From NCBI GenBank assembly GCA_029964075.1, contig CM057135.1, forward strand, positions 31,671,366-31,735,365: 64,000 nucleotides of DNA, read 5' to 3'. Positions 1 to 64,000 of the stretch are shown here, one piece after another. Position 1 is the stretch's first letter; every line of letters begins with the position of its first letter. A program made the position numbers and the translations under genes. This DNA comes from Patiria pectinifera (Eukaryota; Echinodermata; Asteroidea; Valvatida; Asterinidae). Below the pieces are notes generated by a model. The model did not search any database. It was not told the origin of the DNA and was given only the letters and a program-made list of their open reading frames with translations.

Positions 1-229
1 AACAGCTGATTTTGATTGACCTTGTTGATACTGCCCTATACTGCAGTGGCTTGGCTGTGAATGCTGCAAGATGGAATGGCGAAGCTGTCTGCATTAGACG
101 GAAAATATTATAAACATCTCATCTTTGGCCAAGAACACCCAGACAAGACAAGTGTTTTGTGGATGTTGAATAGAAGCTTTGATTGGCTTTATAAACTCTA
201 GTCAGTGATATGATACAATTTGTACTCAC

Positions 230-3200
230 TTGAAGTCATCAAACAGTTCACTCTTCCTAGCTGGTGCGATATCCAATGGATTAGGCAAAGCACTCATTTC
301 CCAAGCAACCTTGACCAACTCACGAATGAAGAGAGACAGAGACTTGAAATCCACCTCAGGAGGATAGGACAGAACTGGATGAGTGTTCATTGCCAGTAAC
401 ACATCCTGAAAACAAACAAACAAATAAGATGCATGTATAAATAAAAACCAGAGTGATTTGACTTGATCAGAGTTGTAATGATGTCTGTGCAGTAATTCAC
501 TGTATGAGTGGTCTTATGCTGCCGTTTATTTCGGTCGTTGACATCAATTGCAAAGGGTTTACAGCTGGAGGGGGAATACCACAAGGACTTAAATGAACAG
601 TAACTATAATAACATGTCGTTTAAATTAATAACAAAAGCGGCCCGATGTTGCGAACTTAACAAGTTCTTCTTCAGAGGCCTCTGAAGAACAACGTGTTAA
701 GTTCACAACGTCAGGCCGCATTCACTTTTTAGATTTGTATATTTCAGGTCAATCCAGTCAGTAAGCAGTCTGCAACAGTCCTATTTATTTTCTTGTTTAT
801 GCATGTATAAGTAATATTGATAAACACTTAAGCAACTTTGCTTGTATTTGGTCATACATCTGTGTTCCTCTGAAATGCCATACAGACCTGTATGAACAAG
901 TGCACCCTATCAATGAGTTCTCTCTCAACTTTGATGAGTAGGCAATTCAATGCTACCTACAGTCCATTGGATTACCTGCACAATGCTGTGAACATCCAGT
1001 AGCTGTCCATTCTTATTGATGTAGTTTTGTACAGCTTCTTCCAGGGTTTCCGGCCCAGTGTGAGTGAGTTGCAGTGTGCTGCGGACCTTACTACGATACA
1101 GACGATAGGCTTTCTTAGCACAGTGAAAGGCTTCCTGGATAGAGAGAGTCAAAGGTAAGAAAAGGACTGGATTATGACATAATATCTTGTGAATTGACTG
1201 AATGAAAAGCGCATAAGCATTACTACAGATAAATGTACTAAACATAATTGCTCACTGTCCCACTGCTTTCAGGGCACTTTCGTGTGTTTTACAGCCAAAA
1301 GACAGCATTCTCAAACTCTTAATAAAATTCAAAGAAAAACAATCCATAACTACATAATGTGAAGCAATTTATTATTAACCTGTGGTGTGTCAGTAGTGCG
1401 CCCTCTAGTGGGCATAGGCAATGAGTTATCACCACGTTGGATGTTAATTGCATAATATTGTATTGTTTATCTGTTTGTATCCGTGTTCAATATGTACATG
1501 TATTGGCAGTGAGGATTTGAAATGGCCCACCTTTCACCTCCTCCATCATTGCTTGCTACTGGGTAATCCTCAAATACTTTGGAAACAGTGGGACAACATA
1601 TAATTTGATTTCACTTACCAAGCAAAGTACCGGTAGTAGCTTAATGAAACAACTGTTCGCATATAAATGATGCCTTAATTATGGTTTTGCCTATGTGTGA
1701 CCTAATGTGCCATAGCTGATGTCATTGTCCAACTTGGCTATTGGTAAACTTATTGCCTCTTTGTGGAAGGGCTAGCTTAAGCTATATTCTAAATGTAATT
1801 ACCTCAGCACAAGCAAAGACAATCTGTTGATTGATGTCATGATCATCGGACAATGTTCGGAGGATATCCATGGCATCCATACGATCACGTGAGAACATAT
1901 CACCAAAACGAGTAACCAGATGAGATTGACGTACACGCTGCACAACATCACTACTGACTGAAACAGTAGACCTTGGGCTAGTAGGAGGCAGGGAGGATGA
2001 CAGATAATCCATCCTGAGCAGACAGAAACGATAAAAGAAAAAAAAATCAAAGTAGTTAAGGCTTAGCTTTCTGACTGAGGCTTTGAATTGTTGGGAACTG
2101 TATTGCAACCTATAATTTAAGCCGCTGAGAACAAACTGTTTGAGTTCAATGTTGGGTTTTGTCCTTCACCGACATATTTATATAAACACTGTTTACCCAG
2201 TGTTGTTGTCCCGAGTGACTGGGAGAAAAACTCACTCGGGTGGGACTCGAATCTACCACCTCCTGCTTACTAGTGCAGACGTCTTACCACTCGACCACTG
2301 AGCTTGCCAGGGTCGGCTGGCTGGTTTGAATCAGACATAGCTGCGGGTACTGCAACGTACAAAACTATTCGTAAGATGGAATTTGCAAAACCCAGTATTG
2401 AATTATGAATAGAAAAACTATTGGGGGCATTGACTGAACTTTTCACACAGTTAACTATCACAATTTGTAAGGTAGAGAAAGTCCACCCACCTCCCTGTTA
2501 GAATGGCCTTCTCTTCTCTCAATAAGTTGACATCTTCCCTCAATCTACGAGCTTCAATCTCATAGCTCTCCAGAACACCAACGCGAGACTTGTACACCTC
2601 AAGCTCATCCTTCAGGGCTTTGATGCTATCATTGAGAAAAAAAAACACAAGGTATTTAAAATGTAAGACATAATAGCAGTAGCACAAAAACGGAGAGGGG
2701 TAGGGAGGTTTGCACCCTCAAGGCACCATCCCTTTCTTAGAAATTTAAGAAGTAATTTTCATGTACAGTAGCAGGACGGCGGTCAAACTGAGGGCTTCAA
2801 GCATACAACTTAGTCCTCAGACACAAGGATGCAATGTCACTATGACTGCATCCCTCTCTTGCAAAGAACTTACAGGGTTGTGCACATTCAGTTGAAAAGT
2901 AACCATGCACAAGACTATTCACCATGTTTACATAAAACTAAAGTGGAAAAGTGACGTGCTCTTCTTTGGCTCTCATAAGTTAGCCATGCAGCCCTTTGTA
3001 CATGCAACCATGCAACCCAGTTTCTGGTATGGAGCTTGCCCCAAAAGTGGTGCGGCGACGCAGCTTTTTTTTTTCTTTTTCTTTTTTCTTCAAATGTCGG
3101 CTGATGACTGCTTTTTTTCTTCAAATGTCGGCTGAGGCCACATAAAGCTAATACTCGGATCGTAACCCCATCTAAAAACACCTTAAAATTATGCAGCAGC

Positions 3201-6200
3201 AGGATTCCAGTCAAACCAGTGAGTTGGCAGTTTTGAGACATCATCTTACATTGAAAAAAAAAAAATTTCATTTTGCCGACACACATGGCTATGGCGACGC
3301 GCGCGCATACTAGAAACCGGAGCCTTGTTTTTTTTGGGCCTTATCCGTACTCATTTTATTTTGGACTTACCTAGAGTTAAGTCTGATTGTATCCTCTTCA
3401 TTCAGTATTGCCTCTCCCATGGATGAGGAACGCTCCTCCTCCAGCTTGGATTTTGTGTCTTGCAATCTTTGAATAAAAATATAAAAAGAATTTACAAATG
3501 TAACACACAGAAAAATCAGCTGTAACCTGTTTCCTTACTCTGTCTAATTACTTTTACATTTCTTGTCAATGTTGTGGGTCTATGTGTAAGCTGATCAAAA
3601 ACTCTACTTTGCTTCCACATATTTCCTTTTCTTGCACTGCCTTTTATGATAAATTCTTACCATTTTTTTTCGTATTTTGCTTAGAGAAGTGGAGGATGGC
3701 CTCACATTTAATACCAGGATATTTTTCAATGATTCATTTCACAATTAGAAATCAGCAAGAATTTGGAAGCAGCCTTTTTTCCATAAAATTTGTTATTTCT
3801 GCCAGAAAAATGTTGTAGGTGCCAAGTGCCTCTTAATAACTTAATTCATAATTAATTGGTTTCAGCAATGACAGGTGTTCAAGAGTGCTACCTGCAGGGT
3901 CAATTACGCACAAACAACCTTTTCAATAGCGGTATTGTGTTAGATGCTCTGAGTTTTTCAATTTCAATCAATGCATATAATGAAGTACATGTGGAACTGG
4001 AAATGAACAGGAAATTGTCAGAAATGTTGCCATAATGCTAAACTTGGAGAGCAATTAGTTGGTCAGATGGGGAAATCAGTTGCCTAACTTCACTCTCGGC
4101 TTCTAAATAATTTATGGGCAACAATTTTTATAATTCTAGCTGTCAGCCTTTCATAGAAAGGAGAATTAAATTGGACATTTGAACAGTTGAGCCAAGTTTT
4201 TTAAGGCAAGACAGATTAATTAACTACCGGTTTAGATATTTTGCAAAAGTAGCATAAACACTGACTGCTAAACTTACTCTTGTTTGAGTGAATCTGACAC
4301 ATTCCTGGAGGTATCCAAGTCCTCCTCAAGGTCCTGCAATTGAGCTTCAAAATCAGCTCTCATCTTAGACAAAGCTCGGTCTTTCTTGGCAACATCAGCC
4401 ATCATTTCTAAGCTTAAGTCTGTGGTTGCAATGCTTGATGTAAAGCCTTGAGTCAACCAAGGCAGCAGACGATTCTTCAGTGCGTCACATCCACCATATA
4501 TACCCCCTGTAGAGTCATTCCAGAAAGAAACATTCATACCATGGCTTTCACTTTTGTGATTAGAATTCAAAGTTAGAGGGATTCAAATGCTATAATTGTC
4601 TGTGCCTCTTGCCATCAATTGTTTGAGTTGTATTTCAATTACATTTTCAGTCAATGTGAAAATACCTTTATATAACGTCTGTACATGTAAACTGTTCATA
4701 TGACCTGCATTAATTAGAAGGCATTACTAAGGTGACAAATATACATGTACATGTGTAACCTAAAAAATGGTTCACCAGATCACTTTTAAAAAAATGTAGT
4801 TGGGAAAAAAAATTAAATAACTTCCCAACTTCACACTGGTTCAGGAGCTTTAATTTGATCTGAACAAGTAGGGACCAAACAAACGTTAGTTCCTTCAAAC
4901 AAAAACAAACAAAATCTGTTTTAATCGTTGCGCAACAGTGATAGAAAAAAAAACAACTGAATAAGTGATAGAAAAAAAAACCCATTGTTTGAGACTTTCC
5001 AACTGAAGTTATACCTGGAGAAGAAATACTTTTATCCCAAATAACTAGACAAGTGAAAGGCAAATATTCAGATCCTAGAATTAAAAACAAAAACTATCCA
5101 AGTAAAACACACAACATGAATTATAAACACATGAAAAAAAAGGTAAACTAAAGAATTAGCACAACACTAAAGATGAATTACTAAGATTTTAAGAAGAGTA
5201 CTTCTTAAAACTTTCTTGGTAGATCTAGTACACAGTGGGGAACACACTACGTACATGTATATGTACTAAAGAATAGATGGGCATAGCTTAGAAAAATATC
5301 AATTTTTCAGTCTTCACAGGGGTGACACATTTGCCTAATGTTTATTTAAAGATTCATGTTTTCATACAGTTGTTCTGAGTTGTATTTTCTAAATAATGAA
5401 TAGGGGGAAATTGTGTAAGGTTTACTGCTGGTCAATCAAAAGATTGAAATATACTTGCCTTCTGCTGCTGAGAGATTAAGAATTAGGAAGAGTTGACCTT
5501 GCAAACGTGATGTTAGCTCAATCAATTCACAGCAACGATGAACATTCTCATCACATGTATTCACCTGCATAGGGTTAGAAGTTAATCCTCAATCGAGTCA
5601 GAATACCAAGGTGTAGTAAACAGAATATGCCCACATGAACTGCAACACTTCACTGAAATTTTGTTAGAATGTACATACATGAAGTTTTATCCACCAAGTT
5701 TATAACACAAGTTTCAGTCAAGTGGGGCTGTCCATTTTGGAATAACTTAGTATTCGATTATTGGAAACTGTGTTTGATCGAATATTCAGCTATACGAAAC
5801 TGCCAGCTAATACTGCGTGCCCAGCCAGTCAAAAATTGCATGCTGAGCACGCTAGCACCAGATAAACTTTGCTTGAAGCAATCGATATGGAGTGTTTTGC
5901 AGTAAGTCTAGGGTTTATATTACCTGCTAAAAGGATAAAAACAACGAACAGTCGTTGACAAAAAGATACCGTCGTCAAAAAGGGGCACCTGACAATATAA
6001 TGCTGCAACGTTATGATAAAGTAACGGTGATCAAAGTAACATCACAGTCCTGTGTGTATAGTGTGTAATTTTTTTGTTTTCAAATATTCAAAGTGGCTAA
6101 ATCTATTTAAATTTTTGGTTGATGATGGCTTATTTGAATATTCAGTATATTCGGAAAGCCCTATCATGATGTAGGCACTACAGTGTACAGGAATGTTGTG

Positions 6201-6793
6201 GACAGAGAGCAGTGTTGAGATTTTTATTAGGGAAATGGCCACATATTGCCGTGACACAATTTGTATGAAAAGGTTTAAGTTAAACTGAGAAATGTAAAAT
6301 AAGCACAGATTAATAGAAGATGGTTTTATTGCTCAATAAACACTTTGTATTAAACAAAGACTGCTTCAGCTCAGGTTGCAGACCCACTGACTGAGAAGTC
6401 ATTTGCCAATTTGGAATGATTTTAAAAACACTGACTTTAATTTAGCAAGGAAAAAGGACCAATAGAAAGAGGGGCAAATTACACTACAGATGCGTCGACC
6501 TGTGTGTTTTATTTTCTTCTTTACTATTACGATATAAAAACTAAGCTCTATCTCCTAAACACTAAAAACGGCAAAAAATCTTAAATAATTGATAGCGGCG
6601 TCCCTGATTGCCATGGCAACCCATTTGCCGCGGCACGGCCACCGCATTGACAGACAACACATTTTACAAATTAAAGTCAACGTTTAATATGTCTTGAAAT
6701 ACCAACCAAATAATTGTCACACCACTGGTCAAGTTTATCCTGAAGGGTGCTGAAGCCTCCAGTCTTGACTAATCTTCGCAGCGATTCAGCCAT
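230..6793 (-). CDS. SPATA18: SPATA18 / mitochondria-eating protein (MIEAP), 3'-truncated by window edge
   Basis: Eight coding exons read on the minus strand: 6707-6793, 5459-5564, 4278-4506, 3371-3466, 2491-2625, 1803-2013, 976-1134 and 230-405. They join in frame for about 400 residues and then run off the left edge. The start MAESLRRLVKTGGFSTLQDK, the NTCDENVHRCCELIE stretch and LKNRLLPWL match the MIEAP N-terminus. Exons 3-5 are an acidic coiled coil (about residues 115-218). Exons 6-8 are the conserved C-terminal domain, including EAFHCAKKAYRLYRSKVR, YPPEVDFKSLSLFI and MSALPNPLDIA. From knowledge of the family, MIEAP drives p53-linked mitochondrial quality control, binds cardiolipin and is prominent in testis and ciliated cells. 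All splice phases agree. Intron 2 uses a likely GC donor (GAAG|gcaagt); the only nearby GT donor breaks the frame. The final exon or exons (family sequence KYRRSYDS...) lie outside the window. Identity is confident; the start is the only ATG consistent with the family. Confidence 0.93.
639..718. repeat. Short imperfect palindrome (MITE-like)
   Basis: Arms carrying GTTGCGAACTTAACAAG and its near-reverse complement flank the centre TTCAGAGGCCTCTGAA, with GCGGCC/GGCCGC at the outer ends. It lies in SPATA18 intron 7 (406-975). No open frame. Confidence 0.6.
2155..2325 (-). mobile_element. tRNA-derived SINE in SPATA18 intron 5
   Basis: On the minus strand the head AGCTCAGTGGTCGAGTGGTA resembles a tRNA A-box region and is followed by the B-box-like GATTCGAGTCC. 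The stem pairing of a working tRNA is missing. The tail continues through CCCGAGTGAG and its complement CTCACTCGGG. This is a Pol III SINE of Leu/Ser-type tRNA origin rather than a tRNA gene. Confidence 0.65.
3010..3340 (+). mobile_element. Harbinger-like MITE, copy 1 (left end damaged)
   Basis: Same family as the copies at 38231, 41348 and 48839. Shared blocks are TTTCTGGTATGGAGCTTGCC, AACCCCATCTAAAAACA, CAAACCAGTGAG and AAACCGGAG, with terminal GGGCC next to TTA (3341-3343). Internal T-runs and a repeated CAAATGTCGGCTGA are present. The left terminal GGCCAAAAAAA is not visible. It lies in SPATA18 intron 4. Confidence 0.7.
6607..6620. promoter_or_regulatory. RFX X-box-like palindrome in SPATA18 intron 1
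   Basis: ATTGCCATGGCAAC differs at one base from the perfect RFX X-box palindrome GTTGCCATGGCAAC. It lies 87 bases inside intron 1, about 175 bases from the start codon. RFX factors control ciliary and testis genes, which fits the known expression of SPATA18 in other animals. Binding is inferred. Confidence 0.4.
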
Positions 6794-6965
6794 TTTATGA
6801 CAATGAAATCAGTCTGTAGAAATGTCCGAAGTTCCTGAGCTGTTGTCGATTTTGCGATTGACGTACCGACGGCCGTACCGTTTCGCGACCGATCTTTAAT
6901 CGCATCCGTCAACATTGCGGGTACGCTACGCATGCGTACGACCGAACACGTTATGTCTTCTAGGT
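6794..6965 (-). promoter_or_regulatory. Likely SPATA18 promoter / 5' UTR, CpG-rich
   Basis: Directly upstream of the SPATA18 ATG the AT-rich background changes to a CpG-dense stretch (ttgcgattgacgtaccgacg, gtttcgcgaccg) with a self-complementary TACGCATGCGTA at about 6926-6937 that resembles an NRF1 site. The TATA-poor, CpG-rich character is typical of a broad promoter. The transcription start itself cannot be seen. Confidence 0.45.
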
Positions 6966-8413
6966 ACCAGATCATGTATATCATGTGATCAATACTCTAT
7001 AGGATTTTTGCATGGACCAGTCTCAAAAGAATGGCTCAGCTCCCTGCACTCCATGTGTTATAAATGATATTAGGTCATAACTTCCAATCAGCCGACGACT
7101 GATGCGTACATAGCTCCATGGTCATAATGACTTTCCTATTAATATTTCCTTCTTTTTTAAATGCATGTTTTATGGAGTAGGCTATTTCAAATTAAGATAA
7201 TGTGCTTTGTAGTTTTGCTTGTTGATACTCAAAACTAAAACTTCTAATTACTGTACCTGCCGTGAACTTTTTGTATTTTTTTGTAATAACTATTTTGTTT
7301 TATTTATATGACAACTCCACTGATCTACCTAGCTCTAGTGTCACACTCATAGGCCGGCTGGGCCGTACACAATGAGTTGAGTCCCTTTAAAAAACAGTTT
7401 TGAAAAATTGTATTGTTTATTTTGTAACAATACTTCGAGCATGCTTGGATTGACACGTACACTGCGACGCAGATAGGGGGGGGGGGGGGGGTGACCCCCC
7501 AAACCCCCTGTCCAGAGGGGTTTTTGGGGTTCACCCCCCTCCCCCTCCCGCTAGGTGAACCCCCCCCCCCCCGCCCCAACCCCCTTGCTCTGACATTCCA
7601 AAAATATACTCGGGTTGTAATGTCCGCCGCCTGTGCCAAAAAGTACTAGAGCAAGCTGTGTTAAGGGCGGGGGGTACACTTCTGTAATAAAGTGTTATTA
7701 ATAATGGTCTGATTTGAACAGCGCCCCCATGTACGAGTGAATAATTTTAGCGCGAATGTGCATGGGCCAATTTGCGCCCCCTGCAAAACATGAACAACGC
7801 GTGCACGAAAAGACAATCTGGATGGACATTAATTACTCCGCAATTAATTTTTCTATCATTTTGTAATTTTTTTTTAAGACCTCAGCTTATAATAAACAAA
7901 TTAGTCGACGTGCTCTAAATATAGACGAATATGTTTCCAAATGTGACCAACTTGAAACCCGATTTTCTCGGAACCGCTGTTCAACACCCCGTGGCCAAAT
8001 TCGTCCCTTCGTGAAAATGCTGACGATTTGTTTGGGACTTCCCAAATATTTTATTATTAGCTTGAAATTCAAGGATACAGCCTTAATTCCGTTCGACAAA
8101 AGAAATATGTAACAGATACTGAAAATTAACAAATGCATGATACGCAAGGTTTGTGTACAGACTCAAAAAGAGCCAATCAGATTCGAACATGTCGGAGCTG
8201 AGCCCACCTTTGCGAATCTGGTGTTAAAACGCGCGCTGAATGTCATCATTTTCACCTTCCATAAAATCATTTAGTGTGTTATCATAGATTACGTAACTCA
8301 GGCGGTAACGTGCAGTTATTCAGCCTGGGATCACAGCGTGTCTAAGAATACATCGATATACCAATAAAAAGACTGTAGACCTTAGTCTTTAACTCAAATG
8401 TTTTTTTAATGAT
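6966..8413. other. Intergenic; no gene seen
   Basis: AT-rich spacer upstream of SPATA18. The one notable structure is the C/G-tract block at 7476-7600. Open frames here are short, and the 104-residue frame at 7325-7639 comes mainly from homopolymer. Confidence 0.6.
7476..7600. repeat. Long G-tract and C-tracts with short inverted segments
   Basis: A run of about 18 G is followed by several C-tracts of 5-14 bases and the inner inverted pair GGGGTTTTTGGGGTTCACCC / GGTGAACCCCC. Several four-tract combinations could form G-quadruplexes on either strand. Confidence 0.7.
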
Positions 8414-8417
8414 TTAA

Positions 8418-8932
8418 AGGGAAGATACAACATTTGCAAACATCAAAAAATGAAATGATCAAATTATCACAAAATATCTTACTGGATTGTTAGGGAATGA
8501 CAGTCTAAAGCATCCTGTAAAGTTGTGGCTCCTGGTGTGCTGACGTTTTCAAGAAAAACTGTATTTTTCCATCGCTGGTCGGCCGACCAGCGTTGGAGAA
8601 AACTGGCCTTTTTCAAAAAGTGCTCCTACTTTTTTATATTTAGTTCGTCTGCATTTTCTTTGCAATTGATTACACACATGTGAAGAATAAAACCCTGCTG
8701 GACTGATTCTCTGATCTTACAATTCCCCAACGTCTATAAATTTGTCCGTTTTATCTTAAGTGGGGTCAGGGAACCAGACTACAACAATATGATTGGTTTT
8801 CTTGGTTTTTCCGGCATCTACGAACCCAAAACGTGAAACAAGTCAGTGTAACAATATTTTTTATAACATACTAATCCTCCAAATCCATTTATTTCTGAAA
8901 ATTGCAGCAAAAGCAAATGTTGTACATTCCCT
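8418..8932 (+). mobile_element. TTAA-flanked MITE family (piggyBac-like), copy A
   Basis: A 515-bp non-coding element flanked by TTAA (8414-8417 and 8933-8936). Ends AGGGAAGATACAACATTTGC and GCAAATGTTGTACATTCCCT are inverted. A 20-bp perfect palindrome, CGCTGGTCGGCCGACCAGCG, lies at 8573-8592. Copies occur at 9485-9991 (inverted) and 19114-19629. TTAA duplication with short terminal repeats is the piggyBac signature; the assignment is inferred because no transposase is present. Confidence 0.75.
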
Positions 8933-8936
8933 TTAA

Positions 8937-9480
8937 ATCACTTTTTTGAAAAAAAATCTTATATTTGGCAAAATAAATTGATTGAGGTCATTTTAATCAT
9001 TTAAACCAACTGATTCTTTTTAATTACAGAATGTTAGAAGTTGGTAACACATTCAAACACCCCTATACTTCATCAGCATCGACTTAACTTACCTAGTAGG
9101 TTTTGCATAATTACCCAAAGTCATTGTTTTGGTTAAAGTCAAGATCCGAGTTTCAATGCAATTTTTCAAAAGGATTTATAAATTTATTTAGTTTTGTGGA
9201 TGATGGATACTTCTTATAGTGATGGGTGTGATGGTGCATGGGGACATTTATTTCATCAATATTTTGAAAGTAAACAAAAAAAAATCTGATTTAAATCAAA
9301 TCAATCCGATTTTTTTAAATATAAAAAAAACAAAAAAACAATCGCCGACCCTGATTTTAAAGCATAAATTATTATGATGTGGCATACATAATATACCCCT
9401 TCCCTATATACCCCTCCCCGGAACAAGTACCCCCCCCCCCCCCCCTTGCTGGGAGGTGCTAGAGGCCCGGCGGATCCAGC
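8937..9480. other. Spacer between inverted copies A and B; poly-C tract
   Basis: Non-coding AT-rich DNA with a run of about 18 C at 9430-9447. Nothing else recognised. The flanking elements are in opposite orientation, so 8418-9991 is a large interrupted inverted repeat. Confidence 0.5.
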
Positions 9481-9484
9481 TTAA

Positions 9485-9991
9485 ATGGAATGTACATTTG
9501 CTTTTGCTGCAATTTTCAGAAATAAATGATTTTGGAGGATTGGTTTGTTATATCAAATATTGTTACACTGACTTGTTTCACGTTTTAGGTTCGTAGATGC
9601 TGGAAAAACCAAGAAAACCAATCATATTCTTGTAGTGTGGTTCCCTGACGCCACTTGAAACGGAGCAATTTATAGACTTTGGGGAATTGTAAGATCATAG
9701 AATCAGTCTAGCAGACTTGTAGTCGTCACAGGTGTGTAATCAATTGCAAAGAAAGACGAACTAAATAAGAACAAAATTAAGAGCACTTTTTGAAAAAGAG
9801 CCAGTTTTCTCCAACGCTGGTCGGCCGACCAGCGTTGGAAAAATACAGTTTTTTTGAAAATGTCAGCACACCAGGAGCCACAACTTTACAGGATGTTTTA
9901 GACTGTCATTCCCTAACAATCCAGTGAGATATTTTGTGATAATTTGATCATTTCGTTTTTTGATGTTTGCAAATAATGTTGCATCTTCCCT
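9485..9991 (-). mobile_element. TTAA-flanked MITE family, copy B (inverted)
   Basis: Reverse-oriented copy of 8418-8932, flanked by TTAA (9481-9484 and 9992-9995). The central palindrome is 28 bp here (9811-9838). Homology covers the whole element, including AAAACCAATCATAT and the terminal GCATCTTCCCT. Confidence 0.75.
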
Positions 9992-10557
9992 TTAATAAGC
10001 TCAACGGGGGTTTAGCTGTCAAGGACGGGGATAGCTGGCTTATATGCTACTTTTTCTGCATGATTTTAGGGTTTTGTTTGTTGTCAAGTTATTTTATTTT
10101 TTTATTATCATCATTGTTATTATTATTATCATTTGGTTTGGCGACCCGAGGGTTAAAAAAAAACACAGGGAGATCCGCACTATTTTAAGTTTTTCCGCAG
10201 AGAAGACTACTGGTAACTGTTTGAATCGCTTTCCGCTTATTGTGGCACGTGCGTACGCATACCGTACCCTAGCGGACGTTGCGCGCGCATATTCAAAATG
10301 GCTGTGGATCGGGAAAATGCACATGCATCATGTTTCTGTTTCTTTTATGGGGTCATTTATGGTGCAGTTGAGGATTCTTAGACATGTAAATACTTGGGAC
10401 GTACGAGTAAGATAACCCCGTCGTGGTGAGTAGACCCAGAATTTTAGTAAAAGGTTGTTAACTTATTTTATTAACTTAATCATGGTGAATGCATGTTGCC
10501 CAGTTTCCGGACGACATTCCCAGGCGTTTGCCTGGCTGGTCGAAAAGCGCCCCCATT

Positions 10558-10600
10558 TGGAAGATGGGTACCACTACCAGTGGTAGTGGTACCCATCTTC
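10558..10600. repeat. 43-base near-perfect palindrome
   Basis: GGAAGATGGGTACCACTACC is followed by its reverse complement around a single unpaired centre base. A cruciform or hairpin is possible. No coding potential. Confidence 0.8.
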
Positions 10601-10725
10601 CATTATTATGCATACTTTTCAATTGTAATGGTTGTTGAGCGGGTTTGGGAAAAGTTCCATACTCGGACGTCATTTTATCTGCTGCCAAACATATTTATTG
10701 TCACCCTCACCTTGTCATTTGAACC

Positions 10726-11208
10726 TAGCCCCATAAATGTGGCCTATTTACTGGACTGCCTCCGTAAACATAGGCCACACATCCACATGTCCACATGTAC
10801 AAAAATCATGTCGACTTTGCCAAATTTTGATTTTCACATTTAGGCTTAGTTTGTAGGTTTTTTTTGCGTTAGAAGCATACTCGCCCTCTTTATAGGCTAA
10901 TCAGAAAGTGCTGCCTTTTTCAGATGTATATTTTTCGTGAAATTTCCAGATTCATTTTTACACATTCAGACGTTTGCGTATCAAAATTTCAACATGAAAT
11001 TTCACAAAAATTAGACATCTGAAAAAGGCAGCACTTTCTGACTAGCCTATAGAGAGGGTGAGTATGCTTCTAAAGCAAAAAAATCCTACAAACTAAGCCT
11101 AAATGTGAAAATCAAAATTTGGCAAAGTCGACACGATTTTTGTACATGTGGATGTGTGGCCTATGTTTACGGAGGCAGTCCAGTAAATAGGCCACATTTA
11201 TGGGGCTA
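10726..11208. mobile_element. Foldback element with 9-bp target duplication
   Basis: A 483-bp, almost fully self-complementary element that starts TAGCCCCATAAATGTGGCC and ends with its inverse. Arms of about 240 bp include AGAAAGTGCTGCCTTTTTCA and its complement. It is flanked by the identical 9-mer ATTTGAACC at 10717-10725 and 11209-11217. A degraded relative lies at about 51110-51387. Nine-base duplications and long terminal repeats point to Mutator-like or foldback transposition (inference). Confidence 0.78.
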
Positions 11209-11385
11209 ATTTGAACCAAGAGAAATCCAGGAAGCTGTGTAAAGGTGAAAACAATTTACTCAAAATGTGTTTTTAGAGCACATTTTGGATGCATACGTCG
11301 TGCAGAACTAACTTGAAGCAGCCGGTCAAAACTGATTGTAGTGGCTGAAAAGACAGCAGTACGTTATACACGTGACATCAACAAC

Positions 11386-11610
11386 CATGACGTCGCATGA
11401 GCCTGCCAATGATAGTGCAATACGTCATTATGAATATTTATTTTCTCATGAATATTTAGTTTATTTCAATGGATACTTCAAATACGTCCAAAGATTGATT
11501 ATTGCAACAGCGATCGTGCGCGGCCTAGCGGTTAAGAGTCTCGTGTATCAAGCAAGCGTCAGAGGTTCGAATCCCGATGAAGTAACTGACTGATTAATAA
11601 ATAGAAATTA
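11386..11610 (+). mobile_element. tRNA-related SINE or repeat unit
   Basis: The leader (GAGCCTGCCAATGATAGTGC...ATTGCAACAGCGATC) precedes a tRNA-like part with an A-box-like CCTAGCGGTTAAG and a canonical B box GGTTCGAATCC (11562-11572). The T stem cannot pair, so it is not a functional tRNA. The leader plus A-box part is repeated at 12136-12290. Confidence 0.6.
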
Positions 11611-11998
11611 AGGAAAGGAGAGGGTGAGAGTAGAAGAGGGAAAGTGGAGGAATAACCATAAAAGATGTAACTTTTGGCGCTAGAAAATTAATTGAAAAAA
11701 GTGACGTCCGAGTACGGAATTTTTTTCGCGGGTTTTCTTTGGTGGTATTAATGTCAGAAAAACTCTAGAAAAATTTATCTCAATCAATCATTGCTGGAAA
11801 AAAAAATTGTCAAAAAAATCCGTCAGGGGGCGGGTGGCAAAGTGCAAAGTAATCTGTATAAATTTGTAAATGATGTTATGACGTAATTGGCACATGGTTG
11901 ATTTTCGGCAAAAACTATGCATATGATTCGACAAAAATTTATTATAAGAATTTTGGATTTAATTTATTTACCTGAAATTTTCAATTATGATATGATTT

Positions 11999-12817
11999 TA
12001 GCTGGAGTTACTCAGCCCTAAATTTTATCATTGGGTTGTCATCTAGGGCTGGAGATAATTTTTCACGTAACCCAGCAGCGTAGGCAGGTCCCAAAAAAAT
12101 TGCGAAATTGTGTACAATGAATGGCGTAACAACAAATGACATCGCATGAGCCTGCCAATGATAGTGCAATACGTCATTATGAATATTTATTTTCTCATGA
12201 ATATTTAGTTTATTTCAATGGATACTTCAAATACGTCCAAAGATTGATTATTGCAACAGCGATCATGCGCGGCCTAGCGGTTAAGATTACCATGCACAGC
12301 GCGCTGGCTGTTGGCGTATGACGTCACGCGGAAGCGTAACACCCGATGACTGTTTCATGCACTAATATGAGGTTTACCATTCGCATCACAGCTGCGGTAC
12401 TGGAACCGCAACTGATAGTAATAATAGTAAAAACGACTAGTAATAAGCGCGCTGTGCATGGTAATTCGACCGCCATTCATTGTACACAATTTTTTTTGTG
12501 CACAAACCAATTGCGGTCCTGGCCATGCCTGCAAGGTTGTCAGGTTAGCGGTTATTCCTCCTTTTTCACTGCAACTGTAGGCCGAATCTTCATCGTGGAT
12601 CGTTTTTTACTTCAAGGACCTGTGTAATGGTTATTCCAGGCAAGTTTGGGGTGGGTTGCAGTTGCAATTAGTGTGTAACGGGGACAAAATTGAACATTTT
12701 CCAAAATTGTTCGCAATTTTTTTTGGGACCTGCCTACGCTGCTGGGTTACGTGAAAATTATCTCCAGCCCTAGATGACAACCCAATGATAAAATTTAGGG
12801 CTGGTTAACTCCAGCTA
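11999..12817. mobile_element. Composite foldback element with 9-bp target duplication
   Basis: About 120-bp inverted ends starting TAGCTGGAGTTACTCAGCCC. The left arm (11999-12125) is complementary to 12695-12817 and, for its innermost part, to 12470-12495. It is flanked by the identical 9-mer ATATGATTT at 11990-11998 and 12818-12826. The interior carries a partial copy of the SINE-like unit (12136-12290) and a second inverted-repeat insert (12287-12468). A short palindromic relative lies at 56346-56432. Confidence 0.75.
12287..12468. mobile_element. Nested inverted-repeat insert
   Basis: Ends ATTACCATGCACAGCGCGCT and AGCGCGCTGTGCATGGTAAT are exact inverse complements over 20 bases. The insert interrupts the SINE-like unit right after its A-box-like GCGGTTAAG, so it is younger than that copy. 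Confidence 0.65.
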
Positions 12818-12826
12818 ATATGATTT

Positions 12827-14990
12827 TAAATATTTTGCATGCAGTTGTTTTTACTAAAATCGAAAGAAATTCATTTAGGCCTAGGCTATTTCATATTTAA
12901 ACAAACGTGTATTTAGTAGTAACAATGTCGGATGGCAAACAAAAGTTAGTTTATCAAACTAGAGACCAAAGTTGTGCACATAAACTTATCCTTTATTCAA
13001 CAAACATCAATCCACATTGTTTTAAGAAGTAGGACACAATGGAGACTTCGTAGAATGATGTTTTCTGTTCATGCGCGAATTATATAAATATTAAATATAA
13101 ATATATATTTGTCCATATAGTTTATGAGTCATTCTTACCATATTAAAGTCCATAACTGTGTAGGGTTTAGTTTATGCAAGAAAAAAATCGGTCAAAGTAC
13201 TAAGTGCGCGAAAAATGGTCACAAGAGGATATGTACAATGTACAGGTCCAGTTCTAGTATAAGGGAACAAAATCCAGATTTAAAATATTTGACTAGCCAA
13301 ACTACATGTAGTTGGCGACATTAAGAACATATATTTTTTTGTATTGCATAGATAAAGAGCAGGGTTTTGAACTTTTGAGGGAAATAAGAGGGGAGAATGC
13401 TGATGACAGCGGCAAAATATAAAACGCAACACAAAAATAAAGATCACAATCACTGCGCGATGCCGTGACCACGCAAGTAGCACTGCACGGCACCAACCAG
13501 CCCGTAAACCGCGTAGGAAAATCGTAATTTCTAGAAATAAAAAAAAAATCTTGAATCTATTAATTTGATCGAAACAAAAGAGGGGCCCAACACTAAATGA
13601 TCCCCCTCTTATTTATACTGACCCTAATCTTTTTTTAAAATTTAGAACAGTTAATTGAAAGAAAAATCCGTTTTGTTACCTGAAACAAGCCTGCACGAAT
13701 CGACACACTTAAGTTACTGCACTGCGCAGTATGGAAGCTAGTCTGGTTCCGGGGTACCAGAAGATTCTGAACAGTACATGTATTTCTAATGTGGAACCAG
13801 ACTACTAATACTTGGTACTTGGAAACAGCACTCATACATGTACATCAACTAATCATTGACACCAGTCAGGGCCGAGTAACTTGGACCCAACTTACCGCCT
13901 TTTTAACATTCAGACATGGTCTGGCAGTAGTAGGGCCCAAGCAAAAGCGCTGCCATCAGGTGACACAATTCTGCCGTTGACCCAAAAACCCAACATTGGC
14001 CAGCAAACATCAGATTTCATCCTCAGAACAGCCTCCAAATTACTAGATACGCCACCTGAGGTACAAGTAGAGATCAATGATTAAGATCGAGGTACTAAAG
14101 TTTACTTACGATCCGAATGAAAAGTGAAATTTCTCGTTCAATTCCGAGAGCTTCCCTCGTGATCGTGAACGTGTTCGATTTCAGACTCGCTGATAACAAC
14201 AGGATGTGGTCATGCCCAGCGTTCATTCGATGGTCCCAGTATCCCAGGCGCGATTCCATTACCGAGCGCGATGCATCGGTTTATGATAATGAGTAGATTG
14301 GATCTCACTTGTAAACATGAACTTATTTCAAACGATGATAGGGAGTCGGGAACTAGCTTGAACTGGTTTGCGCTAATAAAAGCTGCCCTAGTTCCCGAAT
14401 TTTCAAAATTCTGGATATAAATCCCAGCAATTCTGTATATTATACATGTACATGTAAATCCTAGCACTAGCATACATGTAGTGTCTAGTGTGTCAAGATG
14501 GAGTGTTGTTAATGTTAGGCACACATGAGTAAAAAAAAATTATCACAGACCGGTTCACGGCCAAATACATGTATACAGTGCCTGTTTGAAATCTAACAGT
14601 TAGACTGGTGGTTTGTTTTCACTTGATACTCACTATTGAAGCTACTTACCAGGGTAATGACTTGGAAAACTTTAAACGGACACTGCGTCCTGAACTGCAC
14701 CAAGTTGGGCTACAAAACGTGCTTTGAACGAAATGCTGTAAATTATAAAGAACATTTCAGGCGTTTTTCTTATTCTTGTGTTATGCGTGCAAGAACGACT
14801 TTCGGGGTTCCACTTTTGTGACCCAAAAAATTGGGGCTGTTCATGCTAGTTGTGATTCAAGCCGTAAAGTGTTCACCTTCTGTGGATGTGTGAGAAACCA
14901 CATTTGTGCATTGGTGCTGTGTGTAATTTATGTGAGTGACATACACAATGTGTATCATACATTGACTGAAAATGACAGGAAATGCGTATA
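12827..14990. other. Intergenic; one half-copy of a palindromic repeat
   Basis: No gene recognised. At 13875-13926 the segment GAGTAACTTGGACCCAACTT...ACATGGTCTGGC is one arm of the palindromic element seen complete at 56486-56599. The remainder is AT-rich with short chance frames. Confidence 0.5.
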
Positions 14991-15283
14991 ATGAAAGGTT
15001 TGCGGAAACACCATGTGCGAATCATTTCTCAACTAAGAGAATGGTTCTGAAAAGAACCAGAGGTATAAACTCGACGTTCCGGTCAGTATGCTCTGACCGT
15101 CTTCAGGAGAGTGCCTAAACTCTAAGAAAGAAAAAACTTTCTTAGAGTTTAGGCACTCTCCTGAAGACGGTCAGAGCATACATGTACTGACCGGAACATC
15201 AAGTTTATACCTCTGGTTCTTATCAGAACCATTCTCTTAGTTGAGAAATGATTCGCACATGGTGTTTCTGCAAACCTTTCATT
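14991..15283. mobile_element. Near-perfect 293-bp palindrome
   Basis: Two arms of about 140 bp start ATGAAAGGTTTGC and meet at CTCTAAGAAAG-aaaaaa-CTTTCTTAGAG. Differences are few; one is a 4-6 base insertion (catgta) at about 15180. A 13-base direct repeat AGGAAATGCGTAT occurs just left (14977-14989) and again at 15323-15335. Confidence 0.8.
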
Positions 15284-15335
15284 ATTTGGTATCTCCACCA
15301 TGCAAAGCCTCAAATCTTACTTAGGAAATGCGTAT

Positions 15336-17287
15336 GTGGGTGTTTACATAAATGTGGAGGCCAGTGTGTGACATTAGGGTCAAATTTTCAAAATAACCAA
15401 ATTAAATTCAGCTTCACATGGTTTTGCACTCTAGGGTCTATATTTTGTCGAAAACAAAACCATTTTTCTGTAACATGACCCTTTTTAGAGTAGCAACATG
15501 ATAAACTAGCATATGGGACACAAATTTCACCTGTAACAGTGACACCAAATTGTTAATTTCTTTTAGAGCTCTCACCAGGTTATTGTTCAGGTTTGGTAAA
15601 GACATGTTGCTTTTTAAGCAATTATTTGCAACACATATAAGTTAAAAAAACTTTAACACTATCTTTGTTCAACATTTGTTGAAAATCAAATATCAAGTTT
15701 CAGGAAATTTGACATATTATGATGATTACAAAAATGTAGCTCTCACTTGACATAAAATTATATTATTTTAAGACAAACACTCACTTGTTCTCTAAAAGCA
15801 AGTTTGACAGCCAAAACTGCAACTATGAAGAACAATGAAGATTTACAAACACCACTAGAAAGCATGTTATTGTAAAGCCTTGTGTTAACCCTAACCCTGC
15901 CAGACGCAGCACAGTGCATCAGGTGGAAAAGTCTGGTGCACTTTGATGGAAAATGCTACCAACACCAGTGCAGAAACCGGCCACTTCTGAGACACTGAGA
16001 GCTAGTCCCATGGAACAATGCCCGAGTTGTATCCTGCTGCGTTGGGGGACCACAGACTCTGAGGCAATTTGGCCTCGAGACTTTTGACCTGATGGATCTT
16101 GCTACACTGGGCAGGCTTGTCACTTAGACAAGTGTTGCATGTTGCTGTGTTTGGCAGGGTTTCTAGCCAAAATACCCTGGAGGGTTAGGGTTAACCAACA
16201 TTTCACCTGTAACGCTGACACCAAATAGTCACTGTTACAGAGTGACAATCCTACAACTAACTAATAATAATAATAATAAATGGTATCAAACTATTTAAAC
16301 CTTTCTATTTAGTGATAAGCTTGATGGTTTCTACATCAGATACTTGTCACTGTAGTTCTACTTTAACCTGTCCTATGCCAAAGTTTTCATTGTATTAAAA
16401 AACTTAGTCATTATTTTAGCAAAAAACTCAATCATCAATCAAACAGGTGCTTTTGCTTCATTGTTTCAGCTGAAAAGAGGTATTTCACCTGTAACGGAGT
16501 CAGTGTTAACACCAAACCTTTATTGCCTCTTATTTCAAATTCTAAGAGAAGGATTCAAAGTGTAATGACATCTATATTCCAAGCCAATCTCCAGGATATA
16601 TTTTTAGTTAAACTTGTTGACAAATACAGTTTGACAAATTCAGAGTGCAGCTGCAAAGTATCACCCTGTAACGTTTTTTGATGACAACAAATTGATCTGC
16701 CAATATTTTAATTTGGCATATTTCTTGTACTTCTTTGAATTTCACTTTTGGTCTTCTTTAGTCTCTTTATTTAATAAAAGACTTCAATAATCACTTAAAA
16801 TTTAGAATAGTTGACAGTTTCTACAAATATTATAATCAATGGTAAAGTTCACACTGTAACAGGATTTGCTGACACCAAATGTTACAGAGTGATGGTATTT
16901 TAGCGTGCATGTCGAAATGATACAAAGTTGCCGATGCACGAACGTTGTGTTTAATATTAAGTTTTGGGTTATCATCAATCATTTAGAATTAAAAAGGACC
17001 AAATTAATCAATTGAAAGAATGAAAACTGTGCACCATTGGACAAGCTGTAACAATGTCACGCAATTTTACCTAAAAATGTCATAATTCTGGCTAATTTTT
17101 GATCAAAATTATACAAATGCATTGTGGTGATTTAAATTTTTTTTATTTCAATGGGTACATAGTGATATGGGCAATAAAGTAAAAACACAAATATTAGCAA
17201 GCTGGTTATTTTAACATGGAAATGCCCCATGAAAGGAAAGAACATGTGAATTATACCACTGGCCTCCACATTTATGTAAACACCCAT
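15336..17287. mobile_element. 1.95-kb terminal-inverted-repeat element with internal CTGTAAC iterons
   Basis: The 30-base end TGGGTGTTTACATAAATGTG... (15336-15366) recurs as its inverse complement at 17257-17287. The interior has no long frame. It carries six spaced motifs of the type CACCTGTAAC-n-TGACACCAAAT at about 15528, 16204, 16486, 16672, 16850 and 17041, two of them followed by an inverted GTTACAGAGTGA. A TTAA-flanked element is nested at 15889-16190. This is a non-autonomous DNA transposon; the superfamily is unknown. Confidence 0.65.
15889..16190. mobile_element. Nested TTAA-flanked MITE (CCCTAACCCT ends)
   Basis: Flanked by TTAA (15885-15888, 16191-16194). The termini CCCTAACCCT and AGGGTTAGGG are inverted. 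It sits inside the 1.95-kb element, so it inserted later. No coding capacity. Confidence 0.65.
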
Positions 17288-17510
17288 GTGTACTCCGTCG
17301 TGTCCGATGTAAACATCCAGGATTTTTGTGTCTTTTCTTGGGAACAGTGAGACATTACAATGTAGGTTTGCTTCCTTTCAGTTTTTTTTTAATAAGATAA
17401 ATTTCTCCTGATAATTGCAGGATGAGTCATGAGGATGCATTTTAAATTGGTTAAAAACTAATATAGGCCTACATGTTTTAATATCTTGTTTTGAACTTAC
17501 TTCATTACAG

Positions 17511-17645
17511 ATCAATTATCCTCAAGACAATCACCATTCACCAACCCACCTGCAGCTGTTAGATGTATCCACCCAGGCACCCAATCTTCACAACTGCCCA
17601 TCGACTGTCGGGTATCATGGCAGTCACAGGAACCAAAGACACAGG
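17511..17645 (+). other. Isolated exon-like segment, gene unknown
   Basis: A strong acceptor (ttcattacag) and donor (gg|gtaagta) bound 135 bases open in one frame (start INYPQDNHHSP, end HGSHRNQRHR). Its base composition is unlike the AT-rich surroundings. No family is recognised and no partner exon is obvious. It could be a non-coding RNA exon or a chance splice-site pair. Confidence 0.25.
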
Positions 17646-19109
17646 GTAAGTACATGTACAATTTGCTTTTTGGTGAATGGTGCCAGTTTTTATGTGATGT
17701 AGGCAATTAGTAACTTTGTATAAAACTGGTCTGGCAACACCAAAGCAAAAATGGAAGGAAAAAAACAACAGACTTCTTTTCCAAATGCAAAAGAATGCAG
17801 TGCCAACCTTGGTACCAAGCACCTACCGTGCCAAATGCAACGCACGTATGTTTCAGCCCCATAGACCGTGCATGCATTTAGTTGTCTTCTCACGCATGCG
17901 CAATGGTTTCCTCCGCGTTGTCGGCTTGCAAACAGCGGTAGCAGACGACGCACTGAACGATTGTCTGGTTTTCATGTCTTAAAATGTATCCTTTTCAAAC
18001 GTACCTAAAAGATGATTCAAACCAAAAATTATCAGTAGACCAAGTGAACAAAGATATAAATTGCCTCTACAGTGTGGTACCGGCGCTAAAAACCTTTTCA
18101 AATATATAAAAAAAACACATTAATTATGGACAAAAAAACGTACAAAATGAAAAGGAAAAACATCGTTCGCTTTTGAGTTTGGTTTACACATTTGGACAAT
18201 TTGCCGGGTTTACCTTAGATCAGCCGTAGTACCATCGGAAAGGATGATAGATTGTTTTCATTTTACAGGTGATTTGATGTAATAAGGAAACCTGTAGCTT
18301 ATAAAAATCGTCATTTTTCAAGTAAACCCATTTTGAAAGCTTCGTGCACAAATAAACTGGTCCCAGTGCCCTCTAGGATCGTACTTAACTGCATTTCAGG
18401 GCCGGGAACTAGTCAGTTGTAAATCGTTTTATTTAAATGTATACATTTCCAACGCGTCAAAAGATTACAAACGGAGCGCCGTGGCGCGTGGCTAGCCATG
18501 TTTACGGGCCAGATTCCAGGGTCTGTGTACAGGTACGTGCACAATAACATTACATTCAAGGGAAAAAACGTATAACGTGAGACCTTACTTTTCTCATTGA
18601 AACGGTTTCCGACTTAAATGATATTTATACATCGCTTTTTACGTGGCATCCTTTACCATTTTTCAGTGAAGACAAGTTTACAATTACTCGGCAAAACTGA
18701 AAAATTATCCCCTAAACTGTCGCCTGTTTTGAATTTGTGACCCAATACTTTCGTGCGACACGACACGGAAAAACAAAAAAAATGCGTCAAATACTCTGTT
18801 TTTTTGCGCTAAGGTTTGCAGAAGTGACTTTGATTGCCTTAAATTCCTGTCCAAGTGGAAAGTAAAACTTATCAAAGTATTTCGAGCGCAATGTTGACTG
18901 ATACTTCAGTGGGTCAAACTGCAACTGCAGGCATCCATGTTTGCTGATTATCAGTATTTCATATTTTGAGTGCGCATGCGCGCAAACTAAATGAGCGGCT
19001 GAAACATACGTGAACGGAATGCAGGGGTGGAATGCATCAGATCAGGAGGCTGCTAAATGCAACAACTTGCAATAACTTTTTACCACTGGTGCATTTGGCA
19101 GGGTTAGGG
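17646..19109. other. Intergenic; remnant right end of a TTAA element
   Basis: No gene seen. Just before 19110, TTTGGCAGGGTTAGGG-TTAA matches the right end of the 15889-16190 family. An NRF1-like TGCGCATGCGCG occurs at about 18970. Confidence 0.4.
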
Positions 19110-19113
19110 TTAA

Positions 19114-19629
19114 AGGGAAAATACAACATTTGCAAACATCAAGAAATAAAACTACCAAATCATTTTGAAATACCTTGCTGGACTGTTAGTGAATGACAGT
19201 GTAAAGCATCCTGTAAAATCATGGCACCTGGTATACTGTCATTTTCAAGAAAAGTGGTATTTTTGTATCAATTTCCAACGCTGATCGGCCGATCAGCGTT
19301 GGAAAAAACTGGCTTTTTTTTTCAAATACTGGCCCCAATTGACCATCGCACTTGTTTGCAATCGATTACAAACCTATGAACGGGTACGAGCCAGCTAGAC
19401 TGGTTCCCTGACCTTACAATTTCCCAATGTATGTAAACTGCTCTGTTTCTTCTTATATGGAGTCAGGGAACCAGACTACAGGAAAATGATTGGTTTTCTT
19501 GGTTTTTATAGCATTTTCGAACCCAAAACCTCAAAAAAGTCAGTGTAACTATATTTGCTATATATTTCCAACCCCCCAATTCCATCCATTTCTGAAAATT
19601 ACAGTAAAAGCAAATGATGTATATTCCCT
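19114..19629 (+). mobile_element. TTAA-flanked MITE family, copy C
   Basis: Direct-orientation copy of 8418-8932, flanked by TTAA (19110-19113, 19630-19633). The central palindrome at 19275-19302 differs from copies A and B at two mirror-image positions (GGTC/GACC becomes GATC/GATC), so it is still perfectly self-complementary. It inserted next to the end of another TTAA element. Confidence 0.75.
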
Positions 19630-20284
19630 TTAAATGTTTACGAATCGATTTCTTATTTGATTCCATTGTTGAAGGTGTGTTCTTCCTGCCAAAGTTAAAT
19701 CACTCCATTAAAAAGATCCTGTTACAATTATTCTTTTGACAATGTCAGAGATAAATTGTCAGACGTGCGCATACATATCCAGGGTTTGCCCTTTACTTTT
19801 TTTGGACTATCCAGCCGGACCAGTTGGCTAGAATTTTGACTGGTCTGCCAGGTTTTTGACTGGTCCGTCTTATACAGCGTGTGCCCACCAGTTAATCAGT
19901 TTCACATAATTAGACATACAGATTATTAAAAATGAAAAGCTTACTTTTTGTGGTATTGTATTGTTCAAATTTGTAAGTCATTGACATGACAAGGTCCTCT
20001 AAAAATAATGTACTAAAGATCGTCGACTGAGGCCTAGGCTAGGCCGACCACGCGACGATCCTAGCAAACGTATGCTTTTTAGTTGGTATCCATTGTGAGC
20101 GATTCAATATTAAAAGCTCATGCAATTTATGCCGGCCACCAGCGACTCCTTCGTGCTTCGCCGGTGTCATGTGAAAATCGGACTCCTATAAAAAATAATC
20201 GCACTCCTCACGTAATTGGTCATTCTAATAATCATCACATGTTAGACATGCGCAATTGTGGAGGCTGTAGTCAATGGTAGTATG

Positions 20285-21020
20285 AAGTTGTCGGTGCCGC
20301 GACCTTCATAACGAACGGACCAATCATACTAAAACATGAATGGGAAATGTTTTGAGCGCCATTTTAGATGGCCAATCAGCTCGATCCATGCAGTGCGTGG
20401 GAAAAAGCATGTGTCACGACGTGTGCTTTTGGACCCAGCAGAACGTGCGTGGGGGGCTTTTGTAACGTGATCGCACAGGGGTTTTCCCACGATGAGAAAT
20501 CATGGCTTGATATTACGCTTTCTTTTTGAGTATTCTTTTCTCAATTTTTATCTGGACGGCTCATCGTATGATTCATGCGAGTCCCTTCCCTTTGCACGTC
20601 GGTACCGATGAATAATCAACGGACCAATCGTACAAAAACATGAATGAAACAAATGTTCCGAGCGCGGTTTTAAATGGCCGTTCAGATTCTTTTAAAAGGG
20701 GTTTTTTAGATCGATGAATGCAGTGCGTGGGGAAAAGCACGTGTTTCAACCCAACTCTGTGCGGAACCATTGTGGAACAGCGGGTATGCGTATCATGCAC
20801 TGACATGTACGGCCACGCACATGACGCAGGTGTATTCGGGGGCTTTCGTAAACAAAGTTCAGTGTACGCTTTACGGTAGATCGGACAAGAGTTTTCCCCA
20901 TGATGAGAAATCATAGCTTTTTATTGCGCTTTCTTTGAAAAAATGTTCTCTCTCAATTTCCCTGCATCGGACGGCTCACATCGCATGTGAATCCAGGCGA
21001 GTCCCTTCCCTTTGCACGTG
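20285..21020. repeat. Two-unit direct duplication
   Basis: Unit 1 (about 20285-20580) and unit 2 (about 20598-21020) share in order: AACGGACCAATC, AAAACATGAATG, TGCAGTGCGTGGG, GAGTTTTCCC/GGGTTTTCCC, GATGAGAAATCAT, GCTTTCTTT, GGACGGCTCA and GCGAGTCCCTTCCCTTTGCA. CpG content is higher than in the flanks. There is no long frame. Origin unknown. Confidence 0.7.
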
Positions 21021-21480
21021 CACCTCGCACGCATATAGCACGGAATCTTGCTCCATGACTGAAGCCTGTAAGTTTTGGCGTTTTTTCTTGTTGCTGATAT
21101 TCTTGAGAACTATGTTTTGGCAAAAATTACGCATGATGCTGTAGATTTCATATCTCTCAAACAATCACGGAGAAACAATTATCAGACCAGTTTTTTGTCA
21201 CGACCGTCAAAACATTCCCATGTGTAAAACATTGTTTGAACTTTCCGTGAAGACACTTTACACACAAAGAAAACAGCAAACACGGCAGCGTTAGCAGAAC
21301 TACATGTACAAAGGCCTTTGTGGTATTGCAGCTGCCGAAGTATCAGGTTTTCTAGTCGAGCTTAACAATTGCGTCTTATCTGTCAACGGTAATTGACAAT
21401 GCAGACATGAAAGTGGATGCCTGGAACCACACAGAATGGAATAAAACATGTCAAAGATCGAGGTTGTTTGTCTTTCTGTT

Positions 21481-22850
21481 TAATAATAATAATAAAATAA
21501 AATTGCATTTATTATGCGCATATACCATAAAATGTTCAAATGCGCATTACAAAATTAGCTAAAATATTAAAAATACAAATTCGAATTAAACATTAATCTT
21601 AAATGTAAAAAAACACTAGATATTTTAGAAAACACTGTCATAGCAATGAAACTTACAGTTACAAAAACAAGACCTACATTTAAAATAGATAATAGTAAAA
21701 CCTTATACGAATGCCTTTGTAAAAAGAAAAGTCTTAAGCTTAGTCTTAAAAACTGTTAGAGACTGAACAGACTGAATTTCAGGCGGTAGCTGGTTCCATA
21801 AGCTGGGAGCGGCTTGTGCAAATGCACGATCCCCCATAGTCTTTTGCATTCTCCCAGATGGATAATCTAAAAGCAAGCGCCCATTGGATCGCAGGGAATA
21901 CTTGGAATGGACCTTAACTTTCAACATATCTATAATGTATCTGGGAGCAAGATCATGAAGAGCCTTGAAGGTCAACAGAAGGATTTTAAAGTGTATGCGA
22001 GATTGTATAGGCAACCAATGTAACTGATAAAGTAGAGGAGTAACATGGTTCCACGATGGTTTGCCACAAACAAGCCTTGCTGCAGCATTCTGAACTTGTT
22101 GAAGCTTAACTAATTGTGAATTTGGTAAGCCATAATATAGGCCGTTGCAATAATCAAGGCGACCGGTTATAAAAGCATGCACTAAAGTAATCAATGTATC
22201 TCTTGACAAGTATTTCTTGATTCTTCTGATATTGTGAATGTGATAAAAAGTAGTGGAGCATGTGGTAGTAATCTGCTTATGCATACTCAATTTTGAGTCG
22301 AACCAGCAACCTAAGTTACGAACTTGTAATGAAGGTGATATAGTACAGTCTCCCACATTGATACCAGATATAGTCAGTTTAGATAATTGCTGTTGACTAC
22401 CAATAATGATAAATTCAGTTTTGGCATCGTTTATCATAAGTTTATCTTGTAGCATCCATAGTCGTATATCCCTTACACAGTTTTCCATGGCAGTCACCGC
22501 TTGCTCTTGGTTGTCTGAACTACAAGTTTTAAATGACAAGTATAATTGGGTGTCGTCGGCATAGCAGTGAGTGTTAGGAAGATGTTGTTCTACTATGTCA
22601 AATAGTTTAGATGAATAAATACTAAAAAGGAGTGGTCCCAAACATGATCCCTGTGGGACTCCACAATTCAAGTTGAACTTATCCGACAATTGTCCGTCCA
22701 ATAAAACACGTTGACTCCTACCGGCTAAATAAGAATTAAACCAGTTTAAAGCTGCACCAGATATTCCAATTTTAGACTGAAGGCGGTTGAGTAAGATTGA
22801 GTAAGATTTTTGTTTGAATTAAAGGCTTTTGCGAATATTCTGAACACTAA
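21481..22850 (-). mobile_element. 5'-truncated CR1/L2-like LINE
   Basis: Minus-strand non-LTR retrotransposon copy. Its 3' end is a short (TTA)n-type microsatellite tail at 21481-21496 preceded by a hairpin-rich 3' UTR. The 5' end is cut within the reverse transcriptase region. The simple-repeat tail and the ORF type fit the CR1/L2/Rex1 group (inference). Confidence 0.8.
21703..22818 (-). CDS. LINE reverse transcriptase fragment
   Basis: A 371-codon open frame. Reverse transcriptase motifs are visible: GVPQGSCLGPLLF (motif 4) about 50 residues in, then the catalytic YADDTQLYLSF (polymerase aspartates), LGCWFDSKLS in the thumb, and the group's typical C-terminal stretch NAAARLVCGKPSWNHVTPLL...APSLWNQLPPEI. 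An in-frame stop (22819-22821) and a nearby 10-bp duplication (TCTTACTCAA twice) shift the frame from an upstream KAFN motif. The fingers and endonuclease domains are therefore lost and the copy is dead. Conserved length and lack of stops downstream suggest fairly recent insertion. Confidence 0.85.
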   Translation of the reverse strand, partial: FKQKSYSILLNRLQSKIGISGAALNWFNSYLAGRSQRVLLDGQLSDKFNLNCGVPQGSCLGPLLFSIYSSKLFDIVEQHLPNTHCYADDTQLYLSFKTCSSDNQEQAVTAMENCVRDIRLWMLQDKLMINDAKTEFIIIGSQQQLSKLTISGINVGDCTISPSLQVRNLGCWFDSKLSMHKQITTTCSTTFYHIHNIRRIKKYLSRDTLITLVHAFITGRLDYCNGLYYGLPNSQLVKLQQVQNAAARLVCGKPSWNHVTPLLYQLHWLPIQSRIHFKILLLTFKALHDLAPRYIIDMLKVKVHSKYSLRSNGRLLLDYPSGRMQKTMGDRAFAQAAPSLWNQLPPEIQSVQSLTVFKTKLKTFLFTKAFV

Positions 22851-22859
22851 GGATGAATA

Positions 22860-23110
22860 CCACGGTATTGAAATTCCATACCGAGTTCACGGTTGCATAG
22901 AGCTTTTTTGATCTGTGATGCCCTTGCCGATTTTTTCGGCTGGCCAGCCGGACCACTTGGCAAGGTGTTGCAGCTGGTCCACCGGCAATTCAACTGGCAT
23001 TTGGCCAGCGGACCACCGCTAAGGTCGAACCCTGATATCTGTACATTTAGCAATTCAATTATTTGTTGGTATCCCAAGTCCCAACAGTTCAGTAAACATC
23101 TCTCAAAGAT
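22860..23110. repeat. Proline/GC-rich repeat scrap shared with about 19790-19880
   Basis: CAGCCGGACCACTTGGC and GGTTTTTGACTGGTCC-like pieces recur at 19810-19870. Both are probably fragments of an unidentified repeat. Confidence 0.3.
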
Positions 23111-23147
23111 CTGTCATGTTTTTTTCCACACAGACTCTATGACCCAG

Positions 23148-23325
23148 CACCACCCTGGCAGCTGACCCAACACCACCCTGGCAGCTGACCCAACACCACC
23201 CTGGCAGCTGACCCAACACCACCCTGGCAGCTGACCCAACACCACCCTGGTAGCTGACCTAACACCACCCTGGCAGCTGACCCAACACCACCCTGGTAGC
23301 TGACCCAACACCACCCTGGCAGCTT
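23148..23325 (+). repeat. 23-bp minisatellite, eight units
   Basis: The unit CACCACCCTGGCAGCTGACC(CAA) is repeated eight times with few changes (C/T at one GCAG/GTAG position). A 23-base unit shifts frame each copy, so the frames across it are not protein-coding. A consensus acceptor (tttttttccacacag) precedes the array by about 20 bases. Confidence 0.9.
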
Positions 23326-23329
23326 AAAC

Positions 23330-25560
23330 TGGCATGATTTAACAACAGCAGGATGACTACTCACAAGCCACAAACCCATTTACATCTAGACACTCTTCTC
23401 CTGTCATGGACAATTCTACATTCTGAAACGCTGCTGGATGTCACTTCAACATGCTGCCCAGTGAACTGTTACCTACTGCCAATCAACATTGGATCTGATG
23501 AGCTACATGCACCTAGTTTCAGTCACAGTAAATGTGAGAAATGTGACATTACAGCAACTGATTCCTGAAACCAAACAAGGAAGCAGTCTGGGATGCATTG
23601 GAGATCTCTCTTGTCCAGATGTTGCATTGACTGCATTGACTGGATGGAATTTGTGAGCTACAGGTAGACCAGCACCAGCAGGAGTCTGCAGGACTTGCTC
23701 CAGAATGACTTCCTCCTCAACAAATCTCTCCCGCTGGACACAAAACTGATTCTAAGGATACATGTAGCTCACATTGAGCCATGTGTGAATGCACCTCGCA
23801 GGTCACACAAAACGTTTGGAAAACTGTTGAGATATGATGGGAGAGATACATGAACAATTCGTATATACAGTACCAGCGGTCATGAGATGACCATCATACT
23901 GATCATGAGATCATCAAAAACTCTCAATAATTTAGAATGACTGTTGGAATCTGTCATGAACAGAACTCTTAAGCTTTGAAAACAGAACTCTTTTGGAAAA
24001 GGACCTCTTTTGAATGACCATTTTATTTAAAAAAGCAGAGGTCTCTCTCTCCGTGAGGTCACTGGAGGTCATTACAGTTAACCTCTGTGACCCAATATGC
24101 CAGATTGGTTGCCAAGGGTAACCACAGTTTGACAGAAGTCTAAAGTCTTGAAAAGAACTTGATACAAATCTTCAATCACAGTATTTGATGATGAATACAT
24201 TATCACTCAGAGACACAGTTTGGAACATGATCCCCGCATTTGTTTTCCTGCAAGAAATTTATTATGCGATCCAAAATCCTTGAAAACAAAACATTTGTTC
24301 TTTGTGGATCCACAGTTGATGTCACTCATTGTTGAGATCAAATTGAATCACAAAATGTGAAAATGGACGAGAGGCCTCTACACATTGCGCGTAACCAGCT
24401 TCTCAAATCAAACCGGTTTTGGCACAAAATTGATTTTTTAATCTTTTAAAAAAAATTTTGCTCAATTGATTTCCTTTATTTCATTCAGTGTCACCACTTA
24501 CTTGCCTGAAATTGCAGCTAATCACCAAAAAGAAACCCACTTAACAAGCAGAGGCACTGATTATCGTCACAGTGCTGCATTTTTTTTCTGACTAATCTTT
24601 CTTTGAGCATTTGTGAAATTTCAGACACAGATTCACTCAAACTTTTCTGATGAAAACATTCATTCCCAAGAATTGTGATTATGAGAGAGCTGGTTACGTT
24701 TAATTGATATTTTTAACTGAAATATTTGTTTATGACATTGCCTGCATGGTAACAGCTGGGTGCAAGATTGGTTTCCTTGTTGACAAACTGATGACACACA
24801 ATGCAAACACACCTCTTTAAACCAAATTGTTCTATAATCCACAAATTGAGCCCAAAATCTTCCCTTTGGACTAATATTTGGTTCTCATTATAATCAAAGG
24901 CTATTTGTTTGGCATTCCAAAGCAAAAAGCTAAATTACATGACTTCAAAATGGCGAGAAGGAATTCTCTGTTAAAAATGTCAAACGTTGCAAACAAGTAC
25001 ACAAATCAACTTTTTGATCAATCTCCAAATTTGTTCAGAAGTGACTTTTCAGAAGTGACTTTTCTAAAATGTTGATGCATTTATCGCAATTTAGCTGCCT
25101 GCTTCAGCCATACATTGTACATGTACCAATCTTGTACCCAGCTTTAGTTTTATCAAGTATAGTCAGCACTGATGCTATGTAGAAAACAATGTTTGACTAT
25201 GAATGAAAAATATTGGCTCTATTCACACATTTTCCAATTCATCAAAATTGAGCAACCCCAAGTTTTCCATTTCAAAAGTAAACAAAAAATGTTTGCTAAA
25301 AATCATTGTTATTTGACAGTTAAGTACATGCAGGAGTTTTTGCGTGCGCACCTATGTTGAAAACTTGAGAAAGCAGTCTTTGTTTGGTCATTTGTTTGGC
25401 AATATGGATAAAAACTGTAGTAAATGATCAAAAGAGTATCCAAACTTTAAAAAAAAGAACAGAAAGAAATAATGCTTCCAGTGCTGGCTATACATGTATA
25501 ATCTTGTATGATAATTTGTTGAGTAACCCATATATACTTGACATTTTACCGACAGGCAAT
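23330..25560. other. Intergenic; exon-like composition but no gene
   Basis: 23330-23870 is more GC-balanced than the surroundings and could be a transcribed non-coding exon, but no long frame or family is recognised. The rest is AT-rich. Confidence 0.35.
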
Positions 25561-25576
25561 GTTCTGATACACTTGA

Positions 25577-25885
25577 GCCCAACGCATGCAAGTCCCCCCG
25601 GGGCGTGCACGTGTGGTGTTCCCCGCCCGCAGATGCCGGCTCGTCTGGTGAGTTGCCCCTGTCTGCATTGACGAGTGGTTGGTTGTTCAAGGTGTGTGCT
25701 AGCTTCCTGATCTTGTGGTCTGGATAATCGTGGATGACTTGGTCGACTTCAACATGGTAAGGATCCTTTTGAACTTTGACAATTAGTTTGCCTCTCTGCA
25801 AAGGAGATGTCTTTTTGGCTGTTTCTTTACCGAGTGTTGCTGTGGAAATTATGTACCATCTATCAATCTGGAGATTGCAAATCTA
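25577..25885 (-). pseudogene. Repeat-derived open frame, family unknown
   Basis: On the minus strand a frame starting near an acceptor (taatctctag) reads ICNLQIDRWYIISTATLGKE, then KLIVKVQKDPYHVEVDQVIH and DEPASAGGEHHTCTPRGDLH. It looks protein-like. The inner 190 bases recur, diverged and without a frame, at 33378-33565. That indicates an interspersed repeat, perhaps a retroelement fragment. No catalytic motif is visible. Confidence 0.4.
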
Positions 25886-26649
25886 GAGATTAATCGAGCA
25901 TCTACTCTTGATGTCCTGCTTGCATTTCAATAGTTCCATGGCATCATGTTGATCCAAATGATCTGCTAACAAATGGATACTGTTGTTGGTATATCTGATG
26001 TTCTTCAATGCGGTTTGATTTTCGGACAGGTGTTTCAGCCACTATTTATGTGAATAACTTCCATGGTATAACTCTGAAATCTCACTGCCTTTTATTTTGT
26101 CATCATGTACAATCAGTTCTTTCATAGAGTGTGTTCAAATCTTAGACATGCACGGATAAAAATAAGGAAATATCAAAAGGAAATCGTTAAAATTAACTGA
26201 ATCAAACGTCAAATCTGCTCTAAATTCAGCATCTGATGTATCACTTTAAAAAATGAGTTTGCAAATAGTATTTAAGTTTTTGGCAGCATACGAATCTTAA
26301 CTTGATAAACATACATGTAAGCGAGTGATAAACAAAATTCCCAAATTTAAAAAAAGGCAGCTTCTCTGCCTGAAATATTCAAAATGCGAAATTTTGGTGT
26401 CGTAAAAAAAAAGAGAAAAAAAACGAAGAAGAAAATCATCCTCACTTCAAAGCAACTTTAAAAGAGACTTTTAAAAATTCAACGCTCTTTTAAAAACACA
26501 AAGGAAACAAATTCTCATTAAATTAAAAAAGCAAAGAATGGGCTATTGCCATCATATTTATCATCAAAACTGCCGTACGAAAGAAAAAACGGAGAGAAAA
26601 TTTTAAGAAACTTTGAAAAAAAAGGAGAGAAGGCCAAACTCTTGAAATT

Positions 26650-26905
26650 GTAGGGGAGAAGTCCTGGTGTGCAGAGGGGGAGAACCATGCTGCTTCCTGG
26701 CCAGATGGAAGATGTGGTGGACAAAAAAAGCCCCCTGCATCCTAGCAAATAGAAGCTGTGGTGTCAGACACAGGGAGCCAGTCCTGCCAGATGGATCCAT
26801 GGTAAGTTTAATTGAAGTTTGTAGAATGAATTCATGCACTGTGTACATGTACATCCTCATTGCTTGCTAAACCCAACAGTAAAATGTGTATCTCATGGCT
26901 AGGAG
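26650..26905 (+). repeat. Arm 1 of a distant inverted duplication
   Basis: Matches the inverse complement of 31165-31690. Shared blocks are GAACCATG, AGAAGCTGTGG, CAGACACAGGG, AATTCATGCACTGTG and GCTAAACCCA. It lacks the hAT-like insert present in the other arm. A donor-like ATG|gtaagt occurs at 26798. Confidence 0.65.
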
Positions 26906-28522
26906 TAAACGCTATCTGTCTGCATTACAGGAAAACAGTATTGTGCATTATAGTCTTCAGTCTGTGGCAATACCAATTAGCCTCAATCAGGCGCTTGAAA
27001 AAATAAAGTAAGAGAAATGAAATGAAACTTTTTGTCATCTGTAGTCAAAGTTGGACGAAGGCATTGACATGACAATTCTAGGAACTGATCAGTCCTCATA
27101 AACTTTTGATATTGCCGAAGAGATGTCAATACTCTTCTTATGAGTGCCCATTGAGTCCTACGCTCATACAGAGATGCAACCAGTGTATTGGTGTGCAAAC
27201 ATCTCAACCAATCTCAGCAAACTTTCTGGACTTGACACTCACTGCAAGCACTCAAAGTGCTGCTACTCAACTCATGGTCACATGTTGTGACCTCTGCACT
27301 CCAATCCTATGATTGGATAAAACCTTGGGCTTGAACAATCACTGCAGCCTCCCATAGATTCATCACCCACCTGATAGGTGGTTGCATGGGGAAATTCCCT
27401 ACCAAGTCTGTTTAAGAGGACCTTTTGTGATCACAACTTTGTGATCTGAGCTGCTCACTTGTCTGCAGTGATCGAGAGCCATATCAAAGTGTGCTCTTGA
27501 GCAATTGGAAATTAACGTGCACTTTCAAAAAAGCCTTGGAAATCTAGGCTTGCAATAAAAGCAGTTCCATCTTCGCGAGTGACACAGATTCAGCTGAAAA
27601 GCCTTGAAGCAAAAGCTCTTTTCAGTTGCACGACCCCTTTCAGTGCAAAACTGAAATTGTTTATTCTCATTCTCTGTCAGTATGCATTTTTTTAAGTGAG
27701 ATACGAGACGTTAAAACAAAGGTCGTGCCATTGTGTCCACCTGTTAGTATTCGTTATTCAATTGATTTATTTTAAAAACTAAGAAGAAGACATTTCACTG
27801 TTAATGTCTTTGACGAGTCCTGGAAGATCTTCACCTTAGCTTTGACTTTAAATCAAAACTTTGAAATACAGTGTACTCAGTTTTATTTTGTCTTATTGGC
27901 CAGTTTGCACCTTTGCACGCTACCTCAGAAAAGAAAATTCAGTATTGTACACTTCCATTCAGAAGAAAGTTATCATATGCTCTAAGTGTACCGGTACTGG
28001 AAACCTGAAAAACTTTCCCTGTACATTGTAAGTTGTTTGTGTTCAACATCTCATCAGAGAGCAGTAATTGAATACAAGTCTGATATCTGACAATTGTAAA
28101 TCTTCCTGCAAAGAAGTCCAACATTGAGTAGATTTTACAGAACCTACCATAAAGTTGGTCTGCTCCGAGTTAGACCAAATTGGTGCCACTCGCCAAGAAA
28201 CAAACACTCAAAATTGTGAATCTTTGAAAAGGTTGCTGAAACCAATCTGACATTGAAATTAATTTATCTTGTCTCACTAGCAGAGGACTTAAATTTATTT
28301 CTCACTATCTCATGACTTTGCAAAAATGAAAAGTGCAAAGTGAAATCACACTTTGCATCAAACTGACACACTTGAATCTAATTTTAACTTGACTAAAACT
28401 GAAATTCTAGGAATATGGTCTTTGGGGCCTGACGGTAGTGTGTCAGTTGTCAAATAAGGTGAAGATCTTTCAGGACACATGTTGGTATTGCCACAGACTG
28501 AAGACTAGCTATGCTCCATGCT
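26906..28522. other. Intergenic
   Basis: No gene recognised. A short inverted pair TCTTCAGTCTGTGGCAATACC (26953-26973) / GGTATTGCCACAGACTGAAGA (28484-28504) brackets 1.5 kb and may mark the ends of another decayed element. Confidence 0.4.
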
Positions 28523-28526
28523 TTAA

Positions 28527-28813
28527 CCCTTTAGTGACCATATCTCTCTTGGTGTACAACGCTACTTCTCCAAGTGCATTTTCCAGACTGAAGAAGACTA
28601 GGCTGGTATTGTGAATTGGGACTTATTCGAATGCTAAACCAACTAAAATCCTGTTGAAAATGCAGTTCTTATTCAAGGCAAATGTTGTGAAATGTGATTT
28701 TTTTTCGAATACTAAAATAGCTAATCAGCGATTTAAAAAAAATCATATTGAAAATGCTGGTCATTCTTTGCCACAGTCAATTCAGTTCTCTGGTGGCTAA
28801 GGTCACTAAAGGG
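28527..28813. mobile_element. TTAA-flanked MITE (CCCTTTAGTGACC ends)
   Basis: Flanked by TTAA (28523-28526, 28814-28817). The 13-base termini CCCTTTAGTGACC and GGTCACTAAAGGG are perfect inverse complements. Non-coding, 287 bp, piggyBac-like by duplication and CCC termini. Confidence 0.75.
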
Positions 28814-28817
28814 TTAA

Positions 28818-30517
28818 AAAGAAAAGTCAAAGGTTGTTTGAGTCATTGTTCAGGTCAAGTTTAGATTCCGTTTAGTACTAAGAGGGCTGCACGAACATAC
28901 AAATGTAGGGCAGGTTTCTAAGCAAATATGCAATCTCTTCAGTTTCTTCAGTCTCTTTAGAATCGATCAAACTACTCTTAGTATTTTCATTTGTTATTAT
29001 CAACAAGCTAAAAGGTAATATTAACAATTCTGTTAAAGGCAAACTTCGACAAACTTCTTTAATTCAATATTGTAGCAAATAAATACGTCACAGAGTTAGA
29101 ATGCATTATTTTTAAAATTGAGCAGGGCGTGTAGCATCTGAATATTTTTCCCTGTCATTTGTAATGATTCATTGCATTTCATATAAATATAGCTAAAGAC
29201 CATTTCTGAGAACATTAATGAGTACAATGCAGTGAACAGTGAATTAAATATGATGTAATAAATAAATTATAAAAAATTGTACGTTGGGTCAAAATCTGGC
29301 AAATAAAATAAATTTAACCAAATTACAAATGTAGGTACATAAACCTAATTACTAAAAAATAAAAACGTGGAACACTTCACATAATGTTCAGTAGACGCCT
29401 TTGACATGACTGAATTAAGGAGTAAATAAACACTTAAATAAACAACTCAGGACAGCTCAGTATGATAAAATGAAATTGGAAAACTTGCACATTTTCTTAG
29501 CCAGAAAATAACATTAAGGTTCAAGTCAGTTGAATAATTTATAGTAATATAGGCAGCCAACTAGGGAAAAAACAAGCTGGTTTTTTGTCTCTATAGGGTT
29601 TGTTCTATAAACTAAATGTACAAGTGAGTCAAACTAATTTAACTTGATAGCCAACTGGGACACAAATATTTCCTTTTTTTCCATGGAATATTTTTGCAAG
29701 CATGCATTTTTACAGTGTTCCTAACTTTATACCCATTAACCTTTACTGGGGTATACTCAGAGAGATCTAAAATAACTAGGACTTATTAATTGTGTTGACG
29801 TCAATTGGGTTGAATCTCAGTTCATGTAGGTACACCAGGCTCTGTGCAACTGCAAGAGGGATACATTTTATAACATTGTCCCAAGAAAGATAGGTTTAGC
29901 CTGTAAAATTAGTACTTTTTTGTCATTTCTCTCTTAAGTGTTTCAAAAGTGAAAGGTCGGTCTTGTCTTATAGGTTGTAAGGGGCGGGTCCCAGGATAAA
30001 TCTTAAAATGAATGGCAGTTTTGCTGATTGAATGGTTTCTGACAAAATGCATACTTTGAGAGAGCCTTATTTTGAAATTCTGCTCTTTCATTTGACTAAC
30101 TTAAACTTGCAATTCACTTAGCCGAAAATGACCGTGTCAATCCTTCTGATACGCAGTCATCTTGATTCTAAATTATGGCAGTGTTCCATTTTCAAATCCT
30201 GCAGGAGCACTCAATTTTGTTTGCGAGACAAAATGGTTGGTCTAGTTCAATTGCTAAACAAAGTGCAGATAAAGTGAGTGTAATTTTCAATCCAATCTGT
30301 TTTGGTCAGTCAAGAAACCAAGAACATTTTTTGCCCAGTTTTGCATGCTGCATGCCTAAACATCACTGAAATTCTTCTCACTCTCAGTCAGTAGCAAGTG
30401 TCTTGTTGCAGAATCAATCTCAGAAACTGCCATTAATTTGTCCTGGGGCCTGCCTAGGTTTGCATGTGAGCATAAATGTGCAATATCTGTTGTAATGTAG
30501 GCATGTACATGTAGCAA
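28818..30517. other. AT-rich intergenic DNA, nothing recognised
   Basis: No frames with coding character, no splice-bounded segments and no clear repeat ends seen. Confidence 0.5.
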
Positions 30518-30519
30518 TA

Positions 30520-31158
30520 CAGGGTGAGTCAAAAAGAAAGTGACCCAATTAGAAAAAAATGCTTTTAAAACACGTTGCTTGCTCCATTTTATAAAAAAAA
30601 ACATAGGATAAAGTACGTGTCATTGACTAGTAACTGAAAATTTCTCACAATTTTGCGTACTCTATTCCCAAGTTATGTCTATTTTAACAAAAAGATCACA
30701 AAATTCAGCTGTCCACCACTGATCATTTACCGTTCTACGAACTGATGAATACGCATAAAATACAATGAAACATGGACATTTTCCCACCTTGATGAATGAA
30801 CGAAAATTTGCAAAAACCTGACAAAACTCGTCATCACTATTTCAGGAAAATAAAAGCGTTGACTTAATTGCTCCTCAGATTCAAAACACAACATCTGACA
30901 GAAAAAAAGATAATGTTTCAGTCTTCACCCAAATGATCAAAATCTCATTTGTATTTCAATGCCTGTGTGTAATCTGTAATTCTCACTCCGCTCAATAGCT
31001 TCCAACGGCATTCCATGAACAGCTATAGAAATAGGTTCCTCTGGTACCTTGGATCAATTTCAGTGATTAAGACATATTTCATTGATGTTTAAAATTTGAC
31101 CGCTTTTTAAGAAAAAAAACATCATTAATCCAGGTCACTTTCTTTTTGACTCGCCCTG
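30520..31158. mobile_element. TA-flanked TIR element (mariner-like MITE)
   Basis: Termini CAGGGTGAGTCAAAAAGAAA and its near inverse complement, ending in GACTCGCCCTG, each border TA (30518-30519, 31159-31160). It is 639 bp with no transposase. A diverged inverted fragment of the same interior (TAGACATAACTTGGGAATA) is at 47455-47545. Confidence 0.7.
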
Positions 31159-31164
31159 TATGTT

Positions 31165-31690
31165 TACTCCATATGCCATGATACACATGTGGGTTTAGCA
31201 AGTAAAAACAGATGAGGATGTATGTTGTCATTGTACAGTGCATGAATTAATGAAAGCTTCAATTAAACTTGACCATGGATGGCTATGGCGGGACAAGGTT
31301 GTCCCTGTGTCATGATGATGCCACAGCTTCTGAGGATGCTGAGGGGCAGATTGCCACCACATCAACAGTGGCGTAGCTGGAATGAAGGAGGGGCCACAAG
31401 AAAACAGGAGGGGGCAAATTAAAGCCCATGCAATTGTCCATGTGGGGCCAACATGAAATTCGAAATTATCATTTGAATGTACATGGCTGGTCGCCATGTT
31501 TATGGCTTCATTTTCATGGGCCCATCTTGAGTTGGCCAAAATATGGCCTGAGCATGAAATTGAGATAGATCCAAGTTTGTCCAATTGGACAGACCGCCCC
31601 CTCCAAATGTTAGAAGGCCCCTCCCATCCCCTTGAGCTACGCCACCGCACATTAACCAGGAAATAACATGGTTCTTCAGAAGCGCACATC
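31165..31690 (-). repeat. Arm 2 of the inverted duplication, carrying a hAT-like insert
   Basis: Inverse complement of 26650-26905, interrupted by the element at 31366-31647. It begins immediately beside the mariner-like element. Confidence 0.65.
31366..31647. mobile_element. hAT-like MITE
   Basis: Ends CAGTGGCGTAGCT and AGCTACGCCACCG are inverted. It is flanked by 8-mers CACATCAA (31358-31365) and CACATTAA (31648-31655), one mismatch. The related arm at about 26685-26700 lacks the insert, acting as an internal unoccupied-site comparison. Confidence 0.7.
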
Positions 31691-31739
31691 GGGTTGCACA
31701 TGGGGGGTAAAAAATACTCCCCCTGCAAAACAAAAAAAA

Positions 31740-33377
31740 TGTTCTTTGACAAAAGTCTAATTCATTTGAGGCTGGCGTACGGCTTCAAAGAATGTGACAT
31801 TATAGGCTAGCAATCATTCTGTGCACAAAATGTGTGTTGATTTGGTTTGCCTATTGTCAGTTTGAAAAAACAAACAGATTTGTGAAGAGTTTGGCCCGAT
31901 GTCGGTAGAAATGAAAGAGATCACTCAGTATTGAAATACTGTGTGAAATCCAAAGAATTCCACAAGAAAAATTGTGAATGTGTTTCAGTCCAACCAATTT
32001 CTCTCTCGTAGAACTTCCAATCAAAATGTGTGGGTTGATTTAGATTGTAACATGTGCGTCATGTACATCATGTACATTAACATGTACATGTACATTGAGT
32101 GCACAAATTGAATTGTACATGTACATTGAGTGCACAATTCAACAGCTTCGTTGAAGATATTTATGATGGCACAAAGAAAAATTGTGATTACATTCCTCCA
32201 CTGAAAGAACCGTTTCAGTGTATTTGCCCATATAAATCAGGACTGTGTGAGAAATGTCGAAATTTGACTCTTTATTGTACCAAATGTACGCAAACTTTGT
32301 CAAAAAAGGAGAGAAAAATACGCGCAAAATTTACAAAATAACAAAAATTCTATCTTTCCGAGTCCAAAACAGTTGCTTTGAAATGGGACTTGTCTGACCT
32401 AAATGCTGGTTGAAGTTTTGGCTGAAAAATCTCACTTCTTAAAACCTGTAAATCATACCAAGAACACTTTGATAAATTCGAATGTGCAAATTGAAATATT
32501 TAATTAAATTGAAGTCCAAATAAATTGGTGTACTTACTTGAATTTACTCGGCACAACTATATCTTGTCTGCAAAATCCGACGTTCTTAAAACTAGTGTAA
32601 GTGCTGCCTGAAAACACCGACTTTTATTTGGTCAAATATATCTGATGGAAATGCGATGTACATGTACAGCATGTACATGTCATGTACATGTACATAGCAT
32701 GTACATATACATAGCATGTACATGTACAGTATGTACATGTACTTACTACCCAAGTACAAAGAAGCTTTCCAAATTGGCAAGGCTTTAGAGCTTGAAGATC
32801 AAATTTGATAATACTGTTACCTTCTCTTAAAAGGTTACGTCTGCCTCCTGTTAAACTTGCCCTGAATTGGTTTTTTGGTCTTTGCCAGTTCAAGTTAAAC
32901 GTGCATGTCCGTCAAAACCAAATATATACTTACAAGTTCTTGTGAAAATCTTACGAATAATATGCATTTTGAAATGACACACTCATGAGATGAACTGATT
33001 ACTGTACATGTTGATGTGATTAAACGGCAGGGAGATTTCAGAGTTATATCGTGGAAGTTATTTGTGTAAATGGTAGCAGATATAAATGTCCTAAAATCTT
33101 ATTGCATTGGAAATATCGGAGAAAGCTGGCAAATTGTAGCCTGTTTGTAATGCATTTCATTTAAATGGATCAGAAACATGATGCAACAGCGAACAACGGA
33201 AATGTTGAGTGAGACAATCATAAGTAGATGTGAGAGAGATCTCTACTTGGGCAATTTTTGGAGTGATAGTTGGTATAAAATTTCCATGGCAATACTTATT
33301 AATTGAAATGGTTAATAAGGCATCAACTTTGTCAGAAAAGTAAATTGATTGTTTAAAGTTCATAAGGATCCTTATCA
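31740..33377. other. Intergenic with TACATGTAC-rich runs
   Basis: Runs of catgtacatgtaca occur at 32045-32130 (including a duplicated TTGTACATGTACATTGAGTG unit) and 32655-32745. No gene recognised. Confidence 0.5.
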
Positions 33378-33565
33378 TGTTGGAGTTAACCAAATCATTT
33401 GCGATTATTTGGACTTGCAAGTTTGGGGAGTTAGTGCGCACCAAGATCAACTGATCATGAGTTGATGTAGATAGAGGGCGACTCGCTGGACTTGTCGGTG
33501 TCTGTGGGCGGGGAACACCATGCGTGCACGCCTCGGGGGGACTTGTATGCGTTGGGCTTTTTTTT
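33378..33565 (+). repeat. Diverged copy of the 25577-25770 repeat
   Basis: Aligns with the minus strand at 25.6 kb through CCAAATCATTTGCGATTATT, GGGCGGGGAACACCA, GTGCACGCC, GGGGGGACTTG and ATGCGTTGGGCT. The reading frame is broken. Confidence 0.6.
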
Positions 33566-33700
33566 GGCCAAGTTCAAGTTCAAAGCCAAGTTCAAAGCCA
33601 AGTTCAAAAAAAAAAAAAAAAAATGGAACATACACCAGATGTAAAAATAAATTCAAGTTGAAACAATTACTTTGGTACTTTTTTCATGGTTTATTTCATG

Positions 33701-34059
33701 AACAGCGCCCTCATTATTTTTAACAAAAGTCAAATTAAGAAGAGTGCCCTCTTATGGCATCCTGTATCTTATGCCCAAGCCACATTTCAAACCAAGAGCG
33801 CCCTCTATCTTATGTTTGTTTAAATACTTGTTTTTTAGAAGTTATTCTAAATTTAAACATGACACAAGAGGGCGCCCTTATGAGGGATCCCTTCCTTGCT
33901 GAAACTATGCACATAAAAGCCAACACAAGAGGGCGCCCATCGTTTAAATGAACTTGGGAAAACTGTAAACACACAAATGCGTTTGTGGATTTTTTTCAAA
34001 AGTGAAAGGGCGCCCTCATGTATTTTTAAGCTTCAAATAGGGAAGGGAGCCCTCTAGTG
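33701..34059. promoter_or_regulatory. Cluster of seven CTCF-like AGAGGGCGC motifs
   Basis: Seven matches to the AGRGGGCGC core occur in about 360 bases: complement strand at 33705-33712, 33744-33753, 33797-33808, 34008-34020 and 34046-34059; plus strand CACAAGAGGGCGCC at 33863-33876 and 33924-33937. The fuller form CAC-N-AGAGGGCGC is the animal CTCF core. Intervening sequence is not obviously repeated. Binding is inferred. Confidence 0.45.
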
Positions 34060-34080
34060 TCATACTGGACTTCAAAAATA

Positions 34081-34401
34081 CCTGCTGTCTATTTTCACGA
34101 GAATAATTTGCAGCACACTTTCTAAAGCTTCACAGCGCAAGTTTGAACTTGTTGCCATTTACAAATAAAGAGAAAAAATTATCCCTTTTGTTTTTACAAT
34201 TTCTGGCAAGCGCTAAACGAATTATCACGTTTGAGTGTATAGTCATCATGAACCATAACAAAAATACAAGTTCATTGTTTTCAATAGAGCAACATCCTTG
34301 TGGATATTTTAAGCTTGCTTACATCTTCATAAAAAAAACTAAAACCAACAAAATATGAACGTATTCTTTTGTGCTGCAAACTTGTGAAAATAGACAGCAG
34401 G
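34081..34401. mobile_element. TA-flanked TIR element
   Basis: Ends CCTGCTGTCTATTTTCAC and GTGAAAATAGACAGCAGG are exact inverse complements, bordered by TA on both sides. TTTGCAGCAC / GTGCTGCAAA adds an inner pair. It is 321 bp and non-coding. Confidence 0.7.
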
Positions 34402-34403
34402 TA

Positions 34404-35709
34404 TGTCAAGAATAAAAGAAACCACCACACCAAACCAACATACTTTTATTGGAGTCACAAAAAAAAAAATCTACAATGGCACATCATAAGTTATTCATTC
34501 ATAAGCATTAAGTTGTTTTCTTAAAATGCAATATTTCTGAGAGAAAAAAAAATGGAATGTTTTAAAGTGTTTTATCATCACGTCAAACCACATCAGGAAC
34601 AGCATTACTTCTGAAAGTTTTTGTACTGGAATTTTCGAATTGATGGACAAAAGTTGCATGAGTTCCATTCTGTAGTGAATTTCTAAATATACTAGTATTA
34701 AATTTATAAATAAAAACATCCACATTCTGAAAGTGTGCGACAGACTTAAGCACTCATAAAACATTAGGAACCTTTTAGTAAAAGTTAACCGTAAAGTTCC
34801 TCTTCCTGTGCTCTTCAACTTACATTGTAATCTAATGTTTTCTCTTAGTGAATTTTCAATGTGTATCTTTTACTTCAATAGAAAAGTCTAGATTTTGGGG
34901 GGCATGTTTTAAACCCTCTGAAAATATGGGTTTTTTTGGTTTGCTTTTGTGCCAATGATACACACAAAAATACGGCCGAGTTATTGTTGGGCCTGGTAAA
35001 AGTTAATATATGAAAGCAAATATTCCATAACTAAATACATGGATGGATTTGTTCGCTCAATGTCTTTTGCAAAAGAAAATAACATTTGAATTGCAAATAA
35101 GTAGCAACGTAAACAAAACAACTTTTAATTTCTTGGGGTGAAACTTGAAAAGAGCACAGGAACAGAGACTAGGCTGTTATTTCCAATAACTGTATGATGT
35201 GCCATTGTAGATCCATGTGTATATAATTATAAGCTCGATACATTTTTTTTAATACTTAAGGCATGAAATCAATGTCTAAGTTTTTCAAAAATATTAACCA
35301 GGCACATGTCAACAAATTTGTCCCAACAATTTTTACAAATTTTTGGGGAAAATCGTCAAATTTTCTGACGTTTAAGAAGTACTTGTGAGTACGTAGTACC
35401 CCTAACAGTCCTGAATCCTCCAGGAAATTTAGCTTGAATGGGTGGCAAAATGAAGGCCTTGCTTCAAAATTTGGAGAAAAAAGAAAGAGTTGAATTGCAA
35501 ACACTTTGAAAAAAGTGAGGTGAGTTGTCAGAGTTTGCTTTTCAATGCATGAATATTCTTATGTCCATATCGAGACTTAGCATTTCGAAACAAACGATGC
35601 ATAATTCTGATCAAGTTGAAACATCAGGCCTCTTCAAGATCATTACACAACTAGGTTCTTATCGTTTGGGATGCTGCTTGTAATATGTGACATGTGCCTG
35701 GACAACTAT
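34404..35709. other. AT-rich intergenic DNA
   Basis: No gene. CTAACAGTCCTGAATCCTCC at about 35402-35422 resembles the left end of the 43838 TTAA element and may be a remnant. Confidence 0.4.
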
Positions 35710-35930
35710 AGGTCTCTCTCAAATGACGTCATTTCCTACAGACCAGCCACGTACATCGGCATTTTGAGTGCCAACTTGCATTAGGCGCATCGGCTGCGTC
35801 GTATTTTGAACACATTTCTAGCAACAAATGCACGTTTTGAACTTTTTCAACACTGCGCAATACGTGCTTGATTACGTAAAATATGCAGTTGCAGTTCTCC
35901 TACAGAGATGGCCATCTTTGAGAGAGACCT
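35710..35930. mobile_element. Short TIR element (AGGTCTCTCTCAAA ends)
   Basis: Ends AGGTCTCTCTCAAA and TTTGAGAGAGACCT are inverted, with inner ATTTTACGTAATC-like complementary segments. It is 221 bp with no clear target duplication. Confidence 0.6.
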
Positions 35931-37914
35931 ACTTCAAATGTAAATGGTCGCATCACGGACGACTGTGCAAATCCTCGGCAATGAAGGTGGTTCCTCACAG
36001 ATTGCAAAATGGCAAACGTGGAACAAAAGTTTTGGACTTCAGATCTACACAGTTTTTTTGCTCTGATGCACACAAGGACCTCTCATTGCCAAGGATCTGA
36101 TTTTGTCCAACGTCAGCCGCTCCAGGCCAGCCCAAGTCCTCCAAGCAGTCTTGAAAAGGAGTCTGCAAGAATGTCCACCAGCACCAGTGATTCAGTCAGA
36201 TGATCGGTCACCTTATACAGGGGAGAAAAAAAAACAAGAGCCATCAAAATATCCTAACTGACAATTCGCTACAGTCCAAGAAACAATATTCACATGCCGG
36301 AACGGCTGGTTTTAACACATCTCCCGTCAATTTTTAAAAGTATATTTGCCCATTTGTTATACATAATTTCTGCTGTCATTTGCACAGGTTTGTTTTCATT
36401 ATAAACCATAGCAGCTGATCTATGAGTTGTATCTGTGGTCCAAGGAATGCACAAAGTTCCTTTTAAATTATTTCAAATGCTTTGTACAGGCATGCAACTT
36501 TTGCTCGGTCTGCTGATTTCCTTCTTTTTTTTTTACTTCTCGTGAATGCCATTACAACTTGAAATACAAAAGTCTTGTGTGGTTTGGAGTTTCTTCCTTT
36601 TATTTTTATAAATTCCCAGTTGCATGCCTGTCTGTAACTGATGATCACAAAAATATTTCATTAAAATGTTACTAGAATTTTGGTTATGTGCTTTGATATA
36701 AAGCTTGGAAATTGTTCAAATTGACCGGTCATGTTCAGCCATTAAGCGAGAGGTTAAAACCAGCCGTTTGAAGACGCCCTTATCAATGTGATCAAAATAT
36801 CATTGTAATTAATGCAAGTAACAGTACACACATATTTCATTCAGGTTCTCTTACTTTATAGTATAAATATGTTGCTTTTTTCCATGACGTAAAACAAATA
36901 TTTGCCTAACCCCTTTGGCACCTTTACACCAGCTCAATATCTTAATTCAGTCATAATGTAGGATATTTGAAATACAATTACTATAGAACCAAGTTTTTCA
37001 TTGAAATTTCAAAATGCATTTTTTTGTCCTCATATGGACAAATCTGGCGGCAGCCATTTTCTGTGATGGCGCAAGGCTCGGCCAATGCATACCACCTCGT
37101 CTTTAAGAACGCGTGCAGAGCTCTGGTCACCGGATTCCGCTATGAACCCTGGCTATTTTCCACCAAGATTGCAAGATTGTTGTGCAGTGTGCCAGTCATG
37201 ATCTCAGGAAGAGTTTTATCAATGAGAAGGATGGGGAGAGGAGAAGATGGGAACCCTGGCTATAAATCCAAATGATGTCAGTATCCTGACCATGAATCAT
37301 GCCTTACTAAACCGACCAGATCCAGAACTTGGAACTTTGATATTATAAAAGACTCCATGTTTTTGCTACAGAAATGAAATCAAGTGGATTGATCAGTGGC
37401 TTGTGAAGACCGACTGCTGTAACTTTGTAATTTACTTGACATTATGACATCAGTAGGCCTAGTTGAGGCCTGCATCAAGAACTTTTCTGCCCCCTAAGGC
37501 AAAAGTACAAAGTAATATATTTTTTTTACAATTTTAAAACCAATAGTTTACCCTGTGATACAACATGTATATGCCCAATGATCGATTAGTATTTTTTTTA
37601 CTTCAAAGTCCAGACATCATTTGAAGAGTTCATTTTCAAACCGCGATAAATGCCATTTTGTTACAATTGCAAATCTACATGTAGCTCTCTTACAGCTGTC
37701 CAAAATCAGTTTCAACAGCTTTTACAAAGGCTCAGCACAATTTAAGAAGACAATAAAGCAAAAAATTAATTTAGGAAAGAGCTGTGTTCTTTAAAACTTT
37801 GATAAAGTTGCAAACTGTTTTCACTTCATTGGTTCAAATGGATATATCGTGTTTTGGAAATCATCTCTTCATTTACTTATAAGCGAACAGCTTGAAAGCC
37901 TCGAGAAAACTTCT
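35931..37914. other. Intergenic; no defensible gene
   Basis: A 102-codon frame at 36967-37275 (motif SANAYHLVFKNACRALVTGF) has no splice context and no recognised family. The rest is AT-rich. Confidence 0.35.
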
Positions 37915-38185
37915 GGGCTCAATTTCATAGCGCTTCTTACAAGCCAATTGTGTTAACAGAGCCTCAGTCTTTTTTAATAGTGACTGTTTATCACAATGAA
38001 AGCATGCCAAACCACAGAGAAACAGTTGCTTAAATTAGTGACGTAACAATAGAAATCTCAAAGCGCATGCAACTGTTAGCACGTCCATGCCAGAAAATAA
38101 TGCTTTTAAAAGCAGCAGCATGGTTTTCTTCTATAGCAAGCACAACTTGTTTGCTTACAGGTTAACAGCGCTATAAAATTGGGAC
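37915..38185. mobile_element. TIR element (CAATTTyATAGCGCT ends)
   Basis: The left end GGGCTCAATTTCATAGCGCT and right end AGCGCTATAAAATTGGGACC are imperfect inverse complements around about 230 bases. No clear target duplication. Confidence 0.55.
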
Positions 38186-38230
38186 CTGGTCTTATTTTCA
38201 AAATTAAAAAAATTCTATTAGAATTCATAA

Positions 38231-38529
38231 GGCCAGAAAAAAAAAAGTTTCCGGTTCCTGGTTTGGCGCGCGTCGCAAAATGAAAAAGGTTTTTTTTCAA
38301 TGAAAGATGATGTCTCAAAACCGCCAAACTCTCTGGTTTGACTGGAATCCTGCTGCTGCACAATTTTAACGTGTTTTTAGATGGGGTTATGGTCGAGAAT
38401 AAGCTTTATGTGGCCTCTCTGGACTCCCATATATTTGCACTAAGTTTAGTCGGGTACCATTTGCAGTCATCGCCGCACCACTTTTTGGGCAAGCTCCATA
38501 CCAGAAACCAGAGACTTTTTTTTTTGGCC
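38231..38529 (-). mobile_element. Harbinger-like MITE, copy 2
   Basis: Inverted copy of the 41348 element. Termini GGCC(AG)AAAA and TTTTGGCC are bordered by TAA (38228-38230, 38530-38532). It contains the shared blocks AACGTGTTTTTAGATGGGG and AAGCTCCATACCAGAAACCA. Confidence 0.78.
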
Positions 38530-39009
38530 TAAGAATTAAATTAAAAGTTTCTCCCAACCTTCTGTACATCACATCATTCAATGTAATCACAAATTGTGAT
38601 GTCTACTATGAACTTCAAATGACATACAAGAAAGAACAAATTTTGATTAAAAAAAATAAGATGTATTCAAAGTTTCTTGTTAATACAACACTTGCTGGAG
38701 GTTTAACATTTTCTTGCCTACACCCCACATTAATTGTCAACAATTTTTCAGGTATGCAATATGCTGATGGATATTGCAGACCAAGATAGTCACAATCTTG
38801 TTATCTATGTTTGTAAGTCTCAATATTTTTTTTAAAGAAATACTTTCATAAATACTTATTGTGAACCTACTATTCAAAGATAAGAAGGTTCTCTCATTGA
38901 CATCATATCCTGATAGTATTTTACACAGCTTTGTGTTGTCTGATCAGTTGAATGGCATTATATTGGAAATGTTTATCGTTTTATAGCACTTCAAATACAA
39001 TACTGACTC

Positions 39010-39699
39010 ATGCGGTATGGGGCTATGCCATCTCCGTTACCAAGGCAATGGTAATTACCAAGACAACACCCTGAAGTGGGGCTATTCCGAGGATCAGGCA
39101 TGCCTCCTACTATGACAACAACTAGAAGGGCCAAGAAGTATCTTCCTCCACCATGAATCAAGAGGAACACAACAGATTTGATGCAACACAAAAACATCAA
39201 AATAATGATACTTGGTAATAATAGTCTCTGAATTTTGAATAATTCAGCAGAAGATGAGGAACTGTGAATTCCATCATTTAGGAAAGACTTCAGTGGTAAC
39301 CTAAACCTCCTAACAATATTTTGATATTTATGTACAAGTATTAAACCTTCTTGTTTAATTAAACTTACATGTGGTCAAAGAGTGTTAAGGTAAGATGTAA
39401 TGGTAAAAATGCAGGAAATGGTTGTTTTCAGTTCTATATAGCCTACTTTCTCTCAAACCATTTGCATCTTCCAAACTTCTTTTGAGCATTTCAGTGAAAA
39501 TTCTGACCCACACACCATGCCAACTGGGCTTCCACACCGCAGTTTGGGGTTACGCCATCTCCGTTACCATGGCAATAGTTACCTTGGCAACACCCTGAAG
39601 TGGGGCTATTCCGAGGATCAGGCACCCCTACCGTGAATCAACTCAGAGAGACAAAAAAAAGCATCTTTCCCCACGATGAATCATGAGGTATACAACAAG
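39010..39699. repeat. Two direct-repeat units carrying paired X-box-like motifs
   Basis: Unit 1 (39010-39176) and unit 2 (39535-39699) share GCCATCTCCGTTACC, CACCCTGAAGTGGGGCTATT, CCGAGGATCAGGCA and ATGAATCA-GAGG. Each has two RFX X-box-like sites: 39036-39049 GTTACCAAGGCAAT, 39054-39067 ATTACCAAGACAAC, 39563-39576 GTTACCATGGCAAT and 39578-39591 GTTACCTTGGCAAC (a full consensus match). Paired spacing is 18 then 15 bases. No coding frame. Confidence 0.55.
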
Positions 39700-41344
39700 T
39701 AACATAGACCTGCTATATTTCCTGATCAAAATCGGTCAAATTTCCTAATCAAATGACAGTTGTTGCGATGATCGGTGGAGTAAAGTAGCTCATCAGTTAT
39801 TGTCAAGTTTTTAAAAAAATGTGTAACAAGTGACGGCATTTTTCCAGAGAATTACAGATCATTTTTGTCAATCAGGCTGATTAACAGTCACAAGTCAACC
39901 AATCACTGTAATATCAGTCAGTGATGAATTCTAACAGTCAGTGGCAAATAATTGTCTTTTAATCGTCTTCCACCAGGGAAGATAATGACTCAAACAGCAG
40001 TCAAGTTCTCTCCAAGTGAATGCTTGTGGTGAACATTCAAATTTGTGACATCCGGCTGTTGCAATTTCACTGATTAACTGTGAGATGCTTTCCAATTTCC
40101 TTCATTGATCGATGTATTTCCAGTGATCAACTTTGACAATCAATTGTCACAAGTGGAGCACATTCTCCACATAAACTTCTTATCACAGGATCAGTGTCTC
40201 TTTCAATACAGAGCGAGTTAATTATATTTCTCCACACATGTATGCGGGATGGATAACCTCGATCTACAATTCTTTCTCCAGCAATGAACTTTCACTACAA
40301 AGGCCCTACACTCTCAACGTTACTTTTCATTATAGGAAGTGGTTTTAGTTTTCAATCACCACAGATGATCAACCATTTTTCATAGTACAGACCATGTGCC
40401 CTGTGATGTCACATCAATTGACCTATCGCGTTAGAAATGCGTCAACACAGCTTGTGTAATATTGTCCAATTACAAATGGACGCGGAACACGCAAAATCTG
40501 TGACAAACAAAACTTAGTGTACAAAAACACCATAGGGTTGTCTAAGGGGCGTGGCTTACTCGCAAACGGCGATAGGTCAATGGCATGTTATTTTGCTCAT
40601 TCTGTGTAAAGTTGTCCTTTCAGTGAAAATCAATCAAGTGACTATTTTCAACAGTTAACAGCTCCCAGCCTACACAAAGCAGGATTGACTGGCTGTGACT
40701 GTTTATGTCACTTGACACAGCTATGCTTTGACTGTAGGTGACTGATAAGCCAGCTGTGCCTACTTCTTGCCTGCTTTTGTCTGTTGACTGAATTTGATCA
40801 GGCACAGTGCTTTTGCTTGAAATATGATCTGACTGTTGGGTGACTATAAGCCCGAGTAAAGGCATGGCAGGGGAACAGTCTGTGACTGTTCAAACAGCAA
40901 GAGGGTTAAACAGTTTGTGTCATCACTATTAGGACAATCACATATAATCATGCAGTGCAGAAGACAACAGTTTCCTGAAAGTTGGAATCACATGTCCACA
41001 ACATCCAATTTGTACACAAATGGCACATGGTCCAAAACTTGCAAGAAATGTTAAGATACATTGTACACCATGTAAAGTCACTAATTTAAAAGGAAAGTTT
41101 GGTTCTGAGAAAACTGAGGGCCTAAAAGTGTTTTGCTCAGTATTGCTCTGTTCACCAAATAGCTAGGAGGGTACACCAACTAATTTTGAACCATTTACTT
41201 GCTTAAAAGTCACGACTGGTACATGTACACCAGAAAAACTGTGGCAAGAACTAGGATTAATTGTTTTTAAATAGTTCACATAAATATAAACTGACTACAT
41301 GTAAGCATATCATTGAGGTTTCTCAAAGAAAAATTTATCCATTT
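39700..41344. other. Intergenic DNA, nothing recognised
   Basis: AT-rich with short repeated CAGTCAGTGA/CAGTCAAGT-like pieces (39880-40160). No gene or clear transposon ends. Confidence 0.45.
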
Positions 41345-41347
41345 TAA

Positions 41348-41709
41348 GGCCCAAAAAAAAAAGTCTCCGGTTTCTGGTATGGAGCTTGTCCAAAAAGTGG
41401 TGTGGCGACGCGGCTTTTTTTTTTTTTTACCTGACTGTTTTGCTTCAAATGTCGGCTGATGACTGCAAATGGTGCCCGACTAAACTTAGTGCAAATATAT
41501 GGGAGTCCAGAGAGGCCACAAAAAGCTTATTCTCGATCATAACCCCATCTAAAAACACGTTGAAATTGCGCAGCAGCAGAATTCCAGTCAAACCAGTGTG
41601 TTTGGCGGTTTTGAGACATCATCTTTCATTGAAAATTTTTTTTTGCCGACGCGCATGGCTTCGGCGACACGCGCGCATACCATAAACCGGAGACTTTTTT
41701 TTTTTGGCC
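41348..41709 (+). mobile_element. Harbinger-like MITE, copy 3 (most complete)
   Basis: Termini GGCCCAAAAAAAAAAGTCTC and GAGACTTTTTTTTTTGGCC are inverted, flanked by TAA (41345-41347, 41710-41712). Sequence is shared over its length with copies at 3010, 38231 and partly 48839. The three-base TTA/TAA duplication suggests PIF/Harbinger (inference). Confidence 0.8.
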
Positions 41710-41712
41710 TAA

Positions 41713-43833
41713 TAAACAAAATAAAAAAATCATCCCTAATAACGGGGCAATGATCTGTTGGAAGGTGGGCTCACAAAACGTTTAAAACTGTACAAAAACA
41801 AAACACCCAAAATTGAGCAAGGGTTTTGGTCTTCAGTTTAAAAAAAAAAAAGTGATTGTCCATACACCAACAAATTTTGCTAATTTCTAAAGAACAACGA
41901 TGTCTGGAATTTGAGGTTTTCCTTTACTTTCCCATAGATCAAACTCATGCATGAACAGAATTTGTAAAAAAAACATTAAGAATAGAAATAGATCTAGTCC
42001 CCTTTTCATTCTCATTTCCTAGCATAGAAAGAACAAACATTCATAATTTTTCCAGATGTTTTGATCTGTGAATGTTCATCGGTGACAAAACAAAGTCACG
42101 TAATGAATCGAGGAATATTTAGAGAAAAAATATCAGTTTTTAAGAAAATACCAAATTCCACTCAATTTAAAGAATGACAAAAAAGATAATTACATTAATT
42201 ATTATGCATTTGCATGAAACTGTGAAAGGAAACAAACTTTTCCACTCCCTGGTATCTTAACCTGGCACTTAACTTCAACATTTTGTTGCAAGTCGACGAA
42301 CATAATCACCAATTTCAATTAAAATTCTATTTGTTACACCAGACAGTTTTCAAGGTTTGATCCACATTAATCCACTTTTTTTGTCATCTCGTGAATGGAA
42401 TAAAAGCCATAAAAGTCATTCTGCCTTTAACTTTGGAAAAACATTCCTAGTGAGAATTACTAAAATGATTCATAAAATGAAAAAATCTATTTTTTTTTTG
42501 ATTGCCAGTTAAGCATTCTTCACGAGAAAAAAAGACTAAAATTGAGCCCCCAATCCACTTGATGCTCTAATGCAAACTTGCACCTTTTTCTGGGGGTGGG
42601 GGTGGTTTGGTGCTTTTCCTATGGAGCTGAGTGGGGGAGGGGGCAATACAGGTTGAGAAAGGATATTTGAAAGTACGGTACTGCTATATTATATACAAGT
42701 ATTACAAAGTCTCCAGTTTGGTTTGGCCCCAGCTTTGACTAGAGATGACGGTATGAGAAAATGTGACTGATGCAGGACAGCCCAGGAAAAAGGAAGATGA
42801 ATGTGTATAGAGAAGCTGAGCAATCTGAAGTACATGATATCAGCTGATGTCTCAGCCTTGGTTATTGGAAGAGTTTTCTCCCGAAGAAATAACCAGCTGA
42901 AAAATGTGGCTTTTAAAAGTTTTGTTTCACTGGTATCAGAAGAGACTAAGAAAAGCAAGTATAATGTACTTCAATGAAGTGACTTAAGGGGGGCTAAAGC
43001 TTCAATGTAGCTTCTTTGAAAATATAAAGTTTGAAATGCCACAATTGAAAAGCGTGTTAAGCAGAAGTAAGGAAAAGGCAAAGGCATTATAATTCAAAGA
43101 GTGATCACGCCAGTAATGGCGGAAAATGTTGCCAGATCAAAGGAAAAATTCCTTGGTTTGTGGGTTTTCTATTCCCACTTGAAAGTAACAGAAAGTGAAA
43201 GTAACTGTCAGAAAACATGTTGATGCAATGTAAGAGTTTGATAGGAGAGGAGTTCCATGGAACTGGGTGTCCAAAGAGAAGGGTAGAGGTGACTCTCAGG
43301 GATGGCTGACCTGAGTGGCTACCCAAGTAGCTGACATGAATACTACTGCCTTATTGTGACCGGCCATCAGTATTCATCAAGAAGATTAAGTTTGCACATG
43401 ACCGATGACCTAGATGATGATGATGATGATGAACTACGTGATGGCCCCTATAGATACATGTATGCTTGCGAGAGTTCTCAGATCAACGGTAATGCCCCAT
43501 TTATTTCAGATGGTGAATTTAAATTTGAAGAATGTTGGCTGTACAGAAATTAAACAATCATTTCCACGCCAAAAAAATGGGAAGTACTAATGGCAATTTT
43601 GTTTTTGTGTGTTCAAAGAAACCTATATATACACATTTTTTTTGCTGAAAAAATTGCAAGTAATTTTATAGTTTTGTGGTGTTCAAAATAAGGACATTAC
43701 AACCAAGGTTTAATTTTCCAAGGTGATGCCACAGTCTTTAATCTCAGTATATTTGTGATCCACGCGAAAAGAGATAACTCCCTCAATATCTAGACAGAGA
43801 TAAGACCTGAAAGAATGAGACCTGCATTTATCT
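41713..43833. other. Intergenic; GAT microsatellite
   Basis: (GAT)7-like run at 43411-43431, which creates an acidic frame in the ORF 43356-43553. A donor-like g|gtaatg follows, but no family is recognised. The rest is AT-rich. Confidence 0.4.
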
Positions 43834-43837
43834 TTAA

Positions 43838-44161
43838 CCCTAACCGCCCTGAATCCTCCAAAATCCTTTTGGGCCGGACCTGTTTGTGTTTATGCTCAGC
43901 CATGCATATTTAGTTTATTATTTTACTTGACATCTCTCGCCTGCTCCAGGATGTCACTGCCTGCACCTCAGTCTATTGATTGATAGAGCCGGAGGGAGAG
44001 GAGGGCAGATTTTAGGCAGTGTGGTGGTCATCCCCATGGGACAAAAGAAGAAAGGAGGAAGGATTGAGGATTGAGGCTATATGCTATTTTTCCATGAGGC
44101 CAATTGGAGGATTTTGCAGGATTGAGGCTACATCCTAGCAAAAAGGCCTAGGGAGTTAGGG
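43838..44161. mobile_element. TTAA-flanked MITE (CCCTAAC ends)
   Basis: Flanked by TTAA (43834-43837, 44162-44165). Ends CCCTAACCGCCC and GGGAGTTAGGG are inverted, and inner AATCCTCCAAAATCC / GGAGGATTTTGCAGGATT also pair. Related by its ends to 15889-16190. Confidence 0.7.
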
Positions 44162-44165
44162 TTAA

Positions 44166-44852
44166 TTCAAACTACAGTATTTCGTTTCAAATGTACATGT
44201 TGTCTTCCCTGAGAGTTCACCAAAACAAAAACCCTTCTTTACAAAGAACTTTTGAACACCTTCAGTGAAATGTTTGACGATTCAAAGGAGATTTTTGATG
44301 TAAAATTTGAGAACAAATGTATAGTAAGATAAGAACTCACTACAGAATGGCAATGTTGAAAACCATGACAGATGAAGAATAAATAAGATTCACTCAGACT
44401 AAACATAAAAGCTAGAGTAACTAGCTCTATGAAGTGTGGGCCAAACTTGGAGAAAGGAAATTACTTTTTTTCAGGAAATTAAAAGATATTTACGGCTGCA
44501 AAATATTGAGAAGCAGTCCTATTTTATCAAGTGCAAGGAAGCACAGAGGAATAGTCAGCAACAGATTGGAATGGAGATCATAAGGTCCTGAACCAGACTG
44601 GCACCTACACACTGCTTGTATAACAGCAGAGCCTTCTCTTAAATTGCTCAGCATTTTGATCATCATTTGTTTTGCTTGCAAATAAACACCTTATCAAAGT
44701 GGCAGACACAAGAACATGCATGCATTTCCCAAACAGTATAAAATGTCCCTCTCAGAGATTTGACAAACGTTCATGGAAAATGCGAAATATTTCTATCCAA
44801 GCCTCTTATTTATCATATCAACTGTTTTAATGACAGCAAAATTGCTGATGTA
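44166..44852. other. AT-rich intergenic DNA
   Basis: No gene, repeat ends or regulatory motif recognised. Confidence 0.4.
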
Positions 44853-44860
44853 TTCAAAAC

Positions 44861-45136
44861 CATGGGCGTTGCCAGGATTTTATTCTAGAGGGGGCAATGC
44901 ACATTATTTCTAAAAATCCCTGTACTTTCTCCAGCATATTCTCAATTTATCATTTTTGGAGGGTTGTGGGGGGGGGGGCCATTTGCCCACTGAACCCCAT
45001 TGACAGTCCTGCAGACGCCTATGTTGTTAACTGTGCATTATAAAAGACTATAAAAGCAATATGACTTTGCACCTTGTCTTCTTCTTTTCCCTTCATTTTC
45101 CCCCTTTTTTGGGGCCCCATCCTGGCGATGCCCAGG
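44861..45136. mobile_element. hAT-like MITE with perfect 8-bp target duplication
   Basis: Ends CATGGGCGTTGCCAGGAT and ATCCTGGCGATGCCCAGG are inverted. The identical 8-mer TTCAAAAC flanks both sides (44853-44860, 45137-45144). It has an internal G-tract of 10 or more. 276 bp, non-coding. Confidence 0.78.
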
Positions 45137-45144
45137 TTCAAAAC

Positions 45145-46896
45145 AAATGATACCGGTATTTCCACTGGCACATCACAAGATAAATTTTAGATTCTGTTAT
45201 CTGTTAACTATCTCATCAAAGGACTTAAATTTATTGTGGCCAGCTTTAATATAGGGCAAAGTAAAACGCATTTGAAATAAAAATCTTCAGAACATTGCAT
45301 CCAACAGAATGAGGAATGTGTGTACTATTACCATGCTATAGACAAAGTACAGTGTAAGCAGCTAAACAGAACAATAATTGGAAATAGTTGCTCTCCCCCG
45401 TGCTGTTTTCGAGTTGAAACCCAAAAAATAAATTTTTGTTTTTAATATGCTATTTTTCTAGCAATACACAAGTTGATTACTTTTTAATGAGCCGTCAAAC
45501 GAAAAATCAGTTTAGTTAATGAAATATTTACTGTGCAAATGTGGACTTATTTGCAGCCTGACAATAATTCAGGCAAATCTTGTGGGGATATTTTAAGAAG
45601 AAGTTGTTGTTGATGTGATGCAATGGCACGTTCGGCTACCTAGTGCCCTTGTGCCATAAGCAATACCGCTGCGTTACAGATCAGTAGGCTATTCAGCAAA
45701 ATATGTCATAACATAACGCACAAAAGGACAAGCAAAGACACTTGTTTTCCAATTAAAATTTTTTTTTTTTTTTTACTTGGTGGGAGAAAAATTGAGTGTT
45801 ATTTACGAGCAGGGGCAGAGCAACTACATGTGGTTCTAAGTATCAGATTATTTTTCACTTTGAAATAAACCTTAAAACCTGCTCCATCAAAAACAGGTGC
45901 AACAAACTCAGTGAAAGTGAGAACAAATGTTGCATCTCAATGCCACATTTTCTCCTGCTTTCTATCATTAACCATAACAAAAGCAATAATTAATTGCAAA
46001 TTCAATTTATTCTTATTTCTGTTCAACAGTCCACTATTCATTGATCAATTCTTCATCATTAGACAGTGACCATTTTTGAGGAGTTCTTTTCTCATTTGTC
46101 CTCTTACATAAATCGCTCACTGTTAGGCATGCTGTCAAAACACTGTGGTCTGATGCTCACAGTTATCTTCAAGTCATCTTCTTCACACCTGGGTCTTATG
46201 CCAGTATTTGTTCTATGAAATTCAAATTTCAAGTTTGAAATATCAAGTTGTTTGGCACACCATATGAAAAGTTTTGATGGAGCAGGTTGCATTCTTGGTT
46301 TGACTCACCCTTAAGGTCATCCCAGTCACCATGGTGATGGTCATCCAGCCTGTCCTGCCTAGTCTAGGCACTGGTCTGGTCCAATCCAGCCTCAGTATGG
46401 TTTGAAAAGGTCAGTCTCTTCTGAGGACAGATTTTTTTAAAAAATCAGTTAAACCTTAATTCGTTTATTTCACTTTTGATTCCATGCAGTCAATGAAAAT
46501 ATTTAAAATATTAGTAGTGTACAATAAAAATTAAAAATTTAAAACACCGTACAAAGTCTTGGAACGATTGGAGTTTCCTCTTTTTGTGATACTTCTGATG
46601 TGCATGCCCAAATCTCATGAGCGGATCACTTTGGGATTCCAGAAATTTTTTAAATGAAAACTATTCAGTGCTGATTTTTGACGCCGTCCAATCTGGAAAC
46701 GGTATCGTTCAATTCATTTAAATTGGCTCATTGCAGCCCACGAACAAGTTGGCTCGCGTACCAGTTGTTCTGCGTACCAGTTGGTCCATGTAAGGGTTAG
46801 CCACATACAAGTTGGTATGTGTAGGACTTGACCTGTTTCCATAGTGTACGGCCAGAGGCATTCAGGCTATCAATATAGGTATTAGGCTTCACTCAC
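45145..46896. other. Intergenic; one weak exon-like frame
   Basis: The minus-strand frame 46104-46292 (contains EFHRTNTGIRPRCEEDDLKI) looks protein-like but lacks a clear acceptor and a known family. The rest is AT-rich. Confidence 0.3.
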
Positions 46897-47040
46897 CCAC
46901 AGTAGCTATGGCGTTGTTCACATGAAGTGCCAAAGTTTTTACTTGCACGATGTATGCACCTCCTGCACCGCTCATGGTCAAGAAGTCCCTCAATGTTACA
47001 TCCAGTCTTGTGAATTCTACCAAGTACCAGAGTAGAAGTA
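46897..47040 (-). other. Exon-like segment on minus strand, gene unknown
   Basis: Bounded by an acceptor-like AG (tctgcag) and a strong donor (gtgagt), 144 bases with phase 1 at both ends. It reads LLLWYLVEFTRLDVTLRDFL, then MSGAGGAYIVQVKTLALHVN, then NAIATVG. A stop lies just upstream in the same frame. A second protein-like frame (SSWARTSVVLGIDESSENET) lies at 47177-47374 on the same strand. It may be two exons of an undefined or decayed gene. Confidence 0.25.
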
Positions 47041-47825
47041 CTGCAGACTACCACTGTAGAAGTTCAAGCAGCGGCCTCACAAATCGTAAGTAAAAACCAG
47101 TCAAATCTCAGTTCACTGGATTTCCCGTGCATCTAAAACTTGAGCGCAGTGAACGTGGTGGTCATGGATGTCACTGTCAATCATGCCTGTTGATTTCCAA
47201 AAGAGCCGTCTCATTCTCACTAGACTCGTCAATTCCAAGCACTACGCTGGTCCTGGCCCACGATGAATTGCCGAATCGTTGAAGAGCGATGACAAGAAGT
47301 GATTGAGGTTCGAGTGTCAAACTGCAATTTGGAGTTGGACTGTGCATAAAGGTCCACACAAAATGTTTTTGCATTTCCTTGTCATTTGGCCTTGTAAATC
47401 AATATTCAGCCAGATGCCAGCTGGACACTTTGAAGCATTTTTTTTTTGGCAAAATTAATGGTGAAATAGACATAACTTGGGAATAAAGTATGCAAAACTA
47501 GAGTATGCACACACTAAGTGAAATTTTCAGAAAAAAAAGTCAATAACAAAATTTCCAACATTTTCTGTGTGAAATGGCACAAGCTACACATTTATCAAGT
47601 GTATTTCAAATTTGGAATTTTCTTTTGTTTCAATACGAAATTGCATAACGCAACATGAAATTATCACCATCGATCTCCATTATAAAGACTTAATGGAGAT
47701 TAAAGGTGATAACTGTTCAAAATGATCCAGTGTACTAGCATCCCCTATTTGACAGCTTTAGTTCAGGAAATTTCCCTTTAACAGGAAAGCTTCCCTTAAC
47801 AGGATCACCACCGGGAAGGTAGCTG

Positions 47826-48237
47826 TCATGATCCCATGTTAGTGAAAGCAGAAGGGGGGGGGGGGAGAGCAGAAATTAGATGGTGCGTGCTAGAGATGGA
47901 AGGGGTGGGAAAGAGAGGAAGCAGGGAGGAGGAAAGGTAGATATGAAACAGTGCGTGCAAGTGACAAAAGAAAAGAGGAGGGGTGGAGAGGAGGGAAACA
48001 GGATGGAGGAAAGGCAGACGAAGAACGGTGCGTGCGAGTGACGATAGACAGGGGATGATCCCATGTTAGAAGGTGCGTGCAAGAGATGGAGAGGGAAGGG
48101 AGGAAGAGGGAAAGAGAAATGGGGAATAGGAAAGGTAGATAGAAATGAAATGTGCGTGCGAGTGACAGAAGAAAAGAGGAGGTGAGAGGATGGAAGGATA
48201 GAAATGGACCAGTGCGTGCAAATGATGATAGACAAGG
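47826..48237. repeat. Purine-rich minisatellite with GTGCGTGC core
   Basis: GTGCGTGC(n)AGTGAC/AGAGATGG recurs at about 47882, 47952, 48027, 48071, 48149 and 48210 with AG-rich spacers. GATCCCATGTTAG occurs at 47832 and 48058, giving a higher-order unit of about 226 bases. The 200-residue minus-strand frame across it is a low-complexity artefact. Confidence 0.8.
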
Positions 48238-48350
48238 GATGGAGGGTATGGGGGAGGGTGGGGGAGGGAAGGGAGGAGGGGGGAGGGAGGAGGGTGGGGG
48301 GAGGAGGGGATGCAGGGTGGGGAAGGAGGGTGGAGGTATGGGGAGGGAAT
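48238..48350 (+). repeat. G-tract array with quadruplex potential
   Basis: More than ten G-runs of 3-6 in about 110 bases (GGGGGAGGGTGGGGGAGGG and similar), continuing the minisatellite. Confidence 0.75.
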
Positions 48351-48838
48351 GTACGGTGATGAGCCAGTCAGGAATCACCAAGGGGAGTAAGGGAAAGTCT
48401 TGTCTCAACTGTGGCTGCAGTGCAATGACTAGCTCCAGCGTTTCACAGGTGAGATGCAACTCAGCTAATTGAAGGTCCATATACTCAAGCAAATGGTTAC
48501 TACCTAAAAGTCACTGTAAGCTTACCAGATAGTCAGTTGGCTTGTGGTATAAATCAAGAGTACACAGTTGAATAGCCATTTTCCCCTACCTTTTGGTGGG
48601 TGGGGTTTTCGATGAGAAACGGCAAAGTAAGCACAAAAAAACAGAGTCATTTATCAAGACTTCTTGCAGTAATAGCTAAATAAAAATAAAGTTCAAATTA
48701 CCTGAAAACCACAACATACGAGGCAAACTCCCTCTTTTGGGGGCAGGAGACTAGTCATAATTAGGGGGTGTGGAAATTATGAATTGTAAAATATTAATCC
48801 AGACCTATGTCAATTTTTTTCCCCTGATTTTGGCCTTA

Positions 48839-49200
48839 GGCCAAAAAAATTAATAAGTCGGTCTCCGGTCAGCGCGCGCGTCGATTTTAATGATGCGCGT
48901 CAACTTTTTTTTCCCAAAATGTTCCGCGGTAGCTCCAACAGCGCCCTCCATTGCCGCACCTCCTCAATTTTTTTTTTTACCAAAGAGCACCAAGGAATGG
49001 GAAATTGCACCAAGGCAAATGATCGAGGGCACCAAGGCAAATTATGGAGGACACCAATGTACATGAGGACACCAAAAAAAGCAAAATAGTACCCCACCTT
49101 GTCTGTACAATCCAAGCTTGAAAAAAAAAAAAAAAAGCCGCGTCGCCGCATCAATTCCGGAACTTTGGCCTGACCAGAGACCGAGTATTTTTTTTTGGCC
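48839..49200 (+). mobile_element. Harbinger-like MITE, copy 4 (diverged)
   Basis: Flanked by TTA (48836-48838, 49201-49203), with termini GGCCAAAAAAA and TTTTTTTTGGCC. It keeps the GGTCTCCGGT end motif but carries a different interior (repeated ACCAAGGCAAAT pieces, 49010-49040). Confidence 0.65.
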
Positions 49201-49203
49201 TTA

Positions 49204-51109
49204 GCAGTAAGCAGTAAATAAAAAAGCATATTTCAAATTGCATTTCAATTTGATGTAAGAGTAAGTGCATTTAGTTGAAATTCTTGAAATCCATTTTGTA
49301 CCAATTACAGTAGATGCGGAAGTTTGACTGTCTATTCTTTGAATCAAATCCATTACAAAAATGGGACACTTGAGGATGGATTGAAGACGACGTTTGGAGG
49401 ATTTATAAAAGGGAGGAATAAAATATTCAAATCGATAAATTTCACGTCATTTTCAAAATTCTAAGTGACGTTGAGCTGTCAAATAGAGGTGTAGCAAACT
49501 GAGATATGCCTACATACACAGTTTTCGTAAAAAAACTTAATTTTTATCATCAATTACGTCGGTAGTGTTTAATCATGACTGGTAAAACAAGCCCAACCCA
49601 GCCAAACCCAACATCATTCAGTCCAATATTCGGAACTCCAGAAAAAAAAAGATTTCAGTGAGAAAAAGTACATACTGTTTGGGGGTTGAAATGCACAAGA
49701 TCCGTCAACTGTTTTCAGGACTCCTTGGGCAGATGAAGAGCAGACATCGGCACCTCCCGGCTGGGCCCGGGATGATCTGAACCCAGCGATGGATGTGCGG
49801 ACAGACAGTTGCACTCAGACACTTAACCTGGTATCAAGATAAGAGAAATCAAACATATGATTAGCACTTGTACTCATTGTATTACATTGTATTGTGGTAC
49901 ATTGTGTCTATTCTTATGAGATGGTGTGAACCCTGCAATGAATGTACCGACAGATAGCAGCATGCACACTAGCTATCGTTACAAGTTGTCAGTTTTGGTG
50001 GACTGTTTTTAAATTTGACCCCAAAAAAGGGATGAAAAGATCCATCTTGTCTGTTTCCTTTCTGACGTCGTGTGTGTGTTTTTGTTTTTTTTGGTCGGTG
50101 GGGTTATTTGTTTCTTGTTGGATCGTCTCTTTGTCCAGGCTGTTACCTGTCTTTCTAAAATCTTTGAAGCCCTCTGCAGTGAAGCGCGCCCTCTTGTGTG
50201 CGCTCTTCATCCGCAGTCGTGTATTGCATCCGGGCACTTCACAGAGCGCCAAAGATTTTGGAATGACAGGCAACAGCCGCAGTGCGCTTTGCCAAAGTTG
50301 ACGCACGCTCAGTAGATGATTAAAGCTCTTGTTTGGTTATTAATATTAGGGTGGCGGTAAACATATCAGCGACGCCATGCTTGCTCAAAACCGTCTGCAT
50401 TCTTTGACGAATTACTATGATTTTTGGATAACTAGACCTCTGAAGGTACCGAATTGAACGATTTTGTGCTATTTAGCAGTCATACTATAGCTGGGTTGAT
50501 TTCCTGCTGACAAAATAATTTCGATCTTTAATTAATTTTCGGCTCCCCTAGCAACGGGACCCTCCGCTCACAGGCCGTACGTGGCTCTGTGACTGATGTA
50601 TACGGACAGGGTGACAGTAAGGTCATGACCAAATTCTGTTAAATGCACTTCAAAAATCTGTCAGATTTATAAAAAATCTGCCAAATTCCCCAGAATTACT
50701 CGAAATACACTATAAACACTTAAAATCACTTGCAGATGTAGTAGTATTAACTTAATTTATGCTCAAATAACATTATAAACAATCTTTTAGTCACATAAAG
50801 ATGATATGAAATTGCGTTAATTTCAGGCAAATCGCGGTTGCGTCGCGACGAAGTCAGGTTCCCAGTGAACCACAGCACCTAGACCAGCCAACCTGTCCCA
50901 TTAATGCAAGGTTTGTTTGAACAAATTGAAGCTTTTAAAACAAATATACATTTTCTTTTTCAAATTTTGCTAAGTTTTTCTGTCAAATAACCATTTTTGC
51001 AGAATTCTGCCAGAAATCTGCCAAAAAATCCATTGTCAAATTTTCTGTCAAACTCATTTTTAACAAAAAAGTTAGCCGCGGTGAAAATCGGCTAAAACGG
51101 TCACTATGT
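49204..51109. other. Intergenic; duplicated exon-like piece
   Basis: On the minus strand GTGCAACTGTCTGTCCGCAC...GGTTCA (49775-49815) has a diverged neighbour at 49925-49965, so a short tandem duplication is likely. A CTCF-like motif (CACACAAGAGGGCGCG on the complement) lies at 50184-50200. No gene family recognised. Confidence 0.35.
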
Positions 51110-51387
51110 ATACGGGGGTAGTCCAGTATTTCAGTCACATTTATCAGAAAGTGCTGGCTTTTTCAGATGTCTTATATTTCGTGAAATTTCCGGATTCGTT
51201 TGCACACATTTGCGTGTCAAAATTTCAACATGACATTTCACGAAAATTAGATAGAAAAATAAACTACAAACTAAGCCTATATGTGAAAATCAGAATTCGT
51301 CAAAGTACGACATGTTTTTGTACATGGTGGAAGTGTGGTCTTTATTTACGGAGGTAGTCTAGTAAATTGGCCACATTTATGGGGCTA
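51110..51387. mobile_element. Degraded copy of the 10726 foldback family
   Basis: Shares AGAAAGTGCTGGCTTTTTCA, CGTGAAATTTCC, AAATTTCAACATGA and the right end CCACATTTATGGGGCTA. The left arm is mostly deleted. Confidence 0.65.
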
Positions 51388-51589
51388 GGGTGGCGCCCTG
51401 CATTGTGAATCGCTCGAATTTGTGCATCATAATTATTGGCAAAAATAGTTTCAAATAAGGTTTTACTTCTACACTCACCAAGTTGGCGGACCCTTAATTC
51501 ACCAAATTATTGTAATTGTAAGACTCATAACAGTAATTTACGGCGTAAAATCCAGTCCCAAATTCGAAGACCAAACGTGTCGACATACA

Positions 51590-51800
51590 CAGGCGAAAAA
51601 TTAAACATGGCCGGCCGACCGAATGAAAAATCGGCCGGTACCTGGCGGGAACAGTGCACATATTATCGAGAGGTTGATGTGTACCAGGGAAACACGTGGA
51701 ATTGAGAAATTCAAATCTTTCAGCGCGGCGCGCGCAGCGGTGGTAGCCTTGCTTAAAGCTGAAAGGATCGCTGCAGCGCCATGCTGATTGCCCTTCATGT
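51590..51800. promoter_or_regulatory. CpG-dense block, possible orphan promoter
   Basis: CGGCCGGTACC-, GCGCGGCGCGCGCAGCGG- and similar CpG-rich sequence stands out. Short frames start on both strands (MAGRPNEKSAGTWREQ plus; MKGNQHGAAAILSALSKATT minus, the latter running to a gtacac donor-like site). No gene identified. Confidence 0.3.
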
Positions 51801-53439
51801 ACTAAGTCAACATTGATCATTCCAAACCGACTTGACAAAGACAACATATGCAAAACTATGCAGATTTCCCTAAAACAGTTTTTATCATTTAAATTTTCAG
51901 AGCGCGAAAGGTGGCCATGAGGTGTTTTTCAAATCTTGGTCCTGTTTCTTTCCGGCTTTTGCTTCAGGGGCTTGGTTAATGATTTTAACTGGTCTCTAAA
52001 GAGAGTCAGATTACAGTATCGGCCCACAGTTATGAAGCAAACAGATTTTTTTAACTTTTGCATTAAATGGCCTTGCAATTTTCGAAGCTCGGGCCATAAA
52101 CCGAGGAAGTGGGTTCCAACTGATCCATGACATGACAAGGTTTATCACGCTAGAAAAAAATATGATGAAAAAAGAACATTTTATCTGTACACTTTTATTT
52201 GAAATTCCTAACAGCCACCAAGATTCTCGTCACTTTACAATCCAAATAGTTTTAACTGAGCCGTCATGAAGAGGAAAACGACATCCAACATTACTATATC
52301 GAAGATGTACATGTCATCTTTGTCACTAATTTAAATCTATTAGGACTGAACGGGGTTTAAATGACGGAAACATTGAGTCCGATTGGAAGGACCATTTCAA
52401 CACCGATGCCGTCGACTGCTGTATTTTACGCAAAATCATGGAATGTATCATGGAAGGTGTGGATCACGTGGGTTGCTATGTCATATGAAACTTTCAGACA
52501 ATGAACGCTGTGATTTTAATTCAAGCCCACCGTATTTTCGAACTTAAACATTGGGCCTAAAAATCTTACAGAGCAAACGTTTCAAGGTTTTCCATTGGAT
52601 TCGACAATTTGTTCGATGTCAGAGCAGCATTTGAACCAATCCGAAGTTGCAAAATAGCCAAAGATCAGGCATTCTATTGCGAGATTGATTCAAACTATGG
52701 AATTATCTGCATACTTCCCCTCCCCCCCAGTTTTCCTCCTTTTTTGGATCGTCTCGTCATCCCCCCCCCACCCATTAAATTAACAACAATATGATTTCGC
52801 GCCTCTTTTTACTTATTTATTTATTTATTTATTGTTTTGCTTGTTCGGGGGGGGGGGGAGCGCAAAACCTTTGCCGGAACTACTGAAATCGACATTCGCC
52901 GGCAGCTGCATTAAAGAGAAGTGAACGTTTGGAATTTGAATCTTGCGAAGATAAATGAATAGAAGCTTCAAATGACAATGAACAGAATGTAAGTTCCCAA
53001 ATGGAAAGCGACTCTACATTCCTGGCAAGTTTTATTTGGCATTCACTGTACTCAACAGAAGTCATTGGCGCTGTGCAGACACCTAGGTAGGAGCTACGCC
53101 AATCGTTGACACAGCCCATGAGACAACCAGGCCATCATAATAGCAAATTGAACTTGGTGCTGGTAGGTACAAAACTATACGTTTTAAAATCCAGATATCT
53201 ATTTGTAAAAATGTATTTCATGTAGCTACTTCATCACGTTTGTTTTGCCTACGGATTTAAAATTCTCCAAACTGAAATTGTTGTTATCAGGAAGGGCGGA
53301 ACAAAAATTATATGTTCACTCTTAAATTGAATAAAAAGAAGGCATGCAGGACATGATGTTGATAGCACAAAACTATAACAAGCTATAGATGACCCCCATG
53401 CAATTCATATAAACGTAACTTTTCTCCCAGATTTCCAGC
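51801..53439. other. Spacer upstream of the EAR-repeat gene
   Basis: (TTTA)n microsatellite at about 52812-52834 and a 13-14 base G-tract at about 52846. An acceptor-like tttctcccag ends 10 bases before the ATG at 53440, so the ATG may lie in a second exon with an unseen 5' UTR exon here. Confidence 0.4.
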
Positions 53440-56400
53440 ATGGCCAGAGTCTGGCCCCTTCTAGTGTGCCTTCAGTTGGCTGCAGTTTCGTGGGGTGGTG
53501 TAGCGTTATCTGCGGGACTTACTAATGTCTTGGATGACGCAGGGCGTCCATGGCAACATGCAGGTATGCAAAGTCCACATAGGAAACTTTAAGCTGCTGT
53601 ATCCAAAACTCTTTACAAGACAGACTTTTCTCATATTTCATAAATTGCAAAATGTCTTTCTGGTAATCTGTTGCGGGGTAATCATCCAATTGTATATACA
53701 TGTATTTTTGTCATGAACTTTGAAAATAATGGATGTTTGTTGTTATCAGGTCGCACCTCACTATTCCATTTATTTTCCTTGATACGTGAAAGAGTGGTTT
53801 ATTTCTTGACAGAAATGCCTGGAGCTGCCAGCATGGATGAGATTATAGCAAGAATCAAGAAATCAGCAGACCAGATTATGAAAACCAAACTACAGAGAAC
53901 AAAAGAGATTTACAAACTGGATGACACTCAAGCCCATCGCAGGTCAAAAAGAGCCATTCCTGATCAGCTCTCTAAGGCATATGAACGTAAGTAGGGAAAA
54001 TACTTGTATAAATAATGAACAGTTTGGACCAGTAATTAATATCTACACATTTTTGTATTGAAACTAGAAACATGTGTTAATCAGGAAAAATATTCTATTT
54101 ACCATCTGTCTCAAATTTTGTTGTGGTACATGTATATCCACTCACATGACCTTATCATGTTGATCTGTTGGGTTCCCAAAACAAATGTCAATGGCTCCTC
54201 GGTAATGGGTCCATTTTAATATACACTGTACATGTACATGTATTTTAAAACTGAATAATTTTCCATAATATAAAAATATGGTAGACAAGAACAATTGAGA
54301 AATACAACATGCATCTGAAATCTTTTGGAAAAGATCACCATATCCAACCAATGGGTTCAGTGGCATTTCTTATTGAAAATGATTATTAGTCTATAGAATG
54401 ATAACATTAACTGTTTTTTTATTGAATGGAGCAATAGAAAGTCAGTCAGCCTTAGATGATACTTTTCCATCAACACCCAGCAATATTTTAAACACAGACC
54501 CACAATTATGCTCCTCTAGGAACTTAAAGAACATTCCAAGATCCATGTGATAGTCTCTCCCACTGCTTACAGCAAACTCTTTTTCCTCAAACCCACTGAA
54601 CCTTCTGAGGTCAGAGGTTGAAGTTGACTGACCCTTTTCATCACAAAGGGGGAAATCCTCCCGATGCTTGCAAGAAATCTTCTTCCAGTTCATCCGTCGC
54701 AGACGGTTCCAAAACTCCTCAGCAAAACTTTTCTCCCCCTCAATGCAGATAATTCCTGGCTTTCCAGGAAGACAAAACCCTGTTACTGGCAGCTCTGTTC
54801 CCCAGTCTAAAATGTCCCTTCTTTTAAACTTGCTGTAGATATGATGACTATGAATCCAAAGTCTTGTAAATGTATCATCCTCTTTTGTTTTCTTGGACAT
54901 ATTTTTGTTAGACACACTTTTATCTTTTGATGGGGAGGGTGGTTCCACATATTTGTAAGTGTTCTCTCTGATCCATTGGATTGCTTCACCTATGCAGAGC
55001 TCCCCTCGGTCGAGACTTAAAATGTGCTCAGCAACATCATCATTCAGTCTCTTTTGCTGTTGACGGGAAAACAGTGGTGTTTCAGATCGAACCAAAACCT
55101 CAGGGACATCCTGGGGGTACCGCTCAGGAAGAAGGCAGATCACTTGCAAGTCACACTGAAAATATAATTATAAAAATACATCAATTTAAAAGAAATACAT
55201 CCACCATATAGGCTACTTTAGTTTCTAACGAGTAGCATTATGACTACTAGTAGTAGCAAACTATTGCATTGTATTATTACAGCTTAGGCTTTCCTTCTCT
55301 TTCCACAATCATGACAATGGGACTTTGCTCACCATGCTCATGGGACACGCTAGTCCGCAAATTTAGGGCTCTCAATACATCAGATAAGAAAACACAACCG
55401 GCCATCGGCCAAAGGTACAGCACAGCTACTTCCAGAACTGTAAGGTTTTTGCTAATTACAGAATACAGTTCTGGAAGTACAGCGCAGCAATACCGTTGAC
55501 CCCACTACCACTGCCAGACTACCAATCACCATGCTATTCATGCTATTTATTGATTTACCTCACAATTTAATACATTCTTAAATTTACCTGGGGTTCTTCA
55601 ATTTTAATCTTGATGGTGAAGGTAATTTGACGAAATTCCGCCAATAATCCTTCAAGTTCATCATCATCATGGTCGTCGCATTCCACGATATTGCGAGCTT
55701 CGGAAATCACACTCAGATCATCCATACAAAACTCTTCATTCGGAAACATACTCTGAAGCATCTCAACCTCTGAAAGCTGAAGCTCAATAATTTCCCTTTT
55801 CTCCATTTTTAACGCTGCAGAACTGTTTTCTTATGTTAGGCCGGCATTTGATTTCCTAGTAATCCTACGACAACTCAACAAATAAAATTGAACCATGGGC
55901 GCCGCCATCTTCTTTTACGTTGTACTCGTTCATCTATTAAATTGTTTTACTCTATATGTTCGATACTTCAAGAATAAAATTTCTCAAATTTTTCATTTAT
56001 AGAATTATTAGTGACCCGCTGAATTTATAATAATTTAGATAATATTTATCTTTTGATTTATTTTTCGTTTATTAATTATTTAAAAAAAAGATACGGTAAC
56101 TGCGGCGCGGCGCAGCGCCACCAATAGTTCATGAAAAGTATTTTGCGCACCGCTCAAAACAAATCCTGAGGCTGATGATGATGATGTGCCTAAACTCGCA
56201 AGTATAAATGGGTTCTGTTGTTCGTTGCTCTATGGTTGAATGGATTTAGTTTCTAGAATTTCTTTATTTGATTTTCAGGATTTGAAGATGAACTGATGAT
56301 GAAAACATTGATCATTCATTCATTGTCGATCATTCGTCGAAGTGCTAGCTGGAGTTACCCAGCCCTAAATTTTATCACTGGGTTGTCAATGACAACCCAA

Positions 56401-59400
56401 TGATAAAATTTAGGGCTGGGTAACTCCAGCTAACTTTTTACTAGTAATATTACTTATTAATAGGCCTAGGCCTACTAATACAGTCTGAGTAACTAACTTG
56501 GACCCAACTTTTCGCCTTTTTAACATTCGGACATGATCTGGCGATAGACCATGTCCGAATGTTAAAAAGGCGATAAGTTGGGTCCAAGTTACTCGGACTA
56601 GTATAAACTTTAAATTATAACTACATCGCTGCTGGAGACAAAACTACGTTGTAAAAGTGAGATCTTAAGAGACTCTAAAAACCGGCCTCCACAAACATGA
56701 CACTCAGGGCTCCTTTGATCAGTAGTGATTATCAAAATGCACGCACGCCTCATCTTTTGTGTTCGGTATGCTTGCAAATGGTTTCTTATATTGTTCACCG
56801 AATTAGTAGCTTTGCATTTGGAAAATTTAACATCTCAGTCTGTGAATTGATTTACAATTTGATATATTTTATCACAGCTTTCTACGAATTGCTAAGGAGT
56901 CAAGCTCTATCTGATGCCAGCGTACCAGGATGTACTGTTGTTGAGTCCTTTTCTTTGTACAACAATCAATACATCGTTGCAACCAATATCAGCTCAAAAG
57001 AACAAACAGTTCTGTACAGATACGATGTAAGTTTTATTGATCCAAAACTAATTTAGAATTCCATTTCAAAATAGGAGGCACAATAACGGTCTGACTTGCC
57101 AAATTGTAATCATTATCATCTTTGTAAGTGTGATCTGATGATGCTATTTAAGTTTCACGTAAGCTTTTGTCACTTAAATGCCTAACCATTTACTGCTACT
57201 CCAACATGTAGTGCTCAAATTTTCTTACAACAGGCATGGAAACATAAGAATCATGTAAACTATCATGTTTTCAAATTTAAATATTCAGAATGGAACGTCA
57301 ACTGTCCTGCAAGTTTTGGAGACTGCTGATGTTAAAGATTTGGCAGTATTTCAAGTGGAGGAGCAAACCATCTTGATCGTCATGGAAAGCAACTCTGGTA
57401 AAAAAACCCGAATTTTCAAACTTTCCTTTTTTTTTATACAAGGGTGCATTATATCTTCTGTTTAGTTTTATATTGTGTGGATTAAACACAGTAAATAAAT
57501 TGTAAGCAAGCAGCAATAACTACAAAGTTGAACTACAACCAGATATTTTGTCCTCTTTTTATAGAAACCGTCGGCCTTCCAACAGGCACTGTCGTGTATG
57601 AGTTTGATAACACAACCCAGAGCTTTCAGTATGTTCAAAGAATTCTAACTGACAATCCAAGGAGAGTGGAAGTCTTCTCACATAATGGTGTCCACTATGT
57701 GATCTTCACTGGTGCTTCTGTGGAAAGTTTTGGTGTTGGAATTCAACGCAGGGTGTCTTCTATACATAGATGGAAAGGTATGTGTTTTCAGGGGAGAGTT
57801 GGTCATTCTTAAAGTAAATTACCTTTTTTTATTTGAGACATCTATCTTCACACATTTTTATCACCGATATATGGAGGAAGAAATTGACAGTCTCGTGTTT
57901 GTTTTGATTCTGCAGGAGGCCATTTGGATAAGATTTCGACATTGATTACTGGTGATGCAGTTGATGTACATCCATTCAATATTCACAACCAAGCATTTCT
58001 GGGGCTGGCCAATCGTACCGATTCTCACATCCTGATCTTCAGTCCACATCTTGAGGCCTTCAGTAGATATCAGGTATTGATTGATTAGTTGATTAATGTT
58101 GGTGATTGGTTGTAATGACATACGGACTATTATGTGTTTGTTTGCAAGTTGTTGTAGTGAATAAAGTCCTCCCAACCCCAGCCCAGATGGCTGGCCTGAC
58201 ATGTTACTGTACTTCTTCCCCTACTTTCAGTCGTAAAGAAGACATTCAAACTGTTATTTTTTTTCTGTTCTTATCCGACCCCTTGTGTAATAGGATATTG
58301 ATATCACACATGCCATAACCTGGGAGTATTTCAATCTTGGCGATGGGCCAGACCAGGACCATTTCTTGGCTGTCGCAAGTGATAAAGGTTAGTAGCTTCC
58401 ATACAAAAAGCTTTTCTATCATGTTGGTAGATGAAGTTTAATTTAAAGAGCGACATACAGTAGTCTTTCCCTCTTAGGAGGAAACATCACCAATTCCTGT
58501 GGAGAAGCTAGAGTATTTTATGAAATGTTTGAAATCCCAATTCACATAATACTTGGTAATAGAAACCAAGTTGATCACCAGTAAAATATGAGAAAAGAAC
58601 AACTGTCTTAAGCTCACATAGCAGTGTTAAAAACGTTTGATGCAAATAAAACTAACTAATAGAAAACACAAACTAATGCAATGTTTCATGGACTTTATAC
58701 CTTGTCAGGTGGGCCCAGTCAGTCAGTCATCTACAAATATCATCGCAATGAGTTCGTTCCCTTCCAAAGTATTTCAACCAGTGGAGCCAGGCTGTGGCAT
58801 GCCGTCAAGAATTCAGACGGGACCTTGAGAGTTCTTGCACTGTCTAGTGATGACGGCATAACGTTCTATGAGTACAGTGGCTGGCGATTTGAGCTGTCGA
58901 CTGTACTGATTGCCCAACCTGGAGACCTGCAGGCTAAGAGTATGACATCATTCATCAGGAATAGTCAGGTGGTTCTTGTCATTGCGGATAATTCAACATT
59001 GAATGACAACGTGTATGAATTGACATTTGGTGCAAACCATGCTGTGCAGCAGTTACATAGAGAGGCGTCATTATCATGTATTCGTTTGAGAGCTAAGATT
59101 GCAAGGTAAGTTAAGTCATCACTGGCTTCAGTGGTGTGTTTTGAGACAGAGAGCCAGTATCTGTATTTTCATTAGAATTCCATTTGACATTCATGTTTGG
59201 ATGCCTTTTTTGTTCCCTTCATGTACATTTCTTGTGACCAAATATTCACTGGACATTACATGTGTTGTTTTTTTTTGTGAAACGAAATTGACGAATGCAT
59301 GAGCATAACAGCCTAATATGCCTCTTTATTAGTTACTGCAAGTGAAGTGTGTGTCTTTTCTTCCAACACAGTTTAGAGAGCAGACTGAACGCTACACAGA

Positions 59401-62400
59401 CGGCTGCGGATAATCTAGTATATATCAACTCTTCAGAAGTTCAGATTATTACGGGCAATAAGACATTCCAAGGGAACATCTCCATGGATGCTGTTGTTGC
59501 AAACGAAAGTAAGTACTGTCAGATGAAAGATTCATTGTGATGTGAGCAAATCATAATCTTTCCAAAGGTCATATTAAAAATTTCTATTCATCGAGGCATT
59601 TTGATTTTTGCTTGCAAAGAAAGGGAACACACCTTCAGAAGGTTTTTAGCCCCCCCCCTAAAAAAGATAGATTCCTCAACAAACAGTAAGTAGAACAGAG
59701 TTTAATAAGAAATGTGTTTTTCTTTTTTTTTCCACAGCTCATGCTGCAAATGGTATGATTCTTGACGCCAAAGAAAAGGTTGAATTCTCGGAGGTGAAGT
59801 CAAACCAGACACAGAGTTTCTCGGACCTGATCAGCATAGAAACACAGTTGAATGGAGCCATGAACAAAACAGGTCCTCAGCAAACAGTCACAGGTATGTA
59901 ATCCATTACAACATGTGTGAAAGACCTGCAAACACAAAGAACTCAACAAAACAGTATATGCATCTTGAATGGCAGTACATGACATTTGAAAAGGAGGCCA
60001 TTTTATGAATCTCAAAAGACTAACAAAATGACCCTGATTCTAAAATTAAGATCATGCAATGAAGTGAGAGGCTTTCAAAGTGTTTCCTATAAATATCGCA
60101 GCAGTGTAATGTCACACAAAGAAAATTTTGTGAAAATGTCAATTACCGAGTATCTCATTAATGTTAAACTCCTGTATTGGAATTGTGTAGAACAAAGCTT
60201 TCTCAATGCAATATATTAACATATTTGAGGTAATTTGAAGTTTTGGACTTGTTTCATTCAGGTCAGAAAACCTTCAGCAAATTGACGACTCCAGTAATGG
60301 ATGCCAACACTGTCAACGTAGGAAGTGATGTCATCAATGGAAATGTGAACTTGACAGAGTTAGTCACAAACACATGGCATAAGGACAAAACTCAGGTGAG
60401 TGACAATGACGTTATAGTACCAGTGAAGGGACTTGCTTACTGTTGACGACTGAAGGTGACTGGGGTTTATTAACAGTAGCCAAGCCACTGTCATTCATAA
60501 CATCATTAGCAAAACTGTTTGAAAATGACCAAAATCAATCATTTTTGTGTGGATTTCGGAATCAACATACGCAAAACAAAGTGAGATTTATACTTAGGAG
60601 AGTAAAGTGCGATACAGGCTTATCTGGATTCCTGATAATTATGTTCTAGACATCAAAACGAAGGGTGGGAACAGGTGTAAAAGTGTTTTCCTCTGCATCA
60701 CCATTTTAGAATAAATTCACAACAGGTGTTTTCATTGATTGGAATGTTTTAATTTTCACTTGTGAGAGGACTGTGTGCCCGGAAGCCATTAGTAACTTGG
60801 CATCCTAGCATGGCATGCACCGTGATACTATGGTTAATGGCTGTGCCTTTGCTTCCTCTTCAGGTTATTGACATCGGGTTTAGTGTCTCTGGAAATGTGA
60901 CAGTGCAAGGAGGTCTGACAGTATCAGAATTGCTGGATGGCATTAATACATCCACCATCGTTACATTGTCAGGCAATCACACTATAGAGGGCAGCAAAAC
61001 ATTTGATGCCTCAGTCCAAGTTAAAGGTGAGTGTATGCTTGTATAATCTTTCTAATCATTGCTAAATGTTCTGCCTTGTTAATGTTGAGCAGGTTTAAAA
61101 TACATGAGTTTAACTCTGATCTGTCTCAAAAGCAGACAAGGCTAAGAGCGCAAGGCCCAATAAATGTCTCTGAAGACCCTCAGCTTGTCAGGAAGAAAAC
61201 ACCAAACATTGACGCATTCAAACATTTTTGAGGTAAAACAAGGAAAACAGATGTATGGGAAATTACAAGGGTTGACAATACTTATGCCTTAAATGAAACT
61301 TTGCTTTACTTTTAGGAAACCTTAATGTATCACAAAACATTGATGGAGTCAATGTGACTGACAGCACCCTTCTTCTAACATACGGGAACCAGACTATTCA
61401 GAATCATTTGAATGTAAGTGGAGTTGTGACCTTCATCAACAATGTGGAAGTGGATGGACTAGTGGATGGGTGTGATTTGTCAACTATCAACCAAGACGCT
61501 GTGTTGACATCCGGTGACTTTAATGTCACAGGTACGTACTGTCCAAGCTATTGATTGCCCCACCAAGGAATGGTGTTAGTATTTTGACATCACTGGGTTA
61601 GGGAGCACCAGCGTTATATAGACTCTGTGCACAAGTATCCCTCAATGGTTGCAAAGAGAAAGTTGGGAGGGACCATGGGAGGGACATCCGATGGCATTGC
61701 CGACAAAGCCTGATGCTCATATAGAGGCTACAGGTTTATACACCTTCAGATTTGTAGTGTATGCACCATACGTCTGCAGACCAGTGTGCACGCATGGTAT
61801 TAAAACTTCCCTCAGCTTGAGCTGTTTTGAGTAAAACAAGGATCACAGAAACTTCTTTTTCTGTTTAGGTATTGAAATTTGAAGCAGGTGGGGGTATCCC
61901 CTGTGGCCCCCTTCATATGGAATGTCAATGACTTAAATGTACTCAAGAAATGACTCAAGGAGACCTCACCGTTTCTGCTTGATATAGATTCAGTATTGAC
62001 ATTCCCATGTCCTGTATTCTACTTTATTCATTTACAAGATATAACTTGACAGGGTGCCACATTGCAGTTATCAACACATTAAAATCTGATATTTTTGCTG
62101 TAATAGGAAACAAAACTTTCACCGGTAACCTGACTCCAGAGTTGGGCATTACCATGGGTACAGGACGAACCATAGATGGTGTCAGTATCCTGCAACTTGA
62201 TCAAACAGTGTTGAAGACAACAGGGAACCAGCAACTAACAGGTATATAAACATCTCTAGTGGAGCTGAAATGAAGGTTAAATTTTACACAAAACTTTGCA
62301 TTTACTTACTTATGAACATCATAGGCATGCTTGAGTGTAATCCAAACTTCAGCTCCTGCTAACCAGCGTAGATGTCTGAGTTGGAAACAAACGTGAATGT

Positions 62401-64000
62401 ACATGTGTATGTTCATTTCTGCAAGGGCCCCATCCATATCTCAAAAGCATCGACCAAATTGTTGTCCTGCAAACATTTCTTTTGCAAAGATACATACCTG
62501 TGAGAAATTTCAAAATTCACCCCATTTTTTGTCTCTTCCATTTGCAGGAGATTACAATTTCACCCAGACTGTGGACATTTATGGCAATCTTAGCGTGGAT
62601 GGACTTGTGGATGGCTTGACTATTCCTGATGACATCTTGTTGGAAAATTCACCAACGCAGGCAGTTTTAGCTGAGAATTGGACACTTCATGACATTACTG
62701 TAGAAAACATGACTGTGGAAACAAGCATCGATGGTATAACGAGAACAGGTACATATACCACCCTTATCAAGGGATTGTCAGTTCAATACATGAGTGCAAG
62801 TTTTCCATTTGTCAGTTCCAGTTGTAGAGTCGACAGTAATTTGCTGCTTTTCCCTAGACGGTAGATCGTTCTCATGATGATTGCTTGAAGTACAGTAAAC
62901 ACAGTGAGGGGTCATGATTTCAAAAAATAATTGTAAGAAATTGTAGACTTTCAGTTTGATACGTCGTCAATTTTTTTATTTGACAGCTGGTGGCTTTGGT
63001 TTGGATGTGATGCTTGTAAATGGTGGAGGGCAGACATTAGAGGGCGCTATATCATTTGCAGGGGGCATGCGACTGAATTGGACGTCTCAGGTCACTGGGC
63101 TAGTTGATGGTGTGGACATTCCATCAATGGTGGCTGATGCTGTGTATAAGAGCGGCAATCAACAAATTACAGGTAACGTTCACCACACTCTAGTGCAACT
63201 CTGCGCCTGGACTTGTGTGCCTCTGTCTGCATGTCAACCACTCTGTAACTAATCTGACCTTTTATGTTTTCTCATTATAGGAAAGAAGACGTTTGCTTCA
63301 GATTTGAATTTCCAGCAGGATCTACTGGTTGACGAATTGATAAATGGCATCAACATCACTGAATACGAGTCCAATGCATTGAAACTCTTCGATGATGATG
63401 ACACAATTGTTTTTAACGGGGATGTTGAACTCAATGCTTCAGAAACAAAGGTAATGTTGCTGCTGATTTCAATTTAATTTTTAAGAAACTTCGTTAGTGA
63501 TAAATGCTGACAGTTAGTTAACGTCTCTCAAGTGGTTTTTGTGAACTTAAGGTAAAACTGAAAGGTTGCATTGAAATATTTCAGTTTAAGCAAAGAAAAT
63601 TGATAGGATTTGAACATGATGAGACCTCTGACACCCTCTGTCCTACTTGTGGCTGTGTTGATTCCAGCTTGGATAAATATACTTTGTTCAACAGCTTTTT
63701 TTAGTTCATGTATTTTCTACTGTTTTTTGGGCTTGTAATCCTTGCAGTGTACTTGTCTTGAAAAATTTGTTAATTTGTTCTTCATATTTTCATGTTTATT
63801 CAACCAGATGGCTGGCCCACTGATAACTGCTGGCAATCATTCATTTCACTACGAGAGAAGTCTTCAAGATCTTGTCATTCAAGGCCGACAGGACATTATC
63901 TATGGCTTGAAAACCTTCCCTCAGGTTACATCAAATCAAGATGTAGAAGCAACACTAGTCAATGGCATTAACATCATGTATTACTACAGTGATTCTATTC
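53440..64000 (+). CDS. Secreted EAR/EPTP-propeller protein with tandem beta-repeats (3' end outside window)
   Basis: Eighteen in-frame exons: 53440-53563, 53813-53986, 56878-57026, 57289-57397, 57565-57777, 57916-58073, 58294-58387, 58709-59105, 59372-59508, 59738-59893, 60262-60395, 60864-61026, 61316-61531, 62107-62241, 62548-62748, 62987-63172, 63281-63450 and 63808 onward (about 1036 residues so far). Residues 1-25 are a signal peptide (MARVWPLLVCLQLAAVSWGG). RRSKR at 84-88 is a furin-like site ending a helical propeptide. Residues about 110-470 are EAR/EPTP propeller repeats (SVIYKYHRNEFVPFQSISTS; FLGLANRTDSHILIF). From about 485 come tandem units of the pattern GN-TF-G...V-GLVDG-DI...L-SGNQ--TG, mostly one unit per phase-1 exon. 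More than a dozen N-glycosylation sequons (NKT, NVT, NQT, NWT) support secretion. EAR domains are known from LGI, TSPEAR and ADGRV1 proteins; the C-terminal repeats are unfamiliar. The splice model is consistent throughout. Confidence 0.82.
54442..55806 (-). CDS. RWDD2: RWD domain-containing protein 2 (RWDD2A/B orthologue)
   Basis: Two coding exons, 55588-55806 and 54442-55155, joined in phase 0 (CCCCAG|gtaaat ... ttttcag|TGTGAC) give 310 residues, close to human RWDD2A/B (about 290-320). Residues 5-130 are an RWD domain (EVEMLQSMFPNEE; LLPERYPQDVPEVLV; QQQKRLNDDVAEHI; GELCIGEAIQWIREN). Residues about 155-300 are the DUF1115 domain (RLWIHSHHIYSKFKRRDIL, GFCLPGKPGIICIEG, EEFWNRLRRMNWKKISCKH, DYHMDLGMFFKFLEEH). 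RWD domains usually mediate protein contacts; the cellular role of RWDD2 is not established. The gene is complete and lies antisense within intron 2 of the EAR-repeat gene. The start is the first ATG of the conserved N-terminus. Confidence 0.93.
55416..55492. ncRNA. Hairpin in RWDD2 intron (pre-miRNA-sized, uncertain)
   Basis: TACTTCCAGAACTGTA (55427-55442) and its exact complement TACAGTTCTGGAAGTA (55465-55480) flank a loop of about 22 bases. Weaker pairing extends outward to GGTA/TACC. The size and 16-bp stem fit a pre-miRNA, but a small foldback repeat would look the same. Confidence 0.25.
56346..56432. mobile_element. Palindromic mini-element of the TAGCTGGAGTTA family
   Basis: An 87-bp almost perfect palindrome with the same ends and arm sequence as the 11999-12817 element (TAGCTGGAGTTACCCAGCCC...). 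No 9-bp flanking duplication. It lies in intron 2 of the EAR-repeat gene. Confidence 0.75.
56486..56599. mobile_element. Palindromic element (GAGTAACTTGGACCCAACTT arms)
   Basis: Arms of about 55 bp meet near CTGGCGATAGACC. A single arm occurs at 13875-13926. Non-coding, within intron 2 of the EAR-repeat gene and just upstream of its exon 3. Confidence 0.75.

Follow-up and report, generated by a model that had tools for sequence, protein, structure and literature searches.

In LGI1, a single EPTP domain accompanies an LRR domain (PMC12226019). The BppL proteins of TP901-1 and Tuc2009 carry one 24-residue neck and a receptor-binding head (PMC3893620). BppL_N occurs in fibre proteins of polinton-like viruses, and such domains are reported to be trimeric in phage baseplates (PMC12220804). 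Among insect eggshell proteins, Nasrat and Polehole have been termed related genes (PMC3639227), and Nasrat, Polehole and Closca have been described as a heterotrimeric complex in Drosophila (PMC10576393). Here, we describe a gene from a 64,000-nucleotide stretch of Patiria pectinifera DNA (the window), in which an EAR propeller of the LGI type appears to be united, in an old animal protein, with a fibre neck of the phage type, a part known from a quite different setting. The observation, made in a first-pass annotation of the window, was confirmed.

Gene structure and N-terminus

The 17 introns of the gene within the window (Table 1) all had GT/AG borders, and the spliced frame was open over 1036 residues. 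The window protein was identical to Patiria miniata LOC119727416 (P0009) at 1010 of 1036 residues in a gapless alignment, and thus the join between exons 8 and 9, which had been questioned in the first-pass annotation, is shared by the public protein. This gapless match, together with counterparts in other sea stars, ruled out an assembly artefact. The window showed no tandem gene copies, as none of 175 tblastn matches lay outside positions 53000-64000, and tRNA and Rfam searches of the window gave no match.

Table 1 Features of the gene and its product (positions of the window)
Feature	Positions	Strand	Basis or score
Gene, 18 exons within window, continues past window end	53440..64000	+	Counterpart of Patiria miniata LOC119727416
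Putative signal peptide, about residues 1-19	53440..53496	+	Hydrophobicity alone
Putative propeptide, ends in RSKR, exons 1-2	53497..53952	+	R-x-[KR]-R site
N-terminal EAR/EPTP region, exons 3-8	56880..59043	+	Pfam EPTP and family profile
Putative helix between EAR region and repeats, coiled-coil-like by eye	59050..59423	+	Sequence
Repeat, residues 486-512	59409..59489	+	20.6 bits
Repeat, residues 559-578, intron inside	59857..60284	+	13.7 bits
Repeat, residues 595-637, intron inside	60333..60929	+	23.5 bits
Repeat, residues 640-675, intron inside	60936..61332	+	32.0 bits
Repeat, residues 678-718	61339..61461	+	24.4 bits
Repeat, residues 719-751, intron inside	61462..62135	+	38.2 bits
Repeat, residues 764-806, intron inside	62172..62606	+	38.2 bits
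Repeat, residues 807-844, weak	62607..62720	+	7.8 bits
Repeat, residues 860-892, weak	63004..63102	+	6.4 bits
Repeat, residues 893-934, intron inside; best BppL_N stretch 901-924	63103..63336	+	54.0 bits
Repeat, residues 936-967	63340..63435	+	10.8 bits
Repeat, residues 993-1019, weak	63868..63948	+	5.3 bits

A hydrophobic N-terminus and an RSKR motif at residues 85-88 were present, in agreement with the signal peptide and the furin-like propeptide boundary proposed earlier. Of 36 family members with a length of at least 1800 aa, 25 had an R-x-[KR]-R site no later than residue 160. The sequence suggests that the propeptide is cleaved, probably by furin.

EAR regions at both ends of the array

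The EAR/EPTP repeats noted earlier scored above the Pfam cut-off: EPTP matched the window protein with an E-value of 1e-17 (64.3 bits vs the cut-off of 21) and its N-terminal region alone with 6.1e-21 (74.7 bits). In the full-length P0009, a second EPTP region follows the repeat array (E 6.3e-12, 45.8 bits), suggesting that an EAR propeller domain stands at either end. While the N-terminal EAR region of the window, used as a single sequence, retrieved nothing from the PDB at E 0.1, a family profile retrieved LGI1, which was matched by both the N- and C-terminal regions of the profile and appears to be the nearest solved relative of the EAR regions. The C-terminal domain of a paralogue was predicted to have an LGI1-like fold.

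LRR, laminin-G and 7TM families were absent from the Pfam matches of the window protein and P0009, which bears out the earlier statement that the pairing differs from those of LGI1-4, TSPEAR and ADGRV1. A plain TSPEAR or LGI ortholog was rejected since the expected parts are missing from both proteins. The hydropathy peak of P0009 (19 residues, beyond residue 30) was 1.53; by the same measure, 7 of 36 family members had a maximum above 1.6, so that some members may have a membrane anchor.

The protein might instead act chiefly as a diffusible ligand in signalling, as LGI1 and TSPEAR do, while its repeats passively link the ends, a reading favoured by the EAR regions at both ends, by LGI1 as the nearest solved relative and by the source name tspear on two spider relatives. 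We consider it improbable because LRR and laminin-G matches were absent from the window protein and P0009, and because the array, at about 1,190 residues and with its repeat number kept across many phyla, exceeds the need for a linker.

The repeat array

Twelve window repeats scored at least 5 bits, as compared with a mean of 0.003 per shuffle (maximum 1) in 300 shuffles. The HMM behind this count included copies from the orthologue P0009; an HMM of seven P0002 copies only found nine window repeats at 3 bits or more. The earlier count of at least eight repeats was exceeded, but the unit length of 45-70 residues claimed with it did not hold, the period being about 43 residues.

N-glycosylation sequons, also reported earlier for the repeats, were in excess in the P0009 array (50 vs 18.7 ± 3.7 in 1000 shuffles, maximum 31). 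This excess is not a general family trait: sequons were fewer than in shuffled sequences in the four sea urchins (1, 5, 6 and 6 vs 12.9-15.6) and in the shrimp P0039 (5 vs 13.9), and no clear excess was seen in the remaining arthropods.

Likeness of the repeats to phage fibre necks

Pfam BppL_N matched the window protein with 43.4 bits (cut-off 25.8, E 2.2e-11) and P0009 with 33.3 bits. Of 12 scanned family proteins, six were above the cut-off (window, P0001, P0002, P0009, P0018 and P0024), three were under it and three had no match; six of ten single pieces matched, every one under the cut-off. In a PDB search, the repeat profile matched the neck of the TP901-1/Tuc2009 receptor-binding protein (E about 1e-7), and the beta-prism phage-fibre resemblance suggested by the first-pass annotation was upheld by both searches. 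The tenth match of the profile was another protein named orf22 (E 8e-4), and matches 11-18, comprising designed proteins, unrelated proteins and a long tail fibre subunit at E 0.02-2.9, were disregarded as weak or chance matches. A PDB search in which the repeats served as one query sequence gave six weak matches; the best (E 0.0014) was an unrelated protein that the repeat profile did not recover, and Tuc2009 was found at 0.14. In PHROGs, the window array matched phrog_10512 (2.1e-6), P0018 matched the tail protein phrog_7911 (8.6e-11) and P0024 matched phrog_10512 (5.2e-5), with no match for P0009 or P0015 at E 0.01. The NCBIfam search of four proteins gave a single chance match under the cut-off.

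It is quite possible, at somewhat less than even odds, that this likeness is convergent, a simple strand pattern of Gly, Val/Ile/Phe and polar residues having originated independently without shared ancestry. The motif is short, the phage match spanning about 28 of the 43 repeat residues and about 20 (positions 14-34) in most viral loci, and a tblastn search of 50,697 phage records with the full paralogue P0024 gave no match. However, the Q-T-I-x-G-x-K-T-F motif shared with the phage proteins, together with its flanks, is specific and was not reached by composition shuffles, and the E-values were 2.2e-11 in Pfam and about 1e-7 with the PDB profile. Since the stalk may be trimeric even if the likeness is convergent, convergence would be compatible with an extracellular strut.

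The repeats could alternatively form a monomeric beta-solenoid with a few coils per 43-residue unit, giving a single-chain two-headed linker. One repeat fragment weakly matched PF18836 B_solenoid_ydck (E 0.0023), and the P0002 monomer model had short strands separated by breaks of three residues. Foldseek with the P0002 repeat-only model (pLDDT 41, given little weight) found nothing at E 0.001, and its top insignificant rows (best 0.046) were mostly single-chain bacterial beta-helix/solenoid proteins. Nevertheless, the PF18836 match was under its cut-off (18.2 vs 30), the best profile matches were interlaced trimeric necks, and the monomer models were not confident within the array, although low pLDDT may also reflect a thin alignment; a solenoid seems unlikely, at roughly one chance in four.

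Family spread, repeat number and register

Sequence comparison indicates that the layout of two propellers and a repeat array also occurs in jellyfish, hydra, arthropods, sea urchins and lancelets. Most sources label the family proteins uncharacterized. Precomputed Pfam lists gave EPTP together with BppL_N on 17 of the 39 proteins from the family search; accordingly, the architecture termed unfamiliar in the first-pass annotation is so in the literature searched but not in the databases. The shrimp and coral proteins were identified by BLAST labels alone and may be other EAR proteins.

P0009 had 27 repeats under a counting rule that fills double gaps. Among 35 proteins, the counts other than 27 were 20 (1), 24 (2), 25 (2), 26 (7), 28 (2), 32 (1) and 38 (1); P0007 and P0008, which are not array proteins, were excluded. 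In several 26-repeat proteins, the first repeat appeared by eye to be the missing one.

Register was evaluated in 11 protein pairs, some index shifts arising from missed repeats. The repeat spacing of Rhopilema correlated with those of Branchiostoma, Saccoglossus and the Patiria paralogue (r 0.88, 0.83 and 0.67; 0 of 2000 permutations each), that of Hydra with Saccoglossus and the Patiria paralogue (0.65 and 0.58; 1 of 2000 each), and that of the Patiria paralogue with Saccoglossus (0.64; 1 of 2000) and Trichonephila (0.56; 7 of 2000). The correlation was weak for P0009 with Rhopilema (0.27; 251 of 2000) and with its own paralogue (0.41; 76 of 2000), and spacing was uncorrelated for Rhopilema with Tachypleus (-0.04) and Trichonephila (0.13), where different offsets were chosen. 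A repeat-by-repeat sequence test exceeded all 500 permutations in three of the 11 pairs, with 2-12 of 500 in five and 55, 157 and 245 of 500 in the rest.

A more speculative proposal is that a phage- or virus-type fibre repeat was acquired before the cnidarian-bilaterian split and fixed at 27 units between EAR propellers, that paralogues A, B and C form one in-register heterotrimeric strut, and that Nasrat/Polehole/Closca are its arthropod version. Three different chains side by side would then explain the shared count of 27. The weak or absent correlation in part of the 11 pairs counts against the register idea, and we regard the proposal as doubtful.

Proposed role

Our preferred reading, with a probability of about 0.6, is that the protein is a secreted two-propeller strut on a trimeric 27-repeat rod that tethers matrix or receptor partners. 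The strut would be extracellular and probably furin-processed, with an EAR/LGI-type beta-propeller capping each rod end, and each of the 27 repeats would bear a strand segment resembling the neck of phage receptor-binding proteins. Since three chains interlace in a triangular beta-prism in phage necks, three chains are likely to lie alongside one another in register here. The product would be a stiff rod that bears glycans and ends in three propellers on each side, and it may cross-link matrix or receptor partners at a fixed separation. With four strand spacings per unit, its estimated length would be about 50 nm or more. The likeliest site would be the egg or embryo coat, or another extracellular matrix; the main text of the Patiria skeletal proteome paper named neither EPTP nor EAR.

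The sequence analysis supports the likeness to phage-fibre stalks proposed in the first-pass annotation, and the second propeller, the repeat number and the wide family lay beyond its reach. A trimeric ruler of fixed length is offered as a structural hypothesis. It may also provide a molecular basis for the insect eggshell complex, whose structure is undescribed in the available text of the literature searched.

Comparison with known systems

The Nasrat/Polehole/Closca eggshell proteins are a possible parallel to the Patiria family; a search with an insect alignment recovered the first row of that alignment and a single fly protein, which bears none of these three names. LGI1 (LGI1-4) resembles the Patiria protein in being secreted and having an EAR propeller, but it combines an LRR with a single EPTP domain and is without the repeat array. 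EAR/EPTP repeats are shared by TSPEAR, a bird fragment of which was the family-search match P0007, and are also present in ADGRV1; these two have laminin-G or 7TM parts where the Patiria protein has its array. The fibres of polinton-like viruses show BppL_N in viruses of eukaryotes, but they are viral, and the domain is fused to or adjoins a chaperone-of-endosialidase domain. Streptomyces phage Dryad gp33, annotated as a hypothetical protein, has the core motif in 11 copies but at irregular spacing (45-103). About 28 residues of the repeat are matched by the TP901-1/Tuc2009 BppL neck, and a helix precedes the prism of BppL as a putative helix precedes the Patiria array. The phage proteins have a single neck and a C-terminal receptor-binding head; the Patiria protein, a secreted product of a spliced animal gene, is without such a head and has 27 units and two EAR propellers.

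Gene model and genomic surroundings

The protein encoded by the window gene matched Patiria miniata LOC119727416 (P0009, 2139 aa) without gaps across all 1036 residues, of which 1010 were identical. P0009 was identified in a homolog search in which a stand-in took the place of the missing half of the window protein; the next nearest matches were Acanthaster LOC110980413, at 75%, and a protein of Asterias amurensis, at 57%. No further copies of the family were found within the 64-kb window.

Gene model and other features located in the window
Feature	Position	Strand	Details
Gene with EAR region and repeat array	53440 to window end	+	18 exons; GT/AG introns; joined open frame of 1036 residues
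Nested gene in intron 2	54442-55830	-	RWD and Prp3_C domains (Pfam 6.7e-15 and 2.2e-14); model of two pieces joined by eye; presumably of the RWDD2 kind
Near-perfect hairpin in intron 2	56346-56432		Arms of 43 nt, 98% complementary; MITE-like
Near-perfect hairpin in intron 2	56494-56591		Arms of 46 nt, 96% complementary; MITE-like
Open frame	21703-22818	-	371 residues; reverse transcriptase match (RVT_1 5.2e-14); probably a retrotransposon piece

Repeat array

A repeat HMM, grown from the copies in the homolog P0002 across 42 family proteins, gave the 43-residue consensus VNGVDLSELASDAVLLDGDQTITGNKTFTGDVTVEGDLTVTGL. In the window protein, 12 copies scored at least 5 bits, and 300 shuffles yielded a maximum of one copy each. 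The training had included copies of P0009; the initial HMM, with seven P0002 copies as its sole source, found nine repeats in the window protein. The first-pass annotation had described at least eight repeats of about 45-70 residues; the period is about 43 residues. Four of the nine array introns cut a codon at an identical repeat site, in phase 1, at the Gly of I-T-G (register 24-25). This common site and phase fit an origin of the array by exon duplication.

Across 847 copies, positions 22, 28, 34, and 40 were hydrophobic in 94-100%, and Gly was common at positions 24, 36, and 42 and rarer at 30, a spacing that indicates a six-residue period. When repeats were counted by a rule that fills double gaps, 19 of the 35 proteins longer than 1850 aa had 27. 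The array of P0029 (Strongylocentrotus) was interrupted by a 295-residue step.

The N-glycosylation sequons earlier ascribed to the repeats were indeed dense in the P0009 array (50 versus 18.7 ± 3.7 in shuffles), and sea stars, cnidarians, and the hemichordate showed an excess over shuffles; this did not hold in the sea urchins P0013, P0029, P0031, and P0034, whose arrays were depleted (1-6 versus 12.9-15.6 shuffled).

Distribution of the family

Two homolog searches from the window returned 8 and 39 proteins, and a search with an insect alignment returned two, including its own first row. Members were found in Hydra, Rhopilema, sea stars, a brittle star, sea urchins, Saccoglossus, and Branchiostoma, as well as in Priapulus and arthropods (spiders, a mite, Tachypleus, decapods, a damselfly, beetles, and a fly). 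Among vertebrates, the sole named match was the TSPEAR fragment P0007; each search scored no more than about 8000 candidates, which makes this weak evidence that vertebrates lack the family.

In a midpoint-rooted FastTree tree of 42 sequences (P0003, P0007, and P0008 omitted), clade A held the window gene, other echinoderms, Priapulus, insects, one shrimp, four spiders, and Tachypleus; its standing as a single clade depends on the root. Clade B comprised two sea stars, a brittle star, amphioxus, the other decapods, a mite, and one spider, and clade C comprised Patiria, a brittle star, urchins, Saccoglossus, and amphioxus, with the cnidarians adjoining it (support 0.87). Amphiura had one member in each clade.

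Precomputed Pfam accessions placed extra domains, NIDO among them, in P0029, P0014, P0012, and P0025; we take the other accessions to be galactose-binding lectin, TSP1, and discoidin. The metagenome protein P0008 matched EPTP in nine stretches (8e-94) and phage proteins very weakly (E about 0.1), which places EAR repeats in a protein of perhaps microbial origin. No mention of five family locus names was found in open-licence PubMed Central papers.

Possible sites of action

The insect eggshell proteins Nasrat, Polehole, and Closca were considered as possible arthropod counterparts; fly databases relate their genes to TSPEAR.

In Drosophila, the three need each other mutually for eggshell incorporation (PMC6303783), and in Aedes knockdown of each spoiled the eggs, in a paper that refers to the Drosophila proteins as a heterotrimeric complex (PMC10576393). 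Nasrat and polehole are termed related genes (PMC3639227). In white shrimp, an EAR-annotated transcript (table value 11,553, real-time PCR section) and two polehole-like transcripts (table values 744 and 1018) are reported as ovary-biased (PMC4659196). In tiger shrimp, a nasrat-named transcript is listed among the highest in the female gonad (PMC6131155), and another, named polehole, has been reported in the ovary (PMC7040003). Some reports point in the opposite direction. Nasrat and polehole are reported as missing from the transcriptome of a horseshoe crab (PMC4711587), although Tachypleus does have a family member in our searches; both are reported as absent from the pea aphid (PMC3639227), and nasrat as not transcribed in the females of one butterfly (PMC3654919). 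Matrices other than the egg coat are possible, since a red coral biomineral proteome lists an EAR-annotated protein (PMC7853314). The main text of the Patiria skeletal proteome paper names neither EPTP nor EAR. EPTP together with Nasrat was not found in the open-licence PubMed Central literature.

Resemblance to phage fibre necks

The resemblance to beta-prism phage fibre stalks proposed in the first-pass annotation found support in profile searches. Pfam BppL_N, the neck family of TP901-1 and Tuc2009 receptor-binding proteins, scored 43.4 bits on the window protein (cut-off 25.8), 33.3 bits on P0009, and 73.2 bits on an amphioxus member. Among 12 scanned family proteins, six were above the cut-off, P0003, P0004, and P0015 were under it, and P0005, P0006, and P0045 had no match. 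The top PDB matches of a 26-repeat profile were the TP901-1 and Tuc2009 receptor-binding proteins (E 9.4e-8 to 4.8e-7). Searched against phage records, the consensus gave 79 matches at E 1 (best E 2e-4 among the 30 listed). The animal HMM scored 164, 47, 33, and 30 bits on four matched phage proteins, with a maximum of 8.8 in shuffles (1000 made, 720 reported by the program). Fifteen viral contig loci carried 1-4 copies each, mostly spanning about positions 14-34.

This likeness can be read as common ancestry or as convergence. BppL_N fibres also occur in polinton-like viruses of eukaryotes (PMC12220804), so that a eukaryotic virus is a possible source of the animal repeat. Among the matches listed in open-licence PubMed Central, none combined EAR/EPTP with BppL, lower baseplate protein, beta-prism, or triple-stranded beta-helix, and none joined the EAR/EPTP and BppL_N sides when these were sought by accession numbers and names.

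The simplest structure to fit would be three parallel chains forming a rod with three propellers at each end; at 27 units, the rod would be an estimated 50 nm or more long if each unit takes at least four strand spacings. Of the solved relatives, LGI1 was the nearest to the propellers; its 2:2 and 3:3 complexes with ADAM22 (PMC12226019) show that EAR proteins do bind protein partners. In TP901-1, the beta-prism neck (residues 40-63) follows a helix bundle and consists of three interlaced chains with a repeated six-residue motif (PMC3893620). The repeat profile aligned to residues 34-61 of this protein.
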